From Crassaminicella indica (lineage in GTDB: Bacteria; Bacillota; Clostridia; Peptostreptococcales; Thermotaleaceae): a DNA stretch of 64,000 bases. The position numbers and the translations under genes were made by a program. The stretch spans positions 1,709,058 to 1,773,057 of the forward strand of contig NZ_CP078093.1 of the NCBI RefSeq assembly GCF_019203185.1. The letters are read 5' to 3'. Below, one piece after another: positions 1 through 64,000 of the stretch. The notes under the pieces were generated by a model. That model was given only the letters and a program-made list of their open reading frames with translations. It was not told where the DNA came from and made no database searches. Every line of letters starts with the position of its first letter. Position 1 is the stretch's first letter.

Positions 1-279
1 ATGGGGGGAGCAATGGATTTAGTAGTAGGAGCAAAAAAAGTAATCATTTCTATGACTCATACACAAAAAGGAAAGCCAAAAATTTTAAAAGAGTGTACTT
101 TACCACTTACAGCTGAAGGTCAAGTGAATATGATAGTTACTGAAATGGGTGTAATGGAGTATACAGATAAAGGATTAGTATTAACAGAAATTAATCCAGA
201 ATATACGGTAGAGGATATAAAAGCGGTTACAGAAGCAACATTTACAGTTGCAAATAATTTAAAAGAAATGGAATTCTAA
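1..279 (+). CDS. ctfB: 3-oxoacid / butyrate-acetoacetate CoA-transferase subunit B, C-terminal part
   Basis: The frame is open from the first base, so the gene begins outside the window; about 92 C-terminal residues of a roughly 215-residue subunit are present. The segment [14 protein letters not shown], the [11 protein letters not shown] stretch and CTLPLTAEG are the typical C-terminal signature of beta subunits of family I CoA-transferases (CtfB, AtoA, ScoB). The enzyme moves CoA between short-chain acyl-CoA and acetoacetate or acetate in the cytoplasm, with an alpha subunit expected upstream. The exact acyl specificity cannot be read from this part. A short terminator follows, so it ends its operon. 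Confidence 0.85.
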
Positions 280-284
280 TTTAT

Positions 285-307
285 GGAGCCTATATAGGCT
301 CCTATTT
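285..307 (+). terminator. Rho-independent terminator after ctfB
   Basis: GGAGCC / GGCTCC with a six-base loop, followed by TATTTT, a few bases after the stop codon. Confidence 0.6.
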
Positions 308-373
308 TCATGGATTTTACAAAGCTTAAAAATCCTTATATACTAGATAGTATATGAAGGGTGGGACAAAAAA

Positions 374-2110
374 ATGCACAAAACAAATTGGGAAATGATT
401 GATAAAGATAAGTCTATAGATCATTTTGACAGGGCAGATGCTATTATAAAAAAGATTCTGATGAATAAAGGTATTACTACAGAAGAAGAAATAGAAGAGT
501 TTCTTTCGGAAAAACCTCAAAAAACTTACAATCCTTTTTTATTGAAGAATATGAAAGAAATTGTAAATACTATTATTGATTATATCAACAAAAAAAAGAG
601 TATATGGATTTATGGAGATTATGATGTAGATGGTATAGCTAGTATTTCTTTATTGATGGATTTTTTGTCAAATTTTACAAATAATCTTCATTATTATATT
701 CCTTTAAGGGAAGAGGAAGGCTATGGACTTAATTGTGATGCTATAAAAGATATTAAGGAAAAGGGAGGGGAATTAATTATAACTGTGGATTGCGGTTCAA
801 CATCAGTAGAAGAGGTTGAACTTGCAAAGAACTTGGGGATGGAAATTATTGTAACAGATCACCATAATCTTTCTGAGGAAGTACCAGATTGCTTGATTCT
901 TAATCCAAAGCAGGAGGATTGTCCTTATCCTTTTAAATTTTTATGTGGCTGTGGGATTGCATTTAAACTAGCACAAGCTATTCAAAAAAATATGGGAGCA
1001 CCTAAAAAATATTTGAGTGATATACTTGATTTAGTAGCGTTAGCAACAGTAGCAGATGTTGTTCCTTTAATAGATGAAAATAGAACTCTATTAAAATATG
1101 GTCTAAAAAAGCTGAACAATCCAACAAGACTAGGATTAAAATATTTAATAGAAGCTGTTGGATTAAAGGATAAAAATATTAGTGCAGGGCATATTGGATT
1201 TGTATTAGGACCTCATTTTAATGCTAGTGGAAGAATTGATGATGCAAGAGCAGGAGTTGAACTGCTTCTAAGTAAGGAACAGCATAAAATAAAGTATTTA
1301 GTAGAGCATTTAGTTACGTGCAATAATGAGAGAAAAGCTATTCAAAAAAAGGGACTAGAAATTTGTAAAGCTAAGGTAGAAAAATATTATATGAATGATC
1401 TTTTCTTAGTCATTGATTCAGAAGGGACTCATGAAGGGGTTATAGGAATTGTTGCAGGGAGGATTAGAGATTTATATTATAAACCTACTTTAATTGTAAC
1501 AAGATCTCAAGATGAAGGAATATTAAAGGGGAGTGGAAGAAGTATTGATGATATAGATATTTATGAAGAAATGAAAAAATGTAAGGATTTATTTATAAAA
1601 TTTGGGGGGCATAAAAACGCTTGTGGTTTTTCTATTGAGGAAAGCAAATTAGAGCTTCTTAGGAAAAGACTTAATGAAGAAGCTTTTAAAATAAAAAAAC
1701 AGAGTCCTAATAAATTTGTGAAAACAATAAAGATAGAATGTGAATTGAAGCCATCACAAATAACAGAAGAATTTGTAAAAGCTTTAGAAAAAATAGAACC
1801 TTATGGTATGGGGAATGAAAAGCCTTATTTTCTTATAAGACAAATTAAAGTTGATAATAATAAAGAAAAGGTTGTTATGGGAAAAAATCATGAGCATTTA
1901 AGATTAAGAGGAGTATCTGAAAAATATCATGATTCTACGGAGATTTTAGCTGTTGGATTTGGATTGGCAGAAAATTATGTAAACGAGCTTAATTGTCCTG
2001 AAATAGTAGATATAGTAGGTTTTCCTAACATAAATGAATGGAATGGATACAAAAATATGCAGCTAATGATTCGAGATATGAAAGCGTATAAAAGTAATAT
2101 TTCTGAATAA
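374..2110 (+). CDS. recJ: Single-stranded-DNA-specific exonuclease RecJ
   Basis: RecJ is a 5'-3' single-strand exonuclease of the DHH superfamily that acts in recombination and mismatch repair. The DHH-domain motifs are in order: GDYDVDGIAS near residue 81 (first metal motif), VDCGS near 138 and TDHHNL near 161. The DHHA1 part carries FGGHKNACGFSI, the substrate-binding GGH motif. A C-terminal OB-type region follows. The length of 578 residues is usual for Gram-positive RecJ. ATG follows a GAAGGGTGGG ribosome site. It appears to be a single-gene unit, followed by a MITE-like inverted repeat. Confidence 0.93.
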   Translation: MHKTNWEMIDKDKSIDHFDRADAIIKKILMNKGITTEEEIEEFLSEKPQKTYNPFLLKNMKEIVNTIIDYINKKKSIWIYGDYDVDGIASISLLMDFLSNFTNNLHYYIPLREEEGYGLNCDAIKDIKEKGGELIITVDCGSTSVEEVELAKNLGMEIIVTDHHNLSEEVPDCLILNPKQEDCPYPFKFLCGCGIAFKLAQAIQKNMGAPKKYLSDILDLVALATVADVVPLIDENRTLLKYGLKKLNNPTRLGLKYLIEAVGLKDKNISAGHIGFVLGPHFNASGRIDDARAGVELLLSKEQHKIKYLVEHLVTCNNERKAIQKKGLEICKAKVEKYYMNDLFLVIDSEGTHEGVIGIVAGRIRDLYYKPTLIVTRSQDEGILKGSGRSIDDIDIYEEMKKCKDLFIKFGGHKNACGFSIEESKLELLRKRLNEEAFKIKKQSPNKFVKTIKIECELKPSQITEEFVKALEKIEPYGMGNEKPYFLIRQIKVDNNKEKVVMGKNHEHLRLRGVSEKYHDSTEILAVGFGLAENYVNELNCPEIVDIVGFPNINEWNGYKNMQLMIRDMKAYKSNISE

Positions 2111-2115
2111 TGGTT

Positions 2116-2198
2116 TAAAATAAACATAAAAAAATATATAAAGATAAGTTATCTGGAATGAACTATCTTTTATATTTTGTTTTGATGTTGTTTATATA
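2116..2198. repeat. MITE-like inverted-repeat element, copy A (short form)
   Basis: A region of about 83 bp whose arms pair (ACATAAAAAAATATATAAAG... against ...TATATTTTGTTTTGATGT). It has the core AAGTTATCTGGAATGAAC and ends in GATGTTGTTTATATA. The core and right arm match copies near 50.8 kb and the right half of the copy at 28.5 kb. No open frame. It could also work as a terminator for recJ. Confidence 0.6.
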
Positions 2199-2206
2199 CA
2201 GTATTA

Positions 2207-2280
2207 TTGACATATGGATTAAAATAAAATACAATAGGTTAAAATAAAGATGTGTTTATACAAATAGGATAACGTTCTCA
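2207..2280 (+). promoter_or_regulatory. Promoter and cre-like site of the antiterminator gene
   Basis: TTGACA at 2207 and TACAAT at 2230 with a 17-bp spacer. A cre-like sequence GGATAACGTTCTCA at 2267-2280 lies downstream of the start, just before the ribosome site, where bound CcpA would block elongation. The match to the general cre consensus is imperfect at two positions. Confidence 0.6.
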
Positions 2281-2292
2281 TGGAGGATTGCC

Positions 2293-3132
2293 GTGGAAAA
2301 GTATGTTATAAAAAAGATATTAAGCAATAATGTAGTATTGGTAGAAAATCAAAATCAAAATTATATTCTTGTTGGGAAGGGTATCGGCTTTGGAAAAAAG
2401 AAAGGGTTTGTATTAGAAAATCCTCAGGTTATTGAGGAAAAGTTTATTTCATTAAAAGGGCTTTCTGAAAATGAATATGAAAGTTTTCTGAGTAAAATAG
2501 ATCCTAAGATCATAGAATTAGTCGAAAAAATCATGGTAATGATAAAAAAGGAGTTAGGAAAAGAACTTAATCCAAATGTACATGTAGGACTAATTGATCA
2601 TATTAATTTTGCTATAAAAAGGTTAAAAGAAGGCATTGAGATTGTGAACCCTTTCTTGTTCGAGACAAAATTACTTTATCCAACAGAATACGATTTAGCT
2701 GAAAAAGCTGTTGATATATTAAAAAATCATTTGAATATTGATATTCCAGAAGCAGAGATTGGATTTTTAGCTCTTCATATTTATGGTGGTAGAGAAAATA
2801 AAAGTAAAAAAGAAGCTTTGAAAAATTCAAAAATGCTTAATACAATATTAAATTATATTGAAAAGAAATTCGATATGCATATAGAAAAAAATTCCTTTGA
2901 TTATAAAAGGTTTATTATGCATTTAAGAGGTGTAATAGATCGGGTAGTCAATCATAAGACTATTGAAAATATACTTTTATCAAAAGTAAAGGAAGACTTG
3001 ATGATTGAATTTAAAGTAGCTTATGATTTATCAAAAATAATGGAAAAAACTTTAAAAATAAATATACCAGAAAGCGAAATAGGATATATAGCAATGCATT
3101 TACACAGATTAAATAGTCAAAAATCTAGATGA
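2293..3132 (+). CDS. glcT: BglG/LicT-family transcription antiterminator (GlcT type)
   Basis: This 279-residue protein has the three-part plan of the family: an N-terminal CAT RNA-binding domain (about 1-60, with SNNVVLV and the VGKGIGFGKKKG stretch), then PRD1 (about 70-170) and PRD2 (about 175-275). The PRDs have conserved histidines in VGLIDHINFA and FLALHIYG, and in MHLRGVIDRV and YIAMHLHRL. Such proteins bind RAT hairpins in nascent mRNA and stop a terminator from forming; PTS phosphorylation of the PRDs sets activity. The GTG start at 2293 follows TGGAGG. The gene lies directly upstream of a glucose-type PTS gene whose leader contains a GlcT-class RAT, which supports GlcT rather than LicT, though the name is partly inferred. 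Confidence 0.85.
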   Translation: MEKYVIKKILSNNVVLVENQNQNYILVGKGIGFGKKKGFVLENPQVIEEKFISLKGLSENEYESFLSKIDPKIIELVEKIMVMIKKELGKELNPNVHVGLIDHINFAIKRLKEGIEIVNPFLFETKLLYPTEYDLAEKAVDILKNHLNIDIPEAEIGFLALHIYGGRENKSKKEALKNSKMLNTILNYIEKKFDMHIEKNSFDYKRFIMHLRGVIDRVVNHKTIENILLSKVKEDLMIEFKVAYDLSKIMEKTLKINIPESEIGYIAMHLHRLNSQKSR

Positions 3133-3157
3133 ATTTATATCAAAAATAAAAAAAGTG

Positions 3158-3186
3158 TTGAATGTGAAAACGTTTTATGATATTAT
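3158..3186 (+). promoter_or_regulatory. ptsG promoter with overlapping cre-like site
   Basis: TTGAAT, 17-bp spacer, TATTAT. The spacer contains TGAAAACGTTTTAT (3165-3178), close to the CcpA cre consensus, so CcpA binding would cover the promoter. Confidence 0.55.
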
Positions 3187-3221
3187 AATGGTACAAAATC
3201 AATTGAATATATTTCATGATT

Positions 3222-3313
3222 TTACGTGTTACTGATTCGATCAGGCATGAGTAAAAGAATGTAGTAAAATAGATTTAAGTCTATTTTATCTTTCTTTTGC
3301 TCATGCCTTTTTG
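3222..3313 (+). promoter_or_regulatory. RAT antiterminator and overlapping terminator in the ptsG leader
   Basis: The sequence CGTGTTACTGATTCGATCAG folds as the small RAT hairpin known from GlcT targets. Its 3' side AGGCATGAGTAAAAGAA pairs alternatively with TTCTTTTGCTCATGCCT (3292-3308), followed by five T, making a strong terminator. The two structures share bases and are mutually exclusive. Binding of the antiterminator protein should permit transcription of the PTS gene. Confidence 0.9.
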
Positions 3314-3430
3314 CATTTTCATTTGTGAATAATATCCGATCTTTAAAAGTGATCACTAAAAAGTTGGATGTTCCTATAAAAAAATAAACATACTAATACT
3401 AAATAATACTAAAAAAAGGAGAGGTGTAAT

Positions 3431-5446
3431 ATGAAAAAAGCATTTGGCGTATTGCAGCAAGTTGGTAAAGCGTTAATGTTACCTGTAGCATTACTTCCAG
3501 CTGCAGGGATTATCCTAGCATTAGGTGCAACACTACAAAATCCATTTTTATTAGAAAAAATTCCAGCACTAGGTGGATCAGGATTTCAATTGTTAGCTAG
3601 TCTTATGTCTAAAACTGGTGGTATTGTATTTGGCAATCTTCCATTATTATTTGCTATTGGTGTAGCTGTAGGATTAGCTGGAGGAGAAGGGGTTGCAGGA
3701 ATTGCTGCAGCTATTGGATATTTGATCATGAATGTTACAATGGGTGTTTTAGTACCAGCCTTTAAACCAGAAATCGTCGAAAATGCTCATGCATTCACGG
3801 AGATTTTAGGAGTTTCAACTCTTCAAACAGGAGTATTTGGTGGTGTTATTGTTGGTATTATGGCAGCTAGTCTTTATAAAAAATATTATAATATAGAACT
3901 ACCACCATATCTTGGATTCTTTGCAGGAAAAAGATTCGTACCGATTGTTACAGCAGTATCATCAATAATCTTAGGAGCTGCTATGATTTTTGTATGGCCT
4001 CCAATTCAAGGTGGATTAGATGCGTTTTCACATAGTATGATTGATACAAACAAAACATTAGCGGCATTCATATTTGGTGTTATTGAAAGATCATTGATTC
4101 CATTTGGACTTCATCATATTTTCTATTCACCATTCTGGTTTGAATTTGGAGAATATACAACAAAAGCTGGAGAGCTAGTTCGTGGAGATCAAGCGATTTT
4201 CTTCAAGCAGTTAATAGATGGAGTACCTTTTACTGCAGGTACATTTATGACAGGTAAATTCCCATTCATGATGTTTGGTTTACCAGGAGCAGCATTAGCA
4301 ATGTATCATGAAGCAAGACCTGAGAAGAAAAAGTTAGTTGCAGGTATTATGGCATCAGCAGCTCTTACATCTTTCTTAACAGGTATTACAGAGCCAATTG
4401 AGTTTACATTCCTTTTCGTAGCTCCAGCATTATTTGCAGTTCATGCATTATTTGCAGGTTTATCATTCATGACAATGCATTTATTAAATGTAAAAATTGG
4501 TATGACTTTCTCTGGTGGTATAATTGACTATTTACTATTCGGGGTATTACCAAATAGAACTCCATGGTATTTAGTAATTCCAGTAGGATTAGTATTCTTT
4601 GTAATCTATTACTTTGGATTCCGTTTTGCAATAAGAAAATGGAATATTAAGACACCAGGTCGTGAAGCTGATGATGAAAGTGCAGTAAATGTAGATGTTC
4701 AGGCAGGAGATTTAGCAGTAAATGTATTAGAAGCATTAGGTGGAAAAGGAAATATTAAAAACTTAGATGCCTGTATTACACGTCTTCGTGTAAGTGTTAA
4801 TGATATTAAAAAAGTAGATAAAGCACGAATTAAAGCATTAGGAGCTTCAGGAGTGCTAGAAGTTGGAAATAATATTCAGGCTATATTTGGTCCAAAATCA
4901 GACCAATTAAAATCACAAATTAAAGATGTAATGGATGGAAAAACAGTAACAAATTCTATTGATATAGAAAAAAAAAATAGTGATGTAAAGGGAAATGATT
5001 ATTTTGTAGCTCCTTTAAATGGTAAGCTTTTAGCATTAAAGGATGTGCCAGATCAAGTATTTTCTCAAAGAATGATGGGAGATGGATTTGCAATCGAGCC
5101 AATAAATGGAGAAGTGGTATCTCCTGTAAATGGTAAGGTTACAACTTTATTCCAAACAAAGCATGCAATAGGTATTACAGCAGAAAATGGACGTGAAGTA
5201 TTAATTCACTTTGGTATTGATACAGTAAAGCTTAAAGGAGAAGGCTTTGAAGCACTTGTAAACCAAGATGATATAGTAAAGGCTGGTCAACCAATTCTTC
5301 GTGTAGATTTAGAAAAAATAAAAGACAAAGTGCCTTCTATTATTACACCAATTATATTTACAAATCTTTCTGAGAAAGAAAAAGTATCTTTCAAAGCTGG
5401 TGTAAAGGTAACATGTGGACAAAAAAATATTGTAAATATACAATAA
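3431..5446 (+). CDS. ptsG: Glucose-type PTS enzyme IICBA
   Basis: The 671-residue membrane permease imports and phosphorylates a sugar. The IIC domain (about 1-410) is strongly hydrophobic and carries the [10 protein letters not shown] signature. The IIB domain follows at about 430-510 with the phosphocysteine motif DACITRLRV. The IIA domain is C-terminal (about 530-660) with the active histidine in [10 protein letters not shown]. The IIC-IIB-IIA order and length fit the glucose/N-acetylglucosamine family. Glucose is favoured by the GlcT-class RAT in the leader and by the adjacent glycolysis operon; GlcNAc (NagE) is the alternative. It is a single-gene unit between its leader and a hairpin. 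Confidence 0.9.
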
Positions 5447-5462
5447 TTTGATATGAAAAATA

Positions 5463-5512
5463 GATACCTCCTAAGCTGATATAAGGCTAGGAGGTGTCCT
5501 CAATTTTAATAC
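5463..5512 (+). terminator. Terminator after ptsG
   Basis: GATACCTCCTAAGC pairs with GCTAGGAGGTGTC with one bulged base; the downstream T run is weak (CTCAATTTTA). Confidence 0.6.
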
Positions 5513-5515
5513 CTA

Positions 5516-5544
5516 TTGACAACTGTTTAATATTAGCGTAAAAT
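5516..5544 (+). promoter_or_regulatory. Promoter of the ptsH-ptsI-pgi-fba-pfkA operon
   Basis: TTGACA at 5516, 17-bp spacer, TAAAAT at 5539. Confidence 0.7.
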
Positions 5545-5571
5545 TCTTATGAAAGCATGAAGAAATTAAAA

Positions 5572-5664
5572 AGCGTGTTACTGATTCGATCAGGCATTAG
5601 CTAGTGATTTTAGGTGAAAATATAATTGATATATTTTTATCTAGTCATTAGTTGATGCTTTTTA
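5572..5664 (+). promoter_or_regulatory. Second RAT antiterminator/terminator, in the ptsH leader
   Basis: GCGTGTTACTGATTCGATCA repeats the ptsG RAT almost exactly. Its 3' side GCATTAGCTAGTGA can pair, with several G-U pairs, with TCATTAGTTGATGC (about 5645-5658) followed by five T. It is therefore a second switch of the same kind, and the upstream GlcT-type protein should control the general PTS and glycolysis genes too. Confidence 0.85.
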
Positions 5665-5731
5665 TAATGAATACGAATCGTAAGTAATGGTAAAATAAAA
5701 TAATAAGAGAATATTAAGGAGGAAATTTAAA

Positions 5732-5992
5732 ATGGAAAAAATAGTAAAAATTTTAAATGATTCAGGAATGCATGCAAGACCAGCAGGAGCTTTCGTAAAA
5801 AAGGCAAATGAATTTTCATCAGATATAAATATTGAAGTTAATGGGAAAGCTGTAAATGCAAAATCTATTATGAATCTATTAAGTCTTGGACTTAAAAAAG
5901 ATGATGAAATAAAAATTGTTGCAAATGGTGATGATGCAGCAGCAGCAGTTGAAGCTTTAGCTGACTTAGTAAATTCAAAATTTGGTGAATAA
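5732..5992 (+). CDS. ptsH: Phosphocarrier protein HPr
   Basis: An 86-residue cytoplasmic phosphocarrier that passes phosphate from enzyme I to sugar-specific EIIA domains. The active histidine is in GMHARPAG (His14). The regulatory serine is in NAKSIMNLL (Ser45), the target of HPr kinase in Firmicutes, so it can act as the CcpA co-repressor. It is first in the operon behind the RAT leader, with an AAGGAGG ribosome site. It lies 14 bp upstream of ptsI. Confidence 0.97.
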   Translation: MEKIVKILNDSGMHARPAGAFVKKANEFSSDINIEVNGKAVNAKSIMNLLSLGLKKDDEIKIVANGDDAAAAVEALADLVNSKFGE

Positions 5993-6006
5993 GAGGAGGT
6001 TTTTGC

Positions 6007-7710
6007 ATGCTATTTGGTAAAGGGGCATCTAATGGAATCGCATTAGGGAAGGCATTACTTATAGAAAATGAGCCCTTAAATATAGAAAAGAAAACCATTG
6101 AGAATACAGAAATAGAAAAGAATAAATTTTTAGAAGCTTTAAACATTTCTAAAGAGCAGCTATCAAAGGTTAGAGATAAAGCTTTAAAAGAGCTAGGAGA
6201 GGAAAAAGCAGCTATTTTTGAAGCTCATTTAATGATTTTAGATGATCCTGAAATCATGAATCAAACAAAGGATAAAATAGAAAATGAAAAGGTAAATGCA
6301 GCATTTGCATTTAAGGAAATCGCTAACCAATTCATTATGATATTTGAATCAATGGATAATGAATATATGAGAGAAAGAGCAGCAGATATTAGAGATGTTT
6401 CTGATCGTGTGCTAAGAAATATAGTAGGGCAGAAAGTTATTGATTTGTCTATGCTAGATGAAGAGGTTATCTTAATTGCAGATGATTTAACACCTTCTGA
6501 TACAGCTACAATGGACAAGGAGAAGGTGTTAGGCTTCTTAACAAATATCGGAGGACGTACATCTCATACTGCTATTATGGCTAGAAGCTTGGAGATTCCA
6601 GCTGTTGTAGGTCTAGGAGATATTACAGATAAGGTTAAAAATGGAGACTATATTATATTAAATGGAGAAACTGGAGAAGTAATCGTAAATCCTAATGAAG
6701 AGGAAATTAACAAGTATAAAGCTCTAAAAGAAAACTATGAAAAGGAAAGAAAAGAGCTTGAAAAGATTATCGGTCAAAAAAGTGTTACACTAGATGGTAG
6801 AGAAGTAGAGCTTGTAGGAAATATTGGAACTCCAAAGGATATCGAGGGGCTTCTGAAAAATGATGCAGAGGGAGTAGGATTATATAGAACAGAATTTATC
6901 TATATGGATAGAGATAGTATGCCTACTGAAGAAGAACAATTTGAAGCTTATAAAAAAGTATTAGAAGGTTTAGGAGATAAACCAGTAGTTATAAGAACAT
7001 TAGATATTGGTGGAGATAAAAAGCTTCCATACTTAAAAATAGATGAGGAAATGAATCCTTTCTTAGGTTATAGAGCTATAAGACTTTGTCTTGATAAAAA
7101 AGAAATATTTAAAACTCAATTAAGAGCGTTGCTTAGAGCAAGTGTATATGGAAACCTTAAGATAATGTTCCCAATGATTTCAAGCCTTGAAGAATTATTA
7201 GCAGCAAAAGAAGTATTAAACGAAGTGAAGAAGGATTTAGATAGTGAAGGAATAAAATATGCAGAAAATATAGAAATTGGTATGATGATCGAAGTGCCAT
7301 CTGCAGCGATCATTAGCGATATTTTAGCAAAGCATGTTGATTTCTTTAGTATTGGTACAAATGATTTAATCCAGTATACTACTGCAGTAGATAGAATGAA
7401 TGAAAAAATTCATCATCTTTATAGTACATTTAATCCGGGTGTTTTAAGATTGATTAAAATGGTTATTGATAATGGACACAAGGAAAATATATGGGTTGGT
7501 ATGTGCGGAGAAGCAGCAGGAGACAAAAAAATGATTCCAATTTTACTAGGAATGGGTCTAGATGAATTTAGTATGAGTGCATCATCTATACTACCAGCTA
7601 GAAAACTAATCCGTTCATTAAAATTTGAAGACGCAAAAAAAATTGCTGATAAAGTTTTAAGCATGGGTTCAGCAAAGGAAATTGAACGTTATTTAGAAAA
7701 TACTATATAG
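6007..7710 (+). CDS. ptsI: PTS enzyme I (phosphoenolpyruvate-protein phosphotransferase)
   Basis: The enzyme autophosphorylates from PEP and charges HPr. The phosphohistidine lies in [13 protein letters not shown] (His187), and the PEP-binding barrel contains [23 protein letters not shown] and the catalytic cysteine in GMCGEAAGD. The length of 567 residues is typical. ATG at 6007 follows AGAGGAGGT. It is co-transcribed with ptsH and followed after 67 bp by pgi. Confidence 0.97.
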
Positions 7711-7777
7711 ATTTTTTGAGCATTATAGATTAAAATTAAAATTAGAGAGTAAAAATCTATTGATAAGGGGATCTATT

Positions 7778-9103
7778 ATGGAGAATATACGTTTCGATTA
7801 TTCAAATGCATCTATTAAAGAGCATGAAGTGGAATACTTAAAAACGCAAGTAATAGAGGCGCATAGAATGATCCATGAAAAGTCAGGGGCAGGAAATGAC
7901 TTTTTAGGATGGGTTGATTATCCTTTAAATTATGATAAGGAAGAATTTGAAAAGGTAAAAGAAGCAGCAGCAAAAATAAGAAAAGATTCTGATGTATTGA
8001 TTGTTGTAGGAATTGGAGGCTCATATTTAGGAGCTAGAGCTGCTATTGAAGCACTTAGCCATTCTTTCTATAATATGATGGATGGTGTAAAAATATTATT
8101 TGCAGGAAATAATATCAGTGGAACGTACCTTAAGCACTTATTAGAAGTAATTGATGGAAAAGACATAAGCATCAATGTTATATCTAAATCAGGAACAACT
8201 ACAGAGCCAGCTATAGCTTTTAGGGTACTTAAGAGCTATATGGAGAAAAAGTACGGCAAGGAAGAAGCAAGAAAAAGAATATATGCTACTACTGATAAGG
8301 AAAAAGGTGCTTTAAGAACATTAGCAGAGAAAGAAGGCTATGAGACATTTATCATACCAGATGATGTAGGTGGAAGATTCTCAGTACTTACTCCAGTAGG
8401 ACTTTTACCAATTGCAGCAGCAGGTCTTGATATAGATGAAATTATGCGTGGTGCAAAAGACGCTAGAGAATTGTACATGGAAAAGGATTTAGAAAATAAT
8501 ATGTGCTATCAATATGCAGCTGTTAGAAACATATTATATCGCAGTGGAAAAACTATAGAGGTTATGGTAAATTATGAGCCAAGCCTACACTACATAGCTG
8601 AATGGTGGAAGCAGTTGTACGGAGAAAGTGAAGGAAAAGATGGAAAAGGTATATTCCCAACAGCAGTAGATTTTTCAACAGATCTACATTCTATGGGTCA
8701 ATATCTACAAGATGGAAGAAGAGATTTATTTGAAACAGTATTAAATATAGAAGCGCCAAAATTAGATATTACTATTGAAGAAGACGAGGATAATCTAGAC
8801 GGATTAAATTACTTAAGCGGTAAAACAATGGATTTTGTAAATAAAAAGGCTTTTGAAGGAACATTACTTGCACATGTAGATGGAGCTGTTCCAAATATTA
8901 TTATAAATGTGCCTAAAATGAATGAATACTATTTTGGTAATCTTATTTATTTCTTTGAAAAAGCATGTGCTATCAGCGGATATTTATTAGGTGTTAATCC
9001 ATTTGACCAGCCTGGAGTAGAAAGCTATAAGAGAAATATGTTTGCACTTCTTGGAAAGCCTGGATATGAGGAATTAAGAGAAGTATTGCAAAAGAGAATA
9101 TAA
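7778..9103 (+). CDS. pgi: Glucose-6-phosphate isomerase
   Basis: Interconverts glucose 6-phosphate and fructose 6-phosphate. Pgi signatures are present: [15 protein letters not shown] for the sugar-phosphate loop, [25 protein letters not shown] and the C-terminal [12 protein letters not shown]. The length of 441 residues fits the Bacillus/Clostridium type. The ATG at 7778 is chosen over an in-frame TTG at 7760 because AAGGGG lies at the right distance before it. It is the third gene of the PTS-glycolysis operon. Confidence 0.95.
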
Positions 9104-9132
9104 TAAAATCTATTATTTAAGGAGGAGAAAAA

Positions 9133-9990
9133 ATGTTAGTAACTGGAAAAGAAATACTAAAGCACGCTCATGAGAATGGATATGCAGTAGGAGCTTTTAA
9201 TGTCAACAATATGGAACAAGTACAAGCTATTATTGAAGCAGCAGAGGAAACTCAATCTCCTGTAATCATTCAAGCAAGTCAAGGTGGACTTAAATACGCA
9301 GGTGTAGAGTATATTGCTGGAATGGGTAAAATTGCTGCAGAAAAAGCTTCAGTTCCTGTTGCTATTCACTTAGATCATGGAACAGATTTCAAACAAATCA
9401 TGGCATGTATTCGCAATGGATTTACTTCTGTTATGATTGATGGTTCTCACCATGAATTAGAAGAAAACATAAAAATAACAAAGCAAATCGTGGAAATGGC
9501 ACATGCTGTAGGTGTATCTGTTGAGGCAGAGCTTGGAAAAATCGGTGGAACAGAAGATGATATATCTGTAGATGAAAAAGATGCAACTTATACAGATCCA
9601 GATGAAGCTGCTCGTTTTGTAGAAGAAACTGGAGTTGATTATTTGGCTATTGCAGTAGGAACAGCTCATGGACCTTACAAGGGAGAACCAAAGCTTGATT
9701 TTGATAGAATCAAAGTAATAAAAGAAAAGCTTAACATGCCTTTAGTACTTCATGGTTCATCAGGTGTACCAGAAGAAAGTATTAAAAAAGCTGTTAGTCT
9801 TGGAATCAACAAAATCAATATTGATACGGATATAAGAATGGCATTCCATAAAGCTGTAAAAGAATTTGTAAGCAAAAACCCAGATGTTTATGATCCTAGA
9901 AAGATTGTAGGCCCAGCAAGAGTAGCGATGAAGGAAGTTATTGCAGAAAAAATGAGAATGTTTGGCGCTGCAGGCAAGGCTTGGAGATAG
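9133..9990 (+). CDS. fba: Class II fructose-bisphosphate aldolase
   Basis: A zinc-dependent aldolase that splits fructose 1,6-bisphosphate. VAIHLDHGTD carries the catalytic/zinc-binding residues; SVMIDGSHHE, VEAELGKIGG, GTAHGPYKG and LVLHGSSGVP are the remaining class II motifs. 285 residues, start ATG after AAGGAGGAG. It lies between pgi and pfkA, so the operon follows the order of the upper glycolytic steps, except that pfkA comes last. Confidence 0.96.
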   Translation: MLVTGKEILKHAHENGYAVGAFNVNNMEQVQAIIEAAEETQSPVIIQASQGGLKYAGVEYIAGMGKIAAEKASVPVAIHLDHGTDFKQIMACIRNGFTSVMIDGSHHELEENIKITKQIVEMAHAVGVSVEAELGKIGGTEDDISVDEKDATYTDPDEAARFVEETGVDYLAIAVGTAHGPYKGEPKLDFDRIKVIKEKLNMPLVLHGSSGVPEESIKKAVSLGINKINIDTDIRMAFHKAVKEFVSKNPDVYDPRKIVGPARVAMKEVIAEKMRMFGAAGKAWR

Positions 9991-9997
9991 GAGGTAA

Positions 9998-10964
<967 letters not shown>

Positions 10965-10966
<2 letters not shown>

Positions 10967-10991
10967 CACAGTCATTTGACTGTGTTATTTT
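10965..10991 (+). terminator. Terminator of the glycolysis operon
   Basis: AACACAGTC / GACTGTGTT with a four-base loop, then ATTTTTTG, directly after pfkA. Confidence 0.85.
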
Positions 10992-11062
10992 TTGTATAAA
11001 AAATCAGAAATGATGAGAGATTGAAAAAATATAAGATTATTTAAGCTATCAAATTTATAATG

Positions 11063-11084
11063 ATTACCACATTAATCTGGCAAT
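11063..11084. promoter_or_regulatory. Candidate operator upstream of the PTS IIA gene
   Basis: ATTACCACATTAATC followed by TGGCAAT is a partial inverted repeat. The TTACCACA core recurs at 12843 and 12941 before the IIB gene. A role as the binding site of the PRD activator encoded at 13.3 kb is inferred. Confidence 0.4.
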
Positions 11085-11172
11085 AGGAGTTTTTATTAAC
11101 TTATTAAAAACATGTTATGATGAATATAAGAAAAAAATCTATAAAAAAAAAAACGATGGGAGAGATGGAGCT

Positions 11173-11637
11173 ATGGAAAAAATTATAAATACTGATTTGA
11201 TAGATTTAAATTTAAAAGCTGAAACAAAAGAAGAAGCTATAAAGACACTGATAAAGAGAGTAGATAAATGTGGAAGATTAAACGATATAAATGAATATCT
11301 AAAGGTTGTGCTAGAGAGAGAAAAACTGTCTACTACAGGAATAGGCTTTGGGATAGCGATACCACATGGAAAGAGTGATGCTGTAAAAATTCCAACTTTA
11401 GCGTTTGGTAGATGCGAAGATGGAATAGAATGGCAATCTTTAGATGGTAAGGTTGTAAAAATCATTTTTCTTATTGCAGTACCAGAAGAGGCAGCATCTA
11501 ATCAACATTTAAGAATTTTAGCAGCCTTATCTAGAAGAATGATGAATGAAGAATTTAGAAAGAAACTATTAGAAATAGTAGATGAGAAAGAACTAATGAA
11601 TTTATTAGATGATATTTTAGCAGAAATAGCAGCTTAA
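11173..11637 (+). CDS. Fructose-family PTS enzyme IIA
   Basis: A 154-residue soluble PTS component of the mannitol/fructose IIA fold. The phosphohistidine is in GIAIPHGKSDAV (about residue 61). It accepts phosphate from HPr and passes it to the IIB encoded at 12972. ATG follows GGGAGAG. It is the first gene of a sugar locus with separate IIA, IIC and IIB genes, a PRD activator and mannose-6-phosphate isomerase. That context suggests mannose rather than fructose as substrate, as in the ManP/ManR/ManA locus of Bacillus. Confidence 0.85.
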   Translation: MEKIINTDLIDLNLKAETKEEAIKTLIKRVDKCGRLNDINEYLKVVLEREKLSTTGIGFGIAIPHGKSDAVKIPTLAFGRCEDGIEWQSLDGKVVKIIFLIAVPEEAASNQHLRILAALSRRMMNEEFRKKLLEIVDEKELMNLLDDILAEIAA

Positions 11638-11716
11638 AAGAATTGCTATTAAGATAGAATATAAAGGCTTTGTAATATAGAATTTATCAATAAAATTTAA
11701 AAAGGAGGATATTTCA

Positions 11717-12775
11717 ATGAAAGGTGAATTGAAAAATATAAGAACTTATCTTATGACAGGTGTATCTTATATGATTCCTATTGTTGTAATAGGTGGGGTA
11801 TTGATTGCTCTAGCTATTGCATTAAGTGGGGTTGAAGCTGGAACTGGAGCAAATGTAACTAATCCAATTCTAGAAAAGATGCTAAATATAGGAGTAAAGG
11901 CTTTTGGACTTATGGTACCTATATTAGCAGGATATATTTCTTTTGGTATTGCGGATAGACCAGGATTAGCACCGGGACTTGTTGGTGGAGCATTAGCTAA
12001 TGAAATAGGAGCAGGATTTTTAGGAGGAATTATAGCAGGCTTTGTAGCAGGATATACAGCTAAATGGATAAAATCATGGAAAGTACATGTTCAGTTAAGA
12101 GCTATTATGCCAATATTTGTTATTCCTTTATTAACATCATTAGTTGTAGGGACTGTAATGTATATAATTGGTGCTCCTATTAGTAGTTTGATGGAATCAA
12201 TGACAGCAACTCTAAAGAGTATGGGAACAGGAAATGCAGTATTACTTGCAGTTATTATGGGAGCAATGATTGCTTTTGATATGGGTGGACCAATAAACAA
12301 GGTTGCATTCATGTTTGGAGCAGCTATGATTGGCGAAGGTGTATATACAATTATGGGTCCGGTAGCAGTAGCTATTTGTGTGCCTCCTATAGCAATGGGA
12401 GTTGCAACACTTTTAAATCCTAAAAAATATACAGAAACAGAAAAAGAGGCTGGTAAAGGTGCTATCGCAATGGGGCTTATAGGTATTACAGAAGGAGCTA
12501 TTCCATTTGCAGCAGCAGATCCATTTAGAGTAATTCCTTCTATTGTGGTAGGATCATCTATTGGAGCAGCAATTGCTGCAATAGGAAAAGTAGGAGATCA
12601 TGCACCACATGGAGGACCAATCGTACTTCCTGTAGTAGATAATAGGATAATGTTTATCATAGCAGTATTAGTTGGCGTTGCAGTAGCAGCACTTATGGTA
12701 AATATATTGAAAAAAGATGTAGTAGAAGAGAAAAAAGAAGAAAATGATGATGAAGAGATTAGCATAGAGTTTTAA
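11717..12775 (+). CDS. Fructose-family PTS enzyme IIC (membrane channel)
   Basis: A 352-residue polytopic membrane protein with about nine or ten hydrophobic segments. It has family marks such as SYMIPIVVIGGV, YISFGIADRPGLAPG, FDMGGPINKVA and GITEGAIPFAA. It forms the sugar translocation path; no IIA or IIB domain is fused to it, whereas many homologues are IIABC or IIBC fusions. The acidic C-terminal tail (EEKKEENDDEE) is probably cytoplasmic. A terminator-like hairpin follows, so the IIB gene may be transcribed separately. Confidence 0.88.
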   Translation: MKGELKNIRTYLMTGVSYMIPIVVIGGVLIALAIALSGVEAGTGANVTNPILEKMLNIGVKAFGLMVPILAGYISFGIADRPGLAPGLVGGALANEIGAGFLGGIIAGFVAGYTAKWIKSWKVHVQLRAIMPIFVIPLLTSLVVGTVMYIIGAPISSLMESMTATLKSMGTGNAVLLAVIMGAMIAFDMGGPINKVAFMFGAAMIGEGVYTIMGPVAVAICVPPIAMGVATLLNPKKYTETEKEAGKGAIAMGLIGITEGAIPFAAADPFRVIPSIVVGSSIGAAIAAIGKVGDHAPHGGPIVLPVVDNRIMFIIAVLVGVAVAALMVNILKKDVVEEKKEENDDEEISIEF

Positions 12776-12786
12776 TGTATATTAAA

Positions 12787-12818
12787 GCTAGCTGTTTTAC
12801 GAACAGCTAGTTTGTTTT
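12787..12818 (+). terminator. Terminator-like hairpin between IIC and IIB genes
   Basis: CTAGCTGTT / AACAGCTAG with a short loop, then TTTGTTTT. Its position inside the locus would reduce read-through into the IIB, regulator and manA genes. Confidence 0.7.
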
Positions 12819-12842
12819 AAAGATATAAAAATAAAATAAATT

Positions 12843-12862
12843 TTACCACATTGATAAGGTAA
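12843..12862. promoter_or_regulatory. Candidate operator upstream of the IIB gene
   Basis: TTACCACATTGATAAGGTAA has TTACC/GGTAA arms. It shares TTACCACATT with 11063 and TTACCACA with a third copy at 12941. This suggests that the regulator also acts on a second promoter before IIB. Confidence 0.4.
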
Positions 12863-12971
12863 TTATTATTAATCACACAGTTGTTTTGATATGGTATTAT
12901 AATATTAGAGAAGAAATTGAAGTGTTTTAAAATAAAAAAATTACCACAAGTATAAAGAAAGGAAGATGGAT

Positions 12972-13289
12972 ATGAAAATATTAGCTGTAACTGCTTGTCC
13001 AACAGGTATAGCTCATACTTATATGGCTGCAGAAGCATTAGAAAAGGAAGCGAAAGAAAGAGGCTTTGAAGTAAAAGTAGAGACTCAAGGGTCTATAGGA
13101 ATTGAAAATGAAATTACAAAAGATGATTTAGAGGGTGCAGATGTAGTTATTTTGACAAAGGATATGGCTATAAAAGGAAAAGATAGATTTAAAGGAATTC
13201 CTGTTGTGAATGTAGCCATTGGAGATATTATTAAAAAAACAGGATTATTACTGGATAAGATTGTTGATCATTTGAATAGTAAAAAATAG
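12972..13289 (+). CDS. Fructose-family PTS enzyme IIB
   Basis: About 105 residues, cytoplasmic. The phosphocysteine is in the N-terminal motif VTACPTGIAHTYMAAEAL, diagnostic of the fructose-family IIB. It takes phosphate from the IIA and transfers it to the incoming sugar. The ATG at 12972 is preferred over that at 12966 because AAAGGA is then about nine bases away. It lies 30 bp upstream of the PRD regulator gene. Confidence 0.88.
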   Translation: MKILAVTACPTGIAHTYMAAEALEKEAKERGFEVKVETQGSIGIENEITKDDLEGADVVILTKDMAIKGKDRFKGIPVVNVAIGDIIKKTGLLLDKIVDHLNSKK

Positions 13290-13319
13290 AAAGAGAAATC
13301 CCCATAGAGGAGAGTTTAT

Positions 13320-15281
13320 ATGAGTCGAATCATGAGAATTGCTAAAATTTTATTGGAAAGTAAAGAACCTGTTACTATTAATAAAATAGCTTCAGAACTT
13401 AAGGTGTCCAATAAGACAGTGCGTAATGATTTGAATAAGCTTCAGGATTTTGTTGAAAGAGAAGGGCTGAGATTGAGCAAAAAGACTGGTGTAGGTACAA
13501 GTATTGAAGGCTCTGAAGAAAATAAAATACAGCTTTTGCAAAGACTTAAAAAAGATATTGATTATGTTGAACCTTATTCCCGTGAAGGAAGGCAAAACTA
13601 TATCTTAAAAAGACTTTTCATGGATAGTAAGAGTATTACTATCCAAGAGCTTGCTGATGAATTATATGTTTGTACAGCAACTATTAATAATGATTTAAAA
13701 GATCTTGAAATATGGCTCAAGGATTTTCGTTTAAAATTAAAGAAAAAAAGAAACTATGGGGTAGAGATTGTAGGAAAAGAAGAAGATTATAGAAAAGCTA
13801 TTTCAAGCATCCTTTCTCAAAGTAAGAAAGTTGAGGAACTTCAAAAGTTATTATATTCAGAATATAAAGGAAGAATTGATTATAAATCGATGGTACAGCT
13901 TAAAGCACTAATGGATATAGATTATAAAAAGCTAGAAGAACTATTAAATGGGGTAGAAAAACAACTAAAATTTAGATTTTCTCAAGAAGCATATATTAGC
14001 TTGGTGATTCATATTGTTATATCTATGAGAAGGATAAAAGAAGGTAAGGATATTTTATTATCTAAGACAATTTTAAGCAATATTAAAAATACAGAAGAGT
14101 TTCAATGCGCAAAAGAAATGAGTAGTAAAATGCAAAAATACTTCAATGTAGTGATACCAGAATCAGAAATAGGATATATTACTCTTCACATATTAGGAAG
14201 TAAAATTTACCAAAAAGACTTAGGAGATTTGGAATTTTCCTTTGAAAAGATTGAAGAGTCAGAAATTGCAGTAGAAATAGCTAAAAGTATTGTAGATGTG
14301 GCAAGCGATGCATTGAATATGGATTTGAGAGAGGATCAAGCACTTATTAATGGATTGGTTTTGCATTTAAGACCAACAATAAATCGTTTGAAATATGGAT
14401 TGACTTTAAATAATCCTATTTTAGAAGATATCAAAAGTAATTATCCAGATATTTTTGGAGTGGCTTGGATGAGTAGCAGAGTATTTGAAAAATATTTGGA
14501 TAAAAGGATACCAGAATCAGAAATAGGATATATTACTCTTCATCTAGGAGCAGCTGTAGAAAGAAATAGACGACAAATAAAAACTTTGGTAATTTGCCAT
14601 AGTGGTATAGGTACTTCTCAACTACTATCAGCAAGACTTCAAAGATGCTTTAAAGAAATTGAGATTTTAGGTATTGTTTCTTCTACAGAATTGACGAAAG
14701 ATATGCTTGATGATGCTGACTTGATTATATCCACTGTTCCTCTTCAAATAGATAGATTTGTATTAGTCATTAGTCCTCTTTTTACCCAATCAGATATAAA
14801 AAAGGTAGATCAATATATTTATAAGATTCGTCAAAAAATGGTACATAATGATGTGAATGGAAATTTTATTGAGAAAGAGTTTTTTTATAGAAGTAAAAAA
14901 ATAAAAAATAAAGAAGCAGTAATCTGTGAGATGTGTGAATACTTAGAAAGAAAGCAGTATATTAAAAGAAATTTTAAAGATAGCGTATTGTTAAGAGAAA
15001 ATATTATGTCTACAGAAGTAGGAAATGGTATAGCTATTCCCCACGGAGATCCCAAAGAAGTAAAAAAATCTTGTATTGCTCTTACTGTGTTAGAACATCC
15101 AATGAAATGGGATAAAGAGTTGGTAGAATTTATTTTTATGATTTGTATTGCTGAAAAGGATATGGCAAAAACCAAAATTCTTATTAGAAATTTATATAAA
15201 AATATGCATAAATCTGAATTTCTAAATGAACTGAGAAAAGGAGATAAAAATATCAAAATTATGTTAGATAGATTATTATAA
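13320..15281 (+). CDS. PRD-domain transcriptional activator with EIIB and EIIA domains (ManR/MtlR type)
   Basis: A 653-residue regulator. It has an N-terminal DeoR/HTH_11 helix-turn-helix (about 5-60), a second winged-helix/Mga-like region (about 95-160), and two PRDs; each PRD contains the motif IPESEIGYITLH. It then has an EIIB-like domain with the cysteine in VICHSGIGTSQLL (about 425) and a C-terminal EIIA-like domain with the histidine in GIAIPHGDPKEV. PTS components phosphorylate these domains, linking promoter activation to sugar flux. Its place between IIB and manA makes the local PTS locus the likely target. Confidence 0.88.
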   Translation: MSRIMRIAKILLESKEPVTINKIASELKVSNKTVRNDLNKLQDFVEREGLRLSKKTGVGTSIEGSEENKIQLLQRLKKDIDYVEPYSREGRQNYILKRLFMDSKSITIQELADELYVCTATINNDLKDLEIWLKDFRLKLKKKRNYGVEIVGKEEDYRKAISSILSQSKKVEELQKLLYSEYKGRIDYKSMVQLKALMDIDYKKLEELLNGVEKQLKFRFSQEAYISLVIHIVISMRRIKEGKDILLSKTILSNIKNTEEFQCAKEMSSKMQKYFNVVIPESEIGYITLHILGSKIYQKDLGDLEFSFEKIEESEIAVEIAKSIVDVASDALNMDLREDQALINGLVLHLRPTINRLKYGLTLNNPILEDIKSNYPDIFGVAWMSSRVFEKYLDKRIPESEIGYITLHLGAAVERNRRQIKTLVICHSGIGTSQLLSARLQRCFKEIEILGIVSSTELTKDMLDDADLIISTVPLQIDRFVLVISPLFTQSDIKKVDQYIYKIRQKMVHNDVNGNFIEKEFFYRSKKIKNKEAVICEMCEYLERKQYIKRNFKDSVLLRENIMSTEVGNGIAIPHGDPKEVKKSCIALTVLEHPMKWDKELVEFIFMICIAEKDMAKTKILIRNLYKNMHKSEFLNELRKGDKNIKIMLDRLL

Positions 15282-15305
15282 AAGGCATAAGTGGGAGGTG
15301 GGTAT

Positions 15306-16292
15306 ATGTATCCACTAAAATTTGAGCATATATATGTAAATAAAGTTTGGGGTGGAAGAAATTTAGAATCTTTTAGAGAAGATTTGCCCGAAGGAAAAAT
15401 TGGGGAGAGTTGGGAAGTTGCATGTCGTAAAGATGTAGTAAGTATTATTTCAAATGGCAAATATAAAGGAATGAGCTTGGATAAGTTAATATTAAAAGAA
15501 AGTGATGCTATTCTTGGGACAAAAATTTCAAATAAACATTTTCCATTACTTATCAAGTTTTTAGATGCACAAAGCAAATTATCTATTCAAGTGCATCCTA
15601 ATGATTTTTATGCTCTTCAAAATGAAAATGATTTAGGAAAGACAGAAGCATGGGTTGTATTGGATGCTCAAGAAAATGCTAGTATGGTATTAGGGGTGAA
15701 AGATTGTTCTCCTGATGGTTTTAAAGAAGCTTTAGAGAAAGGCGATTTAGAACCATATCTGAATCGTATATCGGTTAAAAAAGGAGATGTATATTTTATT
15801 CAAAGTGGCTTAATTCATACTATGGAAGGTGTTTTAGTAGCCGAGATTCAGCAAAATAGCGATACTACTTATAGAGTATATGACTATAATAGAGGTAGGG
15901 AACTTCATATAAAAAAAGCAATGGATGTCATCGATTTTTCAATTCATGCAAAAAAAGCTTCAGGGCTTTGTATTCATAAGGAAGGTTATGAAAAGACTTA
16001 TTATTGCTATGATCATAATTTTTCTTTAGAGAAATATAAGATTGAAGGTAGTTGTATAGAAAAAAGTGATAAAGAAAGATTCTATATTTTTATCTGTATA
16101 GATGGAGAAGGTCTAATTCGATATTCTAATGGGATTGAAGAAATTAGAAAAGGGGATACAGTATTTATTCCTGCAGGTTTAGGAGCATATACCTTAGATG
16201 GAAATTTTACATTATTAAAAGCTTATGTTCCAAATATAGAAAAACTAGAAAAAGAAATTCTGGGTGAAATTAAATATCTGTCTGATTGTTAA
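15306..16292 (+). CDS. manA: Class I mannose-6-phosphate isomerase
   Basis: Converts mannose 6-phosphate to fructose 6-phosphate. It is a cupin-fold zinc enzyme; zinc ligands are in SIQVHPND (Gln, His), GKTEAWVVL (Glu) and SGLIHTMEG (His). The length of about 328 residues fits the short Firmicute type. ATG at 15306 follows GGGAGGTG; the upstream in-frame GTG overlaps the ribosome site and is rejected. It ends the locus and is the main reason to call the PTS mannose-specific. Confidence 0.9.
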   Translation: MYPLKFEHIYVNKVWGGRNLESFREDLPEGKIGESWEVACRKDVVSIISNGKYKGMSLDKLILKESDAILGTKISNKHFPLLIKFLDAQSKLSIQVHPNDFYALQNENDLGKTEAWVVLDAQENASMVLGVKDCSPDGFKEALEKGDLEPYLNRISVKKGDVYFIQSGLIHTMEGVLVAEIQQNSDTTYRVYDYNRGRELHIKKAMDVIDFSIHAKKASGLCIHKEGYEKTYYCYDHNFSLEKYKIEGSCIEKSDKERFYIFICIDGEGLIRYSNGIEEIRKGDTVFIPAGLGAYTLDGNFTLLKAYVPNIEKLEKEILGEIKYLSDC

Positions 16293-16328
16293 GAAGTTTA
16301 CAATAAAAAATAGTAAAAATCATCTCTA

Positions 16329-16384
16329 TTGACATAAAAAATAACGAGCGTTATTATATATAATAATAACGCTCGTTATTTTTT
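16329..16384 (+). promoter_or_regulatory. TetR promoter with two 16-bp operators, doubling as manA terminator
   Basis: TTGACA at 16329 and TATTAT at 16352 (17-bp spacer). The spacer and -10 contain the palindrome AATAACGAGCGTTATT (16340-16355). An inverted copy, AATAACGCTCGTTATT, follows at 16365-16380. The two copies pair into a long hairpin followed by TTTTTAT, so the same DNA looks like an operator pair and a terminator. TetR autoregulation is inferred from position. Confidence 0.65.
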
Positions 16385-16403
16385 ATATTTACATTTTCAT
16401 TTA

Positions 16404-16495
16404 TATAGATAAACAACATCAACATAAAAAAAGAAATATATAAAGATAAGTGAATGACTTCGATAACTTTTGTAAAAATCATGTTGATATGTATA
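16404..16495. repeat. MITE-like element, copy B, in the TetR 5' leader
   Basis: Begins TATAGATAAACAACATCAAC and is nearly identical for about 80 bp to the left part of the copy at 28537. The right end is degenerate (CATGTTGATATGTATA). It lies between promoter and coding region. Confidence 0.65.
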
Positions 16496-16531
16496 TTGGG
16501 TATATAAAAGGGGAGTGAGAGAAAGAAAAAA

Positions 16532-17149
16532 ATGATAGATGATGGAAATCCTACAAAACAAAAAATATTAGAAACTTCTTTAAGACTGTTTTCAAAAAAT
16601 GGATATAGTGCTACCTCTGTAAGACAGATCTCTCGTGAAGCTGGTTTTAGAGAGAGTGTTATATATAATCATTTTTCAGGAAAGTACGATATACTAAAAA
16701 CTTTATATGATGTTGAAATAGCTTCTGTTCGCAGTGAATTTTTAAAAAATATAGATATTGATGAAATCAAAAAGGATCCTAAAAGATTTTTACAGAGAAT
16801 AGCTGATAAAATTATGATTTATTCTAATGATGAGGATCGAGCAAAATTCTTAAAAGTCATTATGATGGAAATGTTTAGAGATAGCAGAGCAAAGGAGCTT
16901 GTAAAGAAAGATATTTTTGAGAACAGCAAAATCATGCTCAAAAATATTTTTTTTAAAATGAGGAAAGCTGGGTTAATAAAGGAAAAAGATCCATTAATGC
17001 TTGCTAATGAATTTTTAGCTACTTTAATATTTTTTAACCTAGAGCATCTTCTGTCAAATGAAAGGAATGAAAATAAAGCATTTAGACATAACTTAGTAAA
17101 GAAACACATTGACTTTTTCTGGGAAAATGTGAAATTGAATGAATTTTAG
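16532..17149 (+). CDS. TetR/AcrR-family transcriptional regulator
   Basis: 205 residues. The N-terminal helix-turn-helix reads [20 protein letters not shown] followed by [18 protein letters not shown], the standard TetR DNA-binding pattern. The C-terminal ligand-binding part is not assignable to a ligand. The ORF end overlaps the leader of the dehydratase gene, so the two are probably co-transcribed. Since the partner handles acyl-CoA chemistry, an acyl-CoA or fatty-acid ligand is a reasonable guess. The ribosome site (AGGGGAGTGAG) is rather far upstream. Confidence 0.85.
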
Positions 17150-17168
17150 TAATAGGGGGATTAGAGGC

Positions 17169-20100
17169 ATGAAGAAAGTTCTCAATGTAGGACTTGATGT
17201 AGGTTCAACAACGGTAAAGATGGTTATATTAGATGGAAAACTAGATGTTCTTTATAAAAAATATGTAAGACATTTTTCAGATATAAAAAGCACAGTTACA
17301 AGCATACTAGAAGATGCAAAAGCTGTTTTACAAGACAATTTTATTACAGCAATGATTACAGGTTCAGGGGGATTTAATATTGCAACGAAGCTTGAAGTTC
17401 CCTTTATTCAAGAGGTAATCGCTTGTACCAATACAATTGAAAATATTATTCCAACAACAGATGTTGCTATAGAGCTTGGTGGAGAGGATGCAAAAATTAC
17501 ATATCTTGGAGAATCGATTGAACAAAGAATGAATGGAACCTGTGCAGGGGGTACAGGTGCTTTTATAGATCAAATGGCAGCACTTCTTCAAACAGATGCT
17601 CAAGGACTCAATGCATTGGCTAAAAAGCACAAGATCATCTATCCGATTGCATCGAGATGTGGAGTTTTTGCTAAAACAGATATTCAGCCTCTATTAAATG
17701 AGGGAGCTGCAAAGGAAGACATTGCAGCATCTGTTTTTCAGGCTGTTGTCAATCAGACCATTAGCGGACTTGCTCAAGGAAGACCTATCAAAGGAAATGT
17801 TGCATTTTTAGGAGGTCCTCTTCATTTTTTATCAGAGCTTAGAAATCGATTTATAAAAACCTTAAAGCTTGAGGAGAAAAAAGTTATTTTTCCTAAAGAT
17901 TCGCAGTATTTTGTAGCTATAGGAGCAGCCATTTCTTCTAAAAATGAAAATCCTATTTCTGTTCAAGCTTTTTATAAAAGAGTACCAAGAATTTATGGAA
18001 AAAGCTATGAAGAGAATAAAAAGATTGCTCCTTTATTTTTAAATGATATAGAATACAACAAATTCAAGGAAAGACACAGCAAAGCGAAGGTAAAGAAAGT
18101 AGACTTAAAAACTTATGAAGGAAATGCTTATTTAGGCATTGATGCAGGGTCTACTACAACAAAGATTGCCCTTATAGATGAGGAAGGAGGACTTTTATAT
18201 TCTCACTATGGAAGCAATATGGGAAAACCGTTAACCTCTACTATTACTGCATTGAAGGAGCTTTATAAAAATATTAATAAAAAGACTAAAATTGTAAATT
18301 CGGCAGTAACAGGCTATGGGGAGCATTTGATAAAAGCTGCTCTTAAGGTAGATATAGGAGAAATAGAGACGGTTGCTCATTATAAGGCGGCTGAATTCTT
18401 TCTTCCGGGAGTAGATTTTGTATTAGATATTGGTGGACAGGATATGAAGAGCTTAAAAATTCATAATGGGGCTATTGATTCTATTATGCTAAATGAAGCA
18501 TGTTCATCAGGCTGTGGTTCGTTTATTGAAACCTTTGCAAATTCACTAAATCTAGAGGTAGAAGCATTTACAAAAAAAGCAATAAAATCAAAAAATCCAG
18601 TAGATCTTGGGACTCGTTGTACTGTATTTATGAATTCAAGGGTAAAACAGGCTCAAAAGGAAAATATAGATGTAGCTGATATTTCAGCAGGCATATCCAT
18701 ATCTGTCATTAAAAATGCACTATATAAAGTTATAAGAATGAGAAATCCAAAGGATTTAGGAGAAAAAATTGTTGTACAGGGTGGAACATTTTATAATGAT
18801 GCTGTTTTAAGAGCTTTAGAAAAAATCATTGGAAAAGAAGTGATAAGACCTGATATTGCAGGAATTATGGGTGCTTTTGGTGCAGCACTTATTGCAAAAG
18901 AGCAATTTAGTACAGGATATGAAAGTAAATTATTAAAGATGGAAGAGCTTACAAATTTTAAAACAGAAATATCTATGAAAAGATGCGGATTGTGTGGAAA
19001 TAATTGTCTTATTACAGTTAATCATTTTTCAGATGGAAGAGAGTTTATATCAGGTAATCGTTGTGAAAGAGGAGCTGGTATAGAAAAAAAAGAAAAGTCA
19101 ATTCCAAACCTTTATGCATATAAGTACAAAAGAGTATTTAATTATAAACCATTATATAAGGATAAGGCAAAAAGAGGGATAATAGGTATTCCTAGAGTCC
19201 TTAATATGTATGAGGATTATCCATTTTGGTATACTTTCTTTACCCAATTAGGATATCAAGTAATTCTTTCAGGTCGTTCATCGAAAAAAATATACGAACT
19301 TGGGATGGAAACTATTCCATCAGAAAGTGTATGTTATCCAGCAAAGCTTGTACATGGTCATATTATGGATCTAATTAATAAAGGAGTTAAAAAGATTTTT
19401 TATCCATGCATTCCCTACAACAAAAAAGAAGATAAGGATGCAGGAAATAACTATAATTGTCCTGTAGTTACCTCTTATGCAGAGGCTATTTATGCTAATA
19501 TTGATCCTTTAAAGAATGGAGAGATTATGTTTTATCATCCTTTTCTACCAATAGATGATGAAAAGAGAATGGAAAAAAGATTGATAGAAGAGCTGTCAAG
19601 AGAAAATATTCCTAAAATGGATATAAAAAAAGCTGTAAGATTTGCTTATAAGGAGCTTGAAGCTTATCGATATGATATAAGGAAAAAAGGTGAAGAGGCT
19701 TTAAAATATATAGAAGAAAATCAACTAAAAGGAATAGTCTTAGCAGGAAGACCGTATCATGTGGACCCTGAGATTAACCATGGGATTCCAGAGCTTATAG
19801 AGTCTTTAGGCTTTGTAGTACTTTCTGAGGATAGTGTGAGTCATCTTACAAAACCAGAAAGACCTCTGCGTGTGGTAGATCAATGGGTATATCATTCAAG
19901 ACTTTATAGAGCTGCTACCTTTGTTGCAAAAAATAAAAACCTAGAGTTCGTTCAGCTAAACTCCTTTGGCTGTGGCTTAGATGCTATTACTACAGATCAA
20001 GTACAAGAGATATTAGAAAGATACGGAAAAATATATACCTTGTTGAAAATAGATGAAATAAATAATCTTGGAGCTGTAAGAATTCGTATTCGATCTCTTC

Positions 20101-21413
20101 TTGCAGCTATTAAAGAAAGAGATAAGAGAAATTTTGAACCAAAGAAACTTTATGAAAATGATGAAAGGGTGCTGTTTACGAAGAAAATGAAAAAAAATCA
20201 TACGATTTTAGTTCCACAAATGTCACCTATTCATTTTCAGTTTTTAGATGTAGGATTTAAAAAAGCAGGATACAATGTGGAAGTTTTAGGAGATGTAGGA
20301 AAATCTGCTATAGATGAGGGACTTGCATATGTGCATAATGATGCATGCTATCCAGCAATTATTACAATAGGACAGATTATGGAAGCTTTAAAATCAGGAA
20401 AATATGATTTGAACAATACTTCTGTTATGATATCCCAAACAGGTGGAGGGTGTCGTGCAACCAATTATATAGCCTTTTTAAGAAAAGCATTAAAGGATGC
20501 AGGCATGGAGCATATACCGGTGATTTCAATAAATGCATCAGGACTAGAGAAAAATCCAGGGTTTAAGCTAAAGCCCACTACACTAGATAATTTAATGATG
20601 GGGCTTATTTATGGAGATCTTTTAATGAGAGTTTTATTAAGAGTTCGTCCTTATGAAAAAATAAAAGGCTCAGCCAATGCTTTGTATCAAAAATGGGTAA
20701 AAAAATGCAAAGAAAGCTTACTTAGAGGTAGGAAAAAGGATTTTAAAGAAAATATAAAAAAAATTGTTGAAGACTTTGATAATTTACCAATCGATGAAGA
20801 TTTAGTAAAACCAAGAGTAGGTGTAGTAGGAGAAATACTAGTAAAATTTCATCCAGATGCGAATAATCATGTGGTAGACTTTTTAGAAGCAGAAGGAGCA
20901 GAGGTAGTTGTACCAGATCTTACGGATTTTTTATTATACTGTGCGTATGATCGCAAAACAAAGTATGAAAAATTGTCTGGAAGCTTTATAGGAATGATTA
21001 TGGGAAACATTACTATAAACGGGATTGAAACTTATAGAAAGGATATGAGAAAGCTTCTAAAGAAGAGCAGTCGGTTTGAACCTCCAAAAGAAATTTATGA
21101 GTTAGCTCATCTTGCAAAAAAACATTTATCCTTATGTAATCAAACAGGAGAAGGTTGGTTCCTAACAGCAGAAATGGTGGAGTTAATAGAAAGTGGTACA
21201 GAAAATATCTTGTGTCTTCAGCCATTTGCGTGTCTTCCTAATCATATTACAGGAAAGGGAATGATTAAGGAGCTTAGAAGAAGCTATCCAAAAGCCAATA
21301 TTGTGCCTATTGATTATGATCCTGGTGCAAGTGAAGTGAATCAAATCAATCGTATAAAGCTTATGCTTTCAGTAGCCTTCAAAAATTTAGAAAAGGAAGA
21401 AAGCTATGCATAA
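17169..21413 (+). CDS. 2-hydroxyacyl-CoA dehydratase activator / D-component fusion protein
   Basis: A very large (about 1414-residue) cytoplasmic protein. It has two BadF/HgdC-type ASKHA ATPase domains: residues about 5-260 with [12 protein letters not shown], and about 320-570 with [13 protein letters not shown]. The second has the iron-sulfur ligand region [12 protein letters not shown] cysteine-rich knuckle (RCGLCGNNC, about 630) is followed by a DUF2229-like part and a HgdB-like D-component region with DACYPAIIT and [11 protein letters not shown]. Such proteins are thought to couple ATP hydrolysis to electron transfer for radical dehydration or reduction. The substrate is unknown and no separate HgdA/HgdB genes are next to it. 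ATG at 17169 is set by AGGGGGAT; an upstream ATG overlaps tetR. Confidence 0.85.
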
Positions 21414-21415
21414 TA

Positions 21416-21443
21416 AAAGGACTTCTCAGGAGAAGTCCTTTTA
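21416..21443 (+). terminator. Terminator after the dehydratase-like gene
   Basis: AAAAGGACTTCTC / GAGAAGTCCTTTT with a two-base loop, beginning two bases after the stop codon. Confidence 0.9.
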
Positions 21444-21512
21444 ATGTTAGTGTATTTAGAATTATAAAAAAAGCGAGGAAACAATAAGTTATCGTTTTTC
21501 GATAAAAAAATA

Positions 21513-21541
21513 TTGAAAAACATTTTATAGCATGGTAATAT
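21513..21541 (+). promoter_or_regulatory. Promoter of the DUF2975 operon
   Basis: TTGAAA, 17-bp spacer, TAATAT, about 30 bp before the ribosome site. Confidence 0.55.
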
Positions 21542-21572
21542 AGATTAGTAAAATAATAAGGGAGGTATGTGT

Positions 21573-22067
21573 ATGAGGTATTATGGAAAAGGATCTTTAA
21601 CTAGTGCTTTAAAGATTTTGTTAAATATTTTGCTTACTATTGGGGTTGGAATGTTTATCTATTTATCCATTCATGTATTATCAAGTAATGATTTAAATAT
21701 AAGTTTGATCAGAAAAAGCATTATTTATACTTTGTTTGTAATAGGCAGTATTTCCTTGATGATGATTATTTTTCATTTAAGACAAATTTTAGATTCTTTA
21801 ATATATGTAAATCCATTTATAAGAGAAAATGTAAAAAGATTAAGAAATATAGCTATAGAATGCTTTATTATTACAGGATGCTATTTGATTAACTTTTTTA
21901 TAAATCCTAAATATGTAGATTTTAATCTTATAACTATAGATATGAAAGGCGTTCATACAGATATGGAATTTTTTATATTTTTCTTTTCGGGTTGTTTTAT
22001 TTTAGTATTATCAAAAGTTTTCCAGCAAGCTGTTGAAGTAAAAGAAGAAAATGATTTTACTATTTAG
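21573..22067 (+). CDS. DUF2975 membrane protein
   Basis: About 164 residues with four hydrophobic segments (about 15-35, 52-72, 95-115, 130-152) and a charged C-terminus. The pattern fits the DUF2975 family of small integral membrane proteins, which very often precede a YozG-type XRE regulator, as here. The ATG at 21573 has the correct spacing from GGAGGT; an ATG at 21567 abuts it. Function is unknown. Confidence 0.7.
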   Translation: MRYYGKGSLTSALKILLNILLTIGVGMFIYLSIHVLSSNDLNISLIRKSIIYTLFVIGSISLMMIIFHLRQILDSLIYVNPFIRENVKRLRNIAIECFIITGCYLINFFINPKYVDFNLITIDMKGVHTDMEFFIFFFSGCFILVLSKVFQQAVEVKEENDFTI

Positions 22068-22078
22068 AGGAGGTTGCT

Positions 22079-22306
22079 ATGGGGATTGTTATAAATTTAG
22101 ATGTGATGATGGCAAAGAGAAAAATCTCTCTTACAGAGCTTGCAGAAAGAGTGGGGATTACAAATGCTAATTTATCTATACTTAAAAATAACAAAGCAAA
22201 GGCTATAAGATTTACAACATTAGAAGCTATATGTAGAGAACTTAATTGTCAGCCAGGGGATTTATTAGAATATGTTCCTGATAAAAAAAAATCAGAGATT
22301 TTATAA
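22079..22306 (+). CDS. XRE-family helix-turn-helix regulator (YozG type)
   Basis: 75 residues, almost entirely one Cro/C1 helix-turn-helix: MAKRKISLTELAERVGIT then NANLSILKNNKAKAIRFTTL, ending LNCQPGDLLEY. It starts 12 bp after the DUF2975 gene behind AGAGGAGG, so it is translated with it. Pairing with DUF2975 is common in Firmicutes; the regulator is presumed to control its own operon. Confidence 0.85.
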   Translation: MGIVINLDVMMAKRKISLTELAERVGITNANLSILKNNKAKAIRFTTLEAICRELNCQPGDLLEYVPDKKKSEIL

Positions 22307-22319
22307 ACTGGAGGTAAAG

Positions 22320-22919
22320 ATGAAGAAGCCATTCAAGATATTATTAATAATTTTAGCAAGTATAATTTGTTTATTGGCAGTAGCGGTTATAATAGGACCA
22401 GCTGATCCTATCATGTTAACAGAAGAAGAAGAATCACAGCAGTATGAAGAATATAATGAAAAATTTAGTAATCTTAATATATCAGGATTTGAAACGAAAG
22501 ATCTGAATAGTGAGAAAATCACTTCAGATATTTTTAAGGATTATAAAATTACTATGGTGAATATTTGGGGAACTTTTTGTAGCCCTTGTGTAGAAGAAAT
22601 GCCGGATATAGGAAAGGCTTATAAAAATTTACCTAAAGGATCAAATATTATAGGCATATGTGTTGATGCTGGAGATGATGAAGATACTGTAGAAGCTGCA
22701 CAAAAAATCATGAAAAAGTCAAATGCTGATTTTCGTGTTTTGATTCCTGATGATGTGTTGAAGAAGCAGTTGTTAGATTTCGTGACTTTTTTTCCTACTA
22801 CAATATTTGTAGATGAGAAGGGAAATATTGTGGGAGATGTATATAATGGAGGACGTTCAGAAGAAGATTATAGGAAAGCGATCATAGAAAAGCTTAAAAT
22901 GGTAGAAAATACAAAATAA
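22320..22919 (+). CDS. Membrane-anchored thioredoxin-like (TlpA/ResA-type) protein
   Basis: 199 residues. An N-terminal anchor (about residues 5-27) is followed by a thioredoxin fold with the redox motif WGTFCSPCVEEMP and the cis-proline region FFPTTIFVDEKGNIVG. It probably reduces or isomerises disulfides, or supports cofactor assembly, outside the membrane. ATG at 22320 is set by GGAGGT and overrides a 16-residue upstream extension that overlaps the XRE gene. Confidence 0.82.
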   Translation: MKKPFKILLIILASIICLLAVAVIIGPADPIMLTEEEESQQYEEYNEKFSNLNISGFETKDLNSEKITSDIFKDYKITMVNIWGTFCSPCVEEMPDIGKAYKNLPKGSNIIGICVDAGDDEDTVEAAQKIMKKSNADFRVLIPDDVLKKQLLDFVTFFPTTIFVDEKGNIVGDVYNGGRSEEDYRKAIIEKLKMVENTK

Positions 22920-22952
22920 ATATTTATAAAATACACCTTGAGTAGAAAAGTA

Positions 22953-22980
22953 TTGATTTTATTCAAAAAAAGTATATACT
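22953..22980 (+). promoter_or_regulatory. Promoter upstream of the TPP riboswitch
   Basis: TTGATT, 16-bp spacer, TATACT, about 20 bp before the riboswitch. Confidence 0.6.
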
Positions 22981-23001
22981 AAAAATAGTAAATAAAATAA
23001 T

Positions 23002-23092
23002 CAATGGGAGCTGATGTTTTTGGCTGAGAGGGAATAAAAAATATTCCGACCATGAGACCTGATCTGGGTAATGCCAGCGTAGGGAATGCACA
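23002..23092 (+). promoter_or_regulatory. Thiamine pyrophosphate (TPP) riboswitch
   Basis: The conserved thi-box elements are all present: GGGAGC near the start, GGCTGAGAGGG, GACCATGAGACCTGATCTGG, then GTAATGCCAGCGTAGGGAA. A terminator follows directly, so TPP binding should stop transcription of the four-gene thiamine-precursor uptake operon. Confidence 0.97.
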
Positions 23093-23098
23093 TAAAAA

Positions 23099-23128
23099 CT
23101 GCTGCCTATTCTGAGCAGCATTTTTTTG
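23099..23128 (+). terminator. Riboswitch-controlled terminator
   Basis: TGCTGC / GCAGCA around a nine-base loop followed by seven T; it is the expression platform of the TPP riboswitch. Confidence 0.85.
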
Positions 23129-23165
23129 TTGGAAAAATTTTAAAGATTTAGAGAGGAGCGAAAAA

Positions 23166-23456
23166 ATGGCAAATGTAAACGTAAGTATACAGGTTTTGCC
23201 TGTAGTTTTAGAAGAAAGGATATATCCCGTAGTAGACAAAGTGATTGAGCTTATTGATAAAAGTGGTGTAAAGTATGAAGTAGGGCCTATGGAAACTACC
23301 ATGGAGGGAGATTTAGATAAGCTTTTAGACATTGTAAAAAGAGCACAGGAAATTTGTGTAGAAGAAGGAGCCAGTAGAGTTATTTCTATGGTAAAAATTG
23401 ACTATAAACCAGAGGGCGTGACTATGCATGAAAAAGTGGGAAAATACAGGAGATAA
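23166..23456 (+). CDS. Thiamine-binding protein, MTH1187/YkoF-like family
   Basis: 96 residues matching the small ferredoxin-like MTH1187 family, with VSIQVLPVV near the start, YEVGPMETTMEGD in the middle and KIDYKPEGVTMHEK near the end. Related YkoF proteins bind thiamine or its pyrimidine. It is the first gene after the TPP riboswitch and overlaps the permease gene by 29 bases, so it is probably an accessory of the uptake system. Confidence 0.82.
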   Translation: MANVNVSIQVLPVVLEERIYPVVDKVIELIDKSGVKYEVGPMETTMEGDLDKLLDIVKRAQEICVEEGASRVISMVKIDYKPEGVTMHEKVGKYRR

Positions 23457-24306
23457 AGTACTACCCATTGCTTTTATTGTTTTTTTAATTATTTTATGGG
23501 AAATACTTATAAAAATATATAATATACCAAAATATATACTTCCAGCACCATCTTCTATAATAAGTGCTTTGATCGAATATAGGCAAATTTTGTGGGAACA
23601 TACAAAAACTACTATTGTTGAAGCTAGTATAGGCTTTGTTATAGCTACTATATTTGCAATTTTTGCAGCAGGACTGATGAATAAGTATGAACTTCTGAAA
23701 AAAATCATCTATCCGATATTTGTCATATCCCAGACTGTTCCTATTATTGCTTTAGCACCTCTTTTTATGATTTGGCTGGGATTTGGGATTTTGCCCAAAA
23801 TTGTAATTGTTGTGTTGGTTTGTTTTTTTCCTATTGCTGTAAGTGTTATAGAAGGACTAGAGACTGTAGATCAAGATCTTATCAATTTGATGAAGGTTAT
23901 GGGTGCAAAGCCTTTTCAAATATTTATAAAGGTACAGATGCCAGCCACACTGCCAGCATTTTTTTCAGGGTTGAAAATTGCAGCTACTTACAGCATTATG
24001 GGTGCTGTTTTGGCAGAATGGATTGGAGCTAAAAGTGGTTTAGGAGTATATATGACTCGTGCCATGAACTCTTTTCGTATAGCAGCTTTATTTGCAGATA
24101 TATTTGTCGTGGTGATCTTAAGCATTGGCATATTTCAATTGATTGAAAGAGTTTCAAAAAAAATTATGCCGTGGAATCAGCAAACAAATCAAAGGAGAGA
24201 TTTACATGTTAAAAAAAGTAAAAAATTTATTGATCGTTCTATTGGTAATGGTTTTAGGTTTATCAGGTTGTGCCGAGAAGAAAGAGGAAGTACAAAAGGA
24301 AGATAA
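23428..24306 (+). CDS. thiX: ABC transporter permease for a thiamine precursor (ThiX-like)
   Basis: 292 residues with about six membrane segments. The cytoplasmic EAA loop reads EGLETVDQDLINLMKVMGAK, typical of the SsuC/ThiX permease family. The natural domain seems to end near MPWNQQTNQ. About 33 further residues run out of frame through the start of the binding-protein gene, giving a 101-base overlap. With TPP control and a THI5-like binding protein, the likely substrate is hydroxymethylpyrimidine or its formylamino precursor. Confidence 0.83.
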   Translation: MKKWENTGDKVLPIAFIVFLIILWEILIKIYNIPKYILPAPSSIISALIEYRQILWEHTKTTIVEASIGFVIATIFAIFAAGLMNKYELLKKIIYPIFVISQTVPIIALAPLFMIWLGFGILPKIVIVVLVCFFPIAVSVIEGLETVDQDLINLMKVMGAKPFQIFIKVQMPATLPAFFSGLKIAATYSIMGAVLAEWIGAKSGLGVYMTRAMNSFRIAALFADIFVVVILSIGIFQLIERVSKKIMPWNQQTNQRRDLHVKKSKKFIDRSIGNGFRFIRLCREERGSTKGR

Positions 24307-25210
24307 TAAACTTCAAAAAATTACGGTAACACTAGATTGGACGCCAAATACAAACCATACAGGTCTTTATGTTGCAAAGGATAAAGGATATTATAAAGAT
24401 ATGGGACTAGATGTTGAAATTATTCAACCAGCAGAAGGAACTGCAGAACAGCTAGTAGCATCAGATAAAGCACAGTTTGGTATAAGCTATCAAGAGCAAG
24501 TAACATTAGCTAGAGTAGAAGATGTTCCTGTGGTATCTATTGCGGCAGTTATACAGCATAATACATCAGGCTTTGCATCTTTGAAAGAAAAGGGGATTAA
24601 AACACCAAAGGATTTTGAAGGAAAAAGATATGGTGGTTGGGGTTCTCCTATCGAGAAAGCAACGTTAAAGGCACTGATGGACAAGCATGGAGCAGATGTA
24701 AAAAAAGTTCAAATCCTTACTAGTGGGGCAACAGATTTTTTTGCTTCAAGTAAAAAGGATATTGATTTTGCATGGATTTTTGAAGGATGGACAGGGATTG
24801 AAGCAAAGCTTAAGGGAATTGAACTAAATTATATTGATTTAGGAAAAGAAGATTCTGCTCTTGATTATTATACACCTGTTATTATCACTAATGAAAAAAA
24901 TATAAATGAGAAGAAGGATTTAGTAAAGAAATTTATGGAAGCTACAAGTAAAGGATATGAGTATGCTATAAAAAATCCTGTTGAGGCTGCTGATATTTTA
25001 TTAAAATACGCACCAGAATTAAATAAGGAGTTAGTTGTTGAAAGTCAGAAATTCTTGAGTGATAAGTATAAGGCAGAGGCAAGCCAATGGGGAATTCAGA
25101 AAAGAGAAGTATGGGAAAATTATACAAATTGGCTTTTCGATAGAGCTTTAATTGCAAAGAAAATTGATATAGACGCTGCATTTACTAATGAATTTTTACC
25201 TAAAGAATAA
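24206..25210 (+). CDS. thiY: Thiamine-precursor substrate-binding lipoprotein (ThiY/NMT1-like)
   Basis: 334 residues. A lipoprotein signal peptide ends in LSGC (LVMVLGLSGCAEK), so it is anchored outside the membrane. The mature part has the NMT1/THI5 fold marks VTLDWTPNTNHTGLYVAKDKG and a conserved GGWGSPIEKA region. It delivers the pyrimidine precursor to the ThiX/ThiZ pair. ATG at 24206 follows AAAGGAGAG; the longer frame from 24143 lies within the permease gene and lacks a signal peptide start. Confidence 0.88.
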   Translation: MLKKVKNLLIVLLVMVLGLSGCAEKKEEVQKEDNKLQKITVTLDWTPNTNHTGLYVAKDKGYYKDMGLDVEIIQPAEGTAEQLVASDKAQFGISYQEQVTLARVEDVPVVSIAAVIQHNTSGFASLKEKGIKTPKDFEGKRYGGWGSPIEKATLKALMDKHGADVKKVQILTSGATDFFASSKKDIDFAWIFEGWTGIEAKLKGIELNYIDLGKEDSALDYYTPVIITNEKNINEKKDLVKKFMEATSKGYEYAIKNPVEAADILLKYAPELNKELVVESQKFLSDKYKAEASQWGIQKREVWENYTNWLFDRALIAKKIDIDAAFTNEFLPKE

Positions 25211-25223
25211 GGAGTAGAAAGAA

Positions 25224-25979
25224 ATGCAAACACCTAAAATTAGGTTAACTAATGTGCATATGGATTATATTTCCAAAAGAGATGTCTTAAAGGTATTAGA
25301 GAATATCAACTTATATGTAAACAAGGGAGAATTTGTTTCCATAATAGGTCCTAGTGGCTGTGGAAAAAGTACTTTGTTTCATATTATTACAAAATTAGAG
25401 AAAGCATATGAAGGTTTAGTAGAAATAGATGGAGAACCTTTAGAAAAATCTAATCAAAGAGCAAGTTATATGCACCAAAAGGATTTACTAATGCCCTGGA
25501 GAACGCTCATAGATAATGTGATATTGCCTCTTGAAATTCAAGGAAAAAATAAAAGAGAGGCAAAAAAAGAGGTAAAAAAGTATTTTGATACTTTTGGATT
25601 AGAAGGATTTGAACAAGCATACCCTAATGAATTATCAGGTGGGATGCGACAAAGGGCTGCACTTCTTCGAACATTCTTAGTAGATAGTGAGCTTTTGCTG
25701 CTTGATGAGCCATTTGGAGCATTAGATGCAATTAATCGTTCAAAAATGCAGGAGTGGCTTCTTGACATATGGCGTCAATTTAAAAGATCAGTTCTTTTTA
25801 TTACTCATGATATAGAGGAAGCAATTTATTTATCAGATAGAATTTATGTACTTAGTCAAAGACCTGCAAGAGTTTTAAAAGAAGTAAGAATAAGTTTTGA
25901 AAGACCGAGGAAAAAAGATATTGTTGTTACAGAAAGCTTTTTAAACTATAAAAAAATATTGATGGATGCATTAAAATAA
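25224..25979 (+). CDS. thiZ: ABC transporter ATP-binding protein (ThiZ-like)
   Basis: 251 residues with Walker A GPSGCGKST, Q-loop MHQKDLLMPWR, signature LSGGMRQRAAL, Walker B LLLLDEPFGALD and switch histidine FITHDIEEA. It is of the TauB/SsuB/ThiZ group. It energises the permease encoded upstream. It is the last gene of the TPP operon, followed by a terminator. Confidence 0.9.
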   Translation: MQTPKIRLTNVHMDYISKRDVLKVLENINLYVNKGEFVSIIGPSGCGKSTLFHIITKLEKAYEGLVEIDGEPLEKSNQRASYMHQKDLLMPWRTLIDNVILPLEIQGKNKREAKKEVKKYFDTFGLEGFEQAYPNELSGGMRQRAALLRTFLVDSELLLLDEPFGALDAINRSKMQEWLLDIWRQFKRSVLFITHDIEEAIYLSDRIYVLSQRPARVLKEVRISFERPRKKDIVVTESFLNYKKILMDALK

Positions 25980-25981
25980 TG

Positions 25982-26025
25982 AAAAGATCAGGCTTAAGCA
26001 AGTGTATGAGTCTGATCTTTTTTTA
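25982..26025 (+). terminator. Terminator of the thiamine-precursor operon
   Basis: AAAAGATCAGGCT / AGTCTGATCTTTTTTT around a 16-base loop. Confidence 0.85.
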
Positions 26026-26126
26026 TTGGAGAATATGATAGCAATTAATTTAACAGATATTTTTATTTTTTGATACTAAACTTTTTTAAAAAATATCATC
26101 TATATAAATGAAAGGAGGAGATAAAT

Positions 26127-26351
26127 ATGGCAGTAAGTGTAAAAATGGGTCCTTCAAAGCTAAAGATTACTTTTAGTAATGGAATGGATGACAATGGAAA
26201 TGAAAAAAAGAGAAGCAGAACCTATTCAAACATCAAGCCTACTGCGAAGGATCAAGACATCTATGATGTCGCAACTACCTTGATTGGGCTGCAAAACAGC
26301 AAAGCCCTTGAAGTTGAAAGGGTAGATGAAAAAGAAATAGTAGAAGCTTAG
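26127..26351 (+). CDS. DUF1659 domain small protein
   Basis: 74 residues with the DUF1659 pattern: KLKITFSNGMDDNGN, RTYSNIKPTAKDQDIYDVA, then ALEVERVDEKEIVEA. No signal peptide or membrane segment. It is paired with a DUF2922 protein 33 bp downstream, an arrangement frequent in clostridia. Function unknown. Ribosome site AAAGGAGGAG. Confidence 0.75.
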   Translation: MAVSVKMGPSKLKITFSNGMDDNGNEKKRSRTYSNIKPTAKDQDIYDVATTLIGLQNSKALEVERVDEKEIVEA

Positions 26352-26384
26352 TCAGAAAGCAAATAAGAAAAGGAGGTGTTATGA

Positions 26385-26600
26385 TTGTTAACAAAGAGAT
26401 TAGAGATGATTTTTCAAAATCAAGGTGGCAAAACTACAAAAATATCTGTAGACAATGCAAAGGAGGATTTGACAAAAGAGCAAGTAGAATCAGCAATGCA
26501 GGTAATAATTGATAAGAACATATTTCAAACCAACAGTGGTGAGCTAACAGGTATTGATTCTGCAAGAATTGTTACAACAGATATTGATGAAATCATTTAA
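26385..26600 (+). CDS. DUF2922 domain small protein
   Basis: 71 residues with the DUF2922 marks KRLEMIFQNQGGKTTKISV and NAKEDLTKEQVESAM. The TTG at 26385 is the start: it has AAGGAGGTG at the correct spacing and gives the usual family N-terminus, while the nearby ATG at 26381 is in another frame. Soluble, function unknown, co-transcribed with the DUF1659 gene. Confidence 0.75.
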   Translation: MLTKRLEMIFQNQGGKTTKISVDNAKEDLTKEQVESAMQVIIDKNIFQTNSGELTGIDSARIVTTDIDEII

Positions 26601-26601
26601 T

Positions 26602-26637
26602 AAAAAGTAGCTTGGGGAATCCCAAGCTACTTTTTAT
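26602..26637 (+). terminator. Terminator after the DUF2922 gene
   Basis: AAAAAGTAGCTTGGG / CCCAAGCTACTTTTT with a four-base loop. Confidence 0.92.
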
Positions 26638-26751
26638 TAAAGAAGTATATATTTTTTGCATTTATAAAAATTCATCCATTGAAGCTATAAAAAGAACATA
26701 TGAAAAATAGGTTTATTCAGAAAAAACTCCATTATCTTACAAAAGTAGAGA

Positions 26752-26780
26752 TAGACATTTATGAGAACAAGTTGTATAAT
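26752..26780 (+). promoter_or_regulatory. Promoter of the ComK-like gene
   Basis: TAGACA, 17-bp spacer, TATAAT; start about 40 bp before the ATG at 26820. Confidence 0.6.
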
Positions 26781-26819
26781 AAAACAAAACATATGTTCGA
26801 CAAAACGAGGGGTGATAAG

Positions 26820-27419
26820 ATGAAAAACATTGATAACATTATAAAAGTGGGCATATGTGCATTGATTCCTATTTATCAACTCAATATGGGGAATGTTACA
26901 AAATTGATTACAGAAGATGGACGAAGCTTTATAGATAAAAGAACGATGAAAACAGTATTAAAGATTATTGCTAGATACTATACTATACATATTGAAGCTT
27001 GTAGAGAAAAATATGGACAAGTCTTACATCAACGGTTAAGTGTACCTATTTTATTCCACCAAAGATTACTTTTAATACCTTTTAAAATGAGAAAACCTAA
27101 ATTTGTAAAAGATGGAGCTAAGGGATACATTAACCTTTATGATATTGAAAAAGTAACAGAAAAAGAAAAATATGTTATGATCCAGCTTAAAAATGGGGTA
27201 GAGATTGCTGTTTTAAATAAAATGAAAACCGTACAAGATCAAATAAATAAAGCAAAGCTAATAGCAAGTGATATGAATTGTTTTATAGATGATTTATCAT
27301 ATAGATCAAGAGATTTTTATATAGAATATAATCGTCCAGCTACAAAAGGAGATGTTGCTAGACTTCAAGAGGAGCTTGTTCAATTAAAGGATGTGTTAAA
27401 AAAAATGCTGCGATTTTAA
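26820..27419 (+). CDS. ComK-like protein (putative competence transcription factor)
   Basis: 199 residues. By eye it follows ComK: an early ALIPI segment, KLITEDGRSFIDKRTMKTVL, ARYY followed by an EACREK stretch (ComK has a CRFFGSS...GRK region), VPILFHQR (ComK PPIMV) and a late strand IQLKNGVEIAV (ComK VTFSNGKTMEL). In Bacillus ComK activates DNA-uptake genes by binding AT-boxes. The C-terminal part (about 165-199, with LQEELVQLKDVLKKML) is helical and unlike ComK. ATG at 26820 is set by GAGGGGTGATAAG and by the upstream promoter. The family call is by visual alignment only. Confidence 0.5.
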   Translation: MKNIDNIIKVGICALIPIYQLNMGNVTKLITEDGRSFIDKRTMKTVLKIIARYYTIHIEACREKYGQVLHQRLSVPILFHQRLLLIPFKMRKPKFVKDGAKGYINLYDIEKVTEKEKYVMIQLKNGVEIAVLNKMKTVQDQINKAKLIASDMNCFIDDLSYRSRDFYIEYNRPATKGDVARLQEELVQLKDVLKKMLRF

Positions 27420-27499
27420 CCTTTTTGTAACTTTTTCAAATTCTCTATATGGTATACTTTTTTCAGATTTGATAACATTTAGAGAAAGGAGATGCAATA

Positions 27500-28279
27500 A
27501 TGAAAAATTACAAAAGATTCATAGCACTTGGACTTATGAGTGCAGTCATGGTCACAACAGCAGCTTGTGGAGGAGAAGCAGTTAAAGATATGGCTAGTAG
27601 TATGAAAGTAGAGAGCATGAAGACCTCTAAAGCAGATTCACTAGGATATACTTTTTCTGAAGTGAGTGAAAAACCTGAAATTCTAAAGGAATTTACAAAG
27701 ATGGATGCAGATTATGCAGCTTACCTAAAAAGTAATCCATTTAGCGTATTATTTTTAGATGAAAAAATGAATATAACAGATGAAACAGATGTATATTCTT
27801 TACCAGAAAAAGAAGATTCAACAGCTTTATATTTATACATAAAAAATGATAAGGTGATTAATGCAAAATTAGATGCATTTAATGGAGAAATAAATACAGA
27901 AGGATATACTTATGATACTTTATTTTATGATTATAGTAATAATATGGAAAAACAAGCAAAAGAGAAGGATTTTCCATATGATTTAGAAAACAATAAAGAT
28001 GATGCTGAAAAAGAACTAAAGGCTAAATTTGAAGGGAAAGGTATAGACGAGCTTCAAGATTTCTTAAAGGTTTATACACCGTTAAGAAAGTATGCGAGAA
28101 AAGATACAGATAAAACACTTGAGTCATATATGATCATTAGCGAAATTGGATATACTGCAAGTAAGACTATTAACGTAATTGTTAAAGATAATAAAATCGA
28201 AAAATTATATATAGATGAAAGCTATAGACCAGATAATGATCCTATTGAGATGTTAAAGGCAGTTACTGAGAAAAAATGA
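27500..28279 (+). CDS. Predicted lipoprotein, unknown function
   Basis: 259 residues beginning with a lipoprotein signal peptide (FIALGLMSAVMVTTAACGG; the cysteine is at about residue 23). The mature part is charged and non-repetitive, with alternating strand/helix pattern and no motif I recognise. ATG follows AGAAAGGAGATG. A hairpin follows, so it is a single-gene unit. Confidence 0.7.
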   Translation: MKNYKRFIALGLMSAVMVTTAACGGEAVKDMASSMKVESMKTSKADSLGYTFSEVSEKPEILKEFTKMDADYAAYLKSNPFSVLFLDEKMNITDETDVYSLPEKEDSTALYLYIKNDKVINAKLDAFNGEINTEGYTYDTLFYDYSNNMEKQAKEKDFPYDLENNKDDAEKELKAKFEGKGIDELQDFLKVYTPLRKYARKDTDKTLESYMIISEIGYTASKTINVIVKDNKIEKLYIDESYRPDNDPIEMLKAVTEKK

Positions 28280-28286
28280 TAGATTA

Positions 28287-28327
28287 AAAGATAGAGTACT
28301 TCTAAATGAAGGAAATATCTTTTTTTA
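28287..28327 (+). terminator. Terminator after the lipoprotein gene
   Basis: AAAGATA ... CTTC/GAAG ... TATCTTTTTTT, an interrupted stem with a T run. Confidence 0.6.
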
Positions 28328-28377
28328 TTGTGTTAAATGAAAAAAAGATTTGCACTTTTTAACTATATATGATATAC

Positions 28378-28533
28378 TTAAAAAGTTAGTTTGTTATTTA
28401 GAAAAATATGGGAATGTATCACCAAATAACTTTTTGCAATAAGCTTATCATTATTTTCAAAATTATTATAAAGATGTCTCACTTCATTCAAGCAATGAAG
28501 GATCTTTTCTATAATATCTTTTGTTACCCCTAG
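28378..28533 (-). pseudogene. Possible gene fragment cut by a MITE-like element
   Basis: On the minus strand an uninterrupted frame runs from the edge of the repeat element (28533) to TAA at 28378-28380, about 51 codons including KDIIEKILHCLNEV and LIAKSYLVIHSHIFL. It has no start codon with a ribosome site. It may be the 3' end of a gene truncated by the element at 28537, or chance. Product not recognised. Confidence 0.25.
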
Positions 28534-28536
28534 CTA

Positions 28537-28777
28537 TATAGGTAAACAACATCAACATAAAAAAAAGAAATATATAAAGATAAGTGAATGACTTCGATAA
28601 CTTTTGTAAAAAAACTTACTGAAATTACATGAAAAATACGTTAAGAACCTTCATTGTTTGAACGAAGTGAGTTTTGAAGGTTTAGTATTTTTTCATGGAA
28701 TGAAGTTTTGTTTTTTCAAAAGTTATCTGGTGGAATGAACTGTTCTTTATATTTCATTTTGAAGTTGTTTGCCTATA
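28537..28777. repeat. MITE-like element, copy C (longest form)
   Basis: About 241 bp between TATAGGTAAACAACATCAAC and the inverse end GAAGTTGTTTGCCTATA. The left 140 bp match copy D (53640) in reverse complement; the right 60 bp match copies A and E. Nested inverted segments surround AACCTTCATTGTTTGAACG. No open frame. Together with the flanking hairpins this accounts for most of the 660-bp gap 28280-28941. Confidence 0.7.
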
Positions 28778-28831
28778 GATAGAAAATATGTAAGGTTTAA
28801 TTATAAAATGTACTTAAATAACTGATTATTT

Positions 28832-28863
28832 ACTAACATAAAATCGTGATGTTAGTTTTTTTG
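28832..28863 (+). terminator. Terminator-like hairpin upstream of the UPF0316 gene
   Basis: ACTAACAT / ATGTTAGT around nine bases, followed by TTTTTTGTTTT. No gene immediately precedes it, so it could be an attenuator or mark a small transcript. Confidence 0.6.
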
Positions 28864-28941
28864 TTTTGAAATAGATGATATGAATTAAATAATGATTTAG
28901 GATAAGCAAGAAACGAACAAAAATTCAAAAGGAGGGATTTG

Positions 28942-29481
28942 ATGACAAACAGTATAATATTTGCACTTGTAGGTGTGTTTTTAACGACTGCTTTTACAAA
29001 TGTTTTAGCGACATTAAAAACTATATTGATATCGAAAAAAATTATGAATCCAGTTTATATTTTAGTATTTGTAGATGCGATGATTTTTGCAACAGTTATT
29101 GCAAAAATGAATAGTTCAAAGGGAATTCATTTTACTATTGCTTATGCATTAGGGAAGACTATGGGGGTTTTTATTGGAGGTAAACTTGAAGAGCGTTTAG
29201 CACTTGGTATTTTGGAAGTCGATGTATTTTTTAATAATAAAAATAAGATGATACAAATAGCTGAAAGACTTAGAGAAGCAGGCTATACTGTAAATAATTT
29301 TATAGCTAGAGGAAATAATGGGGATAAAAGGTATAAAGTTGAAATAGTGATTAAGAGAAAAGAATTCAAAGTGCTTGAGGATATTATGGATGCATGTGGT
29401 GTGCATAATCCAACATTGAAAATTAAAAATGTGAACAAGATAAATGGTAAAATCACTACAACTAGAATTAAAACAGTTTAA
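28942..29481 (+). CDS. UPF0316 membrane protein (DUF5698 + DUF2179)
   Basis: 179 residues. Three N-terminal membrane segments (about 5-110, with VGVFLTTAFTNVLATLKTI and YILVFVDAMIFATVI) are followed by a soluble DUF2179 domain (about 110-175, GYTVNNFIARGNNGDK) that resembles small ligand-sensing domains. Function unknown. ATG at 28942 is set by GGAGGG; the ORF opens three bases earlier at TTG. Confidence 0.8.
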   Translation: MTNSIIFALVGVFLTTAFTNVLATLKTILISKKIMNPVYILVFVDAMIFATVIAKMNSSKGIHFTIAYALGKTMGVFIGGKLEERLALGILEVDVFFNNKNKMIQIAERLREAGYTVNNFIARGNNGDKRYKVEIVIKRKEFKVLEDIMDACGVHNPTLKIKNVNKINGKITTTRIKTV

Positions 29482-29595
29482 TTTATTAAAAGCAAAATCA
29501 TTATGAAAAAAAGCTAAAACAATTAAAAATACATGAAAGTTTGTATATACTAAAACCAATAAATCCTTATTTTTCAATGGTAGAACCGAAACATT
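29480..29595 (+). CRISPR. Solo CRISPR leader with a truncated repeat
   Basis: The 100 bp from 29480 are nearly identical to the leader of the array at 37477, including a promoter (TTAAAA, 17 bp, TATACT) and the leader end TTTTTCAATG. The first 16 bases of the 30-bp repeat follow (GTAGAACCGAAACATT, 29580-29595). A six-base interruption and a degenerate rest (AGATGTATAGATTG) then run into a terminator. No spacer is present. It is either the relic of an array or the source of a short crRNA-like RNA. Confidence 0.85.
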
Positions 29596-29601
29596 TAAAA
29601 A

Positions 29602-29633
29602 AGATGTATAGATTGATATACATCTTTTTTTGT
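29602..29633 (+). terminator. Terminator directly after the solo repeat
   Basis: GATGTAT / ATACATC around an eight-base loop followed by seven T. A transcript from the leader promoter would end here, about 75 nt long. Confidence 0.75.
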
Positions 29634-29668
29634 GCGTAAATCTAAAAATCAAATAAAGGTAAATGTAG

Positions 29669-29697
29669 TCGACAAATGGAAAATTTTATAATAATAT
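29669..29697 (+). promoter_or_regulatory. Candidate promoter of the cmr operon
   Basis: TCGACA, 17-bp spacer, TAATAT, about 100 bp upstream of cmr1. Confidence 0.45.
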
Positions 29698-29796
29698 TAT
29701 ATAAAAGAGAATATATGGAAATGATTGTTATATAAATTTTTAACAAATAGAAAGTGTTGTAGGGTTAGATTTAAATAGGCAAAAAGGGGGAGGAAT

Positions 29797-30855
29797 TTGA
29801 AAAAAGTAAAAATAAATTTAGAGATTGTTACCCATATGTTAAGTTTTGGGAATAATACAGAAAAACCAGAATTTAGAATACCAGAATTAAAAGCACTTAT
29901 GAGGAATATTTTTAGAGAACTATATGATTTTAAGGATGTAGATGATATGAAAAATAAAGAAGAAATTTTATTTGGGAGTTTAAAGAAAAAATCACCTATA
30001 TCATTGAAATTAAAATCAATGAAAGTATTTAATGAAGAAGTAGAAGTATTGCCTCATAAAAAAAGTGTAAAAATGAAAGCTATACCACCGAAAACAAAAG
30101 TAACTTTATACATGTTTGGAAGAGATGAAGAAAAATTAGATATGTACATGATATTATTGATTTTGTCATCTATTATAGGTTCTTTAGGGAGACGAAGTAG
30201 AAAAGGTTTTGGTTCCTTTAAAATTATTAGAATTGAGGGGGAAAAAGAGAGCCAATATAAAGAGTATGGTGAGTTAATAAGTAAAAGTGCTGTAGATATA
30301 TTTAGAAAACTTGAAGAAATATGTTGTGATAAATTTTACAAAATGAGGAAAATAGATATATATAAAGATAAGCATGATAGATTGAGTATTGTAAACATAA
30401 AAGACTTCAGCAATAAATATAAATTGAATTATCCTTATGCAGAAAAGATTCATATAATAAAAATCGAAAAGAATATTAGATATAAAGAATTAATAAAATA
30501 TATTTCTAAATTAACTCATGATCGACTATGTTTTAATATAAAAGGAAGAAAAGATTTTAGGGAAGGAATTCCTTATAAATATAGAGTAGATAAAAATATA
30601 TTAGGAAATTATAGATCTAATAGCAGGTTTGCAGCACCTGTAGTTGTGTCATTTTGGGAAAATAGCAAAAATAAATATTTAATACTTAAAGAATTGAATA
30701 TTAACTATCAATTACAAGCGTTATGTAAACAAGAAAATAAAGGAAAAAAACAAGAAGAAAAATATAGTTATAAAGAGTTTGAAAAAGCTAATATAAGTTA
30801 TGTAGATAAGTATATTAATAAGTTAATTTATATAGCTAAAGGAGAAAAGAAATGA
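29797..30855 (+). CDS. cmr1: Type III-B CRISPR RAMP protein Cmr1
   Basis: 352 residues. The N-terminus (VKINLEIVTHMLSFGNN followed by EFRIPELKALMRNIFRELY) has the Cmr1 layout in which a ferredoxin-like RAMP strand leads into the PELR-x-S/A-x-K-G/A motif. The glycine-rich segment SLGRRSRKGFGSFKI is the second RAMP hallmark. Cmr1 caps the 3' end of the crRNA in the Cmr effector. The start is TTG behind AAAGGGGGAGG. Its end overlaps cmr2 by four bases (ATGA). Confidence 0.85.
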   Translation: MKKVKINLEIVTHMLSFGNNTEKPEFRIPELKALMRNIFRELYDFKDVDDMKNKEEILFGSLKKKSPISLKLKSMKVFNEEVEVLPHKKSVKMKAIPPKTKVTLYMFGRDEEKLDMYMILLILSSIIGSLGRRSRKGFGSFKIIRIEGEKESQYKEYGELISKSAVDIFRKLEEICCDKFYKMRKIDIYKDKHDRLSIVNIKDFSNKYKLNYPYAEKIHIIKIEKNIRYKELIKYISKLTHDRLCFNIKGRKDFREGIPYKYRVDKNILGNYRSNSRFAAPVVVSFWENSKNKYLILKELNINYQLQALCKQENKGKKQEEKYSYKEFEKANISYVDKYINKLIYIAKGEKK

Positions 30856-32642
30856 GTTATTTATTGGGGGTAACTATAGGACCTGTACAGACTTATATAC
30901 AAGAGTCAAAAAAGCTTTTGGACTTATATAATAGTAGTAAAATTATATCGAATCTAATGAAAAACGTCTATAAATACATAAAAGGAAAGAATGCAAACAT
31001 TGAGGTTATTTATCCAAATTATCAAGATATACAAGGCGTGGACTATTCTAATTATATAGTTTTTGAAATACCAGAGATAATAGATCTAAATGATATAGAA
31101 GAGAAAATATATAAAGAAGTTAATGAATCTGTAGCAAAAGAATATGAGTGCGATTTAAAAGAAGTATTTTATTTGTTCTGGGCAATAGAACAAATAAAAA
31201 ATAATGGATATTATGAAGCTTATAAAGAATTGACAAGATTTATAAAAAGCTTGAAAAATACTTATGAATTTGATCAAAACCTTCAAGAAAAAGGGAAAAA
31301 AAAGTGTTTAATTTGTGGGAAAAGAAATATTACTGATAAAAAATCAAAGGATAAAGAAGAATTATGTAGGTTGTGTTTGTTTAAAAGAAATTACAAAGAA
31401 AGAAATAAGGCGGATAAAAATAAGTTTTTATCAGTGGATACAATTGCTATAGAACCTTGGAAGAGAAAAAATAAAGAAAAAATAAAAGAAATAACAGCAA
31501 AATTAAGTGAATTGTTTTTAGAAGCAGATAAATATTATAATCCAAATGAAATAGACAATATAATTAATACATTAGAGAAAATTAATAAATTTCATAGGAC
31601 AGGAATAAATCAAGGAATAGAAAAAGATTTAGAAAAAAAATTAAAAAAGATAAAAGGTGAGCTAAAAGGCAAGAAGGATTTAAAAGAAATCTTAGAAGGA
31701 CTTAAAAGTATAAGAAAAATTATGAATGATGTTTATAATGATGAGAAAGTAAGTCTGCCAAGTTATGAATATTGTTTTATTCAATTTGATATAGATAATC
31801 TAGGTCGTTTGATGAGCGGTGAATATTTAGATGGTAGAAAAGATTTAAAGACATATCAAAAGGACTTTTCTAGGATATTGATTAAATTTGGAAGTGTTTT
31901 AGTAGAAGCATTGAAAAATACAGCTTGCCAAATTATTTATTCAGGAGGAGATGACTTTTTAGGAGTAATGCCTAAAGAAGAAATTATACGTGTTGTAGAG
32001 ATAATAGATAAAATTTTTAAAGAACAAGTCCCAAAAGAGTACGAAGAGTATGTGACATATTCAATGAGTATCACGATTGGGCAATGCAAAGATCCAATGA
32101 GTTATGTTTTAAGAAAAACAAGAGCAGAACTAGAAAAGGTAAAAAAAAGATTTGAGAAAAAAGAGATAGAAAAAAATGGTATGGCTATAACATATATTAT
32201 AAACAATAGTAAAGAAATTACATGCTATTTACAAAGAGAGAATAGTAACAGGTTACTAGAAATTATTAAGTCTTTTGAACTTATAAAAAATAGATTGTCA
32301 TTTTCTTATATATATCATTTTGAAAAAATGCTTTCCTTGCTAAAGCATTATAATCTGAGCTTTGAGGAGTTAAGATCGTTTTTGGATATTACAAAATGCG
32401 AATTAAGAAGGTTTTTATTGAGAAGTAAAAATGTAAAAGAAAAAGATGATCAAGAAGTGGTAGATAAGTATATTCAAAATTTTGTAGACTTTATAGAAGA
32501 TATTATTTACAGCAATAGAGAACAGATTAGTGCAAATTCAGAAAATATTGATTTTAAAAACATCATTAATATTATGCATATGAACGAAAAATTATCTAAA
32601 ATTGATTTTCAACTAAATAAAGTAGAGGTGAATGAAAAATGA
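30852..32642 (+). CDS. cmr2: Type III-B Cas10/Cmr2, without HD domain
   Basis: 596 residues. The N-terminus LGVTIGPVQTYIQESKKLLD is the usual Cmr2 opening. A zinc finger is formed by Cys152, 155, 172 and 175. The first palm motif lies at FIQFDIDNLGRLMSG (about 309-323). The cyclase motif SGGDD is intact at about 364-368, so synthesis of cyclic oligoadenylate on target-RNA binding is expected. No HD nuclease region is visible, and the protein is shorter than HD-bearing Cas10, so DNA cleavage by Cas10 is unlikely. Defence would then depend on the cOA-activated nuclease encoded two genes on and on Cmr4. Confidence 0.9.
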   Translation: MSYLLGVTIGPVQTYIQESKKLLDLYNSSKIISNLMKNVYKYIKGKNANIEVIYPNYQDIQGVDYSNYIVFEIPEIIDLNDIEEKIYKEVNESVAKEYECDLKEVFYLFWAIEQIKNNGYYEAYKELTRFIKSLKNTYEFDQNLQEKGKKKCLICGKRNITDKKSKDKEELCRLCLFKRNYKERNKADKNKFLSVDTIAIEPWKRKNKEKIKEITAKLSELFLEADKYYNPNEIDNIINTLEKINKFHRTGINQGIEKDLEKKLKKIKGELKGKKDLKEILEGLKSIRKIMNDVYNDEKVSLPSYEYCFIQFDIDNLGRLMSGEYLDGRKDLKTYQKDFSRILIKFGSVLVEALKNTACQIIYSGGDDFLGVMPKEEIIRVVEIIDKIFKEQVPKEYEEYVTYSMSITIGQCKDPMSYVLRKTRAELEKVKKRFEKKEIEKNGMAITYIINNSKEITCYLQRENSNRLLEIIKSFELIKNRLSFSYIYHFEKMLSLLKHYNLSFEELRSFLDITKCELRRFLLRSKNVKEKDDQEVVDKYIQNFVDFIEDIIYSNREQISANSENIDFKNIINIMHMNEKLSKIDFQLNKVEVNEK

Positions 32643-33721
32643 AAAGTTTATTGAAGATAAAACCTTGTGATAATACTTTTTTTAGAGATGGAAATCAATT
32701 TAATTTTGATATTCATGAGGTAATACGGAGTAAAAATACACCTTATCCATCTGTATTTTTTGGAGCTATCTTCACTGCTTTATTAGCTCATAATGATGAG
32801 TTTCGAAGAGCTTTTTTTAAAAAGGCAAATTATGATCATGAAAAAATATTGGCTTTGCAGCAGGTTTATTTATGGGATGAAAAAAATAAAAAAGCATATA
32901 TCAAAGCTCCACTGGACTTGTTTATTAATGAAAATGGGGATGTAGTTTTCGGAGAATTTAAAAAAGTAGATTCTAAATTGCATTCTCTATCCTTTGAATG
33001 TTTTTTACAATGTCCTGAAGATAAAAATTATAAAAGAGTAAGCAATAAATATATTAACATAAAAAATATTTATGATGCTTATGCAAAAAAGCAAGGTATA
33101 AGGCTTGAATTAAAAGATGAAAATGAAATTTTTATTAAAAACTACAAAATAGGAATAGGAATAAATAAGAATACAAAATCCATAAAACATGGGAACATGT
33201 ATAGAATAGAGCAGACAGAATTTATTAATAATAACTGGTCTTATGTTGTAGAATATGAAATCAATAGAGAATATTTAGAAACTAACTATAATGGAATAGA
33301 TTTTGATAATTTAGAACAAGGATACTTAAAATTAGGAGGAGAAAATAAGGTTTGCAAATTTGAAAAGCATATAAATGAAAAAATTTACAAATTTCACAAG
33401 AAAAGATTAAAAGAAATAAATTCTAATAAAGTTAAAATACTCTTGACTAGTGAGACATTTTTTGATGAAGATGTAAAAGATATTTTTAAAGGAGATTTAA
33501 AACTCTTAGGAATGGTTAATGATAAACCTATACATATTGGTGGTTACGATATGCAGGGAAAAGGAAGTGCCAGAAAAATGTATAAGGGGTATGATGCAGG
33601 AACTATACTTTTGGTAGAAGGACTTAATAAAAAAAATGTAAAAAAAGAAATATGTAAAAAAATTAATAGAAATAATCCAAAAGGATTCAATCAGTTTGTA
33701 ATATTAGAGGGGGATTTTTAA
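32639..33721 (+). CDS. cmr3: Type III-B CRISPR RAMP protein Cmr3
   Basis: 360 residues. The opening KIKPCDNTFFRDGNQFNF followed by YPSVFFGAIFTALLAHN is the Cmr3 signature (D-x-x-x-F-R-D-G-x-x-F, then PS-x-x-x-GAI). A late glycine-rich loop reads HIGGYDMQGKGSARKM. Cmr3 is Cas5-like and holds the crRNA 5' handle next to Cas10. ATG overlaps the cmr2 stop; the next gene starts one base after its stop. Confidence 0.9.
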   Translation: MKSLLKIKPCDNTFFRDGNQFNFDIHEVIRSKNTPYPSVFFGAIFTALLAHNDEFRRAFFKKANYDHEKILALQQVYLWDEKNKKAYIKAPLDLFINENGDVVFGEFKKVDSKLHSLSFECFLQCPEDKNYKRVSNKYINIKNIYDAYAKKQGIRLELKDENEIFIKNYKIGIGINKNTKSIKHGNMYRIEQTEFINNNWSYVVEYEINREYLETNYNGIDFDNLEQGYLKLGGENKVCKFEKHINEKIYKFHKKRLKEINSNKVKILLTSETFFDEDVKDIFKGDLKLLGMVNDKPIHIGGYDMQGKGSARKMYKGYDAGTILLVEGLNKKNVKKEICKKINRNNPKGFNQFVILEGDF

Positions 33722-35029
33722 ATGACAGAAAAGAGTTCGATTAATCTAGTTGTATGTTCAACACTTAATCAAATTACTAATTATTTGACGATTATAAAAT
33801 ACAGACCAAAGAAAATTTTTAACATTACATTCCATAAAGATATTTTACCAAAGTTTAATATAAATATTAAACCACACAAATGGGACAAGCAGTTAAAAGA
33901 AACTATTGGAGATGAATATATTTTTGAAGAGGATATAAAACTTAGTAATATATATGATCTAGGAGATATAAAAGAAAAATTAAAAGAAAAAATTATAGAT
34001 AAATTACCAGATGAAGAAGTAATTTACTGGAATGTAACAGGAGGACAACGAACTATTGCTTTAGCAATCAGTGAATTAATAAGAGAAAAAAATAGGAAGA
34101 AGGATCGTGTGATATATATAGAAGGAAATACAGAAAAACTAATCTATAACAATTATAAAGGGGAACTAATAAATTATGAAGATATATCATATAAAGCTTC
34201 TTTGCTTAATTTTGATAAAGCTTTAAGTTTGGTTGGATTTAAATGTAATTCTACGAAAATAAAGAGTACTATGATATTAAAAAAAGAGGGAGTAAGTACA
34301 GAAAACGAAAAACAAGCTGAATATAGCTTTTATAAAGCATTATATAAAATTGTAAAATTACAAGAAAAACGATGTAGAAGAAAATATAAAATAAGCTTTG
34401 ATGGAAAAGAATATAATGATTGTTTTAGAAATCTTTTGTTAAAAATCAATACATTTGAAAGCGGAGAAAAAAGACAAATGTTTGCAAAAGAGCTATTTAA
34501 TATATTAGTAAAGGAACATAAGGAACTGAAGGATACAAAATACTTTACAAAAGATATAGAAGAAATTAAAAAATCATATCCAGCAGGATATATATTTGAA
34601 AAACTAACAGCTTATAAAATTTATGAAATAATAAAGAATAATCACAAAATCATTGGTATGGAGACTAGTTTGAAAATTTATTTTAATGATGAAGAAAAGC
34701 CTAATCATATAATTGATGAGTTAGATATTGTTTTATTAACAGATACAGGAAAGATTATTAACTTTGAATGTAAATCAGGTGGTATGAAAGGAGATAATGC
34801 TAAAAGTCACAAATATACAACTTATAGATTATCAGGTGTATTTGGTATGCCTATATTATTATCGCCTCTTTATTACAAAGAAACTTTAGACGATTTTAAA
34901 AATGAAGATGAAATCCTCAAAAATCAGCTACAAGCATTTAGAGCAGCAAAAGCAGCTGAACTTGAAGTTTTTACGATAGATAAAATAGAAGAAGGATTGA
35001 AAAAATTGGGATATAGTAGGAATTCATAG
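33722..35029 (+). CDS. CARF-domain PD-(D/E)xK nuclease, Card1/Can2-like
   Basis: 435 residues. The N-terminal Rossmann-type CARF domain (about 1-150) carries the ligand motif NVTGGQRT (104-111). The C-terminal nuclease domain has GYIFEKLTAYKI (Glu293), DELDIVLLT (Asp335) and NFECKSGG (Glu349-Cys-Lys351), a complete E/D-ExK metal site. This is the layout of Can2/Card1 (DUF1887-related), which are activated by cyclic tetra-adenylate to cut nucleic acids. It is embedded between cmr3 and cmr4, so it must be made in step with the effector. Which cOA it senses cannot be told from sequence alone. Confidence 0.82.
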   Translation: MTEKSSINLVVCSTLNQITNYLTIIKYRPKKIFNITFHKDILPKFNINIKPHKWDKQLKETIGDEYIFEEDIKLSNIYDLGDIKEKLKEKIIDKLPDEEVIYWNVTGGQRTIALAISELIREKNRKKDRVIYIEGNTEKLIYNNYKGELINYEDISYKASLLNFDKALSLVGFKCNSTKIKSTMILKKEGVSTENEKQAEYSFYKALYKIVKLQEKRCRRKYKISFDGKEYNDCFRNLLLKINTFESGEKRQMFAKELFNILVKEHKELKDTKYFTKDIEEIKKSYPAGYIFEKLTAYKIYEIIKNNHKIIGMETSLKIYFNDEEKPNHIIDELDIVLLTDTGKIINFECKSGGMKGDNAKSHKYTTYRLSGVFGMPILLSPLYYKETLDDFKNEDEILKNQLQAFRAAKAAELEVFTIDKIEEGLKKLGYSRNS

Positions 35030-35059
35030 AGTATTTAATAAATATAAGGGGGATATAAA

Positions 35060-35914
35060 ATGTATAAAACAAAAGAAATTATCTATATTAAAGCAATTAC
35101 ACCTATCCATGCAGGATGTGGACAAAATATTGGAATTGTAGATATGCCTATACAAAGAGAGAGACACTCTAATATACCAAAAATAGAAGCTTCTAGCTTA
35201 AAGGGTTCTATAAAGTATAGTCTATATAAAAAAATTGAAAAGAAAAAAGAAGCAGAGGAAAAGAAAAAAGAGCTATATACTATATTTGGTTCAGAAGATG
35301 AGGCAGATTATGCAAGTGCTATAGGTTTTACGGATGCAAAGTTATTATTTTTTCCTATTAAATCGACTACAGATATTTTTAAACTTATTACTTGTCCCTA
35401 TATAATCAAAAGATGGATAGAAGATTTAGAATTTGAAAATGAAGAAACAAAAAACGAATTTAATATGAAACTAGATGATGGAGAATTTATAAGCAATAGT
35501 AATGAAGAAAAAATTGTTTTAGAAGAATATATATTTGAAAAAAAGAAACGATTAGAAGAAAAAAGTAATATTTTTGATATTTTCAAAAATATAGGAATTG
35601 ATGTTAGTAGAGTTACTATTATATCAGATTCAGATTTTGAGGATTTGGTTACTATGTATACTGAAGTTATTACAAGGAATAGAATAAATATTAAGACTGG
35701 AACAACAAAAGATTCTGCACTTTTTACAGAAGAGTATTTACCAGCAGAAACGATTCTTTATTTTATGGTATTAGGTTCACCTTCATTTAAAAATGAAGAT
35801 GTTAAAACGGCAGATAATGTGCTGGAATATTTCAAGAAAAATGTGGATAAAGTGTTTCAAGTAGGAGGAAATGCAACTATAGGAAAAGGATTTGTAAAGA
35901 TGTTAGGAAAGTAG
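35060..35914 (+). CDS. cmr4: Type III-B backbone RNase Cmr4
   Basis: 284 residues, Cas7-like. The N-terminal motif ITPIHAGCGQNIGIVDMPIQ is followed by RERHSNIPKIEASSLKGSIK. Asp28 in VDMPIQRE corresponds to the catalytic aspartate that cuts target RNA at 6-nt steps. The C-terminus contains VGGNATIGKGFVKM, the usual glycine-rich loop. It forms the filament that displays the crRNA. It starts 30 bp after the nuclease gene. Confidence 0.92.
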   Translation: MYKTKEIIYIKAITPIHAGCGQNIGIVDMPIQRERHSNIPKIEASSLKGSIKYSLYKKIEKKKEAEEKKKELYTIFGSEDEADYASAIGFTDAKLLFFPIKSTTDIFKLITCPYIIKRWIEDLEFENEETKNEFNMKLDDGEFISNSNEEKIVLEEYIFEKKKRLEEKSNIFDIFKNIGIDVSRVTIISDSDFEDLVTMYTEVITRNRINIKTGTTKDSALFTEEYLPAETILYFMVLGSPSFKNEDVKTADNVLEYFKKNVDKVFQVGGNATIGKGFVKMLGK

Positions 35915-35924
35915 AGGGATAGTT

Positions 35925-36356
35925 ATGTCTGAAATTAAAAATATAAATTTAGAAGTTGCGAGCTTTGCAATAGAAAAAGTTAAGAATGTTTGCAATAATA
36001 AAAAAATGGATAAAAATTATAAAACTTTAGTAAAAAAGATGCCTGCTTTGATTCAAAAAAATGGACTTATACTTACTTTGGTTTTTAATTGGTCAAAAGT
36101 AGAAAAGCTTCATCATAAAGAGGTTTTGAAAAATATCATCCATTGGCATAAACAAAATAGTAAAATTAAAGATTTTGAAGGTTTTAAAGAAGTTGATTTT
36201 GACAAAAATGAAAAAGATACAAAAGTGATTGAAAAATATATAAAGGCAGTTACAGATTTAGATCAAAGAGAATATAGATTATTAACTAAGGAAATGATGT
36301 CGTTGTTTGGTTGGATTAAAAGATTTGCTGAAGGGATGATTGAAGGTGAAGAATAA
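35925..36356 (+). CDS. cmr5: Type III-B small subunit Cmr5
   Basis: 143 residues, predicted all-helical. INLEVASFAIEKVKNV, then KKMPALIQKNGLILTLVFNW matches Cmr5 (pattern P-x-x-I-x-x-NGL-x-x-x-L-x-F). It stacks along the Cmr4 filament and contacts the target RNA. It overlaps cmr6. Confidence 0.9.
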   Translation: MSEIKNINLEVASFAIEKVKNVCNNKKMDKNYKTLVKKMPALIQKNGLILTLVFNWSKVEKLHHKEVLKNIIHWHKQNSKIKDFEGFKEVDFDKNEKDTKVIEKYIKAVTDLDQREYRLLTKEMMSLFGWIKRFAEGMIEGEE

Positions 36357-37293
36357 AATAAAGAGTAAAAAAGAGGATAAGAGTGGAGAAAGTAAAGAAA
36401 AAAAAGATAAAGAAAATTTAAAAAGATGTTATACATACAATTCATTAATGAAATGTTTAGACAAATACAAAAGAGAAAATATTAATAAATCGCTTTTAAT
36501 TAATAAATTTACTAGTATTTCAAATATGGATAAGTATATGTATTATTCAGTAAATGAAAATGAAAAAAAATTACTTAAATCTATTCGTGAGGAGTATAAT
36601 TGCATTAAAAAAAGTCTACAAGAAACACATGATTGGCTGAACTTTTCTGCAAGAATAGATGACAAGCTGATCATAGGGTTAGGAAATCATTCTATATTTG
36701 AAACAGATATTACTTTGCATCATATATATGGAATACCTTATATACCAGGGTCTGCTATAAAAGGTACCTTAAGAAATTATATTATACAAAAATATTTTAA
36801 AGAGTGTATAAATTGTGATAAAAATTGTAATGATGATTGCAAAAAAAATGATAAAGATTATAAAATTTTTACAGAAATTTTTGGAGGAAAAAATACGAAA
36901 GGAAAAGTAATCTTTATGGATGCATTTCCTGTAAAAAGTTTCAAAATAAAAATGGATGTGATGACACCACATCATAGTAATTATTATGAAAAAAATGTAC
37001 TACCATTAGATACTGATACACCTAAGCCCATAAAGTTTTTAGTATTGATGAAAGATAGTACAGATGATGATATTACATTCGAATTTAATTTAGGAATAGA
37101 TAAAATATTAGCTAATAAAAAATTAAGTAAAGAAATTGAAAGTAATATAAAGAACATTAATAAAGAATTATGTAATTATCAAATTGTAAAGGAATTTGTG
37201 AAAAAAAATTTTAAAGAAGCATTAAATTTTAATGGAATCGGTGCAAAAAAATCAATAGGATATGGATACTTTGAGATGGATAGAGAATTCTAA
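36340..37293 (+). CDS. cmr6: Type III-B CRISPR RAMP protein Cmr6
   Basis: About 317 residues. IIGLGNHSIFETDITLHHIY, then GIPYIPGSAIKGTLRNYI is the Cmr6 signature; IFGGKNTKGKVIFMDAFP and MTPHHSNYY follow. A lysine-rich N-terminus and an internal cysteine cluster (CINCDKNCNDDC) are unusual. It lies at the crRNA 3' end with Cmr1. The start is TTG at 36340 or GTG at 36346, inside the end of cmr5. It is the last gene of the type III operon. Confidence 0.9.
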   Translation: MKVKNKIKSKKEDKSGESKEKKDKENLKRCYTYNSLMKCLDKYKRENINKSLLINKFTSISNMDKYMYYSVNENEKKLLKSIREEYNCIKKSLQETHDWLNFSARIDDKLIIGLGNHSIFETDITLHHIYGIPYIPGSAIKGTLRNYIIQKYFKECINCDKNCNDDCKKNDKDYKIFTEIFGGKNTKGKVIFMDAFPVKSFKIKMDVMTPHHSNYYEKNVLPLDTDTPKPIKFLVLMKDSTDDDITFEFNLGIDKILANKKLSKEIESNIKNINKELCNYQIVKEFVKKNFKEALNFNGIGAKKSIGYGYFEMDREF

Positions 37294-37375
37294 GAATGAT
37301 ATTTCATAGAGATTGAAATTGTTTAAAACCGTATAATGTCTGAAATTACTAATTTTCCAGATGATTTTATTAGAG

Positions 37376-37476
37376 AATTTATTAAAAGCAAAATCATTAT
37401 GAAAAAATAGCTAAAATAATTGAAAATACATGAAAGTTTGTATATACTAAAACTAATAAATCCTTATTTTTCAATG
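37376..37476 (+). promoter_or_regulatory. CRISPR leader of array 1
   Basis: An AT-rich leader with promoter TTGAAA, 17-bp spacer, TATACT (about 37420-37448), ending CTTATTTTTCAATG just before the first repeat. It is a near-identical copy of 29480-29579. Confidence 0.85.
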
Positions 37477-38489
37477 GTAGAACCGAAACATTAGATGTAT
37501 TGAAATTGGTTATTTGCACAAATGGTATGGGCGATTATCGAGTAGAACCGAAACATTAGATGTATTGAAATTGACAACTTTTAATCGTTTCACCATTTAC
37601 ATAAATTTCGTAGAACCGAAACATTAGATGTATTGAAATTTTATTTCGTCTGCTGTGTAGTTTTCAAGTCCTAAGTAGAACCGAAACATTAGATGTATTG
37701 AAATAATAGTAATAGTAGTAGTAATACTGGAGATACAAGTAGAACCGAAACATTAGATGTATTGAAATATGTTATTTAGTTGTAGCAACAAACTGCCATG
37801 TTTGTAGAACCGAAACATTAGATGTATTGAAATAATTTCAACTGAATCAATTATAAAATTTTCTTCTATAGTAGAACCGAAACATTAGATGTATTGAAAT
37901 AATACATTATTACTCTTTAACTGCCCTAACGCAAGTAGAACCGAAACATTAGATGTATTGAAATTAATGTGCTTCTGGCTTTATATTTTGCAGTTACAGT
38001 AGAACCGAAACATTAGATGTATTGAAATTATTGTAATTCTAATACTTCATTTTTTCTCAATCGTAGAACCGAAACATTAGATGTATTGAAATAGGACAAT
38101 TCTTTGATAATCATGACCATCCCATACAGTAGAACCGAAACATTAGATGTATTGAAATTAGTCATCATACTCCGGAACACAATTAGCAGGATTGGTAGAA
38201 CCGAAACATTAGATGTATTGAAATGAGATAGGATAGTAAGTATTTGTGTCCCCATAGTAATCGTAGAACCGAAACATTAGATGTATTGAAATAATTGTAA
38301 CACCTAAAGAAATTGCTACTTACTATAGTAGAACCGAAACATTAGATGTATTGAAATAATTCTCCTAAAGTATCTATAGCTCTATCGATCATAGTAGAAC
38401 CGAAACATTAGATGTATTGAAATATTTGACTTTTAAGCCTTAAGCCTCTATCGACTACAGTAGAACCGAAAAATTAATAAAAATAAAAA
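37477..38489 (+). CRISPR. CRISPR array 1: 15 intact repeats plus a degenerate last one, 15 spacers
   Basis: The 30-bp repeat starts GTAGAACCGAAACATT and ends AGATGTATTGAAAT. Copies begin at 37477, 37542, 37610, 37675, 37739, 37804, 37871, 37935, 37999, 38063, 38129, 38195, 38263, 38328 and 38394. The last, at 38460, keeps only GTAGAACCGAAA. Spacers are 34-38 bp. The ATTGAAAT end gives the 8-nt 5' handle expected after Cas6 cleavage of a type I-B repeat. Leader and degenerate end agree on plus-strand transcription. Spacer 4 (37705-37738) is identical to spacer 2 of array 2. Confidence 0.98.
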
Positions 38490-38493
38490 ATTA

Positions 38494-38518
38494 AGGGCAA
38501 TATATGCCCTGTTTTTTT
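38494..38518 (+). terminator. Terminator after array 1
   Basis: AGGGCA / TGCCCT around five bases, then GTTTTTTT, just after the degenerate repeat. Confidence 0.8.
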
Positions 38519-38556
38519 ATGGATGCATATGGTATTATTTGTAAAGGAGGGGAAAG

Positions 38557-39531
38557 ATGAGCAATACAATAATAAAGAATGTAGTGTATGCATTAAAAAT
38601 TATTGAAGTGTTAAAATTTAAAGGAAGACAAACTATGGAAGGACTAGCGGATTATTTGTATATTAATGAAGATAAAGTAAAAAGACTTATAGGTGCTTTA
38701 AGAAAAGTTCCAGGAATAGATATAAAAGGTATTAAAGGTCCTCATGGTGGATATGAACTTATTTTAAATACTATATGGGATGAGTTTTTTCTAGATGAAA
38801 AGGAATTAGAAGCTTTAGTATTAGCACATAAATTTATTAAAAAAGAAAGTGGATTTTACTTGAGAAAAGAGTATGAAATGGCTTTAGATAAAATAAGGGA
38901 AAGAAGCAATATGACATTAAAATGTGTGGAAATAGAGAGGGTTAGTAGAAATAAAGATACAAAGACTATTGGAGATCAAGAAATTGAAAATGTTAGAAAA
39001 ATAGAGAAAGCAAGGGATAATTGTCAGAAGATAAAAATAAAATATTTTTCTGTAAATAGTAAGACTACTTCTGTAAGAATAATTCACCCTTATAATGTTT
39101 ATTATTATGATACTAATGGAGATTTTTATTTAGTAGGCTATTGTGAAAAGCGTAAAGAAAAAAGAGATTTTAAGATTAAGAGAATAAAAAATATAGAGAT
39201 ATTAGAGGAACGCTTTAAAAGTCCAGTATTCGATTTTAGTAAATACACAAAAGGGTGCTATGGACTCCATAGAGGAGAAGTTATGCATATAAAGCTTAAA
39301 ATTTCTTATCCATTTAATGTATTTGTAAAGGAAGATCCTGTTGTTGAAAATCAAATTATTCAAGAGCTTAATGACAATGAAATTATATTTGAGGGGGATA
39401 TGAGCGGAGAAGATGAGATCATTACTTGGATTTTGAGTATGGGAAAGTGTGCAAAGGTCTTAGAGCCTGTAGAATTGCGAGAAAAAGTAATCCAGAAAAT
39501 AAAAGAAAGTTTAAAGAGTTATGAAGAATAA
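38557..39531 (+). CDS. WYL-domain transcriptional regulator
   Basis: 324 residues. An N-terminal winged helix-turn-helix (about 5-70, with MEGLADYLYINEDKVKRLIG) is followed by a WYL ligand domain (about 150-240, IRIIHPYN-like RIIHPYNVYYYD, then FYLVGYCEKRK and FKIKRIKNIEIL) and a C-terminal WCX extension. WYL proteins bind nucleotides or nucleic acids and often control defence systems. It lies between array 1 and cas6, only 22 bp from cas6, so it is probably the regulator of the type I-B operon. Confidence 0.85.
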   Translation: MSNTIIKNVVYALKIIEVLKFKGRQTMEGLADYLYINEDKVKRLIGALRKVPGIDIKGIKGPHGGYELILNTIWDEFFLDEKELEALVLAHKFIKKESGFYLRKEYEMALDKIRERSNMTLKCVEIERVSRNKDTKTIGDQEIENVRKIEKARDNCQKIKIKYFSVNSKTTSVRIIHPYNVYYYDTNGDFYLVGYCEKRKEKRDFKIKRIKNIEILEERFKSPVFDFSKYTKGCYGLHRGEVMHIKLKISYPFNVFVKEDPVVENQIIQELNDNEIIFEGDMSGEDEIITWILSMGKCAKVLEPVELREKVIQKIKESLKSYEE

Positions 39532-39553
39532 GATGTAACGGAGGGAAAGAGGG

Positions 39554-40252
39554 ATGAAGTATTTTGAATTAAGGACAACTGTCTATCTAAAAGAAGATAT
39601 AATTATGAAAGATGTAGGTAATACGATAGCTAAACATATTAATTATTGTATGTCTAAAAGTGAGAGTTTAAAAGATTTACATGCTAAGAAATTGCCTAAG
39701 CTATATTGCTTTGATTATCTTTATCCATTTGAAGAAGATAGAGTTTATAGACAAAACCATGTATATGTTTTTAGAATGAGAACACCAAAAGAGAATATTG
39801 CTAGAGAAATGAGAAAAGTACTTAGCTTCTATGAAAGTAAAGCCATCAAGCCGTTAGGTTGTGATTTAAGGATAAAAAGATTTAAGGGAGTAGAAGAGCT
39901 ATATACCATAACCCCTACTATAACTACGATAGATAATAAAAATTGGATTGTTGGAAATGATTTTGATTTATTATGGAAGAGAATAGATAATAATTTAGAA
40001 AAAAAATATCAGTTGTTTTTTGGAGAGAAATTACATATTAAAGGAAGTGCAATTGAAATTTTAGAAATAAAAAATAAGAAACCTATAGTAATGAATTATA
40101 AAGATGGGAAAGTATTAGGAAATAAATTTTCTATTATATTTAAACCTGATGCTGTTGCCCAAAAGCTTGCATATATGGCTGTTGCTTGTGGATTGTTAGA
40201 AAAAAATTCATCTGTTGGAGCAGGGTTTTGTAAAATAGGAAAGAGGGGGTGA
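39554..40252 (+). CDS. cas6: CRISPR crRNA endoribonuclease Cas6
   Basis: 232 residues. The N-terminal ferredoxin-like half begins YFELRTTVYLKEDI, and the C-terminus has the Cas6 glycine-rich loop SSVGAGFCKIGKRG. It cuts the repeat RNA to leave the 8-nt handle. It is the only cas6 in the window; the cmr operon has none and both arrays share one repeat, so it probably feeds both effectors. ATG follows ACGGAGGGAAAGAGGG. Confidence 0.9.
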   Translation: MKYFELRTTVYLKEDIIMKDVGNTIAKHINYCMSKSESLKDLHAKKLPKLYCFDYLYPFEEDRVYRQNHVYVFRMRTPKENIAREMRKVLSFYESKAIKPLGCDLRIKRFKGVEELYTITPTITTIDNKNWIVGNDFDLLWKRIDNNLEKKYQLFFGEKLHIKGSAIEILEIKNKKPIVMNYKDGKVLGNKFSIIFKPDAVAQKLAYMAVACGLLEKNSSVGAGFCKIGKRG

Positions 40253-40256
40253 TGCT

Positions 40257-41978
40257 TTGATTTACAATCTATTAGATACTTTTAAAAAAGCATATGCCAT
40301 AAAGGGTGATGATTTGGTTATAGAAAACCACAAGCTAAAAGAAGGCTTATACATAAAAATTAAACAAGATAAGACTATGGAAAGCACTATTATTACTAAA
40401 GATTCAGTAGAAGATGATACCTATGAATGGTTTAGAAAAGCTGATTTTTATTCATGTATTATTAATACAAATAAGGCAGTAGGCGATAAAAAAATTCATA
40501 GTAACAATTATCTAACTTTATTTATAAAAAAGAAAATCTTCTATGGAGATGAAAAGGAGATTTTACCTAAAGAAGAACTACTACAGAAAATAAAAAAATA
40601 TTATGACATATTAAGAAGTGATAAATACAATAATGAAGGAATCGAGAGGGATTTAGGAAGAAAAATAGACTTAGAAAAGTTTGAATATTGTCAAAATACA
40701 ATCATAGAACAAATCAACTCAATATACGATATCATCATAAAAAATGACAAAGCTTTTGATAACTATGTAAGAGTATATTTTGACTTTAATGACTGGAAAT
40801 TATATGAATTAGAATTTAACAGATATTTGTATCCAAATGTATTCAATTCATCTAAATATAATATATCTATAGGTAATCACTTATATGGATTATCAAACAT
40901 GAATATGGGGCTAAATAGTAAAAAACCTTATTTAGAACATAAAACACTTAAGTGTAAAGTTCCATTTCATATAGAAGTAAAAGATGCATTGCTTCTCTAT
41001 AAATATGCTATGTGGCTACAAAGCTGCAAATTAGGACCAAACTTTAAGTCATTTGATTATGATTATAAAGTACCTTTAAAGGATTATAAAAGTGGAGAGA
41101 CAGATATATATTTTATTAATTTAAGGAATAAAAACGGAGAAATAGAGTTTGGAGATTTTGATATTATTCCAGGCTTTGAAGAAACAATTGATTTTGAGAT
41201 TTATAATTACATAGAAGCTTCTTATTATGATTTAAGTAAAAAAACTATTATAAGACCAGAATATGTAAAGTATAACAGTAAGAAAAGATATAATCTACTC
41301 AATGCTGTAGATGATTTTTTGTACAATAAAAGATTGATACAAAGCTTTAGAGTAGATTTTAAGGATATAAAACCACCTAAATGGGGAAATAAGAAAATTT
41401 GTAATTTGCTTATCATGACAAGAGATGTTGTGTTTAACTATATATATAAAAATGATGCAAATGGGTTAAAAGCTTTTGTGAAAAAATTATACAAGGATTT
41501 GGTTATAGAACAAATAAAGCAAGGAAAAAAGAAAGGAATAGATGCACTGAATACATACATTGCGGTAAAAAAATTATTTCAGTTAGGAGGAGAGGAATTA
41601 GTGAAAAAGATCAAAGATATTAGAAATGAAATAGAAGCTTTTATTGAAGACAAAGAAAATCATGATCTAGAGGATAAGTTTCAGTACTCTTTTTTAGCAG
41701 GGCAGATTAGCTATTATTTAATGAGTCAATCAAAAGCTAAAAGCAGAAGTCATGATGTTGTAGAAAGAATATGCAATTATAAAAATGTTAAAAAGATTAA
41801 TGACGAATTAAAATTTTGGTTTAAAAGATATGGACATGCGATTTCTTTTGATTATGCAAAATTTAATAAAGCATTTTCTATGGTATTAGGCTTTGATAAA
41901 AGTGAAGCTATTGATGAAGATATTTTTTTAGCAGGTTATTTGGGAGACAATATATTTTATAAAAAGGAGGAACAATAA
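40257..41978 (+). CDS. cas8b: Type I-B Cascade large subunit Cas8b
   Basis: 573 residues. Position between cas6 and cas7 and the general layout (YNLLDTFKKAYAIKG start; a SNNYLTLFIKKK segment; helical C-terminal third ending SFLAGQISYYLMSQSKAK and FDYAKFNKAFSMVLGFD) fit the Csh1/Cas8b family, including a fused small-subunit-like C-terminus. It recognises the PAM and recruits Cas3. TTG start at 40257 behind AGAGGGGGTGA. Its stop overlaps the cas7 start (TAATG). Confidence 0.85.
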   Translation: MIYNLLDTFKKAYAIKGDDLVIENHKLKEGLYIKIKQDKTMESTIITKDSVEDDTYEWFRKADFYSCIINTNKAVGDKKIHSNNYLTLFIKKKIFYGDEKEILPKEELLQKIKKYYDILRSDKYNNEGIERDLGRKIDLEKFEYCQNTIIEQINSIYDIIIKNDKAFDNYVRVYFDFNDWKLYELEFNRYLYPNVFNSSKYNISIGNHLYGLSNMNMGLNSKKPYLEHKTLKCKVPFHIEVKDALLLYKYAMWLQSCKLGPNFKSFDYDYKVPLKDYKSGETDIYFINLRNKNGEIEFGDFDIIPGFEETIDFEIYNYIEASYYDLSKKTIIRPEYVKYNSKKRYNLLNAVDDFLYNKRLIQSFRVDFKDIKPPKWGNKKICNLLIMTRDVVFNYIYKNDANGLKAFVKKLYKDLVIEQIKQGKKKGIDALNTYIAVKKLFQLGGEELVKKIKDIRNEIEAFIEDKENHDLEDKFQYSFLAGQISYYLMSQSKAKSRSHDVVERICNYKNVKKINDELKFWFKRYGHAISFDYAKFNKAFSMVLGFDKSEAIDEDIFLAGYLGDNIFYKKEEQ

Positions 41979-42913
41979 TGAAATTTAAAAATAGAGTATT
42001 TGGATTAGTTGGAATCAGTGCAAAAATGGCAAATTGGAATGCAGATTTTTCAGGAAGACCAAAGAGTACATCGAATAATGAAATATTTGGAAGTGACAAG
42101 GCGTTTAAATATCCTATCAAATACTTATGGGATCAAGAAGGGGAAAAGGTACTATACATTAAATCATTTAAAGAAGATAAAAATGGCATCAAACCAAGAT
42201 CTCTTAAAGAAAGGTACGAGTATGTTTTTGATACAAAGCTAGAGAAGAAGAAAAAAGATAAGGATGTTTTGAAAAATTTATTTAGTGCAATAGATGTTAT
42301 AAATTTTGGAGCTACCTTTGCTGAAGAAGGTCAAAATTTGTCTATTACAGGAGCTGTTCAAATTGGACAAGGTATGAATATATATACAGATACTAATGTA
42401 GAGATTCAAGATATATTATCACCATTTAGAAATCCAAAAGATGCTGATGCAGAAGCATCTTCATTAGGTACTAAAATCGTTGTGGATGAAGCTCATTATC
42501 TATATCCATTTTCAATAAATCCTTATGTATATGATGAATACATAAATATAATTGATGGATTTGAAGGATATACAAAGGAAGCTTATGAAAAATACAAGGA
42601 TGGATGCTTAAGAGGTGCTACAGCTTTTGCTAGTAATAGTAAATTTGGTTGTGATAATGCGTATGCAATCTTTATTTTGCTAAAAGAAGGCAGTAAATTA
42701 GCATTACCGAACTTGGTAAGCTTCATAACTCTTAAAAAGGAAGGTGATAAGGTAATTATTGACTGTAGTAGCTTGAATGATTTGTTATCAGAAAGCATTC
42801 TAAAAGAAGTAGAGAATATAGAAATTTACTATAATCCTTATGAAGTTGAAATTAAGGGTCTAAGTATTAATAAAGCTAAATTCATGAATATTTTTACGAG
42901 AGAAGTGATTTAG
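41978..42913 (+). CDS. cas7: Type I-B backbone protein Cas7 (Csh2)
   Basis: 311 residues. KNRVFGLVGISAKMANWNAD, then FSGRPKST is the start of Csh2-type Cas7; NFGATFAEEGQNLSITGAVQ and QIGQGMNIY are further family motifs. It forms the crRNA-bound filament of Cascade. It overlaps cas8b by one base. Confidence 0.93.
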   Translation: MKFKNRVFGLVGISAKMANWNADFSGRPKSTSNNEIFGSDKAFKYPIKYLWDQEGEKVLYIKSFKEDKNGIKPRSLKERYEYVFDTKLEKKKKDKDVLKNLFSAIDVINFGATFAEEGQNLSITGAVQIGQGMNIYTDTNVEIQDILSPFRNPKDADAEASSLGTKIVVDEAHYLYPFSINPYVYDEYINIIDGFEGYTKEAYEKYKDGCLRGATAFASNSKFGCDNAYAIFILLKEGSKLALPNLVSFITLKKEGDKVIIDCSSLNDLLSESILKEVENIEIYYNPYEVEIKGLSINKAKFMNIFTREVI

Positions 42914-42914
42914 T

Positions 42915-43661
42915 TTGAAGCTTTTAAAATTTAATTTACATGGAAAGACAGCTCATTTCAAAAAACCAGATGTGAATGCTTATGCCTATTATACTTATAG
43001 TCATATTCATAAAATCGCATTATATGGCATAATTGGTGCAATTCTTGGATTAGGGGGATATACTCAACAGCAAAATAAACAGTACCCTGAATTTTATGAT
43101 CTATTAAAGGATGTAAGAGTAGGAATTGTTCCAATAGGAAAGGAAAGAGGATATTTTTCTAAAAAGATGATCACCTTTAATAACTCTGTAGGATATGCAA
43201 ATATCGGTGCAGATAAAGCACCTTGTAATTTGGTTGTCAGAGAACAATGGTTAGAGGATGTATCTTGGGATATATATATAGCTTTAGATGATTTAAAGGA
43301 TTATGAGTTAAAAGAAAAGATGATAGATTATATACTTAATAGCAAAGCAGAGTTTTTGCCTTATTTAGGCAAGAATGATCATATAGCTAATATTTGTAAT
43401 ACTCAACTGATTGAATGTGAAATTACAGAAGCTGCTGAACAAATACATAGTTTGTTTTATTATGATGAAATAGAGCTAGAAGATGGGGCAGTAGATGAAG
43501 ATCAAATTCCGTATTTGTTTAAAGATTATATGCCTGTTGCTTTAAATAAGGAGAACAATATGTATGAGTTTGCTCAAATAGCATTTACCAATAGAGCTAT
43601 AGAGGATGTTAAGGATCAGACTATTATCTTAGATACAGATAAATACATCGCTTTACTGTAA
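42915..43661 (+). CDS. cas5: Type I-B Cas5
   Basis: 248 residues. The start LLKFNLHGKTAHFKKPDVNA and the Cas5 loop YGIIGAILGLGGY identify the family. It caps the crRNA 5' handle. TTG start two bases after the cas7 stop. A hairpin and a 106-bp gap separate it from cas3. Confidence 0.92.
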   Translation: MKLLKFNLHGKTAHFKKPDVNAYAYYTYSHIHKIALYGIIGAILGLGGYTQQQNKQYPEFYDLLKDVRVGIVPIGKERGYFSKKMITFNNSVGYANIGADKAPCNLVVREQWLEDVSWDIYIALDDLKDYELKEKMIDYILNSKAEFLPYLGKNDHIANICNTQLIECEITEAAEQIHSLFYYDEIELEDGAVDEDQIPYLFKDYMPVALNKENNMYEFAQIAFTNRAIEDVKDQTIILDTDKYIALL

Positions 43662-43690
43662 AGAAAGCTTGATTTTTATCAAGTTTTCTT
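43660..43690 (+). terminator. Hairpin between cas5 and cas3
   Basis: AAGAAAGCTTGAT / ATCAAGTTTTCTT with a short T loop; no separate T run follows the stem. Possible partial terminator or processing site limiting cas3 expression. Confidence 0.45.
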
Positions 43691-43767
43691 TACTAAAGCC
43701 TTGCAACTATTCGTTTTTATTTTTTATCCATAAAAATTCTATTTGATTTATAAACAGGGGGAAGGTT

Positions 43768-46308
43768 ATGCTCAAGCTAAAAGATTTGATTAATGATGCC
43801 AACATTTATTTAGCCCATATTCGTGATAAAAAAGATAATGAAACTCTACAAGAACATTTAGATCTTACTTATACCTATTATAAAAAGCTTTATAAAGAAA
43901 AAGAAATCAATAAGATTTTAGATAGAGGATTAAAGGAGTTTTATATTAACAAAAAGAAAGAAAAAAGCTTATTATCAGATGAGGGTAAGAGGATTTTTTT
44001 AGATTTATTTGATGGAGCTATATATTATCATGATTTAGGGAAAATTAATCCGTCATTTCAGAAGCTAAAAATGAAAAATCAAGCATTTGAATCTATTCCT
44101 GCAACAGAAGATTCTACACATGGACTATTATCAGCACTACTTTATATAGATATTTTTTATGATGATATAAAGAGTAGTACGTTAGACAAATATGAAAAAA
44201 ATGTTTTATTAATATTTATGCTTGCTTTTTCTTATGCAATATCTAGACATCATACTTATTTATTAAACCTAGAAGAACATATAGACAAACTCAAGAGTTT
44301 ACTTTCAGCAATTAAGCATGCTCCAACAAAGGTTATGAATTATTATAAGGTAGATAGATTACTTACAAGAGAAAAAATATTTGAAACCGCTATATTCAAG
44401 CAGTATGCTAGTAAAATAGAAAAAAATATATTATCAGGAGACATTTTTTATCTTATCAACAAGCTGTTGTATAGTTTAATTATTGCATGTGATTACTATG
44501 CTACAAGTGATTATATGAATAAAAAAATAGAAGATTTTGGACAAATTGAAGAGGTAGGAAAGATTTATGAAAAGCTTGAAGCTGGGAATATATTAAAAGG
44601 AATTAGAAAGTATGCTGCATATAAAAATGGATTATGTAGTGTTTCTCCTTTTGATAAAGATTCTATAAACAATTTAAGAAGTGAAATATTTTTAGAAAGT
44701 GAGAAAAGACTACTTCAAAATATGGATGAAAACATATTTTACTTAGAAGCTCCTACAGGAAGTGGAAAGACTATCAATTCTCTAAATTTAGGACTAGCTT
44801 TAATTAAAAATAAAAAGCTTAAAAGATTGTTTTATGTATTTCCCTTCAACACCTTGTGTGATCAAACATATGAAGTGATTTCAGAATATTTAGAAAAAGA
44901 TAATACAGTGATTATTAATTCATTAAAACCTATAAAAATGATTGAAAATGAAGAGCTAGATTATGATAAAGCTTATTTAGATCGATTATTTTTACATTAT
45001 CCATTTGTATTAACTAGTCATGTGAATTTTTTCAATTATCTTTTTTCAAATGGTAGAGAAAATCAAATTCCTCTTGTTCATATAGCAAATAGTGTAGTGA
45101 TTTTAGATGAAATTCAAAGCTATAAGGTTTCTATATGGAAAGAGTTGGCAAATATGATAGACTTATATGCTAGAATACTAAATATTAAATTTATTATTAT
45201 GTCAGCTACTTTGCCTAAAATAAGTATGTTATGTAAAAAAGAGAACTTAGGTATAAGCTTAATCAAAGATTCTCAAAAGTATTTTAGTGATCCTAAATTT
45301 AAAGATAGGGTGAAGCTTGATTATACTCTTTTAGATAAAGGAAAGCTTTCAGTAGATGCATTGGCTGATTATATAGTAGCTTATAGAAAGAATATAGGAG
45401 AAGGACGCATACTTATAGAGTTTATAAATAAAACAAGAGCGAGAGAATTCTATAATTTACTTAGAGAAAAAGATATTAATAAAGATACACTTTTTGAACT
45501 AACAGGAGATGATAATGCTTTATTTAGAAAAGATTTATTAAAAAGATTAAAAGAGCAAGAAAAGGGAGAATATGTATTAAAAGATGTAATTGTGGTGTGT
45601 ACTCAGGTCATAGAAGCTGGAGTAGATATTGATATGGATATAGGTTTTAAAGATATTTCTATTTTAGAAGCTGAGGAACAATTTTTAGGAAGAATTAATC
45701 GATCAAACACGAAGAAAAATGCAAAGGTATATTTTTTCTATTGTGACGATACAAAATCTGTATATAGAGAAGATTATAGAACCCAGTATTCCTTATTAGA
45801 TAAAAAATATAGAAATATTCTTGCTATGAAAAATTTTAAAGATTATTATGCTGAAGTTTTACAGTTTATAGAAAAGAAAAAATTGCAATCTAATGATAAT
45901 GCTTATGCTGTTCATGAAAATAAGCTGAAATTTTTAGAGTACAAAGAAGTATGTAAAAGATTAAAGCTTATTGATACAGTAAGTTATAGTGTGTTTATTG
46001 CTCATGAGCTGGTAAATCCAGCTACTAAAGAACGTATTTGTGGCAAAGAGGTATGGAAGAGATTTAAAGATTTATTAAAGGATACGGAAATGTCTTATAG
46101 CAAAAAGCAGATTTATTTATCTCAAATCAAAGAAGAAATGAATTATTTTATATATCAAGTGTATGAACAACCTAATTTTACTGATGACGATGAGATAGAA
46201 GATATATATTATATAGAAGATGGGGAAAAGTATTTTAAAGATGGAAAGTTAGATAGATTATTGTTCACAAAGGAAGTCATATCTAAAAAAGGAGATCCAT
46301 TTCTATGA
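43768..46308 (+). CDS. cas3: Type I-B Cas3 HD nuclease-helicase
   Basis: 846 residues. The N-terminal HD nuclease carries His30 (LQEHLDL), His88-Asp89 (YYHDLGKIN), STHGLLSALL and SRHH. The helicase has Walker A EAPTGSGKT (about 328), motif II LDEIQ (about 447), SATLP and the motif VI region FLGRINRSN. It unwinds and degrades DNA bound by Cascade. ATG behind CAGGGGGAAGG. Its last four bases overlap the cas4 start (ATGA). Confidence 0.95.
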   Translation: MLKLKDLINDANIYLAHIRDKKDNETLQEHLDLTYTYYKKLYKEKEINKILDRGLKEFYINKKKEKSLLSDEGKRIFLDLFDGAIYYHDLGKINPSFQKLKMKNQAFESIPATEDSTHGLLSALLYIDIFYDDIKSSTLDKYEKNVLLIFMLAFSYAISRHHTYLLNLEEHIDKLKSLLSAIKHAPTKVMNYYKVDRLLTREKIFETAIFKQYASKIEKNILSGDIFYLINKLLYSLIIACDYYATSDYMNKKIEDFGQIEEVGKIYEKLEAGNILKGIRKYAAYKNGLCSVSPFDKDSINNLRSEIFLESEKRLLQNMDENIFYLEAPTGSGKTINSLNLGLALIKNKKLKRLFYVFPFNTLCDQTYEVISEYLEKDNTVIINSLKPIKMIENEELDYDKAYLDRLFLHYPFVLTSHVNFFNYLFSNGRENQIPLVHIANSVVILDEIQSYKVSIWKELANMIDLYARILNIKFIIMSATLPKISMLCKKENLGISLIKDSQKYFSDPKFKDRVKLDYTLLDKGKLSVDALADYIVAYRKNIGEGRILIEFINKTRAREFYNLLREKDINKDTLFELTGDDNALFRKDLLKRLKEQEKGEYVLKDVIVVCTQVIEAGVDIDMDIGFKDISILEAEEQFLGRINRSNTKKNAKVYFFYCDDTKSVYREDYRTQYSLLDKKYRNILAMKNFKDYYAEVLQFIEKKKLQSNDNAYAVHENKLKFLEYKEVCKRLKLIDTVSYSVFIAHELVNPATKERICGKEVWKRFKDLLKDTEMSYSKKQIYLSQIKEEMNYFIYQVYEQPNFTDDDEIEDIYYIEDGEKYFKDGKLDRLLFTKEVISKKGDPFL

Positions 46309-46798
46309 AAATCACAGGAACTTTAATGAATTACTATATACATTGTAAAAGGCAGTGTTGGCTTCATGGGAATAAAGTAAATTTGGAGGATTATAGTGAA
46401 TTGGTTAAGATAGGTAAAGAAATGCATAATCAGAAATTAGATAAAAAAAACATACAGAAATTACTATTGAAAATATTAAAATTGATAAAATTAAGGGAGA
46501 ATATTTAGTAGAATACAAAAAATCCAATGCGGATATAAAAGCAGCAACATGGCAAATTTTATATTATCTATATATATTAAGAGGAAAGGGGATATATAAA
46601 AAAGGAAAACTTATATGTATGGAAAAAAATAAAGATGTAAAAAAGGTTGTAGAAGCAAGGCTGACAGAGGAAATGATAAAGATTATAAATAAGGTTGAAA
46701 AACAAATTGAAGATTTAATTCTATCTGAAGAGATACCAAAAGTAAAACTCACTAGTAAATGCAAAAAATGCGCATATTATGCATATTGTGCATTATAG
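46305..46798 (+). pseudogene. cas4: Frameshifted cas4
   Basis: The first frame (MKITGTLMNYYIHCKRQCWL...) runs from 46305 and stops at 46508. From about 46452 another frame continues the protein: TEITIENIKIDKIKGEYLVE, then YKKSNADIKAATWQILYYLY, up to CKKCAYYAYCAL and TAG at 46796-46798. Adding one A to the A8 tract at 46443-46450 joins both into a normal 164-residue Cas4, with its RecB-type nuclease residues and the four iron-sulfur cysteines. Cas4 trims and selects prespacers with Cas1-Cas2. The defect may be a real mutation, a phase-variable tract or a sequencing error. Confidence 0.9.
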
Positions 46799-46809
46799 GG
46801 GAGGTACGC

Positions 46810-47811
46810 ATGGGAGAAGCTGTAAGATATATTATGTCAGAAGGTGAATTAAAAAGAAAAGATAACTCTATTTGCTTTCGAAAAGGAGGAAGAAATTATT
46901 ATATACCTATTGAGGGTATTAAAGAAATCTATTGTTTAAATGAGGTTTCTATAAATACGAAGCTATTAGATTTTTTAGCTAGCAATGGAATTGTTTTGCA
47001 TTTCTTTAATTATTATGGAAACTACTCAGGCACTTTTTTTCCTAGAGAAAAGTATATTAGTGGAAGAATTACTGTAAAACAAGCGAATAAATATTCTTAT
47101 GAACGTTTAAAGGTTGCTAAAGCTATAGTAAAGGGAATAGCTATTAATGTAGTAGAAGTTTTATACAGCTACTACAAAAATGGGAATCATGAGATTAAAA
47201 ACAATATAGATATTATTCGTTATGAAATCACAAAAGCTTTAGATCCGTTGACTAATATAAAAGAGGTATTATCTATTGAAGGGGCTATTTGGACTCAATT
47301 TTATGATGCTTTAAGAAGGATATTGAATAAGGATTTTGAGTTTTTAAAAAGAGTAAAAAGACCTCCAGATAATCCAGTTAATGCAATGATTTCTCTAGGA
47401 AATAGTATTTTATACACAAAAACTATAACGCAAATTTATCATACACATCTAAATCAAAGCATAAGTTTTTTGCATGAACCATCAGATGGCAGGTTTTCAC
47501 TAGCTTTAGATTTATCTGAAGTATTTAAGCCGATTATTGTATTTAAAACTATTTTAAAATTGGTCAATAAAAAAATGATCAAGGTAGATAAACATTTTGA
47601 TAAAGCTTTAAAATACTGCATTATGAATGAAGACGGAAAACAAATTTTTATAAAAGAATTGAACCAGAGATTAGAAGAAACTTTTAAGCATCCAAAATTA
47701 AAAAGAAAAGTATCTTACAATACAGCTATAAAATTAGATGCATTAAAATTAGTAAAATATGTACTAGAAGACCAAGCTTTTGTTCCTTTTAATGTAAAGG
47801 AGTTGGTGTGA
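46810..47811 (+). CDS. cas1: CRISPR integrase Cas1
   Basis: 333 residues of the I-B Cas1 type. YIMSEGELKRKDNSICF opens the protein, VSINTKLLDFLASNGIVLHF follows. The catalytic glutamate is in SIEGAIW, histidine in YHTHLNQ and aspartate in LALDLSEVFKP. It inserts new spacers together with Cas2. ATG at 46810 follows AGGGGAGGT. A 17-residue upstream extension overlapping cas4 is rejected. Confidence 0.95.
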   Translation: MGEAVRYIMSEGELKRKDNSICFRKGGRNYYIPIEGIKEIYCLNEVSINTKLLDFLASNGIVLHFFNYYGNYSGTFFPREKYISGRITVKQANKYSYERLKVAKAIVKGIAINVVEVLYSYYKNGNHEIKNNIDIIRYEITKALDPLTNIKEVLSIEGAIWTQFYDALRRILNKDFEFLKRVKRPPDNPVNAMISLGNSILYTKTITQIYHTHLNQSISFLHEPSDGRFSLALDLSEVFKPIIVFKTILKLVNKKMIKVDKHFDKALKYCIMNEDGKQIFIKELNQRLEETFKHPKLKRKVSYNTAIKLDALKLVKYVLEDQAFVPFNVKELV

Positions 47812-47812
47812 T

Positions 47813-48100
47813 ATTAGTAAAAAATATAACTATAATTATGTCTTTTTATTTTATGATGTAGATGAAAAGCGATGCAACAAGGTATTTAAGGTATGTAAAA
47901 AATATCTTAATCATTATCAAAAATCTGTATTTAGAGGAGAAATATCACCATCTAAGCTATTGAAATTGAAAAAAGATTTAGATAAGATTATAGATAAGGA
48001 TTATGATTATGTATCTGTGATTAAATTATTGAATCAAAGCTTTTTTGAAGAAGAACATATTGGTAAGTATGATTTACAAGATGGAGAAATGTTTATTTAA
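47813..48100 (+). CDS. cas2: CRISPR integrase subunit Cas2 with ATT start codon
   Basis: Directly after cas1 an open frame encodes 95 residues reading (I/M)SKKYNYNYVFLFYDVDEKR and later HYQKSVFRGEISPSKLLKLK, which is Cas2 (ferredoxin fold, Asp in FYDVDE). In this frame a TAA lies at 47795-47797, and the codons between it and AGT are AGG AGT TGG TGT GAT ATT; none is ATG, GTG or TTG. ATT at 47813, ten bases from AAAGGAG, is therefore the only plausible start and restores the family N-terminus MSKKY. It begins one base after the cas1 stop. Cas2 dimers bridge two Cas1 dimers. Confidence 0.9.
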   Translation: MSKKYNYNYVFLFYDVDEKRCNKVFKVCKKYLNHYQKSVFRGEISPSKLLKLKKDLDKIIDKDYDYVSVIKLLNQSFFEEEHIGKYDLQDGEMFI

Positions 48101-48119
48101 GTATATTTCATAATGATTT

Positions 48120-48281
48120 TCAAAATTAAAACTGCTATGAGACAGTTATTGCAAAGGCTTGATTAGGTTTTTAATGTAACTTTTCAATTATTATCAAATC
48201 ATTAGAAAAAATTCTTGAAAAGGATTTAAAATACTTGATTGTGTAATCAAACAAGTATTTTAAAATGGCTATTTTTCAGTG
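48120..48281 (+). promoter_or_regulatory. Leader of CRISPR array 2
   Basis: AT-rich DNA ending GCTATTTTTCAGTG, like leader 1 (TATTTTTCAATG) for the last dozen bases but otherwise different. It holds an 11-bp inverted repeat, TAAAATACTTG (48227) and CAAGTATTTTA (48252), which may be a leader motif or a weak terminator for the cas operon. Confidence 0.65.
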
Positions 48282-48704
48282 GTAGAACCGAAACATTAGA
48301 TGTATTGAAATGCGGAATTCAGACAAGGTTTTTTTTTCGGTACCGGGTAGAACCGAAACATTAGATGTATTGAAATAATAGTAATAGTAGTAGTAATACT
48401 GGAGATACAAGTAGAACCGAAACATTAGATGTATTGAAATAAAAAATAAATATAGATTTTGACCATAAAATCGACCGTAGAACCGAAACATTAGATGTAT
48501 TGAAATTTTAACTTCGCTTCAATATTATTATCACGTCTTAACTGTAGAACCGAAACATTAGATGTATTGAAATTCTGTATACGCCCAATCAGGCAAATTA
48601 AAAGTTATAGTAGAACCGAAACATTAGATGTATTGAAATTCGCCTAATAAACTCATGCTTATATTTTCAGTAACGTAGAACCAATTGTTTTGGTGGACAG
48701 AAAT
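48282..48704 (+). CRISPR. CRISPR array 2: 6 intact repeats plus a degenerate last one, 6 spacers
   Basis: Same 30-bp repeat as array 1, at 48282, 48347, 48411, 48477, 48544 and 48610. A last copy at 48675 keeps GTAGAACC and GAAAT but has an unrelated middle. Spacers are 34-37 bp. Spacer 2 (48377-48410) is identical to spacer 4 of array 1; no other spacer is shared. It lies downstream of cas2. Confidence 0.98.
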
Positions 48705-48766
48705 TAAAAAGTAGGTGTATAATATAGGACATGACGGTATTCTAAATTTAGAAGGGTGATTACTAT

Positions 48767-49555
48767 ATGAAAAAGTTTGCATTATTAACAGTGGTATTAT
48801 TTAGTGTATTTTGGGCGGTTGGATGTATGAGTAATAAAGAAATACGTATATCGCAAGTTGAAAAATCAGTTTTAACTACAGATGAAGATTTAGCTAAAGA
48901 GAAACAAGAGACGGATTTAAATAACGAGATTAGCATTGAGACGGAAAGTGGAATCAAAAATAAAATGGATAATGATGTTCAAGATATATCGTCGTTTATA
49001 CCTAAAGGGTGGGAAGTCTTAAAAAAATATGATGAATTAGCCATAGCAGAAGGAGATTTAAATAAAGATGGGATAATGGATAAAGCCTTTGTAATTGAGC
49101 AAAATAATCAATCTGAATATGTATCTCCAAGAAATTTACTAATAGTTTTTGGGAATAAAGATAATACTTATACACTATCAATAAGGGCAGAAAAAGCTAT
49201 TCTTCTTGCAAATGAAGGAGGAACTTTTGGAGATCCTTTTGAAGATATAGTTATAGATAGAGGTTCTGTCTTGATAAAGTTTATGGGTGGTTCCAGTAGA
49301 TGGCATAGGTATTTTAGATTTCGTTATCAAGATAATGGCTGGTATTTAATTGGATTTACAGAAGGCTCATATGAAGCTATTGGTGATTCAATGTATTGTC
49401 TTCAAGATGACTATAACCTAATTACAGGTGATTATATAGGTGAGAAATTAGAAGATGGCAAAATCAAAACTATAAAAAAGAATATAGGGAAAAAACAACT
49501 TTTGAATTTAAAAGACTTTGTTGCAGATGAATATGATATTTCTAATAACAATTGA
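48767..49555 (+). CDS. Predicted lipoprotein with a calcium-loop-like motif
   Basis: 262 residues. A lipoprotein signal peptide (LLTVVLFSVFWAVGCMSN, cysteine about residue 20) is followed by a charged linker and a domain starting KKYDELAIAEGDLNKDGIMD, where DLNKDGIMD resembles an EF-hand or FG-GAP calcium loop. The rest contains VLIKFMGGSSRWHRYFRFRY and GWYLIGFTEGS. Similar proteins are annotated only as hypothetical; function unknown. It ends the CRISPR island side. Confidence 0.7.
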   Translation: MKKFALLTVVLFSVFWAVGCMSNKEIRISQVEKSVLTTDEDLAKEKQETDLNNEISIETESGIKNKMDNDVQDISSFIPKGWEVLKKYDELAIAEGDLNKDGIMDKAFVIEQNNQSEYVSPRNLLIVFGNKDNTYTLSIRAEKAILLANEGGTFGDPFEDIVIDRGSVLIKFMGGSSRWHRYFRFRYQDNGWYLIGFTEGSYEAIGDSMYCLQDDYNLITGDYIGEKLEDGKIKTIKKNIGKKQLLNLKDFVADEYDISNNN

Positions 49556-49573
49556 AATTATTTAAGAATTTTT

Positions 49574-50104
49574 TTAGAAATTTTCTACTTTTTCATATAT
49601 TTTTTTTATCTCTTCTTTAGGTATTATATGAGAAAGAATATATGCAATAATGATTATTCCTGGAATGTCAACTAATAGCCGAGTTATAGCAAATTTTGAA
49701 CCTAAAGAAGACATTTCAAATAAAAACATAGGAAGCTTTGTTGTAGACCATGCTCCTATAAATATAAGTATATTACTAAATTTAACACCTTTTTTCATAA
49801 ATATAGCAGCTACGGGAAATGCACCATATAAAGGACCTGCAGCAGCAGAACCTATAATAATAGCTAAAAGAATTCCCTTGATTCCAGAGTTTTCTCCCAT
49901 ATATTTCACCATAGTTTCTCTAGGAACCCAAATATCTAAAAGACCTAGTAATAAAAATACAGGTGGAATTACTAATGCCATTTCTTTAAATGAATATCCT
50001 GTTATATTTATTGCCTTCAAACCAATTTCTTTATTCAATAAAAATATTACACCTAGCATAACTAAAGTTAATATAAAAAATCTATATCTTTTTATTATAT
50101 TCAT
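49574..50104 (-). CDS. Permease half, YraQ/UPF0718-like (second gene)
   Basis: 176 residues with about four or five membrane segments. Glycine/alanine-rich motif IIGSAAAGPLYGAFPVAAIF and GAWSTTKLPMFLFE resemble one half of a YraQ/ArsP-type permease. It starts five bases after the partner gene, so the two halves probably form one transporter. Substrate unknown. Confidence 0.7.
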   Translation of the reverse strand: MNIIKRYRFFILTLVMLGVIFLLNKEIGLKAINITGYSFKEMALVIPPVFLLLGLLDIWVPRETMVKYMGENSGIKGILLAIIIGSAAAGPLYGAFPVAAIFMKKGVKFSNILIFIGAWSTTKLPMFLFEMSSLGSKFAITRLLVDIPGIIIIAYILSHIIPKEEIKKIYEKVENF

Positions 50105-50109
50105 AAATT

Positions 50110-50583
50110 TTAGACCACCTTTCCTATAATAAATGCTACTATAAAAGAAAATAGAAAGGCTAAAACATTTCTTGCAATAGTAAGCCGTTTATTAAAATAT
50201 TTTATTTCAACAGGTGCAGTAATAATTCCTACCATCATTAATGCTGATATAAAAGCTCCAATTTGCATATAACCAGCACCGTTTTCAATTAACATTGCCG
50301 ATGTTGGAAAAGCAACAAAGCCTGGAATAAGTGTTATTGCCCCTAAAATTGCAGAAATCAAAGTTCCATACCAGCCAGATTCAGAACCTATAACTTTAGA
50401 AATAAACTCAGTATTAAAAATAGAAAGCATAATTCCTACTAATACAATAACTCCTAAAAATTGAGGTAGTATATTTTCAAAAGCTTTCCATGACTTTTTT
50501 AAAGCTTTTTTTGTTTTATTCTTATCTTTATAATACGATATTCCCAAAAGAGCTATTGTAATAACATATAGACTTAAACTCAA
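50110..50583 (-). CDS. Permease half, YraQ/UPF0718-like (first gene)
   Basis: 157 residues with four or five membrane segments and the loop motif ITLIPGFVAFPTSAMLIENG, the counterpart of the AFPVAA motif in the other half. A minus-strand AGGAGG lies before the start. The two-gene split of a permease usually made as one chain or as similar small pairs is typical in clostridia. Substrate unknown. Confidence 0.7.
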   Translation of the reverse strand: MSLSLYVITIALLGISYYKDKNKTKKALKKSWKAFENILPQFLGVIVLVGIMLSIFNTEFISKVIGSESGWYGTLISAILGAITLIPGFVAFPTSAMLIENGAGYMQIGAFISALMMVGIITAPVEIKYFNKRLTIARNVLAFLFSFIVAFIIGKVV

Positions 50584-50729
50584 AAAAATACCTCCTTATA
50601 AAATAATATTCTTTTAATTCATATTAATTTAAACATTTTTTTATCAATTAAATCAATATTCATATAAGCATGCAAGTATTATATGCTACAGTTTTTTTAT
50701 TGTCAACCATGAAAAATAAGACAGTCAAC

Positions 50730-50758
50730 TTGTTTCTATTATTTCTTAATGATAAAAT
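50730..50758 (+). promoter_or_regulatory. Candidate promoter of the CdaR gene
   Basis: TTGTTT, 17-bp spacer, TAAAAT. The 308-bp divergent gap 50584-50891 otherwise holds the repeat at 50780 and AT-rich DNA with no gene. Confidence 0.45.
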
Positions 50759-50779
50759 ATAGTCAGTATCAGCTAATAT

Positions 50780-50847
50780 GATAGATACAACAAAGTTATC
50801 TGAAATGAACTGTTTTTTATATTTCGTTTTGAAGTTATTTATCTATA
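50780..50847. repeat. MITE-like element, copy E (short form)
   Basis: Runs from GATAGATACAACAAAG to GTTATTTATCTATA, with the core AAGTTATCTGAAATGAAC shared with copies A and C. Confidence 0.6.
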
Positions 50848-50891
50848 AAATATATTAAAAATAATATAAACATCAAAAAGGATGGTAATAT

Positions 50892-52058
50892 ATGATTTTA
50901 AGCCAAGAATTAGCCCAGAAATGTGTTGAACGAATCATTGAAAATCTTGGTAATTATATTGAAATTAATATTATGAACAATAAAGGAATTATAATTGCTA
51001 GTGGTAGCAAGGGTAGAATAGGTACATATTGTAAATTTGCAGAGGAAGCTATTAAAAAAAAGAAAAGTATAAATATTTATAAAGAAGATGTAGAAAAGTA
51101 TGAAGGGGTAAAAGAAGGTATAAATATCCCTTTTTTTTATAAGGAATCCATTATTGGGGTTATTGGAGTAATTGGTGATCTAAGTTATTTGGAGAAAACA
51201 GCTAAAATCGTTAAGATGGTTGTTGAGCTTATAATAGAACGGGAGTTGTTAAAAGAGGGAGAGTATATATATTCAAATAAAATTAGGCTTTTAGTAAATA
51301 GGATATTAAAATTACATAGAGAAGAGGATAGTTATAGTATAATGCAGTTTGCATCTGAGTTAGGATATGATTTATCATTGCCGCGTGTTGCATTTTTATT
51401 ATATTTTAAAAACATAGATGATTTAGATTTAACTAATGTGACTAATATATATAATCAATTTACTAAGGAAATGGAATCATTAACAAATATAGATACTCAA
51501 GATATAATTAGCAATATAGATACAAACAAAATACTTATTTTTAAAGCGGTAAATAATACTGAATATAGTTACGTTAAAAAATATATTTTAGATTTTTATA
51601 TGCAATTAAAAGACAGAATTAAATCAAAGCTAGGTAAAGAAATATATTTTACAGTAGGTTCTTTATATGAAAATGTGCTTGACATAAAAGAAAGCTATAA
51701 GGAAGCAATGTTTATGTTAGAATATTGTATAAAATATGAAATAAATAAGGAAATAGTCTTTATTGATGATTATATTATAGAATATCTTTGTACTAAAATA
51801 CCTAAGAAATATCTCGAACATTTTCTGTCGAAATATGCAAAAAAAATTAAAGGAAAAGATGAATTAATAAATACAATTAAAGGTCTTATAAAAAATAATA
51901 TGAATCTGAAAAAAACGGCAAAAGATTTATATGTACATAGAAATACTATTATATTTAGGGTAAATAAGATAAAAGAATTACTCGGTGTTGATCCTATGCA
52001 TAATGATACAGATAGAGTATTACTTAGGCTTTTATACAATTATATAAACAATAATTAA
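50892..52058 (+). CDS. CdaR-family sugar-diacid-type regulator
   Basis: 388 residues. The N-terminal putative diacid-recognition domain (about 1-130: LSQELAQKCVERIIENLGNY, RIGTYCKFAEEAI, IPFFYKESIIGVIGVIGD) is followed by a middle GGDEF-like region and a C-terminal PucR-type helix-turn-helix (NLKKTAKDLYVHRNTIIFRV). Such proteins activate uptake and breakdown of glycerate, glucarate or gluconate-like acids. The downstream GntP permease is the likely target. Confidence 0.87.
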   Translation: MILSQELAQKCVERIIENLGNYIEINIMNNKGIIIASGSKGRIGTYCKFAEEAIKKKKSINIYKEDVEKYEGVKEGINIPFFYKESIIGVIGVIGDLSYLEKTAKIVKMVVELIIERELLKEGEYIYSNKIRLLVNRILKLHREEDSYSIMQFASELGYDLSLPRVAFLLYFKNIDDLDLTNVTNIYNQFTKEMESLTNIDTQDIISNIDTNKILIFKAVNNTEYSYVKKYILDFYMQLKDRIKSKLGKEIYFTVGSLYENVLDIKESYKEAMFMLEYCIKYEINKEIVFIDDYIIEYLCTKIPKKYLEHFLSKYAKKIKGKDELINTIKGLIKNNMNLKKTAKDLYVHRNTIIFRVNKIKELLGVDPMHNDTDRVLLRLLYNYINNN

Positions 52059-52110
52059 ATTAATTAAAAGCTTTTAGGTAATAGGAACAATATAATGTAA
52101 AAAAATGTAT

Positions 52111-52160
52111 AATTACATAGAAATTTGTACTTATGTAACAAATTTCTATGTAATTTTTTG
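52111..52160 (+). terminator. Terminator between the regulator and gntP-like gene
   Basis: An 18-bp stem, AATTACATAGAAATTTGT against ACAAATTTCTATGTAATT, followed by TTTTGTTG. Confidence 0.88.
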
Positions 52161-52278
52161 TTGTTTATAATAAAGATTTATTTTCATAAATATTATAAAA
52201 TTATATCGAAACATTTATTCTATAATTTTACATATTGTAAGGATTAATTAGTATTAAAGCTAGAAAGGAGACAATTAA

Positions 52279-53637
52279 ATGGTTCAAGGTTCAATCTTAT
52301 TAGTTATTTTGTTATTAGGAATAGGATTCATAGTATTATCAACTTCCAAATGGAAATTACATCCATTTATTTCTTTGATTCTTGCAGCATATGGTATTGC
52401 TTTTGCAGCAGGGATGCCTGTACTAGAGATAGGAAAAACTATTAGAAATGGTTTTGGAGGAATACTTAGTTATATTGGTATTGTTATAATATTAGGTACT
52501 ATTATTGGTACAATATTGGAAAAATCAGGCGCTGCTATAACTATGGCTGATACAGTTTTAAAAGTAGTTGGAGAAAAACGCCCAGGATTAGCTATGAGTA
52601 TTATAGGATATATTGTATCTATACCTGTTTTTTGTGATTCAGGTTATGTTATTTTATCATCTTTAAAAAGATCTTTAGCAAAGAGAACTAAAAGTTCTTC
52701 AGTAATGATGTCAGTTGCTTTAGCTACAGGTCTTTATGCTACTCATACTTTAGTTCCTCCAACACCAGGACCTATAGCAGCAGCTGGGAATTTAGGATTA
52801 GAAAATAGTTTAGGATTAGTTATTATAGTTGGAATTATTATTTCTGTTATAACAATGTTAGCAGGGTATTTTTGGGCTACTATAAGTGGGAAAAAATATA
52901 AATCTAATGAGGATTTTGAAGAACTAGATATAAATTATGAAGATATAAAAAATCAATATGAGAGTTTACCTAGTCCTTTGAAGGCATTTGCACCGATTAT
53001 TGTACCAATTATATTAATAACACTTGGTTCAATTGCAGCTTTTCCTACACATCCTTTTGGAGATGGTACATTATTTACTATTTTTAGTTTTTTAGGTAAA
53101 CCAATAAATGCACTTTTCATTGGATTTTTATTTGCATTATCGTTATTACCTAAGCTAAACGAGGAAACACTTAGTGGTTGGATAGGAGAAGGTTTAAAGA
53201 GTGCAGCAATTATAATTATGGTAACTGGTGCAGGTGGGGCCTTAGGGCAGGTATTAAAATCGACTCCAATTGGAGACTATTTAGGAATTACATTAGCAAA
53301 ATATCATTTAGGTATCTTTTTACCATTTATAATAGCTGCTGCTTTAAAGACTGCACAAGGTTCATCAACAGTAGCTCTTGTTACAACCTCTGCTTTAGTA
53401 GCACCATTACTTTCAAGCTTAGGTTTGGCATCTGAAATGGGTAGAGTATTTACAGTTATGGCAATAGGAGCAGGAGCTATGACAGTTTCACATGCCAATG
53501 ATAGCTTCTTTTGGGTAGTTACTCAGTTTAGTGGAATGGATGTATATACAGCATATAGATCTCAAACTATTGCTACATTGGTACAGGGGTTAGTAACAAT
53601 AGCTGTAGTTGCTTTATTATCATTTATTTTTGTTTAA
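52279..53637 (+). CDS. GntP-family organic acid permease
   Basis: 452 residues, about 12 membrane segments. GFGGILSYIGIVIILGTIIG, SIPVFCDSGYVILSSL and TLVPPTPGPIAAAG are GntP-family motifs. Family members import gluconate, glycerate or related hydroxy acids with protons. The neighbouring CdaR-like regulator favours glycerate or a sugar acid; no catabolic kinase or dehydratase is next to it. Confidence 0.9.
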   Translation: MVQGSILLVILLLGIGFIVLSTSKWKLHPFISLILAAYGIAFAAGMPVLEIGKTIRNGFGGILSYIGIVIILGTIIGTILEKSGAAITMADTVLKVVGEKRPGLAMSIIGYIVSIPVFCDSGYVILSSLKRSLAKRTKSSSVMMSVALATGLYATHTLVPPTPGPIAAAGNLGLENSLGLVIIVGIIISVITMLAGYFWATISGKKYKSNEDFEELDINYEDIKNQYESLPSPLKAFAPIIVPIILITLGSIAAFPTHPFGDGTLFTIFSFLGKPINALFIGFLFALSLLPKLNEETLSGWIGEGLKSAAIIIMVTGAGGALGQVLKSTPIGDYLGITLAKYHLGIFLPFIIAAALKTAQGSSTVALVTTSALVAPLLSSLGLASEMGRVFTVMAIGAGAMTVSHANDSFFWVVTQFSGMDVYTAYRSQTIATLVQGLVTIAVVALLSFIFV

Positions 53638-53639
53638 AT

Positions 53640-53793
53640 TATAGATAAACAGCTTCAAAACTCACTTTGTTCAAATAATGAAGGTTATTAACGTATTTTT
53701 CATGTAATTTCAGTAAGTTTTTTTACAAAAGTTATCAAAGTTATTCACTTATCTTTATATATTTCTTTTTAATGTTGATGTTGTTTATCTATA
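53640..53793. repeat. MITE-like element, copy D
   Basis: About 154 bp with clean inverted ends, TATAGATAAACAGCTTC and its counterpart GATGTTGTTTATCTATA. In reverse complement it matches the left 140 bp of copy C. It begins three bases after the gntP-type stop codon. Confidence 0.75.
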
Positions 53794-53816
53794 TATATTA
53801 TACAAATAGAAAGGTT

Positions 53817-53850
53817 ATAAGAGTAAAGAAAGCCTTCTTTACTCTTATTA
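53817..53850 (+). terminator. Terminator of the GntP gene
   Basis: ATAAGAGTAAAGAA / TTCTTTACTCTTAT with a four-base loop, then TATTT; lies beyond the repeat element. Confidence 0.8.
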
Positions 53851-53907
53851 TTTGGTTTAAAGAAATTTCTTAAAGAGTGTAATAAAAAATAATATGAGGT
53901 GATGATA

Positions 53908-54774
53908 GTGTGGAAACATAAAGTATCAATAGAATTAGCAGAGAAAATAGTTAAAATGATACATGATGTTACTGGTAATAATGTTAATTTTATGGGTGAG
54001 GGTGGAGAAATTATAGCAACAATGCAACCAGATAGACTTGGGACAATACATCAAGGAGCATTAAGGATAATGAATGGAGAAATTGATGAATTGGCTATAA
54101 CAAAAGAAGAAGCAGAAAAAATTGATGGAGTAAAGGCAGGCTACAATGGAGTAATAAAACTTGATGATGAAAGAATAGGTTGCATTGGGATAACTGGAGA
54201 TCCACAAATTGTCAAGTCACTCCAGAAAATGGCTGCAATAGTAGTAATAGAAGAAATAAGAAAAGAAAGGGACAGTAAAAGGCAAAAAGATCTGATAGAA
54301 AAAATATCACTTGAAATTAAAGAAGTAACTTCTGCTTTGGAAGCGATTACGACAGGTGCAGAAAATATATTAAGTGAAACTCAACAAATAGAAGTTATTA
54401 CAAAAGAAACAGAAATGAATATAAGCAATATAAGTCAAGTATTAGATTTTATAAATAATATCTCTAAACAAACAAACTTATTAGGACTTAATGCAGCAAT
54501 AGAAGCAGCTAGAGCAGGAGAAGTAGGAAAAGGATTTGCAGTTGTTGCTGAGGAGATAAGAAAACTATCAATAAATTCTTCTGAAAGTGTCAACAATATT
54601 AATGAAATTTTAAATAATGTAAGTTCTTCAATAATGCAGTTATCAACGGGAATTGAAAAAAATTCACAAGTGATTGAAAAATTGACTTCAGCATTACAAC
54701 AAATTTCGATTAGTATTATTAATATTAATAATGATTCACAAAATTTAATTACTATAAATCAAGAAAAGTATTAG
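53908..54774 (+). CDS. Soluble chemoreceptor with a CdaR-type sensor domain
   Basis: About 288 residues without membrane segment. The N-terminal 120 residues ([49 protein letters not shown]) repeat the diacid-recognition domain of CdaR. A short methyl-accepting signalling domain follows, with the hairpin tip [20 protein letters not shown], then [18 protein letters not shown]. It should report an internal organic acid to CheA/CheW. GTG at 53908 is set by GAGGTGAT; earlier in-frame starts overlap that site. Confidence 0.85.
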
Positions 54775-54821
54775 ATATATTTTGAGTGTGTAAATAGAGA
54801 AAATAAAGATTATAAATAATA

Positions 54822-54851
54822 AAGCCCCCATCTTGATATAAGATGGGGGCT
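54822..54851 (+). terminator. Terminator after the chemoreceptor gene
   Basis: AGCCCCCATCTT / AAGATGGGGGCT around six bases; GC-rich stem unusual for this genome; followed by ATTTG. Confidence 0.85.
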
Positions 54852-54964
54852 ATTTGCTACTTATTAAAGATATTTATTGTATGGGTTGTGAGATCTATGT
54901 TAGAATGTTTTCATAGCATTATAAAATAAGTTAAATTATATTAAGGAGTGAAGAGCACAGTTTT

Positions 54965-55654
54965 ATGTATGCTAAATGGTTAGATAAACTGAAAAATGTT
55001 AAGCTATTTGAAAATATTGAATCAGATGAATTGAATAGGATGCTGCTTTGTTTAAAACCAAAGGTAGTATTTTATAAAAAGAAAGAGTATGTAACTATGT
55101 CAGAAGATGAATTTATAGGAATAGGAATTGTTATCAAAGGTGAAGTAATTGTTACAAAAGAAAATGCTGCAGGTGATAGAGTGATTATGGCAAAATTAAA
55201 AGAGAACAGTATATTTGGTGAGACAATTGCTTTTTCTAATAATGATAAATGGCCTGCTTCAGTAATTGCTTCAACAGATTGTACTGTATTATTTTTACCA
55301 CCTGATAAAATTGTAGGAAATTGTCCTAGAATGTGTATTGGGCATAAATTATTGATACAAAATATGTTAAGAATAGTTTCGCAAAAGGCTATTGAGCTTA
55401 ATAGAAAGATAGAATATTTATCTATGAAAAGTATAAGAAGCAAAATAAGTGCATATTTATTAGAACAATACAATATTGTTGGAAAAAATAAATTTATGAT
55501 CTCTTTAAAAAGAAATGAACTAGCTGAATTTTTAAATGTATCTAGACCATCATTGTCTAGAGAAATAATTAAAATGAAAGAAGAAGGTATTATTGATTTT
55601 TATAAATCTTCCTTTGAAATTATTGATATTGAAGCATTAAAATTAAATATATAG
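54965..55654 (+). CDS. Crp/Fnr-family regulator (HcpR-like by context)
   Basis: 229 residues. A cyclic-nucleotide-binding-like sensor barrel (about 15-130, with IGIVIKGEVIVTKENAAGDR and GETIAFSNNDKWPASV) is followed by a Crp-type helix-turn-helix (RNELAEFLNVSRPSLSREIIKM). The sensor contains CPRMC near residue 120 but not the N-terminal cysteine cluster of Fnr. It precedes the hcp cluster, so control of nitric oxide or hydroxylamine defence is likely by analogy with HcpR. The ribosome site (AAGGAGTG) is a little distant from the ATG. Confidence 0.8.
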   Translation: MYAKWLDKLKNVKLFENIESDELNRMLLCLKPKVVFYKKKEYVTMSEDEFIGIGIVIKGEVIVTKENAAGDRVIMAKLKENSIFGETIAFSNNDKWPASVIASTDCTVLFLPPDKIVGNCPRMCIGHKLLIQNMLRIVSQKAIELNRKIEYLSMKSIRSKISAYLLEQYNIVGKNKFMISLKRNELAEFLNVSRPSLSREIIKMKEEGIIDFYKSSFEIIDIEALKLNI

Positions 55655-55678
55655 TTTGAATATGAATATATTAGATTA

Positions 55679-55714
55679 AAACGGTTGAATGAAATACTTG
55701 AGCAACCGTTTTTT
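55679..55714 (+). terminator. Terminator after the Crp/Fnr gene
   Basis: AACGGTTG / CAACCGTT around 15 bases, followed by eight T. Confidence 0.88.
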
Positions 55715-55731
55715 TTATATAAAAAAAATTG

Positions 55732-55747
55732 CGTAACATAGGATACG
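55732..55747. promoter_or_regulatory. Candidate Crp/Fnr-type operator upstream of the hcp cluster
   Basis: CGTAACATAGGATACG is a 16-bp partial palindrome (CGTA-x-C ... G-x-TACG) about 85 bp before the first gene. Binding by the adjacent regulator is inferred only. Confidence 0.35.
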
Positions 55748-55830
55748 GAAATAAAAAAATGCAGATGATACAATAAGGATAACAAAAACAACTTATTCAT
55801 AGTAGATAAGTAAATCTGTGGGGTGAAAAA

Positions 55831-57072
55831 ATGGAGAAAAAATATTTTGATATTAAAGATACATTATTTGATATTACTGAAAAATATAAAGAAGCGATTG
55901 ATCTGTTAGTTTCAGTAGGCTTTGATAACATAAAAGATGAAAAGCAAAGAAAGACAATTGGAAAAGCAATCACATTAGAAACAGCATTAAAAATGAAAAA
56001 AATAAATGCAGATACTTTTATAAAAAGATTAATAGATATGATTGAAGATAAGCAAAATAATATAGACAAGTTATCAGAAGTAAATGAAATAGCAAAAAAT
56101 ACAGATGTGAAAATTGAAGGAATATTGCCGTGTCCTGTAAGAGTACCATTGATGGAAGCTTTTCAGGAGTGGTTAGAAGAAAATGAGGATAAATTAGATA
56201 TTACGATAGGATATGAATTGAAGGCTGCGTCTATGGGTGTGGATTGGTTAAAAACATCTTTAGAAAAAACAGGAGATGCAGATGTACTAGCAGACATATT
56301 TATATCAGCTGGGTTTGATTTGTTTTTCGATAAGGATTTAATTGGAAAATATAAAGCTGAAGATGTATTTGAAGATATTACGGGGATGGAGCATTATAAT
56401 AAAGATTTTGAAAATGAATATATAAGTTTAAAAGACCCAGACAAGCAGTATTCAATGATAGGAGTTGTACCAGCAGTGTTTTTAGTAAATACAGAAGAAT
56501 TGAACGGACTTAAAATGCCTACAAGCTGGGAAGATATATTAAGTGAAGAATTTGAAAATAAAGTAAGCTTGCCAATAGGAGATTTTGACCTATTTAATGC
56601 TATATTATTAAATATTTATAAAAAATATGGTGAATACGGTGTGAAAAAATTGGGTAAAAGTTTATTAAAGAGTATGCATCCATCAGAAATGGTTAAATCT
56701 CATATCAAAAAATCAGAAAAACCAATTGTTACAATAATGCCTTATTTTTTCACAAAGATGATTAAAAGAGATGGCCCGATGAAAGCTGTATGGCCAAAGG
56801 ATGGTGCTATTATTAGTCCAATATTTATGCTAACTAAAAAAGAGAAAAAAGAAAAATTAAAACCAATTGTAGATTTTTTCGCATCAAAGAAAGTTGGAGA
56901 AATATTATCACACAATGGAAAATTTCCAAGTGTAAATCCTAATGTGGATAATATGATTTCAAGTGAACATAAATATATGTGGATTGGTTGGGATTATATT
57001 AAAAAGAATGATATAGGAAGTTTAATAAACAAATGTGAAAAACTGTTTAATGAAGCAGTTAGTGAGGTGTAA
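55831..57072 (+). CDS. DUF1858-fused periplasmic-binding-protein-like protein, cytoplasmic
   Basis: 413 residues. The N-terminal 75 residues match DUF1858 (DTLFDITEKYKEAIDLLVSV, GFDNI, TLETALKMKKI). The rest is a type 2 solute-binding fold like iron or thiamine ABC binding proteins (GILPCPVRVPLMEAFQEW, PDKQYSMIGVVPAVFLVN, PTSWEDILSEEF). There is no signal peptide or lipobox, so it should stay in the cytoplasm, unlike a normal binding protein. It heads the cluster with a G3E GTPase, an ABC ATPase and hcp, and no permease gene is nearby. A role in metal or cofactor handling for Hcp is a guess. Confidence 0.8.
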   Translation: MEKKYFDIKDTLFDITEKYKEAIDLLVSVGFDNIKDEKQRKTIGKAITLETALKMKKINADTFIKRLIDMIEDKQNNIDKLSEVNEIAKNTDVKIEGILPCPVRVPLMEAFQEWLEENEDKLDITIGYELKAASMGVDWLKTSLEKTGDADVLADIFISAGFDLFFDKDLIGKYKAEDVFEDITGMEHYNKDFENEYISLKDPDKQYSMIGVVPAVFLVNTEELNGLKMPTSWEDILSEEFENKVSLPIGDFDLFNAILLNIYKKYGEYGVKKLGKSLLKSMHPSEMVKSHIKKSEKPIVTIMPYFFTKMIKRDGPMKAVWPKDGAIISPIFMLTKKEKKEKLKPIVDFFASKKVGEILSHNGKFPSVNPNVDNMISSEHKYMWIGWDYIKKNDIGSLINKCEKLFNEAVSEV

Positions 57073-57074
57073 AT

Positions 57075-57776
57075 ATGAATTTAATAACGATCTCAGGCCC
57101 TCCTTCATCAGGAAAAACATCAGTAATATTAAAAACAATTGCAGCATTGCATCAAAGAGGATTGACTGTAGGAGTAGTAAAATTTGATTGTTTGTATACT
57201 GATGATGATGTTTTATATAAAAAGGCAGGTATTCCTGTTAAAAAAGGTTTATCAGGTTCTTTATGTCCAGATCATTATTTTGTGAGTAATATTGAAGAAG
57301 TTGTTCAGTGGGGTAGAAAGCAAGAGCTAGATGTATTGATTACAGAAAGTGCAGGACTTTGCAATCGTTGTTCACCATATATTAAAGATATTAAGTCGGT
57401 ATGTGTTATTGACAATCTAAGTGGTATTAATACACCTAAAAAAATTGGACCTATGTTAAAATCAGCAGATATTGTTGTAATAACAAAGGGTGATATTGTA
57501 TCTCAAGCAGAAAGAGAAGTTTTTGCTTCAAAGGTTCATTCTGTAAATCCTAAGGCAATCATAATGCATATCAATGGATTAACAGGACAAGGTGCATTTG
57601 AACTGAGTACATTGTTATATGATGAAAAAGAAGATGTAGAAACTGTTAAAGGAAAAGAATTAAGATTTTCAATGCCATCAGCTCTTTGTTCATATTGTTT
57701 GGGAGAAAGAAGGATTGGAGAAGATTATCAGATGGGGAATGTTAGAAAGATGAAATTAGGTGAAGAAGATGATTAG
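57075..57776 (+). CDS. G3E-type P-loop GTPase (HypB/CobW/UreG-like)
   Basis: 233 residues. P-loop GPPSSGKTS (8-16), a cysteine-bearing switch region ESAGLCNRCSPY (91-102), a guanine motif VITKGD (136-140) and a late CSYC pair (205-208). Further cysteines are at 39, 64 and 110. SIMIBI GTPases of this kind load metals or cofactors into enzymes, and the cysteine pairs suggest metal or iron-sulfur binding. It starts two bases after the DUF1858 gene and overlaps the next gene by eight bases, so the three are translationally coupled. Confidence 0.82.
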   Translation: MNLITISGPPSSGKTSVILKTIAALHQRGLTVGVVKFDCLYTDDDVLYKKAGIPVKKGLSGSLCPDHYFVSNIEEVVQWGRKQELDVLITESAGLCNRCSPYIKDIKSVCVIDNLSGINTPKKIGPMLKSADIVVITKGDIVSQAEREVFASKVHSVNPKAIIMHINGLTGQGAFELSTLLYDEKEDVETVKGKELRFSMPSALCSYCLGERRIGEDYQMGNVRKMKLGEEDD

Positions 57777-58779
57777 CATAAAAGATATAGAAAAAATGAA
57801 AATAAATGAAATTAAAAATAAATATCCATTTTCTATTTCGTTTTTTCAAAACAATAACTTGCATTTAGAAGGGTATGAAGAAATCACATTTGAACAGTAC
57901 TTCAATCATTTTACTGAAGAAGAAATAGAAGAATGGGCAATAGATGTTGAAAAATTAAAAGCAGATTTTATAGTTTATATCAATGAAATGTTGGAGTTTC
58001 TTGGAATATCTGAAGATGATAATATAGATTCTCTGACAATTGTGGCAGGTAAGAATAAAAATGGAGAAAAAGAGAACTTTGAAAAGCTTACTATTCATAA
58101 AAGTGAAATTGTATCAATAGTTGGACCAACAGGTTCAGGGAAAAGCAGATTATTAGCTGATATTGAATGGGCTGCTAATAAAGATACTCCTACAGAAAGA
58201 ATTATTTTAATTAATGGAAAGATTCCTGATAAAAAATGGCGCTTTTCATCTTCAAATAAATTAGTTGCACAATTATCTCAAAATATGAATTTTGTAATGG
58301 ATTTAACTGTAAGAGAATTTATAGAGCTACATGCTAAAAGTAGAATGGTTGAAGATGAACAAGAAATAATAAAGAGAATTATTGATGCAGCTAATCACTT
58401 AGCTGGTGAACAATTTGATTTGGACACGCCTATTACAAGTCTTAGTGGTGGACAATCTAGAGCTTTAATGATAGCAGATACAGCAATATTAAGCAGATCA
58501 CCAATTGTTTTAATAGATGAAATAGAAAATGCAGGAATAGACAGAAAAAAAGCTTTAAAGCTTCTTGTTAATGAAGAAAAAATTGTTTTAATGGCTACAC
58601 ATGATCCTATCTTAGCTTTAATGGCAGATAAGAGAATTGTTATTAAAAATGGTGGGATTGATAAAGTAATAGAAACAAATAGTGAAGAAAAAGAAATGCT
58701 TATTGAATTAGAAAAAATGGATGCAGTTATAAGTAAATTGAGAGCTAATTTAAGAAAAGGTGAAATATTAAAAAAATAA
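57769..58779 (+). CDS. ABC ATPase with an unusual N-terminal domain
   Basis: 336 residues. About 85 N-terminal residues (INEIKNKYPFSISFFQNNN, then EEIEEWAIDVEKL) form a helical part that I cannot assign; its KYPFSISFF opening recalls DUF1858 or the start of iron-sulfur repair proteins. The ABC domain has Walker A GPTGSGKSR, signature SLSGGQSRALM, Walker B IVLIDEIENAG and switch MATHDP. No membrane partner is encoded nearby. ATG at 57769 overlaps the GTPase stop and is set by AGGTGAAG. Confidence 0.82.
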   Translation: MISIKDIEKMKINEIKNKYPFSISFFQNNNLHLEGYEEITFEQYFNHFTEEEIEEWAIDVEKLKADFIVYINEMLEFLGISEDDNIDSLTIVAGKNKNGEKENFEKLTIHKSEIVSIVGPTGSGKSRLLADIEWAANKDTPTERIILINGKIPDKKWRFSSSNKLVAQLSQNMNFVMDLTVREFIELHAKSRMVEDEQEIIKRIIDAANHLAGEQFDLDTPITSLSGGQSRALMIADTAILSRSPIVLIDEIENAGIDRKKALKLLVNEEKIVLMATHDPILALMADKRIVIKNGGIDKVIETNSEEKEMLIELEKMDAVISKLRANLRKGEILKK

Positions 58780-58807
58780 TATATTATTCAAAGGAGGAGA
58801 TTTTTAA

Positions 58808-60454
58808 ATGAGTATGTTTTGTTATCAATGTCAAGAGGCAGCAAAAGGAACAGGTTGTACAATTCAAGGTGTCTGTGGAAAATCAGAAGAGGTTGCAAAT
58901 TTACAAGATTTAATGATTTATACGTTAAAGGGTATAGCGTTAGTAGCACAAGAAGGTAAAAAGATAGGAGTTAAATTTCCTAAAGCAGATCATTTTACAA
59001 TGAATGCTTTATTTATGACCATTACAAACGCTAATTTTGATGATGCTGTGTTCATTGAAAAAATTAAAGAAGGAATAGCACTAAGAGAAGAAATGAAAGA
59101 AGAATTAAAAAATAAAGGGGTAGTATTTAATGATTTACATGATGCTGCTATGTGGAGCTCTGATTCAGATTCAGCTATAAAGGCAAAAGCAGATTCTGTT
59201 CAAGTAGGTGTTTTAGCTACAGAAAATGAAGATATTCGTTCTTTAAGGGAATTAATAACTTATGGAATAAAAGGTATGGCGGCTTATGCAGAGCATGCAT
59301 ATAATCTAGGAAAAGAAAACGAGGAAATTTATGCATTTATTTCAAAAGCATTAGCAGCAACACTAGATGATACATTAAGTGTAGATGAATTAGTTGCTCT
59401 TACATTAGAAACAGGAAAATATGGTGTAGATGTAATGGCAATGCTTGATGCTGCTAATACAGGTGCTTATGGAAATCCAGAAATTACTGAAGTGAATATT
59501 GGAGTTAGAAATAACCCAGCTATTTTAATATCAGGTCATGATCTGAAAGATTTAGAGCAGTTGTTAGAACAAACAAAGGGTACAGGAGTAGATGTTTATA
59601 CACATAGTGAGATGTTACCAGCTCATTATTATCCAGCATTTAAAAAATATGATCATTTTGTTGGAAACTATGGAAACGCATGGTGGAAGCAAAAAGAAGA
59701 ATTTGAAACATTTAATGGACCGATCCTTTTTACAACTAACTGTATCGTACCACCAAAGCAAGAACATATAGAAAGAATTTATACTACTGGTTCTACAGGT
59801 TATCCAGGATGTAAGCATATTGAAGCAGATGAAAATGGAAAAAAAGATTTTTCTGAAATTATCGAGCATGCTAAGAGATTAGCTCCACCTACGGAAATAG
59901 AAACAGGTAAAATTGTTGGAGGATTTGCCCATGCACAAGTTTTTGCACTAGCAGATAAAATAGTAGATGCTATAAAATCTGGTGCAATAAAAAAATTCTT
60001 TGTAATGGCTGGCTGTGATGGAAGAATGAAATCTAGATCATATTATACTGAGTTTGCAGAAAAATTACCAAAGGATACAGTTATTTTAACAGCTGGTTGC
60101 GCTAAATATCGTTATAATAAATTAGATTTAGGCCAGATTGGAGGAATTCCAAGAGTACTTGATGCAGGACAATGTAATGATTCTTATTCATTGGCAGTTA
60201 TTGCTCTTAAATTAAAAGAGATATTTGAGCTTAATGATATTAATGAATTGCCAATAGCATACAATATTGCTTGGTATGAACAAAAAGCAGTAATTGTATT
60301 ACTTGCATTACTTTACCTTGGTGTAAAAAATATTAAGCTTGGACCAACACTACCAGCATTTTTATCACCTAATGTAGCAAAAGTGCTTGTTGATAATTTT
60401 GGTATTAACGGGATCAATAGTGTAGACGAAGATTTAGAACAATTTTTAGGATAA
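58808..60454 (+). CDS. hcp: Hydroxylamine reductase (hybrid cluster protein)
   Basis: 548 residues. The N-terminal cluster ligands are Cys5, Cys8, Cys17 and Cys23 (FCYQCQ ... [10 protein letters not shown]). Hybrid-cluster ligands lie in [40 protein letters not shown] and [11 protein letters not shown]. The enzyme reduces hydroxylamine to ammonia and is now mainly linked to nitric oxide detoxification in anaerobes. It follows the ABC ATPase after 28 bp with AAAGGAGGAG and is the main enzyme of the cluster. Confidence 0.97.
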
Positions 60455-60475
60455 GCTAAAAGAGAGGGGAAATTT

Positions 60476-60799
60476 ATGATAGAGCAAGTATTCAGTTATA
60501 GTACAGAAGATAATACAGCTGTTGAAAAAATTATTATGGATGAAAATATCAATTATATTCATATGATTTTTAACAAAGGAGAAGGATTGCCTGAGCATTA
60601 TTCAAATTCTAATGTTTATATGACAGTAATTAAAGGTGTACTGTCAATACAATTAGATGAGCAGGAGGTTCATGAATATGTAAGAGGAGCTATACTTAAA
60701 ATTCCTTATAATACAAAAATGAATGTAAAGAATCTTCATGATGATGTTCTCGAGCTAATTGTTATAAAAGCTCCAGCACCAGATCATTTTAATAAATAG
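60476..60799 (+). CDS. Small cupin-domain protein
   Basis: 107 residues forming a single cupin barrel; the first motif is EGLPEHYSNSNVYMTVIKGV (two histidine-type positions reduced to one visible His and Asn/Tyr) and the second is GAILKIPYNTKMNVKN. Metal binding is therefore uncertain. It lies 21 bp after hcp and is probably the last gene of that operon. Function unknown. Confidence 0.75.
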   Translation: MIEQVFSYSTEDNTAVEKIIMDENINYIHMIFNKGEGLPEHYSNSNVYMTVIKGVLSIQLDEQEVHEYVRGAILKIPYNTKMNVKNLHDDVLELIVIKAPAPDHFNK

Positions 60800-60851
60800 A
60801 TAGAATAAGACATCAATGCATAATCTTATGTGTTGATGTTGTTTATCTATA
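60797..60851. repeat. MITE-like element, copy F (minimal)
   Basis: TAGATAGAATAAGACATCAA and the inverse end GTTGATGTTGTTTATCTA pair over a short centre. It starts at the cupin stop codon and may serve as terminator. Confidence 0.6.
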
Positions 60852-60892
60852 AAATGAAAAATTAAAATATTAACAATTGCCTGATAAAATAA

Positions 60893-60921
60893 TTGACAAC
60901 CTTTTATGATCCCTTTATAAT
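60893..60921 (+). promoter_or_regulatory. Strong promoter of the alcohol dehydrogenase gene
   Basis: Consensus TTGACA and TATAAT with a 17-bp spacer, about 50 bp before the start codon. Confidence 0.85.
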
Positions 60922-60967
60922 TTATTATAAGCAAAATGATAAAAAATTAACGAAAGGGGTTTGCATT

Positions 60968-62173
60968 GTGTGGGAAAAAACTATGCCAATTAATGAAGTA
61001 AGAGAATTAAGAGGAAAAACCAGTATATTTTTAGGAGCAGGTGCAATTGAAAAAATATTTGATATAGCTAAGGAAATAAGAGAGAAAGGAATTGATAAGG
61101 TAGCAATCGTAACAGGAAAGTCATCTTATATAAAATGTGGTGCGTGGCATTATGTAGAAAAAGCCCTGAAGGAGAATTATATTGAGTTTGTATTATATAA
61201 TAAAGTAACTCCAAATCCATTAAGCACTCAAGTTGATGAAGCAACAAAGATGGCAATAGAATTAGGAGCTAAAGCAGTTATTGGTATTGGTGGTGGAAGT
61301 CCTATTGATACAGCAAAATCTGTGGCAATTATGACTTTATATAAAGAATATACAACAGCAGATTTATATGAGTATAAATTCACACCAACTAAGGCTCTTC
61401 CAGTAATAGCTATTAATACAACACATGGAACAGGAACAGAAGCAGATCGATTTGCAGTTGTAAGCGTATTAGAAGGTGGAAAAGAATATAAACCAGCGAT
61501 AGCTTATGATTTTAGTTATCCAATATATTCTATAGATGATCCAAAATTAATGGTATCCCTTCCTAAGTCGCAGACAGCATATACATCAATAGATGCTATT
61601 AACCATGTTGTAGAAGCTTGTACTACAGCTGTAACGACTCCATATTCTGTAATGCTAGCTAAAGAAACAGTAAGGTTGATGGCTAAATATCTACCAGTGG
61701 CATTGGAAAATGGGGAAGATTTAGAAGCAAGATATTATCTTACATATGCTTCTACAATTGCAGGAATTTGTTTTGATAATGGCATGCTTCATCTGACTCA
61801 TGCTTTAGAACATCCGTTGAGTGCTATAAAGCCTGATTTAGCACATGGTTTAGGATTAGCTATGTTATTGCCAGCAGTAGTGAGAAATATTTATCCAGCA
61901 AGAGCTGAAGTATTAGCAGATGTATTATCTCCAATAGTGCCAGAGCTTAAGGGTACAAAAGAAGAAGCTGAAAAAGCAGCAACAGGTGTTAAGGAATGGT
62001 TAGCAACAGTTGGTGTTAAGGAGACATTAACTGATTTAGGATTTAAAGAAGAGGATATAAAAAAATTAGTTGAATTAGCATTTACAACTCCTAGCTTAGA
62101 TTTATTGTTAGGCTGTTCTCCAATACCAGCAACTAAAGAATTAGTAGAGAAGGTTTATAGAGAATCTTTATAA
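60968..62173 (+). CDS. Iron-containing alcohol dehydrogenase
   Basis: About 401 residues of the group III iron alcohol dehydrogenase family. The NAD(P) region has GIGGGSPIDTAKSVA and the metal/catalytic regions NTTHGTGTEADRF, HVVEACTT, LTHALEHPLSA and LAHGLGLAMLLP. It interconverts alcohols and aldehydes; the substrate cannot be told. GTG at 60968 is set by GAAAGGGG; the longer frame to 60893 begins inside the -35 box. It is a single-gene unit with its own promoter and terminator, so it is not part of the hcp operon. Confidence 0.88.
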   Translation: MWEKTMPINEVRELRGKTSIFLGAGAIEKIFDIAKEIREKGIDKVAIVTGKSSYIKCGAWHYVEKALKENYIEFVLYNKVTPNPLSTQVDEATKMAIELGAKAVIGIGGGSPIDTAKSVAIMTLYKEYTTADLYEYKFTPTKALPVIAINTTHGTGTEADRFAVVSVLEGGKEYKPAIAYDFSYPIYSIDDPKLMVSLPKSQTAYTSIDAINHVVEACTTAVTTPYSVMLAKETVRLMAKYLPVALENGEDLEARYYLTYASTIAGICFDNGMLHLTHALEHPLSAIKPDLAHGLGLAMLLPAVVRNIYPARAEVLADVLSPIVPELKGTKEEAEKAATGVKEWLATVGVKETLTDLGFKEEDIKKLVELAFTTPSLDLLLGCSPIPATKELVEKVYRESL

Positions 62174-62198
62174 TAATATTGTAAAATATTTATAATTT

Positions 62199-62275
62199 AA
62201 GCCATAGCTCATAGAGCTATGGCTTATAATTCACCGTCACGCCCGAAAGGTTATGCCGGTGAATTATTTTTTTTT
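62199..62275 (+). terminator. Tandem hairpins after the alcohol dehydrogenase gene
   Basis: First hairpin AGCCATAGCTC / GAGCTATGGCT. Directly after it, ATAATTCACCG / CGGTGAATTAT enclose a 20-base interior with CCGAAAGG, followed by nine T. The second is a good terminator whose large conserved-looking loop is unusual. Confidence 0.8.
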
Positions 62276-62431
62276 GAAAATTTTTACTATGCTTTAATTA
62301 TATCTTTTTATAACAAATTAGTAAAATAGATTTATTATGAGCTTAGACATTATAGCATAATAGTTCTAAGCGTAGTATAATAAGAGTTGGTAAATATTCA
62401 CATAACTAAATTGATTATAGGGGGGATTATA

Positions 62432-63241
62432 GTGAATAAAAAAATAAATACATTATATTTTAGTGCAACAGATACAACTAAAAAAATAGTATTAGGAATA
62501 GCTGAGAAGCTTTCAAAGAATATGAGTAATATCAATCATATTGATTTTACACTACCAGAAGCTAGAAAAAAGCCTGTATCTTTTACAAAAGAAGATGTTG
62601 TTGTTGTAGGTGTTCCTGTTTATGCAGGAAGAGTACCTAATGTATTGCTGAAATATTTAAATACGATTACAGGGAATGGTGCATTAGCAATTCCTGTAGT
62701 TGTTTATGGTAATAGAAATTATGATGATGCTTTAATAGAATTAAAAGATATTTTAGAATCAAATGGGTTTAAGGTGATTGCAGGAGGAGCATTTATAGGA
62801 GAACATTCATTCTCTAAAATTCTTGCAAAAAATAGACCAGATGAAAAGGATATGGCTATAGTAAGTGATTTTGCAAAACAGATATATAAAAAAATAACTA
62901 CGCAGGATGAGATTCAAACTGTAATTGTAAATGGAAATAAGCCTTATAGAAAATATTATATGCCTAAAGATAAAAATGGTAATCCTGTGGATATTAGAAA
63001 GGTTAAGCCAAAAACAAATAGCAATTGTATTGATTGTAAACTTTGTGTAAGTATTTGTCCTATGGGTTCTATTGATTATCAAGATGTATCTAAATTCAAC
63101 GGAATTTGTATTAAATGTGGTGCCTGTATTAAAAAATGTCCTGTTAATGCAAAATATTATGATGATAAAGATTATTTAAGACATAAGCATGAATTAGAAA
63201 TAGATTGTATAGAGAGAAGAGAACCAGAAATTTTTATATAA
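62432..63241 (+). CDS. EFR1-type flavodoxin/ferredoxin protein
   Basis: 269 residues. An N-terminal flavodoxin-like domain (TLYFSATDTTKKIVLGIAEK; VVVVGVPVYAGRVPN) is joined to a C-terminal pair of 4Fe-4S clusters (CIDCKLCVSICPMGSID and CIKCGACIKKCPVNAKYY). It likely shuttles electrons between flavin and iron-sulfur partners in the cytoplasm. GTG at 62432 is set by AGGGGGGA; the frame upstream lacks a ribosome site. Confidence 0.88.
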   Translation: MNKKINTLYFSATDTTKKIVLGIAEKLSKNMSNINHIDFTLPEARKKPVSFTKEDVVVVGVPVYAGRVPNVLLKYLNTITGNGALAIPVVVYGNRNYDDALIELKDILESNGFKVIAGGAFIGEHSFSKILAKNRPDEKDMAIVSDFAKQIYKKITTQDEIQTVIVNGNKPYRKYYMPKDKNGNPVDIRKVKPKTNSNCIDCKLCVSICPMGSIDYQDVSKFNGICIKCGACIKKCPVNAKYYDDKDYLRHKHELEIDCIERREPEIFI

Positions 63242-63248
63242 AAAAGTA

Positions 63249-63277
63249 TTGACAAATCATTAATAAAAGTGTATTTT
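63249..63277 (+). promoter_or_regulatory. htpG promoter
   Basis: TTGACA, 17-bp spacer, TATTTT, immediately upstream of the CIRCE element. Confidence 0.65.
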
Positions 63278-63287
63278 AAAATTGGAA

Positions 63288-63314
63288 TTAGCACTCGCCT
63301 TGAGAGAGTGCTAA
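63288..63314. promoter_or_regulatory. CIRCE element (HrcA operator)
   Basis: TTAGCACTC, nine bases, GAGTGCTAA: a perfect CIRCE inverted repeat just downstream of the promoter. It places htpG under HrcA heat-shock repression. Confidence 0.97.
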
Positions 63315-63394
63315 TAATATAAAAATTTTAAATAAGAAACCTTCATTTTAGATGTTAATGGAGCATTAAATATATTGACTATCAATCTTCTTTT

Positions 63395-63433
63395 GAAGCC
63401 CCCAGTTTAATGAAGTAAGTGGGGGTAGTTCAC
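63395..63433. mobile_element. IS200/IS605-like right-end remnant
   Basis: GAAGCCCCCA ... TGGGGGTAGTTCAC has the hairpin and TTCAC ending typical of IS605-group right ends. No transposase or TnpB remains beside it. It lies in the htpG 5' leader. Confidence 0.5.
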
Positions 63434-63452
63434 GATGAGGGGAGCGATTAAA

Positions 63453-64000
63453 TTGGAAAAAAAACAGTTTCAAGCAGAATCTAAACGATTATTAGATTTA
63501 ATGATTAACTCAATTTATACCCATAGGGAGATTTTTTTAAGAGAGTTGATTTCTAATGCTAGTGATGCAATCGATAAAATTTATTACAAAGCATTAACAG
63601 ATGAGAATTTGACTTTTAATAAAGATGATTATTATATTAAAGTGTCATATGATAAGGAAAATAGGATATTAAAAATCTCTGATACAGGGATAGGTATGAC
63701 AAAAGAAGAGCTTGAGGAAAATTTAGGTGTTATTGCAAAGAGTGGTTCTTTTACATTTAAAAAAGAAAATGAGTTAAAAGATGGCTTTGATATTATAGGA
63801 CAGTTTGGTGTAGGATTTTATTCTGCATTTATGGTGGCTGATAAGGTTACTGTAATAACTAAAGCTTTAGGAAGTGATGAAGCTTTTAAGTGGGAAGCAA
63901 CAGGTGCAGATGGTTATATTATTGAACCATGTGAAAAGGAAGCTGTTGGAACAGATATTATATTAAAAATAAAAGAAAATACAGAGGATGAAAAATTTGA
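63453..64000 (+). CDS. htpG: Chaperone HtpG (Hsp90), N-terminal part
   Basis: The frame is open to the window edge, about 182 residues. [20 protein letters not shown], then [24 protein letters not shown] and [17 protein letters not shown] are the GHKL ATP-binding motifs of Hsp90. It is a cytosolic ATP-dependent chaperone. The start is taken as TTG at 63453 behind GAGGGGAG; an in-frame ATG at 63435 is the alternative. The CIRCE element upstream fits a heat-shock gene. Confidence 0.95.

Follow-up and report, generated by a model that had tools for sequence, protein, structure and literature searches.

A solitary CRISPR leader with half a repeat upstream of a cmr operon in Crassaminicella indica, probably the stub of a collapsed array

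Between a UPF0316-type gene and the type III-B cmr operon of Crassaminicella indica lies a solitary copy of the resident CRISPR leader, which is joined to the first 16 nucleotides of a repeat and followed by a hairpin with a T run. This unit is probably what is left of a CRISPR array after the loss of all its spacers (a collapsed array), and it is most likely an ordinary relic. The first-pass annotation of the window (the whole stretch of 64,000 nucleotides that was analysed, to which the coordinates below refer) had described a leader, a promoter, 16 repeat bases and a T-run hairpin at 29480-29633, placed between UPF0316 and cmr1; all of these elements were confirmed, and so was their placement. 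The CRISPR leader of about 100 bp is present as described, except that it is the proximal part only, about 80 bp upstream being absent. The suggestion that the unit could be a dead array fits well with what was found, namely a leader, a terminal repeat of the damaged type and no spacer.

Anatomy and genomic setting of the unit

The features of the region are the following.

28939-29481, plus strand: UPF0316-type gene with a DUF5698 domain (Pfam PF18955, E 2.4e-10)
29480-29579, plus strand: solo copy of the CRISPR leader, proximal 100 bp only (alignment to array 1, genome search)
29523-29551, plus strand: leader promoter, TTAAAA-17-TATACT (promoter scan and leader alignment)
29580-29595, plus strand: half repeat, the 5' 16 nt of the 30-nt repeat GTAGAACCGAAACATTAGATGTATTGAAAT, the 3' half with the 8-nt handle being absent
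29597-29631, plus strand: 14-bp hairpin with A6 before and T7 after it, a probable intrinsic terminator, possibly bidirectional (folds)
29797-37293, plus strand: type III-B cmr operon (Pfam)
37300-37476, plus strand: complete leader of array 1, upstream limit approximate
37477-38475, plus strand: array 1, 16 repeats, the terminal repeat GTAGAACCGAAAAATT being also cut to 16 nt
38494-38518, plus strand: terminator right after the truncated terminal repeat of array 1 (scan, fold)

Aligned from 29481 onwards, the solo leader and half repeat agree with array 1 (37377-37492) at 112 of 116 columns; for each of the 270-kb and 264-kb arrays of the genome the figure is 105 of 116. The leader alone, searched against the genome, matched array 1 with an E value of 2.9e-39 and the 270-kb and 264-kb arrays with 1.3e-29. 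The homology begins inside the UPF0316 stop codon (29479-29481), at its second base, 29480; upstream of this part the leaders of array 1 and of the 270-kb and 264-kb arrays continue alike for about 80 bp. The half repeat GTAGAACCGAAACATT is an exact match to the 5' part of the repeat. When up to 3 mismatches were allowed, 23 half-repeat matches were found in the window, arrays included, against a mean of 0.55 in shuffled windows, and in the 2.76-Mb genome the solo half repeat is the only copy outside the four arrays, bar two matches with 2 mismatches (a backwards-pattern control of this genome search gave two matches as well).

The stem of the hairpin pairs 29597-29610 with 29617-29630, and the T7 run occupies 29625-29631. 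The fold of 81 nt that includes the hairpin has an energy of -16.6 kcal/mol, against -8.31 (sd 2.42) for shuffles (z -3.43). The hairpin was missed by the terminator scan, which needs at least 3 G-C pairs, because its stem has only two. Promoter and terminator scans were consensus matches only; on this measure the solo promoter carries 9 of 12 consensus bases and that of array 1, TTGAAA-17-TATACT, 10 of 12, and promoter-like sites show no excess in the whole region (69, against 79.1 in shuffles). A transcript, if made, would start at about 29558, end at 29631 and measure about 74 nt. The terminator of array 1 repeats the layout of the solo unit in an unrelated sequence. In the window the only curated Rfam match is a TPP riboswitch at 22994-23103; a permissive scan of 28200-29800 returned three miRNA-family matches, all far under their gathering scores, and these were set aside.

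The cmr operon consists, in order, of a RAMP gene, Cas10/Cmr2, Cmr3, a gene of 435 aa, a RAMP gene, Cmr5 and a further RAMP gene. The 435-aa gene (33722-35029) has a sub-threshold match to a Card1-like endonuclease and possibly encodes a CARF-type effector, or an unrecognised Cmr subunit. The first cmr protein was searched for in 58 related genomes (E up to 1e-8) without a match, so that the operon looks acquired. The leader of array 1 starts within about 10-20 bases of the last cmr stop, and the two leader copies (29480-29595, and the end of the array 1 leader with 16 repeat bases) therefore bracket the operon as direct repeats of about 115 bp, 7,896 bp apart. To judge from this layout, recombination between them could delete cmr, leaving UPF0316, a leader and array 1; this effect on the genome is the chief one that the stub would still have.

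After cmr come array 1, a WYL regulator, cas6, a gene in the place of cas8b, cas7 and a gene in the place of cas5, and then cas3, cas1, a cas2-sized frame and array 3. The cas8b, cas5 and cas2 genes are named here by gene position, without family match, and the assignment to type I-B depends on this position-based naming. Between cas3 and cas1, a cas4-like frame (46309-46758), which we take to be cas4, appears to be broken by a frame change.

The arrays themselves gave several further observations. Spacer 4 of array 1 (37675-37769) and spacer 2 of array 3 (48347-48441), flanking repeats included, are identical over 95 nt; sequence has therefore been exchanged or copied between the two arrays, which speaks for the collapse reading given below. 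The leader of array 3 (48196-48281) is without the TATACT promoter found in the other leaders and contains a long inverted repeat, AAAATACTTG...CAAGTATTTT, noticed by eye; array 3 may not be transcribed from its own leader. The end of the 264-kb array (G000:C1:262600-262900, L009) holds repeated 5'-truncated repeats and a duplicated spacer. Positions 16-33 of the 35 in spacer 5 of that array match cmr2 at 31477-31494 in 18 of 18 bases, which may reflect low complexity rather than self-targeting, several other matches of 13-14 bases being found elsewhere. When the spacers were compared with the unit and the cmr promoter, a 14-nt match between internal positions of array 1 spacer 6 and 29679-29692 was taken as chance; it is one of dozens of matches of 13-19 nt made by AT-rich spacers.

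Probable array collapse and the state of the stub

In the solo unit a leader of the resident type is followed directly by one repeat, which is partial (16 of 30 nt) and damaged in the manner of a terminal repeat, its first 16 bases being intact and its 3' half lost. The two or more repeats and the spacer that make up a functional array are not found there. Collapse would have occurred by recombination of the leader-proximal repeat with a terminal repeat that was already truncated at its 3' end, with loss of everything in between, and the outcome would be a leader joined to the terminal half-repeat; a terminal repeat sharing 16 bases would still be able to recombine, less readily. No crRNA is expected from the stub because the handle-bearing half of the repeat is gone, and because half of the repeat is missing it is expected to be a poor or dead site of spacer uptake. 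The hairpin most likely ends UPF0316 transcripts, and any leader transcript, ahead of the cmr promoter. When the 260 nt that follow the UPF0316 stop were scanned by script, the best-scoring T-run hairpin was that at 29597-29631 (the best two rows), and ending the transcript of that gene is thus its likely use. At position 13 the solo half-repeat has the consensus C and the terminal repeat of array 1 has A, and the downstream sequences are unrelated; the stub thus does not derive from the tail of array 1 itself. We infer the lost array, since no strain with the uncollapsed array was found.

Passages of a review (PMC8047081) state that terminal repeats often bear substitutions or truncations at the 3' end, and that the whole array could be eliminated if a terminal repeat free of polymorphism recombined with the first one; collapse followed by re-population is described there as supported in Legionella, with reference to Deecker and Ensminger 2020 on type I-F. 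Among 15 arrays that were walked from the leader end, 7 have a clearly degenerate terminal repeat (at least 3 mismatches); summed over these 7, the first 15 bases hold 7 mismatches and the bases beyond them 37. The remaining 8 end in a repeat with 0 or 1 mismatch. Truncation of the terminal repeat is therefore common, not universal. The walk took 7 of the 13 arrays from the family of G595 (a genome described below) and left out L089, L090, L094, L096, L097 and L098, which have 21 or more repeats each in the stretch examined; two of the 15 are of other repeat types (the second array of G595 and the array of G009), and in the 264-kb array the walk stopped at 262835, beyond which further, partly damaged repeats follow. 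Array 3 and one array of G003, a genome of the same genus with the same repeat type, end in short repeat stubs that were seen by eye and missed by the walk.

At least one further solo leader, and perhaps a second, occurs elsewhere, and the collapse reading is supported by the fact that its repeat is altered at the same, 3', end as the degenerate terminal repeats. In a sample of 391 genomes from the class, the nearest Cmr2 found, at 49% identity, is that of genome G595; a full array lies upstream of its cmr genes, and downstream of them stands a solo leader of the same sequence type with a single repeat, the final four bases of which are altered. A less certain candidate for a solo leader with a 3'-altered repeat comes from Thermohalobacter berrensis (L048), in which a 24-base junction match, with a contig end some 300 bases away, leads to one repeat ending in CAAGA, where related repeats end in GAAAT or TAAAT, and then to unrelated DNA. 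Its upstream leader is hardly alike (67 of 122 columns), and a search of the T. berrensis genome with up to 3 mismatches gave no second copy of the repeat; as no other copy provides its own consensus, this repeat can be called damaged only by comparison with its relatives. The flanks differ among the solo leaders of the window, G595 and T. berrensis, and no T-run hairpin comparable to that at 29597-29631 was seen by eye directly after the solo repeats of the latter two. Such units are exceptional: the 194 genomes of the G595 family yielded 14 leader-repeat junctions, spread over 7 of them, and 13 of these junctions start arrays of at least 3 repeats, the G595 junction being the only solo one, and in the genus of the window 6 of 7 junctions start arrays.

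The first-pass annotation had proposed that the unit of leader, half-repeat and terminator be sought in related genomes, and its conservation was not found in a sample of one genome per species. When the whole unit was searched for in 4 genomes of the genus, its own included, 3 gave some match, and the only long leader matches outside its own genome were the two arrays of G003. In G003 only arrays and no solo unit were seen; one apparent solo match (C66:27938-27998) proved to be an ordinary repeat within a long array. Of the 16 genomes of the family, two had the junction pattern, and both belong to the window's genus; in the order it was present in 4 of 393 genomes, two of these (G224 and G135) being one- or two-mismatch matches in other families. 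Close relatives of the UPF0316 gene occur in five other genomes (72-91% identity), each time with other DNA in the roughly 480 nt examined downstream. In G009 (L063:7000-7830) a different CRISPR array ends upstream of UPF0316, and a leader-like piece of 52 nt follows with 84.6% identity to 37341-37392, in the distal portion of the leader found in the window; CRISPR loci may have settled near UPF0316 repeatedly.

Four columns of the 116 differ between the solo leader and that of array 1. Two of the changes, the loss of one T (a 1-nt deletion) and the change of the -35 box to TTAAAA, are private to the solo copy; TTGAAA stands in all five comparable promoter-bearing array leaders, and the leaders that agree against the solo copy are those of array 1, the 270-kb array, the 264-kb array and both G003 arrays. 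The other two columns cannot be polarised. The private changes are a suggestive, not a strong, sign of decay of the solo copy, and TTAAAA together with TATACT could still work weakly. Against collapse it must be noted that only 4 of 116 columns is little decay, and that the absence of the upstream 80 bp or so of the leader is unexplained by collapse alone. As to an origin of the hairpin elsewhere in the genome, the best match, besides the hairpin itself and its own reverse arm, was 75% over 74 nt, and it covers the cmr upstream region (29651-29723), not the hairpin.

Alternative readings of the leader, the repeat and the hairpin

The solo leader may never have belonged to a separate array, the leader of array 1 having been copied when cmr entered beside it, for example by recombination at the leader; the 16-nt repeat stub would then mark the end of the copied stretch. 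We hold such a duplication to be rather unlikely, though several observations speak for it: the solo leader is nearest to that of array 1 (identical at 112 of 116 columns, while the 270-kb and 264-kb leaders reach 105), the copies bracket an operon that looks acquired, its first protein being unmatched in the 58 related genomes, the array 1 leader stands within about 10-20 bases of the last cmr stop, and the cmr genes of G595 likewise stand between a full leader with its array and a solo leader. However, the two copies would be just as alike after gene conversion between leaders, and duplication leaves unexplained both the altered 3' end of the G595 solo repeat and the degenerate terminal repeats in 7 of the 15 arrays.

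That the hairpin at 29597-29631 belongs to UPF0316 alone, with the stub merely caught between gene and terminator and having no transcription of its own, is highly improbable as a separate explanation; it is compatible with collapse and really an addition to it. Two of the five relatives do have a T-run hairpin 57-63 nt past the UPF0316 stop (one of them weak, -3.0 kcal/mol), and a third (G012) has one by eye, but these hairpins are unrelated in sequence and two of the five relatives show none. It is also conceivable, on modelled folds, that Cas6 holding a small hairpin in the nascent stub would prevent the terminator from forming, so that polymerase would read into cmr. The repeat stub and the first terminator arm could pair as ACAUUU/AGAUGU, like the repeat's own small hairpin; a nascent RNA of 37 nt is predicted to fold in this way at -2.6 kcal/mol, compared with -1.8 for the genuine repeat, and this fold and the terminator are mutually exclusive. 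Such an attenuator is nevertheless very unlikely. Among 200 shuffles, 13 reach an equally good fold; the stub has lost the 3' part of the repeat, and the cut site with it, and the leader has a weakened -35 box; the unit is kept in no relative examined, and the G595 solo repeat has, by eye, no T-run hairpin after it. Were this improbable device real, a CRISPR relic would have been reused such that free Cas6, when crRNAs are few, allows transcription into cmr, and the type I-B crRNA supply would be coupled to type III-B expression.

The first-pass annotation had also offered a CreR-like regulatory RNA, bound by Cas6 or a Cas complex and tuning cas or cmr expression. Taken as a short guide-like transcript that Cas6 or Cascade would bind and that would repress a cas or cmr promoter, this reading is given hardly any credence. 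Excerpts of the published work state that Cas5 is bound by the final 8 nt of the repeat, the part best conserved in the first pseudo-repeat of CreA (PMC9458426), that CreA is processed by Cas6 and that CreR represses its own cas promoter (PMC12737573). The unit does have cas genes as neighbours, carries a promoter of the leader type and is predicted to give a short, terminated transcript, and at 29612 it has a handle-like ATTGATAT that shares 7 of 8 bases with the ATTGAAAT of the repeat; yet the repeat ends at nt 16, without the Cas5-binding handle that closes a first pseudo-repeat, its 3' half is not intact, and the handle-like bases sit in the loop and second arm of the terminator. A trace of the 3' half, AGATGTAT-GA in the first terminator arm, is possible only, its score being equalled by 145 of 5000 shuffles and 61 of 4143 window 40-mers. 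Nothing downstream resembles the six cas intergenic regions more closely than chance allows (65 to 300 of 300 shuffles were as good in each of the 12 region-strands), and the best seed match, 10 of 11 bases inside the apparent broken cas4, has its equal in 61 of 600 window 12-mers and in 183 of 600 shuffles. With the handle half of the repeat absent, no second repeat and matches at chance, the suggestion was not borne out, and a tempting regulatory reading of the solo unit is corrected. The missing handle is a stronger argument here than the seed test, which may be insensitive; its negative is weaker than it looks because a CreR candidate in G595 also gave nothing. In that element (L084:17072-17155) a 22-nt pseudo-spacer stands between two degenerate repeats; a cas8b-type gene (Cas_TM1802) directly follows it downstream, and a HepT/nucleotidyltransferase pair lies upstream. 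It is a good CreR/CreA candidate, and its pseudo-spacer showed no seed match to adjacent DNA above chance (932 of 1000 shuffles were as good).

Comparison with known systems

In two clostridia that belong to different families (n=2), a cmr operon has a leader copy on either side. This layout merits a survey, since bracketing copies would let recombination remove or add cmr. Within the open-licence literature searched, the unit itself appears not to have been described; array collapse and ectopic repeats of the guide type have been.

Solitary repeat units, which give the Racr RNA anti-CRISPRs (PMC10651486, as far as the excerpt of that paper goes), resemble the unit in having one repeat after a promoter. 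They are described as repeat mimics in viral genomes, whereas the unit of the window stands beside the host's own cas genes and has half a repeat; an identification with Racr was rejected on that half repeat and on the location, in a single contig of 2.76 Mb beside those cas genes. The 24-base junction pattern had 0 matches in viral_contigs. With CreR and CreA, as they are presented in the excerpts of PMC12737573 and PMC9458426, the unit shares a repeat-derived sequence outside an array, beside cas genes and with a promoter, but it is without the handle and the second repeat, and a seed test that may be insensitive recognised no target of a pseudo-spacer.

The closest likeness is to the collapsed arrays dealt with in passages of PMC8047081, in which a leader is directly followed by a single repeat with damage of the terminal, 3' type and no spacers. 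The unit of the window differs from them in that its repeat is cut to 16 nt, so that re-population looks unlikely, in that its leader is shortened upstream, and in that a cmr operon lies between the stub and an array of 16 repeats. A sequence test may be proposed from this comparison: a solo leader followed by a single 3'-damaged repeat would point to a collapsed array, while a relic of the guide type should have kept the handle.
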